DNA from: a bacterium
GTDB taxonomy: Bacteria > Bacteroidota > Bacteroidia > NS11-12g > UBA955
NCBI GenBank assembly: GCA_029945665.1
Contig: JAQSCZ010000027.1
Location: 1 to 37,917 of the forward strand
Reading direction: 5' to 3'
Length of the DNA: 37,917 nt
Each line of letters starts with the position of its first letter. Within the stretch, counting starts at the first letter, position 1. A model generated the notes under the pieces. The model saw only the letters and a program-made list of their open reading frames with translations, did no database searches and was not told the origin of the DNA. Below, piece after piece: positions 1-37,917 of the stretch. The translations under genes were made by a program, and so were the position numbers.

Positions 1-191
1 CATGCAAATATCTTATTTTAAATTATTCTCCCCACAGGTTTTGAACCTGATCCAATTTCTCCCAATTACAATTACTTGCCTAAATTAAATTCTCCTATAT
101 AATCTGAAGAATTTCAGCTTCAAATAATTAATTTTATTCGAATTGTTGGAAATAGCTATCTAAAATTAAAGAAAAATGCTAACTTCGATTT
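1..191. other. Non-coding or undetermined left edge
   Basis: AT-rich sequence with no convincing gene. It holds a short inverted repeat (AGGTT/AACCT around 38-51) that resembles a tRNA T-arm only superficially; no acceptor stem or anticodon arm could be built around it. A short frame from the ATG at 176 encodes 16 residues with three cysteines (CDWCGC) and then stops. It is too short to support as a gene. Confidence 0.4.
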
Positions 192-620
192 GTGATTGGT
201 GCGGATGTAATAATATTAAACACTAAAAATGGCAGGCGCGAAATCCTTCCTTGTCCTTTTATGTTGATTTCAGATGATCCTTTTTCATATATGGAGGATG
301 GAAAATTTAACAAGTTATTTTTCTATGAACATTGGATCGATGAAGCTTATAAAGCAAATCTGGCGGATGAAATTTTGCCTGATGAATTCAAAACAGAAAA
401 GCATCTTATTGATTTTGGGCAGGATTTTAATAAGTTTTATATAGGCTACTTAAATGTCGATTTTGACAATAAAAGTTACAGTATACCAATAGATCAACAG
501 GGAAGAATTGATGACCTCAAAGCTATAGGCGAGGTGCTTTTTAAAGACGATACTGAAACTAGACGTATAATAATTTTTAAACCTACTAGGCCCTCAGATA
601 TCAATTTAGCTTTGATGTAG
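192..620 (+). CDS. Hypothetical protein (about 120-142 aa)
   Basis: I do not recognise the family. The product is acidic and looks soluble, with no signal peptide or membrane span. Residue composition resembles a real globular protein (FFYEHWIDEAYKANL, FYIGYLNVDF). The start is uncertain. The frame opens with a GTG at 192, nine bases after an in-frame TAA at 180-182. The first ATG in frame is at 261 (MLISDDPF) and would remove 23 residues. No Bacteroidota -7 box stands clearly in front of either start. The same frame stays open for 48 more codons beyond the TAG at 618-620, up to a TAA at 765-767 inside the glmS promoter; this may be chance. It could be a small accessory gene or the remnant of a longer one. 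Confidence 0.55.
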   Translation: MIGADVIILNTKNGRREILPCPFMLISDDPFSYMEDGKFNKLFFYEHWIDEAYKANLADEILPDEFKTEKHLIDFGQDFNKFYIGYLNVDFDNKSYSIPIDQQGRIDDLKAIGEVLFKDDTETRRIIIFKPTRPSDINLALM

Positions 621-764
621 TATTTAGTACTTTTTCTTTACGGGGGACAGATTGGGGGACACTTTTATCAATTATTTCGACAGTCTTTAAATTACATCTA
701 TAGTATTCCAATACAATACACACCAAGTGGAGAAGTCGCATCACAAGGATTCAAATTTAATCTG

Positions 765-772
765 TAAATTTG
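765..772 (+). promoter_or_regulatory. Putative -7 promoter box for glmS
   Basis: TAAATTTG matches the Bacteroidota -7 consensus TAnnTTTG and lies 15 bases before the glmS ATG. No clear -33 TTTG is seen at the expected distance. The leader would be short. Confidence 0.5.
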
Positions 773-787
773 CATAACTAAAAAATT

Positions 788-2632
788 ATGTGTGGAATTG
801 TAGCGTATATTGGTCCTAAGCAAGCCTATCCGATTATTATCAAAGGTTTAAAACGTTTGGAATATAGAGGTTATGACAGTGCAGGTGTCGCATTAATCGA
901 TAATGACGACCTAAATATTTATAAAACCAAAGGAAAGGTTAGTGATCTTGAATTGGCCACTGAGGGAAAAAATATTGAAGGTAATCTCGGAATGGGACAC
1001 ACCCGTTGGGCCACCCACGGCGAACCCAACGATAGAAATGCGCATCCCCATTTATCTCAATCAGGTAACTTAGCGGTGATACACAATGGGATTATTGAAA
1101 ATTATGCAACCATTAAAGAAGCGCTTGAAATTCGCGGACATACTTTTAACAGCGATACAGACACAGAGGTCTTAATTCATCTTATTGAAGATATCCAAGA
1201 AAACGAGCAGATCTCGATTGATGAGGCAGTTAGAATTGCATTGAATCAGGTTATTGGGGCTTATGCCATTGTTATTTTGGTGAAAAATGAACCAGCCAAA
1301 TTAATCGCTGCTCGCAAAGGCAGTCCGCTAGTTGTTGGTATTGGTCAGGAAGAAGGTGAATTCTTTATGGCCAGTGATGCAACGCCAATTGTAGAATATA
1401 CCAGAGATGTTACATACTTGAATGATGGCGAGATAGCCATTGTTAAAGATGGCAAGCTAAGTATTAAAACCATTGAGAATATTGCCAAAACACCTTTCAT
1501 ACAAAAATTAGAAATTAATTTAGAAGAAATAGAAAAAGGGGGGTATCCTCACTTTATGTTGAAAGAGATTTTTGAGCAACCAAAGTCGATACATGACAGC
1601 ATTAGAGGAAGAATTGATTCAACGACAGGTAAAATTGCCATGCGCAGTATTCAGGAGTATGAGGATAAATTAAGAAATGTAAAACGCCTTATCTTGATTG
1701 GTTGTGGAACCAGTTGGCATGCAGGTTTGGTAGGCGAGTATTTGTTCGAAGAGTTTGCTAGGATTCCAGTTGAAGTAGAATATGCTTCAGAATTCAGATA
1801 CCGCAATCCGGTTATTTTTCCGGATGATTTGGTTATTGCCATTTCGCAAAGTGGCGAAACTGCCGATACTTTAGCTGCCATCGAATTGGCTAAGGAGAAG
1901 GGTGCTACTGTATTTGGTATTTGTAATGTGGTGGGCTCATCTATACCAAGATTTAGCGATGCTGGGGCTTATACCCATGCCGGACCAGAAATTGGTGTGG
2001 CTTCAACAAAAGCATTTACTGCGCAAGTATCTGTTTTAGTTATTATGGCTTTAGCGGTGGCTCAAATTCGTGGTACAATCTCGCAAGAACGGTTGCGTTT
2101 GGTTCTAAGCGAATTGGAATCAATCCCTGCTTTAGTTGAAGAAGCCCTTAAAACAGATGAAGACATTCAGAAGCTTGCTGCTATTTTTAAAGATTCAAGA
2201 AACTTCTTGTATTTAGGCCGAGGTGTTAATTTTCCAGTAGCTTTAGAAGGCGCTTTGAAATTGAAAGAGATTTCATACATACATGCAGAAGGTTATCCAG
2301 CTGCAGAAATGAAGCATGGTCCTATTGCCCTAATAGATGAAGAGATGCCAGTAGTGGTTATTGCCCCTAAACGCGGTGTATACGAGAAAGTAATGAGCAA
2401 TATTCAGGAAGTAAAGGCCAGAAAAGGTAAAATTATAGCCATTGTAACCCAAGGTGATACAAAAATAAGAGCCATGGCCGACCATGTGATCGAAATTCCA
2501 GATACCGATGAGTCGTTAACGCCCCTTTTGGCGACCATTCCTTTGCAACTTTTGAGCTATTATATTGCAGTTTTGAGAGGTTGCAACGTCGATCAACCAA
2601 GAAATTTAGCAAAATCGGTGACTGTAGAGTAA
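788..2632 (+). CDS. glmS: Glutamine--fructose-6-phosphate aminotransferase (isomerizing)
   Basis: GlmS makes glucosamine-6-phosphate from fructose-6-phosphate and glutamine in the cytoplasm, the first step to UDP-GlcNAc for peptidoglycan and lipid A. The protein begins MCGIVAYIG, so the Ntn-type catalytic cysteine follows the initiator Met, which fixes the start. The N-terminal class II glutaminase domain covers about residues 2-230 (HTRWATHG, HNGIIENY). Two SIS sugar-isomerase domains follow, at about 285-430 (GCGTSWHAG, SQSGETADT) and 455-600 (HAEGYPAAEMKHGP). It ends in the family's C-terminal LAKSVTVE with the catalytic lysine. The length of 614 aa is typical. No ribozyme-like leader is evident; the upstream sequence suggests only a short promoter. 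Confidence 0.97.
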   Translation: MCGIVAYIGPKQAYPIIIKGLKRLEYRGYDSAGVALIDNDDLNIYKTKGKVSDLELATEGKNIEGNLGMGHTRWATHGEPNDRNAHPHLSQSGNLAVIHNGIIENYATIKEALEIRGHTFNSDTDTEVLIHLIEDIQENEQISIDEAVRIALNQVIGAYAIVILVKNEPAKLIAARKGSPLVVGIGQEEGEFFMASDATPIVEYTRDVTYLNDGEIAIVKDGKLSIKTIENIAKTPFIQKLEINLEEIEKGGYPHFMLKEIFEQPKSIHDSIRGRIDSTTGKIAMRSIQEYEDKLRNVKRLILIGCGTSWHAGLVGEYLFEEFARIPVEVEYASEFRYRNPVIFPDDLVIAISQSGETADTLAAIELAKEKGATVFGICNVVGSSIPRFSDAGAYTHAGPEIGVASTKAFTAQVSVLVIMALAVAQIRGTISQERLRLVLSELESIPALVEEALKTDEDIQKLAAIFKDSRNFLYLGRGVNFPVALEGALKLKEISYIHAEGYPAAEMKHGPIALIDEEMPVVVIAPKRGVYEKVMSNIQEVKARKGKIIAIVTQGDTKIRAMADHVIEIPDTDESLTPLLATIPLQLLSYYIAVLRGCNVDQPRNLAKSVTVE

Positions 2633-2649
2633 GCCTTTAGGCCTTTTTT
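2631..2649 (+). terminator. Weak hairpin plus T-run after glmS
   Basis: Right at the glmS stop, AAGCC and GGCCTT can pair with one bulged C around a TTTA loop, followed by six T. The stem is short, so termination is likely partial. Confidence 0.35.
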
Positions 2650-2680
2650 GACAAAGGTTTGCATTATTTTACAAAAAAAG

Positions 2681-2711
2681 TTTTGCACTTTATTAAAATT
2701 CGCTATTTTTG
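2681..2711 (+). promoter_or_regulatory. Promoter of rplS
   Basis: TTTTG at 2681-2685 and TATTTTTG at 2704-2711, spaced 18 bases, fit the Bacteroidota -33/-7 pattern. The box ends 21 bases before the rplS ATG at 2733. It also shows that an upstream in-frame TTG at 2709 cannot be the start. Confidence 0.7.
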
Positions 2712-2732
2712 CACTCCCCAAATAAATACACC

Positions 2733-3074
2733 ATGGATTTAATAAAATTTGTTGAAAAAGAATATTTAAAAACTGAAGTACCAACTTTTAAAGCTGGCGA
2801 TAGAGTTACAGTTCACTATAGAATCAAAGAGGGAGCTAAAGAAAGAATTCAGTTATTCCAAGGTGATGTCATCCAAAGAAGAAATTCTGGTTTGGCAGCA
2901 ACTTTTACAGTTCGTAAAATCTCTAACGGTGTTGGTGTTGAAAGGATTTTCCCTTTACATTCTACCAACATTGATAAAATTGAAGTCAATAAAATCGGTA
3001 AAGTTCGCAGAGCTAGAATATTTTATTTACGTGAAAGAAGCGGTAAATCTGCAAGGATTACCGAAAAAAGATAA
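2733..3074 (+). CDS. rplS: 50S ribosomal protein L19
   Basis: L19 is a component of the large ribosomal subunit at the interface with the 30S subunit. The 113-residue product begins [13 protein letters not shown] and carries the family's core ([38 protein letters not shown]) and the basic end [13 protein letters not shown]. The ATG at 2733 is chosen because the promoter -7 box overlaps the only upstream alternative. It is a single-gene unit: its own promoter lies in front and a strong hairpin follows. The usual partners rpsP, rimM and trmD are not adjacent. Confidence 0.97.
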
Positions 3075-3108
3075 TATCTTTAAAAAGAGGTTAATAGTTT
3101 TCATAGGT

Positions 3109-3146
3109 AACGAAAAAGGTCGACAGAAATGTTGGCCTTTTTCGTT
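3109..3146. terminator. Rho-independent terminator after rplS
   Basis: AACGAAAAAGG (3109-3119) pairs perfectly with CCTTTTTCGTT (3136-3146). Further pairing inside, including G-T wobbles, reduces the loop to about 10 bases. The A-run and T-run in the arms make it usable in both directions. Confidence 0.7.
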
Positions 3147-3246
3147 GGCACACCCGCTATTTTGAGCGCAGGCCTCATGGCCGTTTTTATTTATAACACT
3201 ATTTGAAAACCTTATCAATATTATCAATAACAACATACAAATCCTT

Positions 3247-3278
3247 TTTTGAACTTATCAATTCTTACCTTACCTTTG
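3247..3278 (+). promoter_or_regulatory. Promoter of iscS
   Basis: TTTTG at 3247-3251 and TACCTTTG at 3271-3278, with a 19-base spacer, are a near-ideal Bacteroidota promoter. It leaves a 25-base leader before the ATG at 3304. Confidence 0.7.
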
Positions 3279-3303
3279 TAATATAGAATTAGTCTAAATA
3301 AAA

Positions 3304-4518
3304 ATGCTCAATCTCCCTATTTACCTTGATAATAACGCTACTACACCAATGGATCCAAGGGTGTTAGAGGCCATGATCCCTTTCTTTACACAGAATTTTG
3401 GCAACGCGGCCAGTAGAAATCATCCTTTTGGTTGGAAAGCCGAAGAGGCAGTTGACTATGCCCGTGAACAAGTTGCGAGATTAATCAATGCAGATCCTAA
3501 GGAAATTATATTTACAAGTGGTGCTACCGAATCTAATAATTTAGCGATTAAAGGGGTTTTTGAAATGTATGCTGAAAAAGGCAACCACATTATTACACTT
3601 GAAACTGAGCACAAAGCTGTTCTTGATACCTGTAAGCACTTAGAAAAATTAGGTGCAGAAATTACTTATATCAGAACTAACGAACAAGGCTTAATCACCC
3701 TAGAACAAGTGGCTGAGGCTATAAAACCAACCACTATTTTAGTTAGTGTGATGTATGCTAACAACGAAATTGGTGTTATTCAACCGATGAAAGAAATTGC
3801 AGCTTTGTGTAAATCAAAAGGCATTTTGTTTCATACAGACGCGACACAAGCAGTTGGCAAAATACCAGTAGATGTCATTGCAGATGGTATCGACTTGATG
3901 AGTTTTACCGCTCATAAAATGTATGGGCCAAAAGGTGTTGGCGCTTTATATGTTAGAAGAAAAAATCCAAGAGTTAAAGTAACTGCTCAAATGGATGGTG
4001 GCGGTCATGAACGCGGCATGAGAAGTGGAACTTTAAATGTTCCTGGTATTGTTGGCTTTGGTATGGCTTGCGAAATTTGTCAAAAGGATATGGTAGCAGA
4101 TACTGCTAAAATTAGCAAAATGCGCGACCATTTAGAGAAAGAACTATTGGTATTAGAAGAAGCTTATGTTAACGGTAGCATCGAACACCGTTTGCCACAT
4201 ATTACCAATATGTCATTCAAATATGTAGAAGGCGAAGGTTTAATTATGGGTGTTAAAAATATAGCGGTATCATCAGGTTCTGCCTGTACCAGTGCAAGTT
4301 TAGAACCAAGCTATGTTTTGAAGGCATTAGGCTTAGATGATGAGTTGGCACATTCTTCGCTGCGTTTCGGTTTAAGCCGATTTACAACAGACGAGGAAAT
4401 TGAATACGCTATTAACCACGTAAAAGAAGCAGTACTTAAACTAAGAGAAATGAGTCCACTTTGGGAAATGTTTAAAGAAGGCATCGATTTGAAATCCATT
4501 CAGTGGGCAGAGCATTAA
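3304..4518 (+). CDS. iscS: Cysteine desulfurase, IscS/NifS type
   Basis: This PLP enzyme removes sulfur from cysteine as a persulfide and hands it to the IscU scaffold and other acceptors. The N-terminus has the [10 protein letters not shown] signature. The PLP lysine is K205 in [12 protein letters not shown], and [10 protein letters not shown] precedes it. The persulfide cysteine is C328 in [14 protein letters not shown], the long flexible-loop form of class I desulfurases (IscS/NifS rather than SufS). The length of 404 aa is typical. It is followed by a four-helix-bundle gene and then iscU and iscA, so the isc set is interrupted. No IscR regulator is present upstream. Confidence 0.95.
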
Positions 4519-4562
4519 TCGTGTTTTAGAATTTAGTTTTTAGATTTTTAAAAAAGCATAGA

Positions 4563-4952
4563 GTGTATAGTGAATTAGCAGACATATTGAAAACAAGAAC
4601 CCAAAAATTGGCCTTGGACATTCTAATTCTTTTAGATGAGATTCAAAATTCTACAATTTATAATGTATCGATAAATCAATTAAGGAAGAGTGCTACTTCA
4701 ATAGGTGCAAATTATGGTTCGGCACTAAGGGCAAAGTCGAAAGCAGACTTTATTTCGAAGTTATCTTTTGTTATTGAAGAAGCTAATGAAACATTATATT
4801 GGTTGGCGTTATTATTTGAATCAAAGAAAATCAAGGAATTTGAATTTGAAAAGTTACACAAAGAAACTTTGGAGATATTAAATATAATGGCAAAAACAAA
4901 AAGCTCAACCATCAAAAATGTTAAACCATCAAAAATAACTAACACAGACTAA
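4563..4952 (+). CDS. Four helix bundle protein (S23/IVS family)
   Basis: The protein belongs to the family first met as proteins encoded in 23S rRNA intervening sequences and now seen as stand-alone genes of unknown role. Family hallmarks are LRKSATSIGANYGSALRAKS followed by a helix with FISKLSFVIEEANETLYWL, plus an N-terminal helix (TRTQKLALDILILLDEI). Length is 129 aa, about 10 residues over the usual because of a basic, Thr/Lys-rich tail. The start is a GTG at 4563; there is no ATG near the N-terminus. It sits between iscS and iscU in unusually AT-rich, simple-sequence DNA, unlike the tight packing elsewhere, which suggests a later insertion. No link to Fe-S assembly can be claimed. Confidence 0.85.
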   Translation: MYSELADILKTRTQKLALDILILLDEIQNSTIYNVSINQLRKSATSIGANYGSALRAKSKADFISKLSFVIEEANETLYWLALLFESKKIKEFEFEKLHKETLEILNIMAKTKSSTIKNVKPSKITNTD

Positions 4953-5005
4953 CTTTTATATTAAAAAACTAAAACATCTTACTAAATTTCAAAAATCGAA
5001 AAATA

Positions 5006-5045
5006 GTTTAAATCAAGTGACTTTCTTAAATCATTTGATTTAAAC
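5006..5045. repeat. 15-bp inverted repeat, copy 1 of a dispersed element
   Basis: GTTTAAATCAAGTGA (5006-5020) pairs with TCATTTGATTTAAAC (5031-5045) with one G-T wobble and a 10-base loop. Its core, TGACTTTCTTAAATCA at 5018-5033, matches a second hairpin between accB and accC in 14 of 16 positions. It has no T-tail of terminator type. Confidence 0.65.
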
Positions 5046-5049
5046 AATA

Positions 5050-5091
5050 AAATCAAAAATCAAAAATCAAAAACCAAAAACCAAAAACCAA
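5050..5091 (+). repeat. Heptanucleotide tandem repeat, six units
   Basis: Three exact copies of AAATCAA are followed without a break by three exact copies of AAACCAA. The array ends 23 bases before the iscU start codon. Short tandem arrays of this kind are prone to slippage. Confidence 0.9.
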
Positions 5092-5114
5092 AAATTTAAA
5101 ATCAAAAATAAAGT

Positions 5115-5531
5115 ATGGCATATTCAGAAAAAGTAATCGATCACTATAGCAACCCCCGTAATATTGGCACCTTGGATAAAAGTAGCAAACAAGTTGGAAC
5201 CGGACTTGTAGGCGCTCCAGAGTGTGGCGATGTAATGCGACTTCAGATCGAAGTTGATGATGCCACAGGTATCATAATGGATGCTAAATTCAAAACATTT
5301 GGTTGTGGAAGCGCAATTGCTTCTTCATCATTAGCAACAGAATGGCTAAAAGGTAAGTCGGTAGATGATGCCTTGAAAATAGATAACATGGATATCGTTG
5401 AGGAGTTAGCTTTGCCGCCAGTGAAAATTCACTGCAGTGTATTGGCTGAGGATGCAATTAAATCTGCTATCAACGACTACAGGGTAAAAAATGGCTTATT
5501 GCCAATTGAAGATACTAAAAAACATTATTAA
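5115..5531 (+). CDS. iscU: Fe-S cluster assembly scaffold IscU
   Basis: IscU receives sulfur from IscS and iron and builds a [2Fe-2S] cluster for transfer to apo-proteins. The three conserved cysteines are C37 (APECGDV), C64 (TFGCGSAIASS) and C107 (KIHCSVLAEDAI), with Asp39 beside the first. The HscA-recognition motif LPPVK lies just before C107, typical of the Isc rather than the Suf scaffold. It is 138 aa; IscU is usually about 128, and the extra is a C-terminal tail. The ATG is the only sensible start. iscA follows 13 bases after the stop, so the two are co-transcribed. Confidence 0.96.
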   Translation: MAYSEKVIDHYSNPRNIGTLDKSSKQVGTGLVGAPECGDVMRLQIEVDDATGIIMDAKFKTFGCGSAIASSSLATEWLKGKSVDDALKIDNMDIVEELALPPVKIHCSVLAEDAIKSAINDYRVKNGLLPIEDTKKHY

Positions 5532-5544
5532 AACAATATAAGTT

Positions 5545-5880
5545 ATGTCTGCAGGAATCACAATTACACCAAGTGCAACAGAAAAAGTTCACCAATTAAT
5601 GAGTGAAGAAAACATGGGTCCTGATTATTTCGTTCGCGTTTCAGTGAAAGGCGGAGGATGCAGTGGCTTGAGCTATGATTTGGATTTTGACAATGAGCGA
5701 AAGGAATCGGATCAAGAGTTTCTAAATGGAGACGTCAAGATTATCTGTGATCTTAAAAGCTACTTGTATTTAGCAGGTACTGAGCTAGATTTTACCGATG
5801 GTTTGAATGGAAAGGGTTTTAACTTTGTTAATCCTAATGCCAAAAGAACCTGTGGCTGCGGTGAAAGTTTTGCCGTTTAA
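5545..5880 (+). CDS. iscA: Fe-S assembly A-type carrier protein (IscA/ErpA family)
   Basis: A-type carriers hold or transfer Fe-S clusters or iron to client enzymes. The three invariant cysteines are present: C39 in KGGGCSGLSY and C103 and C105 in RTCGCGESF near the C-terminus. The 111-aa length is normal. It is the last gene of the isc group: a terminator-like hairpin starts about 30 bases after its stop. Sequence alone cannot separate IscA, SufA and ErpA; the name rests on the neighbours iscS and iscU. Confidence 0.93.
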   Translation: MSAGITITPSATEKVHQLMSEENMGPDYFVRVSVKGGGCSGLSYDLDFDNERKESDQEFLNGDVKIICDLKSYLYLAGTELDFTDGLNGKGFNFVNPNAKRTCGCGESFAV

Positions 5881-5911
5881 AATATTGAATACATATTATT
5901 TATATCTTTTT

Positions 5912-5943
5912 AAAAAGTCAAGTTTTATGCTTGGCTTTTTTTT
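5912..5943 (+). terminator. Terminator hairpin after iscA
   Basis: AAAAAGTCAAG (5912-5922) pairs with CTTGGCTTTTT (5930-5940) with one T-G wobble and a 7-base loop, followed by more T. The loop contains the ATG taken as the start of the next gene, so this element may act as terminator and as a block on translation. Confidence 0.6.
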
Positions 5944-6637
5944 ATTAACCATAACTTGTTTAACAGCTCAAAACCAAGAGTATGTCCTTAAAAGGAAACT
6001 GGATTTTGGCCTATTGGCAGGTTCTTCAACCCTTTTTTTAACAACCATTCATTTACAAAGGCAGTTAAATCCTTTGCCTGATCCTTCCATACGGGCATTG
6101 AAAAGATCTGATGTTAATGCATTCGATAGAATAGCAACCTATCAGTACAGTGGTTTAGCCAATGTTAGCAGTGATGCCTTATTGGTAGGCTCAATTTTAA
6201 TGAAGTCGTATTTTTATTTTAATAAAAAGACAAGGAAGAATGCTTTTAATATTGGTTTAGTATCGTTTCAAAGTTTAATGCTGTCTCAAAGTATTTCAAA
6301 TACTGCAAAACTTTCCTTAAGAAACCGCCCATTGTTGTACAACGAAAATGTGCCATTTGAGGTTAAGCAACATAACTATCAGCGATTGTCTTTTTTCTCA
6401 GCACACACCACTGTTGTTTCTAGTGCCTGTTTTAGTTTTGCATTCGCACAACAAGCCTATATACCCGATGGAAAGTACAATAAATTAATTTGGGCTTCTG
6501 CATTTACAATTCCTGCGGTTGAAGGTTTTTTAAGATTTAAAGCGGGTAAGCACTATCCAACAGATGTGATTGCAGCTTATTTAGTTGGGCTAGGAAGTAG
6601 TTATTTGATGCACAAACTACACCAAAAAAAGAAGTGA
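5927..6637 (+). CDS. PAP2-superfamily phosphatase-like protein, secreted or membrane
   Basis: Type 2 phosphatidic-acid phosphatase fold; such enzymes dephosphorylate lipid phosphates such as undecaprenyl pyrophosphate at the envelope. Motifs run in order: KLSLRNRP (close to KX6RP but one residue shorter), FFSAHTT (the PSGH motif, here with Ser-Ala-His) and RFKAGKHYPTD (RX5HX3D). The ATG at 5927 gives a hydrophobic leader ending TCLTAQ with no positive charge. An in-frame TTG at 5885 would add a Lys-Lys-containing stretch and make a better signal peptide. The ATG lies in the loop of a terminator hairpin, so the start is uncertain. The stop abuts that of the permease on the other strand. The degenerate motif 1 leaves activity in doubt. 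Confidence 0.8.
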   Translation: MLGFFLLTITCLTAQNQEYVLKRKLDFGLLAGSSTLFLTTIHLQRQLNPLPDPSIRALKRSDVNAFDRIATYQYSGLANVSSDALLVGSILMKSYFYFNKKTRKNAFNIGLVSFQSLMLSQSISNTAKLSLRNRPLLYNENVPFEVKQHNYQRLSFFSAHTTVVSSACFSFAFAQQAYIPDGKYNKLIWASAFTIPAVEGFLRFKAGKHYPTDVIAAYLVGLGSSYLMHKLHQKKK

Positions 6638-8056
6638 TTATTGCTTTCTTTGGAGCATTTTATAAATAGGAAAACCCAGTAAAACAAGTCCCAATCCTAT
6701 ACAGGATTTTCCGGGCGATTCTATCAATGTATTAATAACCAACACCAGGCTAAATAAAGTGAAAGCCAGAGGTAAAATTGGATACAATGGCACTTTAAAT
6801 GGGCGGTGAGTTGTAGGCATTTTTTTCCTTAAAATAATGACTCCAAACGCACCACAGCCATAAAATATAAAGGCTACAAAGACGAGCATCTCTGTTAGCA
6901 TATCAAAGCTACCTGTAATAATTAAAACTAGGCACCAAAACATTTGCATAACAATGGCCTTGTAGGGTGTTTTAAATTTGGGGTGAATTTCCGAAGCGCT
7001 TTTCAGAAACAAGCCATCCACAGCCATTGCATAATAAATTCTGGGAGCGCTCATTAAACTATTGTTGGTACTATTGAAGGTACTTACTAATATTAATAAA
7101 GAAATGAATAAGCCACCATATATCCATATCTTGTTCATTGCCTCTACTGCGGCGATGGTATTTGATTGGCCAGCAATGGTTTGAAAAAAAGATACATCAC
7201 CTACCTTGTAAAAAGCAGCATTAACGAGCAGATATAAAATAATTACTACAAGTGTTCCAAAACTCAATGCAATCGGAATATTTTTTTTAGGATTTTTAAT
7301 TTCACCTGCTAGAAAACCAACATTGTTCCACCCTTCGTATGCCCAAAATGCAGCTACCATGGCGAGAAAGAATAAAGAAATAAAGGATTTTTCTTCACCC
7401 AAACCTGCATTGTTTATGGAGGTGGTTTGACTAAATAAATCTGAGTTTTCGCCTTTATAGAACGATAAAATAATAATGAATAATACACCAATAATAACGG
7501 TGCCACCTAGGATATTTCCAATTTTTTCGCCATATTCTATGCCGCGGTAATTAATAAAAGAGAGAATTAATACCAAGCCCATGGCCAAACTCTTTACGCC
7601 AAAATTTGCAAATGGCATAAGATCGAAATCCTTGGTATGGAAAATGGTAATTTGCGCAATTGAATCTGGTAGATTTGGCAATGCACAGTGGTAGGCATTT
7701 AGTAAATTATTTAAAGATTCAGCGAAAATAAAGGCAACTGCAGATGCCGTGGCTGTTTGAATCACAGAGAAGGAAGCCCAGCCAAACAAGAAGGCAAATA
7801 CTTTGCCATACATTTCTTGGAAATAGACATATTGCCCTCCTGGTTTTGCAATAATACCGGCTACTTCGGCATTGCTTAATGAACCCATTAGAGTAATTAA
7901 ACCTGCCAATGCCCAAGCCAATAGTACCCAACCACTGTGGTGAAGTAAATCGCTCATAGGCGCAATTTTTTTAAAAACACCGCTGCCTATCATTGCGCTT
8001 ATAACAACCATTAAAGCTGAGAATACACCAAGTTGTTGTTTTAAATGAGCGTTCAT
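6638..8056 (-). CDS. APC-family amino acid permease
   Basis: A 472-residue inner-membrane transporter of the amino acid-polyamine-organocation superfamily, with about 12 predicted hydrophobic spans. The N-terminus has the family's first-helix signature (VVISAMIGSGVFKK, with the GSG substrate-binding turn). It then has KPGGQYVYFQE and, in the middle, FWAYEGWNNVGFLAGEIKNP, typical of the LAT/SteT-like branch of exchangers. The substrate cannot be read from sequence. It overlaps the upstream DUF6498 gene by four bases (ATGA), so the two are one operon on the minus strand. It converges with the PAP2 gene with no spacer. Confidence 0.9.
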   Translation of the reverse strand: MNAHLKQQLGVFSALMVVISAMIGSGVFKKIAPMSDLLHHSGWVLLAWALAGLITLMGSLSNAEVAGIIAKPGGQYVYFQEMYGKVFAFLFGWASFSVIQTATASAVAFIFAESLNNLLNAYHCALPNLPDSIAQITIFHTKDFDLMPFANFGVKSLAMGLVLILSFINYRGIEYGEKIGNILGGTVIIGVLFIIILSFYKGENSDLFSQTTSINNAGLGEEKSFISLFFLAMVAAFWAYEGWNNVGFLAGEIKNPKKNIPIALSFGTLVVIILYLLVNAAFYKVGDVSFFQTIAGQSNTIAAVEAMNKIWIYGGLFISLLILVSTFNSTNNSLMSAPRIYYAMAVDGLFLKSASEIHPKFKTPYKAIVMQMFWCLVLIITGSFDMLTEMLVFVAFIFYGCGAFGVIILRKKMPTTHRPFKVPLYPILPLAFTLFSLVLVINTLIESPGKSCIGLGLVLLGFPIYKMLQRKQ

Positions 8057-8694
8057 GAATTTTGTATAATGGTTGAAGGTGTAGCGTTGTTTAAGTAAGT
8101 TTTATTAACGACAATATGCATGGCTATATCGCTTAAAATTTTAAGTATAATAAAAACCATAAAAATTGTTGCGTTTTGATGCCCAATGAAGCCACCAATA
8201 AGAATGAAGAAGTGCATTGGAATTATTCTAAGATAGGGCGTAAACATCAATGTTCCAATATTGGGAATAAGCTTTTCTTTGCTAAATTTTTGTTTAACAA
8301 TATTCAACGTTTCGCCTACAGCAAATGTAAGAATAGCATAATAAATAAAATGCATGTCTACATGACCTTTAAACCCAATAAAAGTAAATAAAAAAATTAA
8401 ATATACGAAGTGAAAAAAGCCATAATGAAACAAGAAAAAGAAACTTAAGCAGCCTTTGGTTTTGGTCGATTTTACTAAAGGTTGATTATTCACGGAAACA
8501 TCTTTAACAGAATATTCAGTAAGCGTAATCATTTGAATAAAATAACTAATCCCCATCACCAAACTTTGGGAAAAATAAGTAAAAAGCACGGTTTCAGCAG
8601 AAATAAAATGTTTGAAATATCCATAGGCTAATCCGATATTGACTAATAGTAGTATGTAAATCAATGGGTCGGCGAGTGCACGTTTTAAATTCAT
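8053..8694 (-). CDS. DUF6498-like integral membrane protein
   Basis: A 213-residue protein with about five or six hydrophobic spans (for example PLIYILLLVNIGLAYGYF, YGFFHFVYLIFLFTFIGF, FMVFIILKILSDIAMHIV). The pattern of a conserved RIIPMHFFILIGGF segment and a last helix ending in D-x-x-MHIV resembles DUF6498, a membrane family of unknown role; I assign it from recall of that pattern. The ATG at 8694 gives MNLKRALADPL; a GTG two codons upstream at 8700 is also possible. The four-base overlap with the permease gene implies translational coupling and perhaps a shared task, which I cannot name. Confidence 0.7.
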   Translation of the reverse strand: MNLKRALADPLIYILLLVNIGLAYGYFKHFISAETVLFTYFSQSLVMGISYFIQMITLTEYSVKDVSVNNQPLVKSTKTKGCLSFFFLFHYGFFHFVYLIFLFTFIGFKGHVDMHFIYYAILTFAVGETLNIVKQKFSKEKLIPNIGTLMFTPYLRIIPMHFFILIGGFIGHQNATIFMVFIILKILSDIAMHIVVNKTYLNNATPSTIIQNS

Positions 8695-8766
8695 AAACAC
8701 AATTATGCCCCGAACCTAAATAAAAAATATGATAAATGCTTAATATTGGTCAAATTTGTGTCCGAA

Positions 8767-11196
8767 ATGTATACACTTGCTGAATTGTCCGAAATGATGA
8801 ATGCTCTTTTGAAGGGTCACCATGAATTAAAAAAGGAATGGCAATTGTTAATTGATAGCAGAACTGTTGTGCAGCCCGATGCCTCAATCTTCTTTGCCCT
8901 TCAAACAGCTCAAAATGATGGGCACAAATACATTGATGACTTAATAGAGAAGGGCGTTACCACTTTTGTTGTTACAAAAGACCATGCCATTCGGAATCTT
9001 GCAGGACTTAACTATTTTATTGTAGATGATACACTCGAGGCTTTGCAATCAATTGCAGTTAGTCATAGGAAGCGGTTTAATATTCCAATAATTGGCATTA
9101 CAGGGAGCAATGGCAAAACAATTGTAAAGGAATGGTTGGGTCAGCTTTTGAATGAGAAATTTGAAATCTGTGCCAGTCCCAAAAGTTATAACAGTCAGAT
9201 AGGTGTACCACTAAGTGTATGGCCATTAAACGAAGGACATACCCTTGGCTTATTTGAAGCCGGCATCTCTCGTTCGGAAGAAATGCAAAACTTAGAAAGA
9301 ATTATCCAACCCGATATAGGCTTGCTTACCCACATGGGGAGTGCACATGACGAAGGGTTTGATAATTTTGAACACAAACTCAATGAGAAATTAAAATTAT
9401 TCAAGCGGAGTAAGGTTATTATTACTCAATATAATCCACTTATAAAGCCAGAGAACCATCAGCAAGTAATTACTTTTGATTATAATAATACCAAGGCTAC
9501 GCTTAATGTTATCGCGGTGGTTAAGCATACGAGTTCTTCAGTATTAACTGGAATTTATAACCAGATAGAATATGCGATTAGCGTTCCGTTTTTAGATGAT
9601 GCCGCCATTGAAAATACTTGTCTTTGTTGGTTGGCAACGCTTTATTTAAATGCTTTCGAAGCTGCTGCTTTTAGCAAATTGAGGCCAATAAGTATGCGCT
9701 TGGAATTGAAACAGGCCATCAATGGATGTATTTTAATTAATGATAGTTATAGCAACGATTTAAATGCATTAAGTGCTGCCTTTTCTTTTTTAAAACAACA
9801 GAATATTCATCAAAAGATAACAGTTATTCTTTCTGATATTGAACAAAGTGGTTTAAGTGATTTAGATTTAAGTAGACACATAGATGCTTTGTTGTTGGAC
9901 AACAAAGTTGACCATTTTATTGGCATTGGTCCTATGTTGTTAGAAAACAAATTCCTTTTTACCAATACTGCTAATTTTCAATTTTACAAATCAACATCCG
10001 ATTTTTTGAATCATTTTGATCACTTGAAATTGCACAACGAAACTGTCTTGTTAAAGGGTGCAAGATCGTATCAATTTGAAAAAATAGCCATAAAGTTAGA
10101 ACGACAAAACCATGGAACAGTTTTAGAAATTAATTTAACTGCAGCCCTTCACAATCTTAATTTTATAAAAAGCAGTTTACCTGTGGATACAAAAATAATG
10201 GGCATGGTTAAAGCCTTTGCGTACGGCAGTGGCAGTTATGAAGTTGCAAAAATGTTGGATTCCAAAGTAGATTATTTAGCTGTGGCCTATACAGACGAAG
10301 GTGTAACACTCAGGCAAAACGGCGTTCAGGTGCCAATTATGGTCATGAATACTGAGCCAGACACACTTTCGCATTTAATTACCTATCATTTAGAACCAGT
10401 CGTATTTAGTCTTGAACAGTTGAAGACCATTGTGCAATATTTAGAGGGAAGAACACTCAATATTCACTTAGAAATTGATACAGGTATGCACCGTCTTGGT
10501 TTTTCTAAAAATGAAATTACCGCTTTGTCTGAATTATTAATTGAAAACCAAAACTTGCATGTTAAGTCCATATTTTCTCATTTATCAGGTAGCGATGAGT
10601 CCATATTCGATTCCTTTACACAACAGCAGTTTGAGTTATTTAAAACCCTCAGTGAACAAATCAATCTACATTTGGCATACAAACCTTTGCGACACATAAG
10701 TAATACAGCAGCTATTTTGCGTTTCGATCAAAAAGATTTTGACATGGTGCGTTTGGGCATTGGCTTGTATGGTATAGATCCATCCGGCATGCAACAAAAT
10801 AAACTAGAGCCAGTGTTTACCTTGAAAACAAGTATTTCTCAAATAAAGACTATCGCACCAAATGAAAGCGTTGGGTATGCTAGAAAGGCGATAGAAAATA
10901 GAGAACGCAGAATTGCAGTACTAGCCATTGGATATGCAGATGGATTAAATAGACTTTTAAGCAATGGCAAAGGCTCATTTATCATTAATGGTATTAGGGC
11001 GCCAATAGTTGGGAATGTTTGCATGGATATGTGTATGGTGGATGTAACAGGCTTGCCTTGTAATGAAGGCGATACTGCCATTTTATTCGGTCGCGAGAAA
11101 AGTATATTAGAGATTGCCGGCGACTTGCAAACCATTCCTTATGAGGTGTTGACAGCCATTTCTCAGCGTGTTAAAAGGGTTTATGTAAGTGAGTAG
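8767..11196 (+). CDS. murF: Bifunctional MurF ligase / alanine racemase fusion
   Basis: The N-terminal half is UDP-MurNAc-tripeptide:D-Ala-D-Ala ligase (MurF), with the ATP-binding GITGSNGKT near residue 110, NSQIGVPLSVW and the Mur-ligase C-terminal domain (NDSYSNDLNALSAA). The C-terminal half, from about residue 455, is a fold-type III PLP alanine racemase. PLP lysine is K482 in MVKAFAYGSG, and the second base is Y704 in VGYARKA, followed by AIGYADGLNR. One chain can therefore make D-Ala and add D-Ala-D-Ala to the peptidoglycan precursor. Such fusions are known in Bacteroidota. The start is the ATG at 8767, in MYTLAELSEMM; an upstream TTG at 8746 lies in the likely promoter. ndk follows after 132 bases with its own -7 box. 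Confidence 0.94.
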   Translation: MYTLAELSEMMNALLKGHHELKKEWQLLIDSRTVVQPDASIFFALQTAQNDGHKYIDDLIEKGVTTFVVTKDHAIRNLAGLNYFIVDDTLEALQSIAVSHRKRFNIPIIGITGSNGKTIVKEWLGQLLNEKFEICASPKSYNSQIGVPLSVWPLNEGHTLGLFEAGISRSEEMQNLERIIQPDIGLLTHMGSAHDEGFDNFEHKLNEKLKLFKRSKVIITQYNPLIKPENHQQVITFDYNNTKATLNVIAVVKHTSSSVLTGIYNQIEYAISVPFLDDAAIENTCLCWLATLYLNAFEAAAFSKLRPISMRLELKQAINGCILINDSYSNDLNALSAAFSFLKQQNIHQKITVILSDIEQSGLSDLDLSRHIDALLLDNKVDHFIGIGPMLLENKFLFTNTANFQFYKSTSDFLNHFDHLKLHNETVLLKGARSYQFEKIAIKLERQNHGTVLEINLTAALHNLNFIKSSLPVDTKIMGMVKAFAYGSGSYEVAKMLDSKVDYLAVAYTDEGVTLRQNGVQVPIMVMNTEPDTLSHLITYHLEPVVFSLEQLKTIVQYLEGRTLNIHLEIDTGMHRLGFSKNEITALSELLIENQNLHVKSIFSHLSGSDESIFDSFTQQQFELFKTLSEQINLHLAYKPLRHISNTAAILRFDQKDFDMVRLGIGLYGIDPSGMQQNKLEPVFTLKTSISQIKTIAPNESVGYARKAIENRERRIAVLAIGYADGLNRLLSNGKGSFIINGIRAPIVGNVCMDMCMVDVTGLPCNEGDTAILFGREKSILEIAGDLQTIPYEVLTAISQRVKRVYVSE

Positions 11197-11286
11197 TGAA
11201 GGACTTGGGTTTCAGTGTAAAATAAAAGTTCGAAGAAGACTTCTATAAGTTAAAAGAACTTGTAAAATTTTGATTGAAAAAATACT

Positions 11287-11294
11287 TACCTTTG
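11287..11294 (+). promoter_or_regulatory. Putative -7 promoter box for ndk
   Basis: TACCTTTG fits TAnnTTTG exactly and lies 34 bases before the ndk ATG. A TTTTG at 11268-11272 is only 14 bases upstream, shorter than the usual 18-20, so the -33 element is uncertain. Confidence 0.55.
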
Positions 11295-11328
11295 CACCCG
11301 TTAAAAAAATCCAAAAATCCACATAAAA

Positions 11329-11748
11329 ATGACAACGAATAGAACATTCACCATGGTAAAACCCGATGCAGTTGCAAATGGTTACACAGGAAAAATTATT
11401 GATGATATAATTACTGCAGGTTTTAAAATCAAAGCCATGAAATATATTCACTTAACCAAAGCACAAGCGGAAGGTTTTTATGCAGTGCATGCTGAGCGTT
11501 CATTCTTTGGTGAATTAGTAGCATTCATGTGCAGTGGTCCTATCGTAGCAGCTATACTTGAAAAAGACAATGCTGTTGAAGATTTTAGAAAATTAATTGG
11601 CGCTACGAATCCTGCGAATGCCGAAGAAGGTACCATACGTAAAAAATATGCGAAAAGTATCGAAGCAAATGCTGTTCACGGAAGTGATAGCGACGAGAAT
11701 GCAGCAATTGAAGGCAATTATTATTTCTCAGATATAGAAAGATTCTAA
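11329..11748 (+). CDS. ndk: Nucleoside-diphosphate kinase
   Basis: Ndk balances nucleoside triphosphate pools by passing phosphate between NTPs and NDPs through a phospho-histidine. The active-site histidine is H117 in NAVHGSDS, the family signature. The N-terminal TMVKPDAV and [15 protein letters not shown] segments also match. The 139-aa length is standard. It starts with [13 protein letters not shown] and is followed at once by a strong terminator, so it is a single-gene unit. Confidence 0.97.
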
Positions 11749-11764
11749 TATAAACGCTATTCTA

Positions 11765-11802
11765 AAAAAATCCTGATTGCAAAACAATCAGGATTTTTTT
11801 TT
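11765..11802 (+). terminator. Rho-independent terminator after ndk
   Basis: A perfect 15-base stem, AAAAAATCCTGATTG (11765-11779) with CAATCAGGATTTTTT (11785-11799), has a 5-base loop and a T-run. Confidence 0.9.
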
Positions 11803-11826
11803 GACTTATTGTAACTTTCTAAAAAC

Positions 11827-11834
11827 TACCTTCG
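11827..11834 (+). promoter_or_regulatory. Putative -7 box for the sigma-factor operon
   Basis: TACCTTCG differs from TAnnTTTG at one position and lies 19 bases before the sigma-factor ATG. The -33 element is unclear. Confidence 0.4.
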
Positions 11835-11853
11835 TTATACTATCATAACAGCA

Positions 11854-12336
11854 ATGACCGAAAAGGAGTATAATACTACTGTTGAAACCCATGCCAATGC
11901 ACTGTTCAGATTCATTTATAAGAATTTAAAGGTAAGGGAAGATGCGGAAAATATTGTGCAAGACACTTTTGAAGGTTTGTGGCTGAATATTGAAAAGGTT
12001 GAATTTTCAAAAGCCAAGAGTTGGATTTTTACAACGGGTTATCGGAAAATGATAGACCTTATAAGAAAAGATAAAAAAATGGCAGATATGCCAGAATTTG
12101 TTAAAGAAAGAGGAAGCGAGGCTTCTCAACCGGATATGAAAGAGATAATCAATAATGCAATGGATAGGCTGCCAGAGATACAGAGAACCGTTATTATGCT
12201 TCGCGATTATGAGGGATATGATTATGCTGAGATTGGGAAAATAGCTGGCCTAACAGAATCGCAAGTGAAAGTCTATATATTTAGAGGAAGACAGACATTA
12301 AAAAACTATATTGTTAATTTAGAAAATATTATATGA
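11854..12336 (+). CDS. ECF-type RNA polymerase sigma factor
   Basis: A 160-residue extracytoplasmic-function sigma-70 protein. Region 2 spans about residues 10-75 (ANALFRFIYKNLK, DAENIVQDTFEGLW, KAKSWIFTTGYRKMIDLIRK), with the core-binding and -10 recognition helices. Region 4 spans about 105-155 (MDRLPEIQRTVIMLRDYEG, YAEIGKIAGLTESQVKVYIF), the -35-binding helix-turn-helix. There is no C-terminal extension. It overlaps the next gene by four bases (ATGA), the usual layout of an ECF sigma factor with its cognate anti-sigma factor. The neighbouring secreted barrel-like protein suggests an envelope signal; that is inference. Confidence 0.92.
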   Translation: MTEKEYNTTVETHANALFRFIYKNLKVREDAENIVQDTFEGLWLNIEKVEFSKAKSWIFTTGYRKMIDLIRKDKKMADMPEFVKERGSEASQPDMKEIINNAMDRLPEIQRTVIMLRDYEGYDYAEIGKIAGLTESQVKVYIFRGRQTLKNYIVNLENII

Positions 12337-13157
12337 AAATTAGTAGCGAAAATATCGATGAACTGATGTTTCAACTTTTGGAAGGCGACATCCAAGGAGC
12401 AGAAAGAAACCGCCTATTAGATGCTATTGCCGCCGATAAGCAATATAGCATTCAATGGCAGGCTTGGCAAAAAACAGTGCTTAATCCCAACGATGAGTTA
12501 ATTGTGATGCCAATTGCACCCTTATTAAAGAAAAGGAAGGCAGCCGTATTCTGGTCATGGAAGTATGGTGTTGCTGCCATGGTGTGCCTAACAGTTGGGG
12601 CTAGCATGTTTTATTTAAGCAATAAAAATGAAAGAGCCATTGTTGTGTCAGAAGTGAAACCTAAAAATCCAAAATTAGAAGTCATTAAAGTACCAAATAA
12701 TGAACCAGTAAGCAATCAGTTCAAAACAAAGGACACCATCTTAACCTTCAAACAAAAAATACAAATGATGGCTCATCATGAGTATAAAGTAAATAAAGAG
12801 ATATCAGCAGAAATCAAAATGGAAAGACCAAAAGAAGAATCGAAAATTGCATTATTGGAGGTTAAAAAGGAAATTGAAATCCCTTCTAATACCCCTGTTA
12901 TGCAGCAAGAAAAATTAATTGAAATGAACCCGGTATCTCAAATATCTGAAGTAAATAATTTAGTGGTTACCTCGTATTCAGAAAGTATTCCTAAAACAAA
13001 AAAAACAGATTTGAATCAAGAAATAACAGAGAAAAAAAATCTATTGGCTCGCATCTTTAGTAAGCCAAATTTCAAGTTGACAAACGATAGTGCCAACTTT
13101 AAAAATAGAAAATTAATCATAGAAAATAAAGCCTATAAAATTATTGCAGGCTTTTAA
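12333..13157 (+). CDS. Putative single-span anti-sigma factor
   Basis: I do not recognise a named family. The layout fits a membrane anti-sigma factor. An N-terminal cytoplasmic part (about residues 1-68) contains ENIDELMFQLLEGDIQGAER, similar to the start of many Bacteroidota anti-sigma factors. One hydrophobic span follows at about 71-95 (AAVFWSWKYGVAAMVCLTVG). A Lys/Glu-rich, apparently disordered periplasmic tail of about 175 residues completes it. No HxxxCxxC zinc motif is present. Translation is coupled to the sigma factor by the ATGA overlap. The tail has no predicted fold, so how it would sense a signal is unknown. Confidence 0.7.
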   Translation: MKISSENIDELMFQLLEGDIQGAERNRLLDAIAADKQYSIQWQAWQKTVLNPNDELIVMPIAPLLKKRKAAVFWSWKYGVAAMVCLTVGASMFYLSNKNERAIVVSEVKPKNPKLEVIKVPNNEPVSNQFKTKDTILTFKQKIQMMAHHEYKVNKEISAEIKMERPKEESKIALLEVKKEIEIPSNTPVMQQEKLIEMNPVSQISEVNNLVVTSYSESIPKTKKTDLNQEITEKKNLLARIFSKPNFKLTNDSANFKNRKLIIENKAYKIIAGF

Positions 13158-13200
13158 AGACTGTTTCAAACTAATCATTCATTAAAAAAAAATCAATCAA

Positions 13201-14151
13201 ATGAAACCAATACAACTATTAATCGGATTGCTGAGCTTAGCATACGCCAGCATTAATTTAAATGCGCAATCACCTTCTGATACAGTTAAGGTAAGCTACA
13301 AAGGGAAAAACTACAAGGTGAGTCCAAAAAGAGATCCAGAAGAACAAGAAAGAAGTACAACTTGGAAAATTTTAGACACTGTAAAAGGAGAAATGGTGTT
13401 AATTAGGGTTATTAGTAAAACGGATGACGGTAAATCTTGGGATAAAGAAAGTTCTGCCACTTACAAGGATTCAGGAAAAAGGCAATACCATTTATTTAAG
13501 GAAAAATTAGCAAACAAAGAAAAATTTATTAAAACCTATTTTGTGCCTACTATTGAGTTGGGATTTCTGTCTTCAATGAATGAAAACAGTAACGATGACA
13601 AGCTTGAGCCAACAGTTGGAAAAAGTACATTTAGTAGCTTGAATTTGATCAGACAAACCATGAATCTTTCACACAATAAATTTTTCTTAAGCTATGGGCT
13701 TAATTTTAATCGAAATACAATAAGATACAGTAACAAGCAACAAGTGCAATACCTTGACAACAATGGATACATTCAAACGGCTATAGATACCATCAATACC
13801 TATAAAAGAAATAATTTTAGTGTTAACTATATTGCGATTCCTTTATTACTTGAATACCACAGCAAAAGTGATAAATTTAAAATCGCCGCTGGTGCTGAAT
13901 TTGGGTTCAATGGGAAATCATCTATTTATCAAAAAGGCACCAGAAAGGAAGGTAGTTTTACGCAAACAAACCGTTATGATTTGAAAATTAATCCAACCCA
14001 AATAAACGCACTTTTGCGCATTGAGGTTCACCAAGTTGCTATTTATGCAAGGTATTCTGTTACAGAAATGTACAAAACAGATGCGTATGCTACTAATACC
14101 AATCCTAACCGCCATTTATTCTCAGTTGGAATCTGCTTATTCGGAATATAA
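13201..14151 (+). CDS. Secreted outer-membrane beta-barrel-like protein
   Basis: The 316-residue product has a signal peptide (MKPIQLLIGLLSLAYASINLNAQ). A hydrophilic region of about 95 residues with KVSYKGKNYKVSP and many charged residues follows. From about residue 115 there is a pattern of alternating residues in amphipathic strands (FVPTIELGFLSSM, FFLSYGLNFNRN, NYIAIPLLLEYHSK, FKIAAGAEFGFNG, VAIYARYSVTEMY). It ends HLFSVGICLFGI. This is typical of Bacteroidota 'outer membrane beta-barrel' proteins, but no specific family is identified. It lies 43 bases after the putative anti-sigma gene and ends at a terminator, so it is probably the third gene of the operon. It may be a target or sensor of the sigma system. 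Confidence 0.75.
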   Translation: MKPIQLLIGLLSLAYASINLNAQSPSDTVKVSYKGKNYKVSPKRDPEEQERSTTWKILDTVKGEMVLIRVISKTDDGKSWDKESSATYKDSGKRQYHLFKEKLANKEKFIKTYFVPTIELGFLSSMNENSNDDKLEPTVGKSTFSSLNLIRQTMNLSHNKFFLSYGLNFNRNTIRYSNKQQVQYLDNNGYIQTAIDTINTYKRNNFSVNYIAIPLLLEYHSKSDKFKIAAGAEFGFNGKSSIYQKGTRKEGSFTQTNRYDLKINPTQINALLRIEVHQVAIYARYSVTEMYKTDAYATNTNPNRHLFSVGICLFGI

Positions 14152-14179
14152 AGGAGGCTGTAGCTAACTATTATAATAG

Positions 14180-14211
14180 AGCCGTTGGACGCAAGTTCAA
14201 TGGCTTTTTTT
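14180..14211 (+). terminator. Terminator after the sigma/anti-sigma/barrel operon
   Basis: AGCCGTTGGAC (14180-14190) pairs with GTTCAATGGCT (14195-14205), with two G-T wobbles and a GCAA tetraloop of the GNRA type, followed by seven T. It overlaps the stop of the convergent gene by two bases. Confidence 0.8.
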
Positions 14212-17200
14212 ATCGAATAAGTTGAATGACACCATTGATTTTTCTTGTTTCACTATCCTTATTAGGATTCTTGTTTTTAATGGTCATTAAATAATAATAA
14301 ACCCCATTCGGTAATTTACCTTCTGTATTGCGCAGTTCCCCATTCCAACATTGGGTTGGCAAATAACCTTCGAATATCAAAATGCCCCAACGGTCGTATA
14401 TCCATACTCTTGCTTCATCGCATGATGGGTCTATGCCTTCAATTGTAAAGCAATCATTTTTTCCATCATTATCGGGTGTAAATACATTCGGTACCTTTAA
14501 TGTTTTAGAGGGGTCGGTATAAAGCTGTACAACCATAGATTCTGTGTCTTTACAACCGCTGGACGGATGCTCCACTTCTAATACGACCAAGTGTTTGCCA
14601 TCGCGCTTGTAACGGTATTCTGGATTTTCTAAATTACTGAGGGCTCCGCTGTCACCAAAATCCCAAACAGGATTTTTATAATTGGTCGAGGTATTTGTAA
14701 ATTTAAAATAGTTTTCACAAACCCTTGGTTCCATATCGAATGCCGCTATTGGGCTTTCTAAAACTTCTATAATTGTTGAGTCGAATTCTGCAATATTGCA
14801 ACTGAATGAGTCAATTGAACTCAATCTCACTTTGTATTTTCCTTTCTTTGTAAAAATATGTGTTGGGTTTTTTATGGTGTCAATTGCGCTGCCATCGCCA
14901 TAATCCCAAAAGAATTTTTTACCGTATTTGCTAGTATTAGTAAATTTAACGGTTAAAGCCTCGCAGCCAATAGTCGGTGTTGCTGTAAAATGCGCATCGA
15001 CTAAAAAAGTAATTTGAAAATCAATTTTAAAAAATGCGTTGCTACAACGGGGACTAAAATTGGTTGTAAAAGGCGCACCTGTTGTTACTGGAAAATCTTG
15101 GTTGCCACCATTTTCTGGACAACTTGCACACACCGCTTGATACACAACACCTCTTTTGTCAAATCGCGAAGTTCCACCATCCACATGGTCGGGCGTAACA
15201 TTTCCACCAAAATAAGTGGCATATAGCAAGTTTTTAGCATCTTTATTCATTACAAATAAATAAAAATCTTGCTGGTCCGTGATCGGTTGAAGTGCACCAG
15301 GGGTTATGGGTAATTTATTTGTGGTCAGCGAATGCAATCCATCAATAGAAATGTCACTTCCCCAACCCGAAAAATAAATATTATCACACTGGTCGACCAA
15401 AAAAGCAGAAGGCGAAATCTCCGGATTATTAATGCGATAACCAAAGGTTGTTGCTAAATTAACATTGGCTAAATTGGGCGAAAAACGCACGATAAATTGA
15501 CTCGTATTGTTTTTGCCATAAGTGCCCGCCGTTCTTGTAATATTGCCTTCCGTCTGACCGGCACCGTATATTTGACCATTTACATCAATGTCTATAAAAT
15601 AAATCTGATCATAGGCAGAAGTGCCGTAATAACTTGATTGGCGAAAACTGCCATCTTGCTTCAATTTAATAATAAAACCATCTGCTAAACCACCATTGTA
15701 AGAGTTTTGAACACCATTGATTGTGTAATTCATCGCAATGCTTGCGGTGCCGCCACCTATGTACACGAAGCTATCATACAAACGAATAGAATAACATGCA
15801 TCGTCATCGTTGCCACCAGCAAAAGAACTGAATCGCATGGCTGTTAAATTTTTATCTAAACTGAAAATACAGCCTTCTTGCACGGAGCCCTTGCTGCTTT
15901 GAAAGGCATTCTTTATCGGAAAATTATTGCTGTAAGTGGTAGATGCTACAAATACATTATCCAAACTATCCACTACGATATCGCCTCTAAAATCATCCGC
16001 ATAATTATATCTCAATTTCCTTGAATTCAGTCCGTCAAAATCACTGCCACCAATAAAAGTGCCTGCCAACATTGTTGAGCCATCCTTTGAAAGCTTAACA
16101 ACAAATAGGTCGGTTTGACCATTGAAAGACGAATCGTAGCAAGTTTTAATAATGGGAAAGTTTGAGGAATAGGTGGTGCCCATTACCAATAAATTATCTT
16201 GATTATCTGTTACCAAACTATGCGGATATTCATCGTCAGAACCTCCTAAATAAGTACTGTAAAGCAATACAGTACCGGCACTGTCATATTTGTTAATGCC
16301 AATATCACATGATAGATTGGCTGGCGCTCTGCCTCCTCCGGAGCCACCGCCATAAGTGGTTTGAAATGCACCAGTTGTTACTGGAAATGCCCCATCATCG
16401 CCATCAACAATACCTGCATTGTATACAAAAGCCTTTGAATCGTGGGTTGCAGTGAACCCGAAGTTGTCTCCTTGGCTGCCACTATATGTTGCAAATATTA
16501 AAAGCGGATCGATGATGAGTGTTTTTGAGTGGTCGTATTCGCCTAATTCAAAACGCAATTCATAAGTGTTATTATTTTTTCTTAATACATATTTGCATGG
16601 AATAATAAGTGTATCTTCTCCTTTTAGTTGAAAGGCAAAAGGCTTTTCTTCAACCACTATTCCAACGCTGGTTTTAATCGTTAATGCGCCATTTTCGTTA
16701 ATGTTCATGCCGCTTGTATAGGCATATTGCAGTGCAATTTGCGAAGCATCAGCATTTGGCGATAGTATGAAATTATGTTTGATATGAATGCCACTTTCAA
16801 GAACTTCTAAATCTACCCCTTTGTACAATTGACGATAAATTAGTTGATGAAACAAACCTACATTGCTGGCCCATTTTTTAGGATCATTGCCAAGGTAATA
16901 ATTGTGTTGCGTGGCCGATTTATAGAGTGATTGAATATCACAAGGCAAGGCATTTAAAAAATTAACATCATAACGGTGGTAATTCACCTTGAATGATTTT
17001 TTAAGCGTTTTGTACAGGTGAAAATGCTTCCACATCGAGTCATAGGCTAAAGGATCTTTGATTAAAGTTGTAAAACCATTGGCTCGGTAATACAATTTGC
17101 CATTTTGAATAGATTTACTGAATTTAACGATACTATCTTGCTGACCTTTATTTTGAATAAATAGATTTTGAGCATCACCGCATATACTAGCAGTCAGCCA

Positions 17201-17233
17201 TATCGACAATAATAAAAATCCTATCTTACCCAT
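14210..17233 (-). CDS. Secreted SBBP/PKD protein with T9SS type-B sorting domain
   Basis: A 1007-residue exported protein. A signal peptide (MGKIGFLLLSIWLTASICGDAQ) is followed by a DUF7948-like domain to about residue 245 (NLFIQNKGQ, HNYYLGNDPKKWASNV, YKGVDLEV). A run of SBBP-type propeller repeats spans about 250-700 (YSTYLGGSDDEYPHSLV, LFVVKLSKDG). Two PKD domains follow, at about 745-828 (FFWDYGDGS) and 829-905 (PVWDFGDSG). The last roughly 95 residues are a gliding-motility-associated C-terminal domain (VPNVFTPDNDGKND, YDRWGILIFEG, LPNGVYYYLMTIKN). That domain marks cargo exported by the type IX system, often kept at the surface. The role is likely surface or adhesin-like; no enzyme domain is seen. 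A minus-strand -7 box precedes it. Confidence 0.9.
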   Translation of the reverse strand: MGKIGFLLLSIWLTASICGDAQNLFIQNKGQQDSIVKFSKSIQNGKLYYRANGFTTLIKDPLAYDSMWKHFHLYKTLKKSFKVNYHRYDVNFLNALPCDIQSLYKSATQHNYYLGNDPKKWASNVGLFHQLIYRQLYKGVDLEVLESGIHIKHNFILSPNADASQIALQYAYTSGMNINENGALTIKTSVGIVVEEKPFAFQLKGEDTLIIPCKYVLRKNNNTYELRFELGEYDHSKTLIIDPLLIFATYSGSQGDNFGFTATHDSKAFVYNAGIVDGDDGAFPVTTGAFQTTYGGGSGGGRAPANLSCDIGINKYDSAGTVLLYSTYLGGSDDEYPHSLVTDNQDNLLVMGTTYSSNFPIIKTCYDSSFNGQTDLFVVKLSKDGSTMLAGTFIGGSDFDGLNSRKLRYNYADDFRGDIVVDSLDNVFVASTTYSNNFPIKNAFQSSKGSVQEGCIFSLDKNLTAMRFSSFAGGNDDDACYSIRLYDSFVYIGGGTASIAMNYTINGVQNSYNGGLADGFIIKLKQDGSFRQSSYYGTSAYDQIYFIDIDVNGQIYGAGQTEGNITRTAGTYGKNNTSQFIVRFSPNLANVNLATTFGYRINNPEISPSAFLVDQCDNIYFSGWGSDISIDGLHSLTTNKLPITPGALQPITDQQDFYLFVMNKDAKNLLYATYFGGNVTPDHVDGGTSRFDKRGVVYQAVCASCPENGGNQDFPVTTGAPFTTNFSPRCSNAFFKIDFQITFLVDAHFTATPTIGCEALTVKFTNTSKYGKKFFWDYGDGSAIDTIKNPTHIFTKKGKYKVRLSSIDSFSCNIAEFDSTIIEVLESPIAAFDMEPRVCENYFKFTNTSTNYKNPVWDFGDSGALSNLENPEYRYKRDGKHLVVLEVEHPSSGCKDTESMVVQLYTDPSKTLKVPNVFTPDNDGKNDCFTIEGIDPSCDEARVWIYDRWGILIFEGYLPTQCWNGELRNTEGKLPNGVYYYLMTIKNKNPNKDSETRKINGVIQLIR

Positions 17234-17242
17234 TCAATATAA

Positions 17243-17250
17243 CAAAGATA
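17243..17250 (-). promoter_or_regulatory. Putative -7 box for the T9SS-cargo gene
   Basis: Read on the minus strand the sequence is TATCTTTG, an exact TAnnTTTG match, with 9 bases between it and the ATG at 17233. The leader would be very short. No clear -33 element is seen. Confidence 0.5.
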
Positions 17251-17305
17251 GACAATTACTTAATTTCGTTGCTTAATAGGACTAAAGTTTACAAAAAAAT
17301 AGCCT

Positions 17306-17313
17306 TACTTTTG
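17306..17313 (+). promoter_or_regulatory. Putative -7 promoter box for lysS
   Basis: TACTTTTG fits TAnnTTTG and lies 39 bases before the lysS ATG. The -33 element is not clear. Confidence 0.55.
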
Positions 17314-17352
17314 CACCTCTTATTACAAAATACGAATTCAAAATAGCATAAT

Positions 17353-18882
17353 ATGTCAGAATTAAACGAATATCAATTACAACGCAGACAGAAGTTAGAC
17401 CAATTAAGGGCGATGGGAATTGATCCATATCCTGCAGATATGTGGGAAAATAATGCCACCTCAACTGAAATTTTAGCGGGTTTTAATGTTGAAGAAAATA
17501 ATTTTCAAAATGTAAGAATCGCTGGTCGAATAATGAGTCTTCAACCAAAAGGAAAGGTTTGTTTTATGAAAATTCAAGATGCTGAGGGCCGTTTGCAATT
17601 GTATGTTGGTCGTGATAATATTTGTGAGGGTGAAGATAAATCATTATTTGATAACATGGTGTTGCACTTGTTGGATATTGGCGATTTCGTGGGTGTTAAA
17701 GGCGAAGTGTTCATTACCAAAACAGGCGAAACAACACTGAGAGTAAAAGAAATTAAATTCCTAGCAAAGGCCTTGAATCCATTGCCCATTGTAAAAGAAA
17801 AAGACGGCGAAATATTCGATGCTTTTACCGATCCTGAATTGCGTTACAGAATGCGCTATGTCGATTTAATTGTAAATCCGCATGTGAAAGAAACGTTTAT
17901 TAAACGCACCAAGGTGGTTCAATCCTTAAGAAATACGTTTAACAACAATGGTTACATTGAAGTAGAAACACCCATATTACAAGCCATTCATGGAGGTGCT
18001 GCTGCGCGTCCATTTGCCACACATCACAACGCATTAGACATGCCTTTGTTCTTAAGAATTGCCAATGAATTGTATTTAAAAAGATTAATCGTAGGTGGAT
18101 TCGAAGGTGTTTATGAGTTTGCAAAAAACTTTAGAAATGAAGGCATTGATAGAACCCACAACCCTGAGTTTACTGGATTAGAAATATATGTGGCCTACAA
18201 AGATTATAATTGGATGATGGATTACACTGAAATCATGATAGAGAATGTAGCCAATGATGTCAATGGTAGTACAGAGGTAAAAGTAGGCGAACAGGTGATT
18301 AATTTTGCCCGTCCATACAAACGTATCACTATGTTTGATGCGATTAAAGAACATACTGGTATTGATATTTCTCAGATGGATGAAGCACAAATAAGAGAAG
18401 CTTGTAAAACTTTAAATATCCACACCGACCCAAGCATGGGAAAAGGTAAATTGATAGATGAAATATTTGGAGAGAAATGCGAAAAACATTGCATTCAGCC
18501 AACATTTATCACCGATTATCCAATTGAGATGAGTCCACTAACCAAAAAACACAGGAGTGTAGAAGGTTTAGTTGAGCGATTTGAATTGTTTGTCAATGGA
18601 AAAGAGATTGCCAATGCTTATACAGAGTTAAACGATCCAATTGATCAACGCGAGCGTTTCGAGCATCAATTGCATTTGGCTGGCAGAGGCGATGATGAAG
18701 CGATGCCGTTGGATGAAGATTTTTTAAGAGCCCTGGAATATGGTATGCCACCAACTGCTGGTTTGGGTGTAGGAATCGATCGCTTAGCAATGCTCATGAC
18801 GAATCAAGCATCTATTCAAGAGGTGTTGTTCTTTCCTCAAATGCGGCCAGAAGCTTCGCAGAGTAAAGCAACTGCAGAGTAA
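17353..18882 (+). CDS. lysS: Lysine--tRNA ligase, class II
   Basis: LysRS charges tRNA-Lys in the cytoplasm. The 509-residue protein has an N-terminal OB-fold anticodon-binding domain at about residues 50-165 ([21 protein letters not shown]). The class II catalytic core follows: motif 1 near 195-210, motif 2 with R261 in [16 protein letters not shown], and motif 3 with R477 in [12 protein letters not shown]. The [15 protein letters not shown] and NAYTELNDP segments are LysRS-specific. The ATG at 17353 ([15 protein letters not shown]) gives the usual length. It is transcribed alone from a promoter in the 119-base gap shared with the divergent T9SS-cargo gene. Confidence 0.97.
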
Positions 18883-19094
18883 ATTATTTTCTTGTCCTAA
18901 AAAACCAATAGTAGGATTTTATAGGCTTTAACACTTCATTTTAAAACTAAGGTTTTTTGAGTTTTATTGTATTGGTTCACCTTGAAATCCTATGTTTTTA
19001 TTGTGTCTTCGTATTTCAAAAAAGTATAATCTCGATTAGATGACTTCAATTATAGTCACTATAAACAAATCAGAAATAATATTACCTTTGCAAT
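18883..19094. other. Intergenic region lysS to aldehyde dehydrogenase, with competing inverted repeats
   Basis: A 212-base gap, one of the longest in the window. It contains TCCTA (18895-18899), AACCAATA (18903-18910), TAGGATTT (18912-18919), TATTGGTT (18970-18977) and AAATCCTA (18985-18992), which can pair in more than one exclusive way. TCCTA with TAGGA followed by four T could be a weak terminator for lysS. No gene is seen. Confidence 0.4.
19083..19090 (+). promoter_or_regulatory. Putative -7 box for the aldehyde dehydrogenase gene (leaderless?)
   Basis: TACCTTTG matches TAnnTTTG exactly, and only four bases separate it from the ATG at 19095. Transcription would begin at or very near the start codon. 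Confidence 0.55.
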
Positions 19095-20633
19095 ATGCAA
19101 AATATCGCTCAGGTTTTAAAACAGTTAGGAATCAAGAAAGTTAGTGAAAGTGTTTGTACCGGTAATAGTTGGATCAGTGCTGTGGGTACCTCAAAAAAGG
19201 AAATTACTTCGCCAGTAGATAGCCAATTAATTGGTTCCTTAATCTATGCAAGCGAAACTGAATACGAAGCGATACTTAAAAGAACCAATGCTGCTGCCAT
19301 CTATTGGAAACAAATACCTGCACCAAAACGCGGTGAAATTGTTCGCCAATATGGCAATGTGTTAAGAGAAAATAAAACTGCATTGGGCACCTTAGTGAGC
19401 TACGAAATGGGCAAGAGCCTGCAAGAAGGCTTGGGTGAAGTGCAAGAGATGATTGATATTTGTGATTTTGCAGTGGGTTTGAGTCGCCAGCTCTATGGAT
19501 TAACCATGCATAGCGAACGCCCCAATCACCGGATGTATGAACAATGGCAACCATTGGGAATTGTGGGCATTATTTCAGCCTTTAATTTCCCTGTAGCTGT
19601 TTGGGCATGGAATTCAATGATAGCCTGTGTTTGTGGCGATGTTAGTATTTGGAAGCCTTCCGAAAAAACACCACTCTCTGCGGTTGCATGTATGAATTTA
19701 TTGATGCCAGTTTTAAATGCAAATAAATTACCTGAAGGGATATTTACCTTAATCAATGGCGATTCAACGATTGGAAAGAAGTTGGCATCAGATGTCAGAA
19801 TAGCGTTAATATCTGCCACAGGTAGTACCCGTATGGGACGTGAAGTAGGCAAAGCTGTAGCTGAAAGATTGGGTAGAAGTTTATTAGAACTTGGAGGAAA
19901 TAATGCCATAATCGTCACCGAAAATGCCGATTTAAATATGGCTTTAAGAGCCATTGTTTTTGGTTCCGTGGGTACTGCTGGTCAGCGCTGCACAACGACA
20001 CGTAGATTAATAGTGCACGAGAAAATATACGATGCTTTAGTAAAGAAACTGTTAGCGGCTTATAAACAATTGAAAATTGGCAATCCGCTGGATGAGAAAA
20101 ACCACGTTGGTCCTTTGATCGATATAGATGCCGTTAATAATTTTAAAGCAGCACTTGAACAATTAAAAAAACAAGGAGGTAAACTGTTGATTGGAGGAAA
20201 GATTTTAAAAGGGAAGGGATTTGAAAGTGGTTGTTATGTTGAACCTGCTATTTGCGCAGCGCAAAATCAGTATGAGATTGTTCAACATGAAACCTTTGCA
20301 CCCATTTTGTATCTAATGAAATACAGTAAAATTGAGGAAGCCTTGGCCATGCAGAACGACGTGAAACAGGGTTTAAGTTCTGCTATTTTCTCAAATAATA
20401 TCAGAGAAACAGAATATTTCTTGTCGGCCAATGGCAGTGATTGCGGCATAGCCAATGTAAATATTGGTACGAGTGGCGCCGAGATTGGTGGTGCTTTTGG
20501 AGGTGAAAAAGAGACGGGTGGAGGAAGAGAAAGTGGCAGTGATAGTTGGAAGGCCTACATGCGTCGACAGACCAATACTATCAACTATTCAGATACTGTG
20601 CCTTTAGCGCAAGGCATAAAATTTGATTTGTAA
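19095..20633 (+). CDS. ALDH7-type aldehyde dehydrogenase (aminoadipate-semialdehyde dehydrogenase-like)
   Basis: A 512-residue NAD-dependent aldehyde dehydrogenase. Catalytic residues are C299 in GTAGQRCTTTRR and E265 in LLELGGNNAI. The cofactor fold is seen in SATGSTRMGREVGKA and the substrate region in IISAFNFPVAVWAWN. The C-terminal GAEIGGAFGGEKETGGGRES and SWKAYMRRQTNTINYS are the ALDH7 (antiquitin) signatures, so oxidation of alpha-aminoadipate semialdehyde in lysine breakdown is the likely reaction. The ATG at 19095 is chosen because the frame has no other nearby Met and the length matches the family. A terminator follows. Placement next to lysS may be coincidence. Confidence 0.92.
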   Translation: MQNIAQVLKQLGIKKVSESVCTGNSWISAVGTSKKEITSPVDSQLIGSLIYASETEYEAILKRTNAAAIYWKQIPAPKRGEIVRQYGNVLRENKTALGTLVSYEMGKSLQEGLGEVQEMIDICDFAVGLSRQLYGLTMHSERPNHRMYEQWQPLGIVGIISAFNFPVAVWAWNSMIACVCGDVSIWKPSEKTPLSAVACMNLLMPVLNANKLPEGIFTLINGDSTIGKKLASDVRIALISATGSTRMGREVGKAVAERLGRSLLELGGNNAIIVTENADLNMALRAIVFGSVGTAGQRCTTTRRLIVHEKIYDALVKKLLAAYKQLKIGNPLDEKNHVGPLIDIDAVNNFKAALEQLKKQGGKLLIGGKILKGKGFESGCYVEPAICAAQNQYEIVQHETFAPILYLMKYSKIEEALAMQNDVKQGLSSAIFSNNIRETEYFLSANGSDCGIANVNIGTSGAEIGGAFGGEKETGGGRESGSDSWKAYMRRQTNTINYSDTVPLAQGIKFDL

Positions 20634-20670
20634 ATCAAATTGGGTTTAATCCGTTTTAAATGACTTACAT

Positions 20671-20700
20671 AGCTTTAAATTCACAATATTTAAAGCTTTT
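20671..20700 (+). terminator. Terminator after the aldehyde dehydrogenase gene
   Basis: AGCTTTAAAT (20671-20680) pairs perfectly with ATTTAAAGCT (20688-20697) around a 7-base loop, with a short T-run. The stem is AT-rich, so its strength is moderate. Confidence 0.6.
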
Positions 20701-20742
20701 CACCGTTGATATTAAAAAAAAATACAAACTATTCATTTAAGA

Positions 20743-20774
20743 TTTTGGTAAATTGATATTTTCGTGTAGGTTTG
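20743..20774 (+). promoter_or_regulatory. Promoter of the PorE-like gene
   Basis: TTTTG at 20743-20747 and TAGGTTTG at 20767-20774 are 19 bases apart, an exact Bacteroidota -33/-7 pair, leaving a 36-base leader. Confidence 0.65.
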
Positions 20775-20810
20775 TAAATTCTAGTCAGAGTTATAGTATT
20801 TTAAATAAAC

Positions 20811-23795
20811 ATGAGTAAAACTACAATATTTTTAAGAACCAGCATTTTCGCTGTCTCCCTTATTTTGTTATGTGGATGTCCAATTAGTCTTTCTAAACCA
20901 GATGGAGCTAAAGCCAGATATCAATACAAGTATGCTGCCGATTTGTATTCGCAAATTGCACTCAAAATTAAAGATAAGGACACCGCTCAGAGAGTAAGAA
21001 TGGATGCAGCATTTTGTTATAGAATGGCCAATGAGTACGATAAAGCCATAAAAGCTTACGATAAAGTTTTAAAGAAAGATCCAAAAAATACAGAGGCTTT
21101 GTATCAAGTTGGTGTTTTAAAAATGAAAACAGCAGACGGCAAACCAGATGCTTTGAGAGAAGCGAGAGGTTATTTCAAAAGATACTTAGAAGAAGTGCCG
21201 AATGATGAGCGTGTAATTAAAAAAGTAGCCGCCATTGACAGTGTTGAAAGTTGGATTAAAGATGCCCCTAAAAGCAGATACAAAGTAAGCAATGTGAAAC
21301 AAATTAATACGAAAGCTTCAGAATATGCACCCATGATTGCAAGTAAAAAGGATGACAAATTGTATTTTACAACGGATAGAGAAGGTGGAATTCGTAAAAA
21401 ACAAATTGATGGTTATATTGGATTTAGTTACCACGATATATGGTATGCAAACGCAAAAAAAGTAAGAAGGACTGCAAAGAACCCCAATCCTCCATTGGTA
21501 TTCGAGAAGCCTTTGATTGCATTAGGAACCATCAATACAAAATTCAATGATGGTACTTGTTGCTTTGATAGAAAATTTACTACAGTATATTACACACAAT
21601 GTAACGGGACAGATGGTAAATCAAAAACTTGTAAATTATTCCAAGCCAAACTTTCTGGTGACCTTTGGGGTGAAGAGCAAATGTTAGAATTTTGCATTAA
21701 TGATTCTTTTAATTATGCGCATCCAACACTAAGCGACGATGGTAAAAAATTATATTTTTCAAGTGATAGACCTGATGGAATGGGTGGATATGATATTTGG
21801 GTTTGTGCCTACAACCAAAGAGCGAAAGGATGGGGCGAGCCTGTTAATTTAGGGGATAGTATTAACACTCCTCAAAATGAAATGTATCCATATTGGAACA
21901 GTCACGACGCTAATTTATATTTCTCTTCAACTGGTCATTTGGGTATGGGTGGTTTTGATATTTTCCGATCAGAAGGTGGTGGTACAGAATGGACAGCGCC
22001 AGAAAACTTAAGAGCACCTTTGAACAGTGGTGGTGATGATTTTGCGATTACTTTCGATATTCAAAATCCCGACCATGGCTACTTCTCTTCAAACAGAGAA
22101 GGTGGAAAAGGAAGTGATGATATTTATGAATTCAATGTTTCTCCTTTGGTAATTGAGTTAGAAGGCTATGTTTATGAGTGCGTTTTGCCAAAATCAAATC
22201 CAGATAAACATAATTTATCAAAACCATTAGCAAATTCAACCATCACCATTACTAACAACATTGATTCTACAAAAATGATTGTTAAGACCGATGCAGCTGG
22301 TTATTACAGAGTAACTTTAAAAGAAAAAACCAATTACGAAATTTTATGTCAAAATTTAGAATTGTACTATTTTGATGCAGAGGTTAAACAGAAAACAACC
22401 AAAGGCATTAAAATTTCAACCGTGCTTAGACAAGATTTTTGCTTATATTCTCAAATTATCGAAGAAGTTGTTCCAATTTATTACGATTTAGATAAAGCGA
22501 ATATTCGTCCGGATGCTGCAAAAGTGCTTGATGAAAAGATTTTAGTACTATTAAGGAAATATCCAAAACTTAGACTTGAATTAGGTTCACACACCGATTG
22601 TCGTTCATCTTATGCTTACAACGAAAACCTATCTCAAAGAAGAGCGGATAGTGCGGTTGCATACCTAGTAAAAGCAGGTATCGATGAAAGAAGATTAGTA
22701 GCAAAAGGTTATGGGGAGTCTCAATTGGTGAATGATTGTCAGTGTGAGGGTGCTGTTAAAGTGCCTTGTACTGAAGAGAAGCATCAGGAGAACAGAAGAA
22801 CCACCATTAAAACTTTGGATGTTAATTTTGATCCAAAAGTGAGCGAAGTGAAAAGTGGTGATAAAAATAACACCAATGTTAAGCCTATCATTGTTAAAAT
22901 GGAGAATAAGGACAACAAATTCTTGGTGAATGCAGCTGGTAACAATGTTGAAAGCACTGGCAGAGCCTTAGTGGCGCCAGGGGCTGATATCACTATTTCA
23001 ATGATCGAACTAAAGAATCTCATTGATAAAAAAGTTATAAAGGCAGAAGATTTAGTCGGCATTACCCTTACCGATGTTTTGGCAGGTAAGCTAAAACCAA
23101 ACGCAACTGTTAAATTGAATATGCTTAGAATTGGTGCTAAAGATGGTGGTAAAACATTAACGAATGTAGTCGTTAAAATAGCATCTCAAGGCAATCCATA
23201 TACATTCGGTTTCGATGCATTAAAAGCGTTGGATGCAACAGTGAATACAGAAGAAGCAGAAATTACTTTTAAAAATGTAAACAAAAATGCAATGCCCAAT
23301 GGAGCTATTGAAAGCAATGGAACCAAAGGTGCTGCGAATACAACACCAAGTGTCACTGCGCCGGTAGTTCCAAAAGCCGATACAGTTTCAATGGCTGATT
23401 ACAAAACGGTTACTTTGATTGAAGATGGCGGTGCTCTTATGATCCCAACCATGGTAAATGATAAAGAGAATGTGAATTGGAGTTATGAGGTTACAAGTAG
23501 AAAAGTTGAAATTACTGAAGACATGGTTAAACAATTGTTAGATAGCAAAACCATCAGCAAGAAGGATTTTGAAGATGGCGAGTCAATTAAACTAACAGAT
23601 GGCACCAAATTACCTAGTAATACCTTTGTTATTGCAACACTTCAAATTGGCGATGTAACCCTTGAAAACGTTCGTGTGGTTATCAGTACGAAAATTACTG
23701 TGCCTACCATTGGTGGTGCAAATGTTATTATGAAAAAAATGTTTGCAGTAGTAAAGAATAAGACACTTTACATGAAGCCAAAAGAGAAAAGATAG
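20811..23795 (+). CDS. PorE-like lipoprotein: TPR, PD40 propeller, CarboxypepD-reg, OmpA, plus duplicated C-terminal modules
   Basis: A 994-residue lipoprotein with lipobox LLCGC (Cys23). TPR-like helices run at about 30-150 (AAFCYRMANEYDKAIKAYDK). PD40 propeller repeats run at about 180-445 (KLYFTTDREGG, KLYFSSDRPDGMGGYDIW, NLYFSSTGHLGMGGFDIF, GYFSSNREGG). A carboxypeptidase-regulatory-like sandwich spans about 450-535. An OmpA-like peptidoglycan-binding domain spans about 550-670 (YYDLDKANIRPDA, GSHTDC, NLSQRRADSAVAYL). This order matches PorE, which anchors the type IX system to peptidoglycan. Unlike PorE as I know it (about 670 aa), some 320 residues follow, with two related modules near 726-793 and 898-961. 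Two PorG-like genes come next. A T9SS role is inference from architecture and context. Confidence 0.85.
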   Translation: MSKTTIFLRTSIFAVSLILLCGCPISLSKPDGAKARYQYKYAADLYSQIALKIKDKDTAQRVRMDAAFCYRMANEYDKAIKAYDKVLKKDPKNTEALYQVGVLKMKTADGKPDALREARGYFKRYLEEVPNDERVIKKVAAIDSVESWIKDAPKSRYKVSNVKQINTKASEYAPMIASKKDDKLYFTTDREGGIRKKQIDGYIGFSYHDIWYANAKKVRRTAKNPNPPLVFEKPLIALGTINTKFNDGTCCFDRKFTTVYYTQCNGTDGKSKTCKLFQAKLSGDLWGEEQMLEFCINDSFNYAHPTLSDDGKKLYFSSDRPDGMGGYDIWVCAYNQRAKGWGEPVNLGDSINTPQNEMYPYWNSHDANLYFSSTGHLGMGGFDIFRSEGGGTEWTAPENLRAPLNSGGDDFAITFDIQNPDHGYFSSNREGGKGSDDIYEFNVSPLVIELEGYVYECVLPKSNPDKHNLSKPLANSTITITNNIDSTKMIVKTDAAGYYRVTLKEKTNYEILCQNLELYYFDAEVKQKTTKGIKISTVLRQDFCLYSQIIEEVVPIYYDLDKANIRPDAAKVLDEKILVLLRKYPKLRLELGSHTDCRSSYAYNENLSQRRADSAVAYLVKAGIDERRLVAKGYGESQLVNDCQCEGAVKVPCTEEKHQENRRTTIKTLDVNFDPKVSEVKSGDKNNTNVKPIIVKMENKDNKFLVNAAGNNVESTGRALVAPGADITISMIELKNLIDKKVIKAEDLVGITLTDVLAGKLKPNATVKLNMLRIGAKDGGKTLTNVVVKIASQGNPYTFGFDALKALDATVNTEEAEITFKNVNKNAMPNGAIESNGTKGAANTTPSVTAPVVPKADTVSMADYKTVTLIEDGGALMIPTMVNDKENVNWSYEVTSRKVEITEDMVKQLLDSKTISKKDFEDGESIKLTDGTKLPSNTFVIATLQIGDVTLENVRVVISTKITVPTIGGANVIMKKMFAVVKNKTLYMKPKEKR

Positions 23796-23833
23796 AAGCC
23801 GGTTGAATAAGGCTTAAATTGTATAAATATTTA

Positions 23834-23872
23834 AAAATGGGTATTGGTTTAATCTAATACCCATTTTTTATT
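23834..23872 (+). terminator. Terminator after the PorE-like gene
   Basis: AAAATGGGTATT (23834-23845) pairs perfectly with AATACCCATTTT (23856-23867), followed by T-rich sequence. It separates the PorE-like gene from the PorG-like pair. Confidence 0.85.
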
Positions 23873-23899
23873 TATTGGGGTTACAATAAAATTAACTTA

Positions 23900-23932
23900 T
23901 TTTGCGTTTTACACTATAAACCCTTAATTTCG
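23900..23932 (+). promoter_or_regulatory. Promoter of the PorG-like pair
   Basis: TTTTG at 23900-23904 and TAATTTCG at 23925-23932 (one mismatch to TAnnTTTG) are 20 bases apart. The box ends one base before an ATG at 23934, which makes the ATG at 23955 the better start. Confidence 0.55.
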
Positions 23933-23954
23933 TATGTCAGTAATGAAATTACAC

Positions 23955-24848
23955 ATGAAAAAAATCTGTTACTTAGCACTATCACTGTTTTTTGCGCTCA
24001 ATGCTCAGGCTGTTGAGAAAAAAAATGGTACTTCGCTAGATTTTGGGTTATACCTAGGTGGGTCTAACTATTGGGGTGATTTAACCAGGGATTATCAACC
24101 ACTGTGGAGCAAAACAAAATTGGCTGGAGGTTTATTAATTCGATACAATATAAATCCATACATTACATTCAAGGGATCTGCCGTTTATGGTCAAATTCAA
24201 GGGTCTGATAAGAATTATAGCTACGATAAGTATAGAACTCGCAGAAATTTAAGTTTTAAATCAGATATCGTTGAATTCTCTGCTCAGGTAGAATGGAATA
24301 TTTTAGGGTATGAAAATACAAGAACAAGTTATGGTTGGTCCCCTTATTTATTTGGAGGCGTTTCCGTTTTTAGGTTCAACCCCAAAGCTAAATTCAATTA
24401 TATATCAGGTCTTCATGATCCATCGCTTCAATCGCAAGATGGGGAATGGATTGAACTGCAACCTTTGGGAACAGAAGGTCAAGAAACTACTAAATTCAAC
24501 GATAAAAGAAGATACTCTCTAACACAAATAAGCATTCCTCTTGGAATAGGTTCAAAATGGCAATTAGATGACCATTGGGCCATAGGGGTTGAATTTGGTG
24601 TTCGCAAAACCTTTACAGATTATTTGGATGATGTTTCTTCTATTTATGTAGATGATCAAATTGTGGGTGGGGCAAGTGGTCCAATGGCAGTGGCATTAAA
24701 AGATAGAAGCGCTGAATTGCCAAATGAAATAAAATTTGATAACAATGATCCAAGAGGTAATCCTAAAACCAAAGATTGGTATTTAATCACAGGCATTACG
24801 CTAACGTATAGAATTCTTGGTGGTCGCCAACCTTGTTTTAATTTCTAG
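23955..24848 (+). CDS. PorG-like DUF6089 outer-membrane protein, copy 1
   Basis: DUF6089 includes PorG, the outer-membrane partner of the type IX secretion ring. The signal peptide is MKKICYLALSLFFALNAQA if translation starts at 23955. The ATG at 23934 would add seven residues but sits against the promoter -7 box. Family features are LDFGLYLGGSNYWGDL at the mature N-terminus, an RYNINPYITFKGSAVYGQI strand, EFGVRKTFTDYLDDVS and a final WYLITGITLTYRI strand. It ends in CFNF. The second copy follows after 24 bases, then uppS and bamA. A porG-uppS-bamA order is, as I recall, also found in Porphyromonas. A T9SS role is inferred from family and context. Confidence 0.85.
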   Translation: MKKICYLALSLFFALNAQAVEKKNGTSLDFGLYLGGSNYWGDLTRDYQPLWSKTKLAGGLLIRYNINPYITFKGSAVYGQIQGSDKNYSYDKYRTRRNLSFKSDIVEFSAQVEWNILGYENTRTSYGWSPYLFGGVSVFRFNPKAKFNYISGLHDPSLQSQDGEWIELQPLGTEGQETTKFNDKRRYSLTQISIPLGIGSKWQLDDHWAIGVEFGVRKTFTDYLDDVSSIYVDDQIVGGASGPMAVALKDRSAELPNEIKFDNNDPRGNPKTKDWYLITGITLTYRILGGRQPCFNF

Positions 24849-24872
24849 CTTATAGAGTAGAAAACTTACTAA

Positions 24873-25700
24873 GTGTCATATTTAAAGTATTTTTTAGCAG
24901 TATTTTTATGCTGTAGTTTATCTTTTATATCCTTTGCTCAATATAGGAATGGTAAATCTGAAATTGGATTGCTTTTAGGTGGAAGCAATTATTTTGGTGA
25001 CTTAGCGCCAGAAATTAAATTTAATGAAACGAAATTCAGTTGTGGTTTTTTTGTCAAACAAAACCACACCAAATTCTTTAGCAGTCGCTACCAATTTGCG
25101 TATGCAAGGATTGCTGCATCAGATAAAAATTTCAAAGCCAATGAATATCGCAACTTGTCCTTTTTTAGTAATATTTATGAATTAGGTTATAATGCTGAGT
25201 TTAATTTTTTGCCGTTTGGCATGAATGTGCTTGAAAAGAATTCAACGACCTTTGTTTTTGCTGGATTTAATATGTTTTATTTTAATCCTAAAACCAGACT
25301 ATTGAACGGTGATAAAGTGGAATTGAGAGATTTTGGAACAGAAGGTCAAGTTTTAAATAATAAAAGAAAATATTCCCTCATTCAACCCTCCATTACTTTA
25401 GGATTGGGGTATAAAGTAAATATTAGTGATCGATGGGTGATAGGAACAGAACTCGGTTTTCGTAAAACCTTTACAGATTATTTAGACGACACAAAGGACG
25501 TTTACACCGATTATAATGCTTTGAATGCAAAACAAGGAACCAATGCAGCCAACCTCTCGCAGGCACAGGTTCTAGATGGCCATCCAGCCATAGATGCCAA
25601 TACGATGAGAGGCGATACCCATCTTAAAGATTGGTATTTTATTGCAGGAGTAACTATTTCTTATAGATTTGTAACTACTTTTTGTAATCATCCGTTTTAA
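24873..25700 (+). CDS. PorG-like DUF6089 outer-membrane protein, copy 2
   Basis: A 275-residue paralogue of the preceding protein. Shared blocks are GLLLGGSNYFGDLAPE, the YNAEFNF strand, DFGTEGQVLNNKRKYSL (the first copy has PLGTEGQETTKFNDKRRYSL), LGFRKTFTDYLDDTKDVY and KDWYFIAGVTISYRF. Both end in a short Cys-containing tail, here CNHPF. The start is a GTG at 24873 giving the signal peptide MSYLKYFLAVFLCCSLSFIS with cleavage near FAQ. The 24-base gap and lack of a promoter imply co-transcription with copy 1. Sequence drift between the copies is large, so the duplication is probably old. Confidence 0.84.
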   Translation: MSYLKYFLAVFLCCSLSFISFAQYRNGKSEIGLLLGGSNYFGDLAPEIKFNETKFSCGFFVKQNHTKFFSSRYQFAYARIAASDKNFKANEYRNLSFFSNIYELGYNAEFNFLPFGMNVLEKNSTTFVFAGFNMFYFNPKTRLLNGDKVELRDFGTEGQVLNNKRKYSLIQPSITLGLGYKVNISDRWVIGTELGFRKTFTDYLDDTKDVYTDYNALNAKQGTNAANLSQAQVLDGHPAIDANTMRGDTHLKDWYFIAGVTISYRFVTTFCNHPF

Positions 25701-25719
25701 GCATACGGATATTTTACCT

Positions 25720-25727
25720 TACTTTTG
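25720..25727 (+). promoter_or_regulatory. Putative -7 promoter box for uppS-bamA
   Basis: TACTTTTG fits TAnnTTTG and ends one base before an ATG at 25729. This implies that the second in-frame ATG at 25750 is the real start. No clear -33 element is seen. Confidence 0.5.
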
Positions 25728-25749
25728 CATGCTAACAGTAAATTACAAA

Positions 25750-26514
25750 ATGGCCTCAAAAAGCCTCTTGACAGAAATCAACCTAGAAAAAATGCCTAAA
25801 CATGTTGCCATTATTATGGATGGTAACGGTAGATGGGCTAAAAAAAGAGCCTTGCCAAGAGTGGTTGGTCATGAATATGGTGTAAAGTCTGTAAGAAATG
25901 TATCAGAAGCAGCCGCTTCATTAGGCGTAAAATATCTAACGCTTTATACTTTTAGTACAGAAAATTGGAACCGACCAAAATTAGAAGTTGCCGCTATTAT
26001 GACTCTATTGGTTAGAACCATTAGAAAAGAAGTGGCTACACTTCAAAAAAACAATATCAGATTGCGTACTATAGGCGATATTAAAGGATTGCCAGCAGAT
26101 GCTTACAATGAGTTGTTGGAGGCTATGAAGTTGACCGAGCATAATACCAAAATGGATTTAATATTAGCTATTAACTACAGCGCCCGTTGGGATATTATTC
26201 AAGCAACCAAAGCCATAGCAGAAAAGGTGAAAGCGGGTACCTTAGACGTCAATAGTATTAATGAAAATGAAATTTCCAATGCTTTAGATACTGGACATTT
26301 TCCCGAACCTGAACTCCTAATTCGCACCAGTGGTGAGTACCGTATCAGCAATTTTTTGTTATGGGAAATGGCCTATGGCGAATTTTATTTTACAGATGCC
26401 TATTGGCCAGAATTCGACAAAGAATCATTCTATAAAGCAATCATTGATTACCAAAAGCGTGAAAGACGTTTTGGAAAAACCAGTGAACAAATAACCGATC
26501 ATCACAATGCGTAA
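25750..26514 (+). CDS. uppS: Isoprenyl transferase (undecaprenyl diphosphate synthase)
   Basis: A cis-prenyltransferase that makes the C55 lipid carrier for peptidoglycan and O-antigen. The signature HVAIIMDGNGRWAKKR holds the catalytic Asp (D24 from this start), followed by GHEYGVKSVRNV, LTLYTFSTENWNRP and the C-terminal PELLIRTSGEYRISNFLLW. From the ATG at 25750 it is 254 aa, the usual size. The ATG at 25729 is rejected because the -7 box abuts it. It overlaps bamA by 8 bases, so the two are translated together, a common Bacteroidota pairing. Confidence 0.95.
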   Translation: MASKSLLTEINLEKMPKHVAIIMDGNGRWAKKRALPRVVGHEYGVKSVRNVSEAAASLGVKYLTLYTFSTENWNRPKLEVAAIMTLLVRTIRKEVATLQKNNIRLRTIGDIKGLPADAYNELLEAMKLTEHNTKMDLILAINYSARWDIIQATKAIAEKVKAGTLDVNSINENEISNALDTGHFPEPELLIRTSGEYRISNFLLWEMAYGEFYFTDAYWPEFDKESFYKAIIDYQKRERRFGKTSEQITDHHNA

Positions 26515-29071
26515 TATTTTTAAATTAGTAACTCTGTTTTATCTGATGGTAGGCGCTTTGGTTGTAGCGGCTCAAAATGATAGTAACAGGTTGTACCTTC
26601 CACTTGATTACAATAAGCCAATAGATTATGTTATTGCCGGAATAGAAACTCAGGGCAATAAATACATTGATAAAAATGCTATAATTTTTAATAGTAATTT
26701 ATCGATTAATCAATCCATAAAAATTCCTGGTAACGAAATATCTACCGCAATTGAGAATTTGTGGAAACAAGATTATTTTTCTAGCATTAAAATTTATGCC
26801 AAAAAAATAGAAGATGAAAAAATATATCTCATCATAGCGGTTAAAGAAAGACCGCGATTATCCAAATTTTCACTCAGGGGTTTGGGAAAAAGTGAGTCCA
26901 AGAATTTAAGAGAAGAATTGACCATTAAGGCTGGTATGTTAATTAATGAAAACTTGATTAATAGAACCAAAAGAGAAATTACCAATCACTATTATAAAAA
27001 AGGTTTTTATGGTGTAAAAATTGATATTAGACAAGATCCCGATACCTTTCCAAATAAGGATATTCTAAGAATAGCGATTGATAAGGGTAAAAAAGTAAAA
27101 GTGTACGACATTGAATTTGTAGGAAATGAGACTTTAACAGACAAAGAATTGCGTAAAACCTTGTCGAAAACAAAACGTATAAAAGGTAAAATCAATCTTT
27201 TAAAATCTTCGAAATTTATTGAAGAAACGTATATTGAAGAAAAGGAAGAAATTGTAAAGAAATACAACAGTAAAGGATACAGAGATGCTACTTTAACGTT
27301 CGACTCAGTTGTAAAAATAAGCAATAGCCGAGTAGCCATAAAAATTGGTGTTAATGAAGGTCGCAAATATTATTTTAGGAATATTGTGTTCACCGGTAAT
27401 AATAAATATACGAGCGAGGATTTAACCAAAATATTAGGTATTAAGAAAGGCGATATTTATGATCTTTCGGTATTAGAGGAGCGTTTGATATACAGTCAAA
27501 ACGGTTCTGATATTTCAAGTTTATACATGGATGATGGCTATTTATTCTTTGGAATTACTCCAGTGGAAACTAAAGTAGAGAATGACAGCATTGATTTTGA
27601 GATTCGCATTGTAGAGAGAGCTCAGGCAGTGTATGACAAAATTAAAATTATTGGAAATACTAAAACCAGCGACCATGTAATTTTAAGGGAACTAAGAACA
27701 CGACCAGGTCAAAAATTCTCGAGAAGTGATATCCAAAGATCAATTCGTGAATTGTCTCAGTTGGGATATTTTGATCCACAGGCAATGGGGGTGAACCCAA
27801 TTCCAAATCCAGGGGCAGGTACGGTGGATATTGAATATAAAGTAGCAGAAAAAGCGAACGATCAGATAGAATTATCTGGCGGCTGGGGTGGAAATAGGAA
27901 TAATGCGAATCAATTAGGTACAAATTATGGTGGTTTTGGTGGATTAGTGGGCACCTTAGGTTTAACGCTAAATAATTTTTCAACTAGAAAATTATTGCAT
28001 CCCAGTGCGTGGAATCCACTTCCTTCAGGTGATGGCCAAAGATTAAGCATAAGAGCCCAATCCAACGGCTTGTTTTATCAATCGTATAATTTCTCATTTA
28101 CTGAACCTTGGTTGGGTGGTAAAAAACCCAATGCATTTACAACGAGTATTTATAGAACTAACCAATCCTTTGATAATAAAGGTCGTTCCGATCCTGCTAA
28201 GCAATTTATTAGAATTACAGGTGCTTCATTGTCTTTGGGTAAACGCTTGCGTTGGCCTGATGATTTTTTCTCGGCTTTTTATTCCCTAAGTTATTCGCAA
28301 TATAATTTACAAAATGCCAATGGTGCTTATGGACTTCAAATTAACACAGGTAAAAGCAATAATATAGAACTTAAGTTTGCTTTGTCAAGGAGTTCTACAA
28401 CCGAGCCTATATTTCCAACTGGTGGCTCATCCTATAATTTTAGTTTGGCTGTTACTCCGCCATTTTCAAGTTTTACGAATAAGGATTATTCTACTTTAGG
28501 GGTTGCCGAAAAATTCAAATTTATTGAATATCACAAATGGAAATTTGATGCTGAAAACTATACCCAACTATTTGGAAAGTTTGTGTTAGCTACAAAGTTG
28601 CGATTTGGATACTTAGGTTTTTACAACAAAACATTGGGTTTATCTCCATTTGAACGATTTATGGTGGGCGGTAGTGGTTTGAATAGTTTTGGACAACTTG
28701 GAACCGAGATTATTTCATTGAGAGGATATCCTGATAGAACCATTACACAGAATGCTGTAGGCACGGGCTCGAGCGCAGGCGCCTCTATTTTTAATAAATT
28801 TACTTGTGAATTGCGTTATCCATTGACGAACTCTCCAAGTGCATCGGTTTATTTTCACACATTTGCCGAGGCCGGTAATGCTTGGATCGACCCAAGAACA
28901 TACAATCCTTTTGATTTAAAACGAAGTGCTGGTGTCGGTGTGCGTTTGTTCTTACCAATGTTTGGATTATTGGGGTTAGATTATGCTTATGGCTTCGATT
29001 GGAAGACTTTAAGAAGTGGATTAACTCAAAAGCCAGGACAATTTCACTTCTTTATTGGGCAGCAATTTTAG
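26507..29071 (+). CDS. bamA: Outer-membrane protein assembly factor BamA
   Basis: BamA inserts beta-barrel proteins into the outer membrane. The 854-residue precursor has a signal peptide (MRNIFKLVTLFYLMVGALVVAAQ). POTRA domains span about residues 35-430 (VIAGIETQGNKYIDKNAI, VYDIEFVGNETLTDKELR, YYFRNIVFTGNNKYTSEDL, VYDKIKIIGNTKTSDHVI). A 16-strand barrel domain follows from about 440, with the lid-loop region including SLRGYPDRTI, and ends in the aromatic C-terminus FHFFIGQQF needed for its own insertion. It starts inside uppS. The skp/ompH gene that often follows bamA in Bacteroidota is not here. Confidence 0.95.
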   Translation: MRNIFKLVTLFYLMVGALVVAAQNDSNRLYLPLDYNKPIDYVIAGIETQGNKYIDKNAIIFNSNLSINQSIKIPGNEISTAIENLWKQDYFSSIKIYAKKIEDEKIYLIIAVKERPRLSKFSLRGLGKSESKNLREELTIKAGMLINENLINRTKREITNHYYKKGFYGVKIDIRQDPDTFPNKDILRIAIDKGKKVKVYDIEFVGNETLTDKELRKTLSKTKRIKGKINLLKSSKFIEETYIEEKEEIVKKYNSKGYRDATLTFDSVVKISNSRVAIKIGVNEGRKYYFRNIVFTGNNKYTSEDLTKILGIKKGDIYDLSVLEERLIYSQNGSDISSLYMDDGYLFFGITPVETKVENDSIDFEIRIVERAQAVYDKIKIIGNTKTSDHVILRELRTRPGQKFSRSDIQRSIRELSQLGYFDPQAMGVNPIPNPGAGTVDIEYKVAEKANDQIELSGGWGGNRNNANQLGTNYGGFGGLVGTLGLTLNNFSTRKLLHPSAWNPLPSGDGQRLSIRAQSNGLFYQSYNFSFTEPWLGGKKPNAFTTSIYRTNQSFDNKGRSDPAKQFIRITGASLSLGKRLRWPDDFFSAFYSLSYSQYNLQNANGAYGLQINTGKSNNIELKFALSRSSTTEPIFPTGGSSYNFSLAVTPPFSSFTNKDYSTLGVAEKFKFIEYHKWKFDAENYTQLFGKFVLATKLRFGYLGFYNKTLGLSPFERFMVGGSGLNSFGQLGTEIISLRGYPDRTITQNAVGTGSSAGASIFNKFTCELRYPLTNSPSASVYFHTFAEAGNAWIDPRTYNPFDLKRSAGVGVRLFLPMFGLLGLDYAYGFDWKTLRSGLTQKPGQFHFFIGQQF

Positions 29072-29097
29072 TATTTAAGCACCTAATTTATAAACCA

Positions 29098-29130
29098 TTT
29101 TGGAAATTTAGCGCAATTCTATTACTTTTG
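29098..29130 (+). promoter_or_regulatory. Promoter of the DUF177-rpmF-plsX-fabH block
   Basis: TTTTG at 29098-29102 and TACTTTTG at 29123-29130, with a 20-base spacer, closely match the Bacteroidota pattern. A 27-base leader precedes the ATG at 29158. Confidence 0.65.
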
Positions 29131-29157
29131 CAGTCCGTTTTTTAAAAGTATTGATTT

Positions 29158-29670
29158 ATGATTAAGCCACTGAAAGCCTTTGATGTTGAATTTGTAAAGC
29201 TTGGACAAGGTGAGCATTGGTTTAATTTCGACATAGATAATGATTTTTTTGAAGCGTTTGAGAGTTCTTTAACAGCCGAAGATTTAAAGTTAAAATTGAG
29301 TTTTACCAAGGGTAGTAATACCTTTACACTAATATTTATGTTAGAAGGTAAGGTAAATGTAGATTGCGATAGGTGTTTGACTCCAGTTAATTTACCCATC
29401 AAAAGCACTAATATGCTGATGGTTAAGATAACAGAAAACCTATTGGAAGATCAGGATGACATCATTTATATGCTGCCTTCAGAGTATAAAATGAACATTG
29501 CACAACCCCTTTATGACTTTATCTTACTTTCCTTGCCAATCAAAAAAACATGTGATTTGGTAGGAAGGACTTGTGACAAGACAATAACTGGTAAAATTAC
29601 CCAGGTTATTGATGTTGAAATGCAAGAAACAGAAGCTGAAAGAGCCACCGATTTTGAAGAAGAAGATTAA
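29158..29670 (+). CDS. DUF177 (YceD-family) protein
   Basis: YceD/DUF177 proteins lie just upstream of rpmF in most bacteria. In some lineages they have been tied to 23S rRNA maturation, but no catalytic activity is established. The 170-residue protein contains the family's CDRCL motif (GKVNVDCDRCLTPVNLPI) and a second Cys pair near CDLVGRTCDK, a possible metal site, then an acidic tail (DFEEED). The ATG at 29158 follows a good promoter. rpmF begins 22 bases after its stop, so they share a transcript. Confidence 0.88.
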   Translation: MIKPLKAFDVEFVKLGQGEHWFNFDIDNDFFEAFESSLTAEDLKLKLSFTKGSNTFTLIFMLEGKVNVDCDRCLTPVNLPIKSTNMLMVKITENLLEDQDDIIYMLPSEYKMNIAQPLYDFILLSLPIKKTCDLVGRTCDKTITGKITQVIDVEMQETEAERATDFEEED

Positions 29671-29692
29671 TAATAAAAAATAAATAACGATT

Positions 29693-29875
29693 ATGCCAAA
29701 TCCAAAACGAAAGATTTCCAGAACCAGAAGAGATAAACGTAGAACACACGATAAATTGGGTAACAAACAATTTATTGCTGACCCTACAACAGGCGAAGTT
29801 TCAATTTATCACCGTGTAAACCTTGAAACAGGTATGTACAGAGGTGTTAAGGTAATGAAGGGTCGTAACGATTAA
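29693..29875 (+). CDS. rpmF: 50S ribosomal protein L32, zinc-free form
   Basis: L32 is a small large-subunit protein. The 60-residue chain starts MPNPKRKISRTRRDKRRTH, the family N-terminus. The C-terminal half keeps the spacing of the zinc ribbon (DPTTGEVSIYHRVNLETGMYRG), but all four cysteines are replaced, so it is a 'C-minus' L32 that does not bind zinc. Similar partly or fully Cys-free versions are known in Flavobacteria. It is followed after 14 bases by plsX, the classic yceD-rpmF-plsX-fabH order linking translation and lipid synthesis. Confidence 0.95.
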   Translation: MPNPKRKISRTRRDKRRTHDKLGNKQFIADPTTGEVSIYHRVNLETGMYRGVKVMKGRND

Positions 29876-29889
29876 TTCATAACCAGCAA

Positions 29890-30822
29890 ATGCGCATTGG
29901 TATTGATGCCATGGGAGGCGATTTTGCTCCACTTGAAGCCGTAAAAGGCTGTGTGGACGTTAAAAAAGCTATGCCCGAAATTGTACCGGTTTTATTTGGC
30001 AATAAAGCTAAAATCAACGAAGTACTTAGGGATTTGAATATTCCTGAGAACTCCTTCGAAATAATTCATGCTGAGGAAGTAATTGAAATGAGTGAGCATG
30101 CCACTAAAGCAATTGCTCACAAAAAAAATTCTAGCATTAACATCGCTTACCGACATTTATTAGAAAAGCAAATTGAAGCTTTTATTGGTGCAGGTAATAC
30201 GGGTGCCATGTTAGTTGGTTCGATGTTTTCTGTAAAGGCCATCGAAGGTGTTCAGCGTCCAACCATTGCCTCTATTTTGCCAAAGGTAAAAGGCGGTTTT
30301 GGCGTTTTGATAGATGTTGGGGCCAATGCCGATTGTAAACCAGAAGTGCTCAATCAATTTGCCATACTAGGGTCTTTATATGCACAAAATGTATATGGAA
30401 TTCAAAATCCAAAGGTGGGTTTACTAAGCATCGGTGAAGAAAAGGAAAAAGGTAATTTATTGACCCAAGCAACCTACCCATTATTGGAAATGAATGATAG
30501 AATCAATTTCGTAGGCAATATAGAAGGTCGCGATATATTTGGCGACAAGGCAGATGTTGTTGTATGCGATGGTTTTACTGGCAATATTGTGCTTAAAGTG
30601 TGCGAAGGCTTTTATTATAATCTGGTTAAATTAGGTGTGCAAAATGATTATTTGGAAACCTTTAATTTCAAACATTATGGTGGGTCAGCAATTCTTGGCG
30701 TTAACGAACCCGTTATAATTGGCCATGGTATTTCTAAGGCTGAAACCTTTGTTAGCATGTTCAAATTAGCGAAAGATGTAGTTGATTCAAAATTAATTGA
30801 AAAAATAAAACAATCTTTTTAG
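29890..30822 (+). CDS. plsX: Phosphate acyltransferase PlsX
   Basis: PlsX converts acyl-ACP to acyl-phosphate, the donor used by PlsY to start phospholipid synthesis. It acts as a peripheral membrane protein. The 310-residue sequence has the family N-terminus MRIGIDAMGGDFAPLEAV, the SINIAYRHLLEKQIEAFIGA and GAGNTGAMLVGSMF region, LIDVGANADCKPE, LLSIGEEKEKGN and VCDGFTGNIVLKVCEG. The length is at the short end of normal. fabH follows after 60 bases. Confidence 0.96.
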   Translation: MRIGIDAMGGDFAPLEAVKGCVDVKKAMPEIVPVLFGNKAKINEVLRDLNIPENSFEIIHAEEVIEMSEHATKAIAHKKNSSINIAYRHLLEKQIEAFIGAGNTGAMLVGSMFSVKAIEGVQRPTIASILPKVKGGFGVLIDVGANADCKPEVLNQFAILGSLYAQNVYGIQNPKVGLLSIGEEKEKGNLLTQATYPLLEMNDRINFVGNIEGRDIFGDKADVVVCDGFTGNIVLKVCEGFYYNLVKLGVQNDYLETFNFKHYGGSAILGVNEPVIIGHGISKAETFVSMFKLAKDVVDSKLIEKIKQSF

Positions 30823-30882
30823 CAATAAATATACGGATATTTTTTACTTTGCACCCTTCAAACTGATCAAAATTTCATTTTA

Positions 30883-31878
30883 ATGAGTAAAATCACTGCA
30901 GCTATAACCGCAATAGGTGGGTATGTCCCCGAAACAAAACTTACAAATTTTGATTTAGAAAAATTGGTAGATACCAATGATGAATGGATAACTTCTCGAA
31001 CTGGTATCAAAGAAAGACGTATCCTGAGTGAACCTGGTAAAGCTACCTCAGATATGGCAGTAGTTGCGGTCAATGAGTTGTTAAAGAAAAGAGGCATTAC
31101 CGCAGAAGAAATAGACTTGCTTATAGTCGCTACGATTACAGGTGATCTTGTGTTCCCATCATGTGCCAATATAGTATGTGATAAAATAGGGGCTAAAAAC
31201 GCCTGGGGATTCGATTTGGCCGCTGCTTGTAGTGGTTTTTTATATGCACTAGACACTGGAGCCAAGTTTATTGAATCGGGCAAACACAAAAAAGTTGTGG
31301 TTTGTGGGTTCGATAAAATGAGCGCCATTATTGACTACACCGATCGCAATACATGTATTATATTTGGGGATGGTGGAGGTGCAGTTTTACTTGAACCTAA
31401 CGAAGAAGGATACGGTATTTTAGATTCTATTTTAAAATCGGATGGAAGCGGTAGAGAATTTTTACACCAAAAAGCAGGTGGTTCTTTAAAACCACCAACA
31501 CACGAAACAATCGATGCGCGCGAACATTATGTTTACCAAGAAGGTAAAACAGTGTTTAAGTACGCCACAACCAATATGGCCGATGTATCGACTCAAATAA
31601 TGGAGAGAAATCATTTAACCCCAGATGATGTCGATTATTTATTAGCCCACCAGGCCAATAAGAGAATTATCGATTATACAGCGGAAAAAATGAATTTAGC
31701 ACCAGAAAAAGTGCTAATGAATATAGAAAAATATGGCAATACCACTAGCGGAACTTTGCCACTGTTATTCTGGGATTTTGAAAAGCAATTTAAAAAAGGT
31801 GATAACCTAATTCTAGCAACCTTTGGTGGTGGCTTTACTTGGGGTAGTATTTATATTAAATGGGCATACAATAGCTAA
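30883..31878 (+). CDS. fabH: 3-oxoacyl-ACP synthase III (FabH)
   Basis: FabH condenses acetyl-CoA or a branched acyl-CoA with malonyl-ACP to begin fatty-acid synthesis. The Cys-His-Asn triad is visible: C116 in LAAACSGFLYA, H256 in LLAHQANKRI and N286 in EKYGNTTSGTLP. Other family segments are WITSRTGIKERR near the N-terminus and FGDGGGAVLLEP in the middle. The 331-aa length is standard. accB and accC, which make the malonyl-CoA it uses, follow directly. A possible imperfect -7 box (TTACTTTG) lies before it, so an extra internal promoter is possible. Confidence 0.96.
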   Translation: MSKITAAITAIGGYVPETKLTNFDLEKLVDTNDEWITSRTGIKERRILSEPGKATSDMAVVAVNELLKKRGITAEEIDLLIVATITGDLVFPSCANIVCDKIGAKNAWGFDLAAACSGFLYALDTGAKFIESGKHKKVVVCGFDKMSAIIDYTDRNTCIIFGDGGGAVLLEPNEEGYGILDSILKSDGSGREFLHQKAGGSLKPPTHETIDAREHYVYQEGKTVFKYATTNMADVSTQIMERNHLTPDDVDYLLAHQANKRIIDYTAEKMNLAPEKVLMNIEKYGNTTSGTLPLLFWDFEKQFKKGDNLILATFGGGFTWGSIYIKWAYNS

Positions 31879-31925
31879 TTCAAAAATTTCAAATCAAATT
31901 TCAATCAAAATAAATCAAGCATATT

Positions 31926-32402
31926 ATGGATATTAAAGAAATAGAAAACTTAATAAAGTTTGTATCTGCCCAAAAAAATGTCGGCGAGGTAGAAATCGAA
32001 AAAAAAGATTTTAAAATTGTTATCAGAAAGCCAATCAATCAGATTGTTTCTGCTCCACAATATATTCAAGCTTCTGCGCCTTCCTTGCCTGCAGCAGCGC
32101 CAGTATTAGCAGCACCTGCAGCAGCTACACCAGTAGCAGAAAAGCCAGCAGTTGCAGATAATTTAATTACAATTAAATCGCCAATGATTGGTACTTTCTA
32201 TCGTTCCTCATCGCCCGATAAACCGTTGTTTGTCAATGTTGGTGATGAAGTGAAACCAGGTAAAGCGGTTTGTATCATCGAAGCGATGAAATTATTTAAT
32301 GAAATAGAATCTGAAGTAAGCGGTAGAATCGTAAAAGTGCTTGTTGACAATGCAACACCAGTAGAGTACGACCAACCATTATTCCTTGTTGAACCTAACT
32401 AA
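31926..32402 (+). CDS. accB: Biotin carboxyl carrier protein of acetyl-CoA carboxylase
   Basis: AccB carries biotin between the carboxylase (AccC) and transferase subunits. The biotinylated lysine is K122 in IIEAMKLFNE, inside the C-terminal biotinyl domain (about residues 80-158; SPMIGTFYRSSSPDKPLFV). An Ala/Pro-rich flexible linker spans about 43-78, and an N-terminal helix region resembles other AccBs (MDIKEIENLIKFV). It is 158 aa. accC lies 74 bases downstream, with a hairpin between them. Confidence 0.96.
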   Translation: MDIKEIENLIKFVSAQKNVGEVEIEKKDFKIVIRKPINQIVSAPQYIQASAPSLPAAAPVLAAPAAATPVAEKPAVADNLITIKSPMIGTFYRSSSPDKPLFVNVGDEVKPGKAVCIIEAMKLFNEIESEVSGRIVKVLVDNATPVEYDQPLFLVEPN

Positions 32403-32416
32403 GAGTCAATTCAATT

Positions 32417-32454
32417 AATTGGTTGATTCAATGACCTACTTAAATCAACCGATT
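32417..32454. repeat. Inverted repeat between accB and accC, copy 2 of a dispersed element
   Basis: Arms 32417-32428 and 32443-32454 form a 12-base stem with one T-G wobble and a 14-base loop. The core TGACCTACTTAAATCA at 32432-32447 matches the hairpin at 5018-5033 in 14 of 16 bases. It has no T-run, so a terminator inside the accBC operon is unlikely. Confidence 0.6.
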
Positions 32455-32476
32455 TGAAAATTATCTATTTACACGA

Positions 32477-33817
32477 ATGTTTAAAAAAATATTAATAGCC
32501 AACCGCGGAGAAATCGCTTTACGTATTATTCGTACTTGTAAAGAGATGGGCATTAAAACTGTTGCTGTTTATAGCACAGCTGATAAAGAAAGTTTACATG
32601 TGCGATTTGCAGACGAAGCAGTTTGTATTGGTCCAGCGCCTAGTAACTTATCCTACCTTAAAATTCCTAATATTATTGCAGCGGCAGAAATTACCAATGC
32701 CGACGCTATTCACCCTGGATATGGTTTCTTAAGTGAAAACGCAAAATTCAGTCAAGTTTGTAAAGACCATGGTATCAAATTTATTGGTGCTACTCCTGAA
32801 CAAATTAATGGCATGGGCGATAAAAGTAATGCGAAAGACTCAATGAAGAAAGCAGGTGTTCCTACCATTCCTGGTAGCGACGGTTTGCTTGAAACATTTG
32901 ATGAAGGTATAAAATTAGCCCAAGATATTGGATATCCTGTAATTATTAAAGCTACTGCCGGTGGCGGTGGTCGTGGTATGCGTATTATTTGGAAGGACGA
33001 AGAGTTTGAAAAGGCCTGGGATTCGGCTAAAACTGAGGCAGCTGCTGCTTTTGGTAACGATGGTATTTACATGGAGAAATACATTGAAGAACCTAGGCAC
33101 ATCGAAATTCAAATTGCAGGCGACCAATATGGTAAAGTTTGTCATTTGAGTGAGCGCGATTGCAGTATCCAAAGAAGACACCAAAAATTAATTGAAGAGA
33201 GTCCATCTCCTTTCATGACAGCTGATTTGCGTAAAAGAATGGGTGAGGCTGCAAAGAAAGCTGCTCAATGCATTAATTACGAAGGTGTGGGTACAGTTGA
33301 GTTCTTGGTAGATAAACACCGTAATTTCTATTTTATGGAGATGAATACCCGTATTCAGGTAGAACATCCAGTAACAGAGGAAGTCATTAACTACGACCTT
33401 GTAAAAGAGCAAATAATGATAGCTGCGGGTCAGCCTATATCTGGAAAGGATTACGAGCCAATGAAACATGCCATTGAGTGCAGAATTAATGCCGAAGATC
33501 CTGCCCATAATTTCAGACCAAGTCCAGGTAAGATTACCAATTTCCATATTCCTGGGGGGCATGGAATACGTGTCGATACGCATGCTTATGCTGGATATCA
33601 AATACCTGCCAATTACGATAGCATGATTGCAAAACTAATTGTGAGTGCCCAAACCCGTGAAGAATGTATTGTGAAAATGGAGCGTGCATTGGATGAGTTT
33701 GTAATCGAAGGGGTGTTTACTTCTATTCCTTTACAAAGACAAATTATGAAAGACAAGAACTTTAGAGAAGGCAATTTTACGACTGCCTTTATGAATGATT
33801 TTGTTTTCAAACCTTAG
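32477..33817 (+). CDS. accC: Acetyl-CoA carboxylase, biotin carboxylase subunit
   Basis: AccC carboxylates the biotin on AccB using ATP and bicarbonate. The 446-residue chain has the biotin-carboxylase N-domain ([33 protein letters not shown]) and an ATP-grasp domain with [13 protein letters not shown] and the [14 protein letters not shown] segment. The catalytic [15 protein letters not shown] and a C-terminal domain with ECRINAEDP complete it. The length is typical. It ends 8 bases before the TTG taken as start of the following gene. The carboxyltransferase genes accA and accD are not in the window. Confidence 0.97.
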
Positions 33818-33825
33818 TTAACTTT

Positions 33826-34248
33826 TTGAAACTTCTAATTTCTCTGATATTATTATTTGGAGGGGTAGAGCTTTGTGCCCAAAAAATTTCACTAATTGGG
33901 AAATGGAAATCGACTAATTATGGTGAAACAACTACAATGGTTTTTCAATCAGATAGTTCTGTTATATTTATTTCAGGACAATCGGATACTTTTAATAGGG
34001 AAATCTTTAACGAGAAGATTAAAATTATTTTTACCTATTCATTCAACGACAGCGCAAGTCCTAGTCAAATTAATTTAGTTGGTAGAACCTTGCCAACATT
34101 AAAAACAAGCATGAGAATCGAGGGGATTTATAAGTTCATTTCAAAAGATAAACTACTTATCCGATTTGGATTTAATGGTGAAGTAAGACCGAAAGATTTT
34201 CATTCAATTGGCGGGCAAACTATGATTACTCTGATAAGAATAGAATAA
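33826..34248 (+). CDS. Small secreted protein, lipocalin-like fold possible
   Basis: No named family is recognised. The 140-residue product starts with a signal peptide (MKLLISLILLFGGVELCAQ, read from a TTG at 33826; no in-frame ATG lies near). The mature part begins KISLIGKWKS, the Gly-x-Trp pattern often seen at the start of small lipocalin-like beta proteins. Alternating strands follow (TTMVFQSDSSVIFIS, IKIIFTYSFND, KLLIRFGF). It starts 8 bases after accC and could be read on the same transcript, although its exported nature makes a role in fatty-acid synthesis unlikely. Confidence 0.65.
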   Translation: MKLLISLILLFGGVELCAQKISLIGKWKSTNYGETTTMVFQSDSSVIFISGQSDTFNREIFNEKIKIIFTYSFNDSASPSQINLVGRTLPTLKTSMRIEGIYKFISKDKLLIRFGFNGEVRPKDFHSIGGQTMITLIRIE

Positions 34249-34287
34249 ATACAATACTAAAAGTATTCATATAGCCGTTATAGGTAT

Positions 34288-35169
34288 ATGAAAATTAAAA
34301 TTGGTGTGACACTTTTATTGCTCGTGTGTTCTGCGCAAACCATTTATTCATTTGATAAGAACCGTTATCTTTCAATTGAAAAAGCGGCAACAAATCCGGC
34401 GGTAGTTGTTAAGTTTAATAGCAAAGGTGGTCATCAAGGCTACTGCATGGAAATGGCCATAGAGAACACTGGCTATGATACTTGTTTTGCATGGGTTGAA
34501 GCGGGTAGGCGCTTGATAAGTGATGAGGAGAAGCAGCAAGATATTTTTATAGTAAAGAGTCAATATGTAATGGTTGAACCAAGAACAAAATTGCTATTTA
34601 GTTTATTCGGATTTTGTTGCCAAAGTCACGATGCCAGTCCGCATGCAGGAACAGTTTTTAAAATGGGCTATATTGAAAATAAAGATTGGCAAAGTTTGGC
34701 CAATACTATCAACACCAATAATTTTGATATGGGTGCAATTCAACATGCTGTGTGGGCTGTTTCGAATAATCATCCTGTTAGTTCTATTGACAAAGGCAAA
34801 GACGATAAGAACATACTTTTGTTGCAGACTGTGGCAGGTATTAAACACATTGAACTGCCTTGGTATAACATAGGGTACAAAAAAAGTACGAATAGACTTT
34901 TTAGCAATGTGCCTTCACGTATTTATTCTGAGATTAATTACAACTTACCTTATAATGGCGAAGTAAGTATAGTGGTGCGAGATAGATATGGCATTGTGCA
35001 ATCTACATTATTAGAGGATGTGCCTAAGGACCAAGGAAAAAATAAGTATTATTTTGATTTGGATATTGGTGGTTGGAAAGATGGCAACTATACGGTGGAG
35101 GTGGTGTTAGATGATAATAAAATTATTGAAAAGAAAAAGTTCGAGATCAATACGCAATTGAGTGAATAG
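34288..35169 (+). CDS. Secreted protein of unknown function with thioester-domain-like motifs
   Basis: A 293-residue exported protein (signal peptide MKIKIGVTLLLLVCSAQTIYS). The N-terminal domain, about residues 35-165, is beta-rich. It has GYCMEMAIEN (C53), FGFCCQSHDASPHAG (C110, C111) and AIQHAVWAVSNN (Q152). A Tyr-Cys pair plus a hydrophobic-Gln-x-x-hydrophobic-Trp motif are the signature of Gram-positive thioester domains, which bond a Cys to a Gln. The resemblance is only to these short motifs. The last roughly 85 residues resemble an FlgD-like Ig fold (GEVSIVVRDRYGIVQS, GGWKDGNYTVEVVLDDNKI), as in many Bacteroidota surface proteins. I do not recognise the whole family. Confidence 0.7.
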   Translation: MKIKIGVTLLLLVCSAQTIYSFDKNRYLSIEKAATNPAVVVKFNSKGGHQGYCMEMAIENTGYDTCFAWVEAGRRLISDEEKQQDIFIVKSQYVMVEPRTKLLFSLFGFCCQSHDASPHAGTVFKMGYIENKDWQSLANTINTNNFDMGAIQHAVWAVSNNHPVSSIDKGKDDKNILLLQTVAGIKHIELPWYNIGYKKSTNRLFSNVPSRIYSEINYNLPYNGEVSIVVRDRYGIVQSTLLEDVPKDQGKNKYYFDLDIGGWKDGNYTVEVVLDDNKIIEKKKFEINTQLSE

Positions 35170-35206
35170 CTGTGATTTTAAAGTGTTTGAATATTTTTAT
35201 GGCATA

Positions 35207-35240
35207 TTGGCAGTTCTAAACCTTATATTGCCAAAGGTTT
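35207..35240. other. Mutually exclusive hairpins upstream of the gene at 35280
   Basis: TTGGCA (35207-35212) can pair with TGCCAA (35229-35234). AAACCTT (35218-35224) can pair with AAGGTTT (35234-35240). The two stems interleave, so only one can form at a time. It lies about 40 bases before the start codon. It could be a regulatory switch or chance. Confidence 0.3.
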
Positions 35241-35279
35241 TGCTTATTAATTTAAATTTAAAAAACTGTGATGATTTTT

Positions 35280-36380
35280 ATGAATTATAAAAGAGTCTAT
35301 TGGTTATTAATCTTTTGTTTTGTTTGTCTGCAAATAAGGGCTGTTGAGTCTATTGACGACAATGGGAAGAGTGTATTTTTTCTAGATAAATCTAAAATTA
35401 ATCAACATGACTTAAGTGGGTTTAAATTTCAAAGACAATTGGATTTATTGTCTGACACCGCCTTAATTAATACTTTTTATAGAAAATATAAATGCCCCTA
35501 TCCATTGGATTTTAAATTGGTAAAAAGACGATTGAGTATCGCAAATTATGACAATATAAATTGTTTTGAAGATAAAATTTTTGTCACTGCCCGGTTTTTA
35601 ACACTTGATTCAAATCGTAAGAGAATGGAGTATATCATTATTGAATATACAGCAGATCTTAAGTTCAAGCAATTGTATTTATTGTATAGTTCATTACTTC
35701 GAAATGAGGGAAATGCCTTCTTATACCCGCGTTTTCGACTCTTATTTAATAATCAAAATGAAGTGATGTTTACGACTCGTTTTTCATTAAAATCTAAATC
35801 AACTGACAGCATGGGGAGCTTTGCTGTCTATAAAATGAATGCCAAAAGCGGTGAGTTGCAATTTAGTAGATTGCTCAATGTACCTAAGCCGATAAAGGAC
35901 TTTATTGTTCAAGATTTTTCATTGTATCCATTTGGACATATAATGTATCCAATCTCTATTCCGTTTAATTTTTCAAATAGTCCCGCCTACTTTTGTTTTC
36001 CTTACTGCATTGTAAGAAATTTTAATGGGAGTAAGGTGATGGACCCTTTTCATCATGTCTCCTATAACAGAGATAGTTTTCTGAAGCATTGTTATGTTGA
36101 TCTGAAGATGACATCTCTTGGACAAGCATTTAATCGAACCCCTACCCGAGAATTAGTACTCGCTTACAGCACAAACAAAGATACTTTACAACTTTTAGTT
36201 GGGAATTATCAGAGTCAGAAAAATAAACTGGCCATTGTCGAAATTATTGGCAAACAAATTGAAATAACAGCCTTAAAAAGTGAAGTCGATTTAGCCTCTA
36301 CTTATTTTCAAATGATTAATCACAAGGTACTTGCTATCCATGAGGAAAATGGGGCCTATGCTTTAAATTATATCGATTAA
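35280..36380 (+). CDS. Exported hypothetical protein, propeller-like
   Basis: About 366 residues with a signal peptide (MNYKRVYWLLIFCFVCLQIRA from the ATG at 35280; another ATG at 35271 and a GTG at 35268 are in frame). The mature part has many beta strands in repeating groups (KIFVTARFLTLDSNRKRME, EVMFTTRFSLKSKS, SFAVYKMNAKSGELQFSRL, ELVLAYSTNKDTLQLLVG). These hint at a beta-propeller of the six-bladed kind, but I cannot place it in a family. No lipobox and no T9SS sorting domain are seen. The gaps on both sides are about 110 and 34 bases. Confidence 0.65.
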   Translation: MNYKRVYWLLIFCFVCLQIRAVESIDDNGKSVFFLDKSKINQHDLSGFKFQRQLDLLSDTALINTFYRKYKCPYPLDFKLVKRRLSIANYDNINCFEDKIFVTARFLTLDSNRKRMEYIIIEYTADLKFKQLYLLYSSLLRNEGNAFLYPRFRLLFNNQNEVMFTTRFSLKSKSTDSMGSFAVYKMNAKSGELQFSRLLNVPKPIKDFIVQDFSLYPFGHIMYPISIPFNFSNSPAYFCFPYCIVRNFNGSKVMDPFHHVSYNRDSFLKHCYVDLKMTSLGQAFNRTPTRELVLAYSTNKDTLQLLVGNYQSQKNKLAIVEIIGKQIEITALKSEVDLASTYFQMINHKVLAIHEENGAYALNYID

Positions 36381-36414
36381 AGCAAAAGTGAATTTTATTT
36401 GTTAATTTAGCAGT

Positions 36415-37560
36415 ATGGAAAATAAATTGCAAAGAAGAAGTTTTATTACCAGGCTTTCTATGGCTTTGGCATCGGCCATTGCTTTGCCATTAACTAGTTT
36501 TTCAAGCAAGATTAAACAATCGCTTACAAGCAATCCTATGATAGATCCAATATTAAGTATAAAACCATTGGGCTTTCAATGGGAAACAGCCGATCCCTTT
36601 TTATTTTGTGTTCACCATGAAGATAAATTTCCAAAAGGCAATGATACGATGGGCCCTGTTACCTCAATGCAAGGCCGAAGCTTGGGCGATGATTTTATTA
36701 TTAAAGATGGTTTTCGCATGTACCATGGTAAAACAGTGCCTGGCTTTCCCGGCCACCCACACCGCGGTTTTGAAACCATTACTGTCGTGCGTCAAGGCAT
36801 GGTAGACCACGCCGATTCTATTGGTGCCGCTGGTCGTTATGGCGATGGCGATGTGCAATGGATGACAGCAGGAAAGGGTGTGCAACATTCTGAAATGTTT
36901 CCTTTGTTAAGCAAGGAAAAAGAGAACCCTATGGAATTGTTCCAAATATGGTTGAATTTACCGAAGAAAAATAAAATGGTTGCTCCACATTTTAAAATGA
37001 TGTGGCGCGAAAGTATTCCTAATTTTAGTTTTACTGATGCCAACAAAAAGAAAACAAATATTGAGGTAATTGCTGGAAAAATAGAAACCACCGAAGCGCC
37101 TACTCCTCCGCCCGATTCATGGGCATCGGATGCTGCCAATGAATTGGCTATTTGGAATATTAAAATGGAAGCTGGTGCCAGTTGGACCGTACCTAAGGCA
37201 TCGCTCGGTATTAATCGGACTTTGTATTTTTATGAAGGCGATTTGTTAAATGTTGGAGCTACAGCTGTTACCAAATACAATGCCGTTGAACTAATGCCCA
37301 ACATGGATATTAATATAGTTGCAGGCGGCAATGCAGTTAGTATTTTAATGTTACAAGGAAAACCTATTGGTGAGCCAGTAATATCTTATGGTCCATTTGT
37401 GATGAATACCAAAGAAGAGATTAACCAAGCGTTCGAAGATTACCATCAAACACAATTTGGTGGTTGGCCATGGTCGCGTTTCGATCAGGTGCATGATAGA
37501 GAAAAGGGCAGATTTGCCAAACATGCTGATGGTAGTGAAGAAGTGAAACCAAAAGAATAA
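36415..37560 (+). CDS. Pirin-family cupin protein with twin-arginine-like leader
   Basis: Pirins are two-domain cupins that bind iron or another metal; some have quercetinase activity, others regulate. The metal ligands are visible in the N-terminal cupin: H114 and H116 in GHPHRGFETI, H158 and E160 in GVQHSEMF. The pirin segments MVDHADSIGAAG and MELFQIWLNLP are also present. A second cupin domain follows from about residue 260. Unlike usual pirins of about 230-300 aa, this one has 381, beginning with LQRRSFITRL and a hydrophobic stretch (MALASAIALPLTSF) that looks like a Tat signal. Export is an inference. It converges with the DUF4834 gene. Confidence 0.9.
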   Translation: MENKLQRRSFITRLSMALASAIALPLTSFSSKIKQSLTSNPMIDPILSIKPLGFQWETADPFLFCVHHEDKFPKGNDTMGPVTSMQGRSLGDDFIIKDGFRMYHGKTVPGFPGHPHRGFETITVVRQGMVDHADSIGAAGRYGDGDVQWMTAGKGVQHSEMFPLLSKEKENPMELFQIWLNLPKKNKMVAPHFKMMWRESIPNFSFTDANKKKTNIEVIAGKIETTEAPTPPPDSWASDAANELAIWNIKMEAGASWTVPKASLGINRTLYFYEGDLLNVGATAVTKYNAVELMPNMDINIVAGGNAVSILMLQGKPIGEPVISYGPFVMNTKEEINQAFEDYHQTQFGGWPWSRFDQVHDREKGRFAKHADGSEEVKPKE

Positions 37561-37579
37561 CTGAGATTCAGAGAGAAAT

Positions 37580-37795
37580 TTATTTTATTTCTTCATAATC
37601 AATGTATTCTCCCTCATTGTTTGAAGGTTTGTTTTTATCATTTGATGGTTTAGTAGGCTCTTGATTATTCATTTTTTCATGCATCGCATTCATGTTCCTT
37701 TGAAAATCATTGGAGACTTTTTTAACTGTAAAAATCATTTTTAACAATTGCCAAATGGCATATATAATGAAAAGATTGAAAAGTATTTTTAACAA
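37580..37795 (-). CDS. DUF4834-like small membrane protein
   Basis: A 71-residue protein with one N-terminal hydrophobic span (MLKILFNLFIIYAIWQLLKMIF), a charged, Asn/Lys-rich middle and the C-terminal GEYIDYEEIK, which fits the conserved end (D-[FY]-E-E-[IV]) of DUF4834 proteins of Bacteroidota. The function is unknown. It converges with the pirin gene with a 19-base gap. A minus-strand -7 box lies 19 bases before its ATG. Confidence 0.75.
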   Translation of the reverse strand: MLKILFNLFIIYAIWQLLKMIFTVKKVSNDFQRNMNAMHEKMNNQEPTKPSNDKNKPSNNEGEYIDYEEIK

Positions 37796-37814
37796 AGTGA
37801 CTTAATTTATATTG

Positions 37815-37822
37815 CAAAATTA
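37815..37822 (-). promoter_or_regulatory. Putative -7 box for the DUF4834 gene
   Basis: On the minus strand this reads TAATTTTG, an exact TAnnTTTG match, 19 bases before the ATG. No -33 box is clear. Confidence 0.45.
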
Positions 37823-37917
37823 ACGAATTATTGACATTGCGTATTTATTTATTCCGATAAAATGGAGTAATAGACATTTTTAATGCTATTTTTAAGACGC
37901 AAGCTTCTAATAGACAT
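37823..37917. other. Non-coding right edge
   Basis: AT-rich sequence with no gene seen. TAATAGACAT occurs twice, exactly 40 bases apart, at 37868-37877 and 37908-37917; the second copy ends at the window edge, so the pattern cannot be followed. Confidence 0.35.

Follow-up and report, generated by a model that had tools for sequence, protein, structure and literature searches.

Retropepsin-like domains lacking the catalytic motif follow the OmpA domain of a PorE-like lipoprotein

The window analysed here, a stretch of 37,917 nucleotides of bacterial DNA, contains a PorE/CHU_0125-like gene whose reading frame is open throughout and encodes 994 amino acids. The gene, its parts and its downstream neighbour are arranged as follows.

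20811-23795, plus strand: PorE/CHU_0125-like, OmpA-family lipoprotein-like gene with a C-terminal pseudo-retropepsin extension
20997-21230, plus strand: TPR region, residues 63-140 (Pfam TPR_14/TPR_19)
21273-22160, plus strand: beta-propeller (PD40) region, residues about 155-450 (PD40 match in Pfam at E 3.6e-13, strongest over 297-331)
22479-22748, plus strand: OmpA peptidoglycan-binding domain, residues 557-646 (Pfam OmpA, E 7.1e-15)
22881-23294, plus strand: module M1, pseudo-retropepsin domain, residues 691-828 (AlphaFold, Foldseek, VIA, HHalign)
22974-22982, plus strand: A722-P723-G724, aligned to D-T-G in M1 (HHalign alignment)
23295-23396, plus strand: low-confidence linker between M1 and M2, residues 829-862, with high dN/dS
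23397-23792, plus strand: module M2, pseudo-retropepsin domain, residues 863-994, the more widespread copy (Pfam/NCBIfam, VIA, HHalign)
23487-23495, plus strand: E893-V894-T895, aligned to D-T-G in M2 (alignment of 89 M2 rows)
23598-23618, plus strand: D930-S936, DGTKLPS, a flap-like hairpin with K933 present in 88 of 89 M2 copies
23706-23714, plus strand: T966-I967-G968, remnant hydrophobic-hydrophobic-Gly motif, aligned to LLVG/LLLG/LLG of DTG-bearing retropepsins
23934-24848, plus strand: PorG, the next gene downstream (NF052316 T9SS_PorG, 167.2 bits, above the cut-off of 130)

The TPR, PD40 and OmpA matches exceed their Pfam cut-offs and follow the order TPR, propeller, CRD and OmpA typical of the T9SS protein PorE. 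A CarboxypepD_reg match (E 0.002) has the right position for the CRD but scores below its cut-off, and the outer limits of the propeller were set by analogy with PorE. The first-pass annotation had called the protein PorE-like, which agrees with this domain order and with a match of 409.3 bits to the NCBIfam PorE model NF052230, whereas the curated cut-off of that model (600) is not reached. The model of the CHU_0125 family (NF053607) scored slightly above the PorE model for this protein (417.7 bits over residues 10-670, curated cut-off 620) and for its relative L008. With the PorE cut-off missed and the CHU_0125 score slightly better, the T9SS role of the protein is one that we infer. The source genome does encode a T9SS: in a gene set comprising SprA, GldN-type proteins and the adjacent PorG, SprA was matched with 2444 bits and two GldN-type matches were over the cut-off. 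The PorG neighbourhood is also present in the genus relatives L037-L040, and the flanks sampled for L041-L044 yielded none of the neighbours seen in the window.

PorE is thought to fasten the T9SS machine to the cell wall. Like PorE (PG1058), the window protein has TPR, propeller and OmpA regions in the same order and, judged by eye, a lipobox-like N-terminus (LLCGC). In excerpts of the published work, PorE of P. gingivalis is described as an outer membrane lipoprotein that T9SS secretion requires, that binds PorP and that attaches to a fragment of peptidoglycan through its OmpA-like domain (PMC7192894, PMC9143113), and it is counted among the poorly characterised parts of the T9SS (PMC8754138). 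The P. gingivalis protein is reported to have four domains, the OmpA_C-like one (residues 534-668) being the last (PMC7192894), whereas in the window protein and its relatives one or two retropepsin-fold domains come after it. The 639-position model of CHU_0125, an OmpA-like outer membrane integrity protein, likewise spans nothing past residue 670 of the window protein.

The Pfam OmpA match ends at residue 646 of 994, leaving 348 residues C-terminal to it. Two related units had been noticed in this region by the first-pass annotation, and they do lie beyond the OmpA domain, with M1 starting at about residue 691. The profile comparison that it had proposed aligned M1 (18 sequences) with M2 (87 sequences) over 124 columns with an HHalign probability of 94.5 and a score of 48.2, against 23.1 for the best of 100 column-shuffled M1 profiles and 14.3 for the reversed M1 profile. 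The common fold of the two units was also evident from DSSP on the AlphaFold models, in which several strands precede the helix in both. M1 and M2 are thus homologous modules sharing one fold. The limits first drawn for them (726-793 and 898-961, with residue numbers about one off) proved too narrow, covering only the helix through the strand after 'IG', and the domains extend over residues about 691-828 and 863-994. Between them, pLDDT drops below 50 at residues 174-199 of the joint model, corresponding to residues 834-859 of the protein.

The module had been left without a name, a view that a match to a well-known domain was to overturn. Both M1 and M2 are retropepsin-like (clan AA) aspartic-protease domains, akin to HIV-type proteases but without the catalytic motif, and this fold identity is secure. 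It comes from the matches of relatives and from the structural models, single-sequence searches having revealed almost nothing: by itself, the extension of the window protein matched no PDB sequence and no NCBIfam model, and its Pfam matches were all subthreshold (PF13975, E 0.093; PF13650, E 0.14; YqgQ-like, E 0.029, on M1). PDB-sequence profile matches to CFAP115, Cas1 and calpain (E 0.06-1) were taken as chance, and nothing related was found. At E values up to 1, 49 of the 87 M2 copies matched PF13650 Asp_protease_2 (best 6.8e-5), 45 matched PF13975 gag-asp_proteas (best 1.1e-5) and 20 matched TIGR02281, the M2 copy of the window itself reaching E about 0.03 against these Pfam families, under the curated cut-offs. 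The M1 members matched no meaningful Pfam family; 11 weak ones (best E 0.0065) each occurred in at most three of the 18 members. Compared by HHalign with DTG-bearing retropepsins of the phylum, M2 scored 111.6 (shuffle maximum 20.3) and M1 scored 62.0 (shuffle maximum 28.0).

The AlphaFold model of M1 alone (pLDDT 92.4, pTM 0.86) had 5c9b_D as its top Foldseek match (E 2.3e-6). With VIA, 111 positions of this model were aligned to APRc, the Rickettsia retropepsin (5c9b_A; Z 10.1, rmsd 3.0), and 108 positions of M2 in the joint model to APRc 5c9b_D (Z 11.5, rmsd 3.0). For both models, APRc, Ddi1 and further aspartic proteases headed the PDB matches. Among the matches listed (50 per search) there was one Mycobacterium protein domain (4ehc), and the remaining ones we take, by their titles, to be aspartic proteases or to share the aspartic-protease fold. 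These matches, among those listed, speak against an Ig-like or other common beta module.

Neither module contains the catalytic D-T/S-G of an active clan AA peptidase. No D[TS]G occurs anywhere in the 18 M1 sequences, and the D[TS]G strings of 14 of 88 M2 sequences sit away from the catalytic site. The catalytic-position Asp itself is retained in 65 of 89 M2 copies, so that some relatives may keep some chemistry, and this retention is what speaks for still-active proteases with an unusual active site. We regard such activity as very improbable, since neither DTG nor its Gly is kept at the catalytic site in any of the 89 M2 copies and the window protein has Glu (E893, M2) or Ala (A722, M1) at the Asp position. 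The hydrophobic-hydrophobic-Gly motif has persisted in M2, with Gly968 in 86 of 89 copies and Leu, Ile or Met at position 967 in 85. F920 is invariant in M2, and DGTKLPS would correspond to the flap, judging from its alignment with DTG-bearing retropepsins.

Among five close relatives, dN/dS was 0.058 for M1 and 0.040 for M2, somewhat above the values of the OmpA, TPR and propeller domains (0.021-0.036) and well below that of residues 806-862 with the linker (0.130, the highest among the regions). With D-T/S-G gone and dN/dS at about 0.04-0.06, the modules look like maintained pseudoproteases. Decaying remnants of a protease fusion would also have lost the active site, but these low ratios and the presence of the modules across the order leave that explanation with a negligible chance.

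The extension was found in 94 of 108 genomes of the source order and in none of 39 outside it. Among the 14 order genomes with no match, the gene is cut at a contig end in four, and in ten no C-terminally intact orthologue could be recognised; from these ten, three of which are at least 90% complete (G010, G024, G046), the gene is seemingly absent. All orthologues of the order that were seen with a complete C-terminus carry the extension, and the five outgroup homologues inspected stop soon after OmpA. When 394 genomes of the phylum were searched with the M2 profile (up to 10 candidates scored per genome), seven matched, namely the source genome and six others. The hits in the six others comprise five DTG-bearing retropepsin proteins (L114-L118) and one apparent chance match (L119). 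There was no PorE fusion among these six, and no other member of the source order among the matches listed. Within the genomes covered by these sequence searches, the extension is confined to a single bacterial order.

The presence of M1 can be explained on a tree by a single later gain. In a tree of the modules themselves, all M1 sequences fall into one clade, whose branch is long (2.78) and whose place has a weak support of 76, and the M2 grouping has a support of 50. The idea that M1 is a duplicate of M2 is unsupported. The HHalign score of M1 is higher with the DTG-bearing retropepsins (62.0) than with M2 (48.2), and M1 may therefore derive from a second, separate retropepsin capture.

With the cutting site lost, the modules probably hold or dock something rather than cleave. 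We lean towards reading them as non-catalytic docking domains that a PorE-type lipoprotein carries after its peptidoglycan-binding domain. M1 and M2 would no longer cut and would keep a conserved surface, the flap-like DGTKLPS hairpin with the near-invariant K933 and the invariant F920; a periplasmic partner, peptide or protein, would dock on this surface, so that the wall-anchored lipoprotein would hold a component of the T9SS or of the envelope at an additional point. Contact of the modules with other T9SS or periplasmic parts, as the first-pass annotation had proposed, is plausible. The conserved residues may be structural instead, and a passive role as a beta-rich spacer or stabiliser that binds no particular ligand would fit the position of the modules at the C-terminal end behind linkers, the often hydrophobic or glycine nature of their conserved positions, and a dN/dS slightly above the core domains. 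We consider this unlikely, given a dN/dS well under that of the linker, the conservation of the polar K933 and the lack of intact order orthologues without the extension.

Equally tentative is the possibility that a retropepsin has turned into a non-catalytic T9SS peptide clamp, in which M1 and M2 would pair like the lobes of pepsin or a retropepsin dimer (in species with one module, two PorE-like molecules would do so) and form a dead composite cleft. This cleft would bind an extended peptide, such as a periplasmic stretch of a T9SS partner or of its cargo, and hold it at the wall. Retropepsins function as dimers, tandem proteins with two DTG motifs occur in the phylum (L117, L118), and with the two-module model Foldseek ranked first a putative endopeptidase of 420 residues from Bacteroides fragilis, aligned over 328 columns. 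RloA is also described as forming dimers (PMC12239564, in excerpt). However, the joint model has a pTM of 0.45 despite pLDDT near 90 or above across most of both domains, and where it aligns at length with pepsin-type enzymes the rmsd is about 16-19 Å, so that a pepsin-like two-lobe arrangement of M1 and M2 is neither predicted nor supported. Moreover, the Thr and Gly of the DTG loop, which help to lock retropepsin dimers, are lost in the modules.

M1 and M2 share their fold and length with the bacterial retropepsin-like proteases APRc (Rickettsia), RloA (Pseudomonas) and TIGR02281 of clan AA. RloA (9g58_A) was among the Foldseek matches of M1 (E 3.2e-3); excerpts of its description give it a signal peptide, a DTG active site and polyglutamate cleavage (PMC12239564), whereas the modules lack this motif and are seated on an OmpA-type wall anchor. 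The structural matches of the joint model also include the pepsin-like plant storage proteins basic 7S globulin and conglutin gamma, which have the aspartic-protease fold. These two proteins are non-enzymatic and, unlike the modules, belong to the two-lobe pepsin family and are unrelated to OmpA or secretion. Among the literature matches listed, there was no paper on a PorE-like protein with a pseudo-retropepsin tail. The modules would also be a retropepsin-fold pseudoenzyme in the bacterial envelope. A pseudoprotease tail conserved across an order would hint at what the wall end of a PorE-like protein might touch, and it would provide a removable handle for testing wall-end contacts.

The PorE-like gene occupies the following interval:

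20811-23795, forward strand, PorE-like ORF (994 residues)

Pfam recognizes TPR repeats, PD40 propeller repeats and an OmpA domain (residues 557-646) in its product, leaving 348 residues beyond the OmpA domain. Taken alone, this extension had no significant match in Pfam, NCBIfam or PDB sequences, and a search of its own genome returned only the PorE-like locus. Its second half matched gag-asp_proteas (E 0.093) and Asp_protease_2 (E 0.14) weakly, which provided a lead to the identity of the fold. The proposal of two related modules behind the OmpA domain, made in the first-pass annotation, was borne out. HHalign aligned the profile of the second module (M2, residues 863-994; 87 rows) with that of the first (M1, residues 691-828; 18 rows) over 124 columns with a probability of 94.5 and a score of 48.2, compared to a maximum of 23.1 in 100 column-shuffled controls. 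Judged from these profiles, M1 and M2 are homologous. Based on extension length and alignment, 18 of 89 proteins have two modules and 71 have one, which corresponds to M2.

The M2 members were scanned singly against protein families at E values up to 1. Asp_protease_2 was matched by 49 of the 87 members (best E 6.8e-5), gag-asp_proteas by 45 (best E 1.1e-5) and the clan AA aspartic protease family TIGR02281 by 20 (best E 3.3e-5), with at most seven members matching any other family. The window's own M2 reached only E about 0.03 against the Pfam aspartic protease families, and M1 members matched neither Asp_protease_2 nor gag-asp_proteas. Block averages in the AlphaFold model of the window extension (54-sequence alignment) exceeded 90 in most of M1 and were about 82-93 in M2 (pTM 0.45); M1 modelled alone (18 sequences) had a pLDDT of 92.4 and a pTM of 0.86. 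In Foldseek searches of the PDB, the top match of the two-module model was a putative endopeptidase from Bacteroides fragilis (9iy9, E 1.0e-7), followed by the Rickettsia retropepsin APRc (5c9f_A, E 2.0e-6) and then by many Ddi1 domains and pepsins, while M1 alone matched APRc (5c9b_D, E 2.3e-6). VIA-align superimposed M2 of the joint model on 5c9b_D (Z 11.5, rmsd 3.0, 108 residues) and M1 alone on 5c9b_A (Z 10.1, rmsd 3.0, 111 residues). Against a profile of six phylum retropepsins with intact DTG or DSG (L114-L116, L146, L154 and L159), HHalign scored 111.6 for M2 (best of 100 shuffles 20.3) and 62.0 for M1 (shuffle maximum 28.0). By predicted structure and profile alignment, M1 and M2 are retropepsin-like domains; thus the module, for which the first reading had no name, acquires one from family matches in relatives, AlphaFold models and HHalign.

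Alignment with three intact retropepsins revealed no DTG at the catalytic site in any of 89 M2 copies; none keeps the Gly of this motif, and the first-position Asp is retained in 65. The corresponding residues in the window are E893-V894-T895 in M2 and, by the HHalign alignment, A722-P723-G724 in M1. D[TS]G strings are present in 14 of 88 M2 copies, all away from the catalytic site, and nowhere in the 18 M1 copies. The hydrophobic-hydrophobic-Gly motif near the M2 end is retained (Gly in 86/89), F920 is invariant (89/89), and K933 is found in 88/89 copies, on a hairpin that, judged by alignment, may be the counterpart of the retropepsin flap. Domains without D-T/S-G are classically not expected to act as aspartic proteases, so M1 and M2, as read from their sequences, should not function as such.

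Selection was analyzed across five genes, that of the window and those of four close relatives (10 pairs, saturated pairs dropped). Mean dN/dS, a rough ratio here because synonymous sites are almost saturated (mean pS 0.56-0.71), was 0.058 for M1 and 0.040 for M2 (6/10 pairs usable each), 0.130 for the linker (8/10), 0.021 for OmpA (9/10), 0.022 for TPR (10/10) and 0.036 for the propeller (9/10). M1 and M2 are under maintenance, slightly less strict than the core. The orthologue L038 has an in-frame stop at codon 37 (6109-6111), which may be an assembly error or indicate a later start.

The extension was matched in 94 of 147 genomes searched, all within the 108 genomes of the window's genus, family or order (G000-G107), and in none of the 39 others (G108-G146; kinship, where shown, 'same class'). 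Loci were examined for 90 of the 94; in 89 the extension and PorE-like core share one ORF (only the end of the core in L095), and the remaining locus (G045) has just a fragment of 192 aa. Among the 14 order genomes lacking a match, the core is truncated by a contig end in four (G004, G032, G050 and G069), and no orthologue with an intact C-terminus was recognised in the other ten, three of which are at least 90% complete. The best homologues in class-level genomes G109-G113 (one per genome) stop 29-58 residues past the aligned core, and five named-contig homologues (L045-L049, including Aquimarina amphilecti and Algoriphagus algorifonticola) stop 0-9 residues past it. The M2 profile matched seven of 394 phylum genomes: the own genome, five DTG retropepsin proteins and one chance-like match, with no PorE fusion among the six non-own matches. 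The extension thus seems characteristic of the window's order.

In a quick core tree (87 order rows, five outgroup rows), all 17 two-module proteins included formed one group requiring one change (SH-aLRT 93, below the best-supported branches of the tree). On the simplest reading, M2 would be older, gained no later than the common ancestor of f1 and f2. M1 would be a later insertion in a single f1 lineage, placed by the alignment between M2 and the end of OmpA, and would have arisen either as a copy of M2 or by a second capture. Other loci in the order do encode intact retropepsins; all nine ORFs inspected (eight of 139-178 aa, one of 305 aa) carry DTGA or DSGA. Asp_protease_2 had no match in the own genome besides the PorE-like locus (E 0.083), and genome G090 holds both L159 and the PorE fusion. 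L159 (ORF 1441-2355, reverse strand) combines hydrophobic N-terminal stretches with a DSGA retropepsin domain; in L114 (G318, ORF 1-1890), cyclophilin and FKBP-like regions (named by eye) precede a retropepsin domain at the C-terminus whose DTGA is intact, and the phylum proteins L117 and L118 are tandem retropepsins with two DTG motifs per chain.

The NCBIfam models scored the window protein at 417.7 for CHU_0125 (cut-off 620) and 409.3 for PorE (cut-off 600). CHU_0125 also scored higher than PorE for the two-module relative L008, whose N-terminus is cut short (349.4 and 329.4), and the own-genome paralogue L002 (328.2 and 287.2), and PorE higher for a one-module relative (430.5 and 345.2) and an outgroup homologue (551.6 and 445.9); none of the five passed either cut-off. 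The genome encodes SprA and two GldN-type matches, and the window contains further genes of interest:

14210-17233, reverse strand, large protein in which DUF7948, SBBP and PKD are combined with a CHU_C type IX secretion signal, upstream of the PorE-like gene with two genes between
23934-24848, forward strand, PorG gene (over the NCBIfam cut-off; DUF6089), adjoining the PorE-like gene downstream
24873-25700, forward strand, second DUF6089 gene, in tandem with the PorG gene

The first is likely a T9SS substrate, judging by its domains. The second DUF6089 gene is followed by undecaprenyl diphosphate synthase and then an Omp85 gene. Cross matches between the two DUF6089 kinds in relatives show 34-38% identity, and the additional PorG-type gene might be a partner of the altered PorE-like one. 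Two GldN/PorN-type genes lie in close proximity in G000 (contig C83:4563-8225; L141, L142). The window protein is best described as PorE-like in a T9SS-bearing genome, its identity as PorE not being proven.

PorE of P. gingivalis is an outer membrane lipoprotein with an OmpA-like domain that binds a fragment of peptidoglycan (PMC7192894), and it also binds the barrel PorP (PMC9143113). In the window protein, M1 and M2 are added behind the wall-binding domain. The Pseudomonas protein RloA demonstrates that retropepsins can have a role in the envelope (PMC12239564), but is itself a working enzyme. M1 and M2 might pair with each other, but no such pairing appears in the AlphaFold model. Loss of the cutting motif with retention of the fold favours the docking of a partner, and we infer that the function of M1 and M2 would be to dock a peptide or protein.
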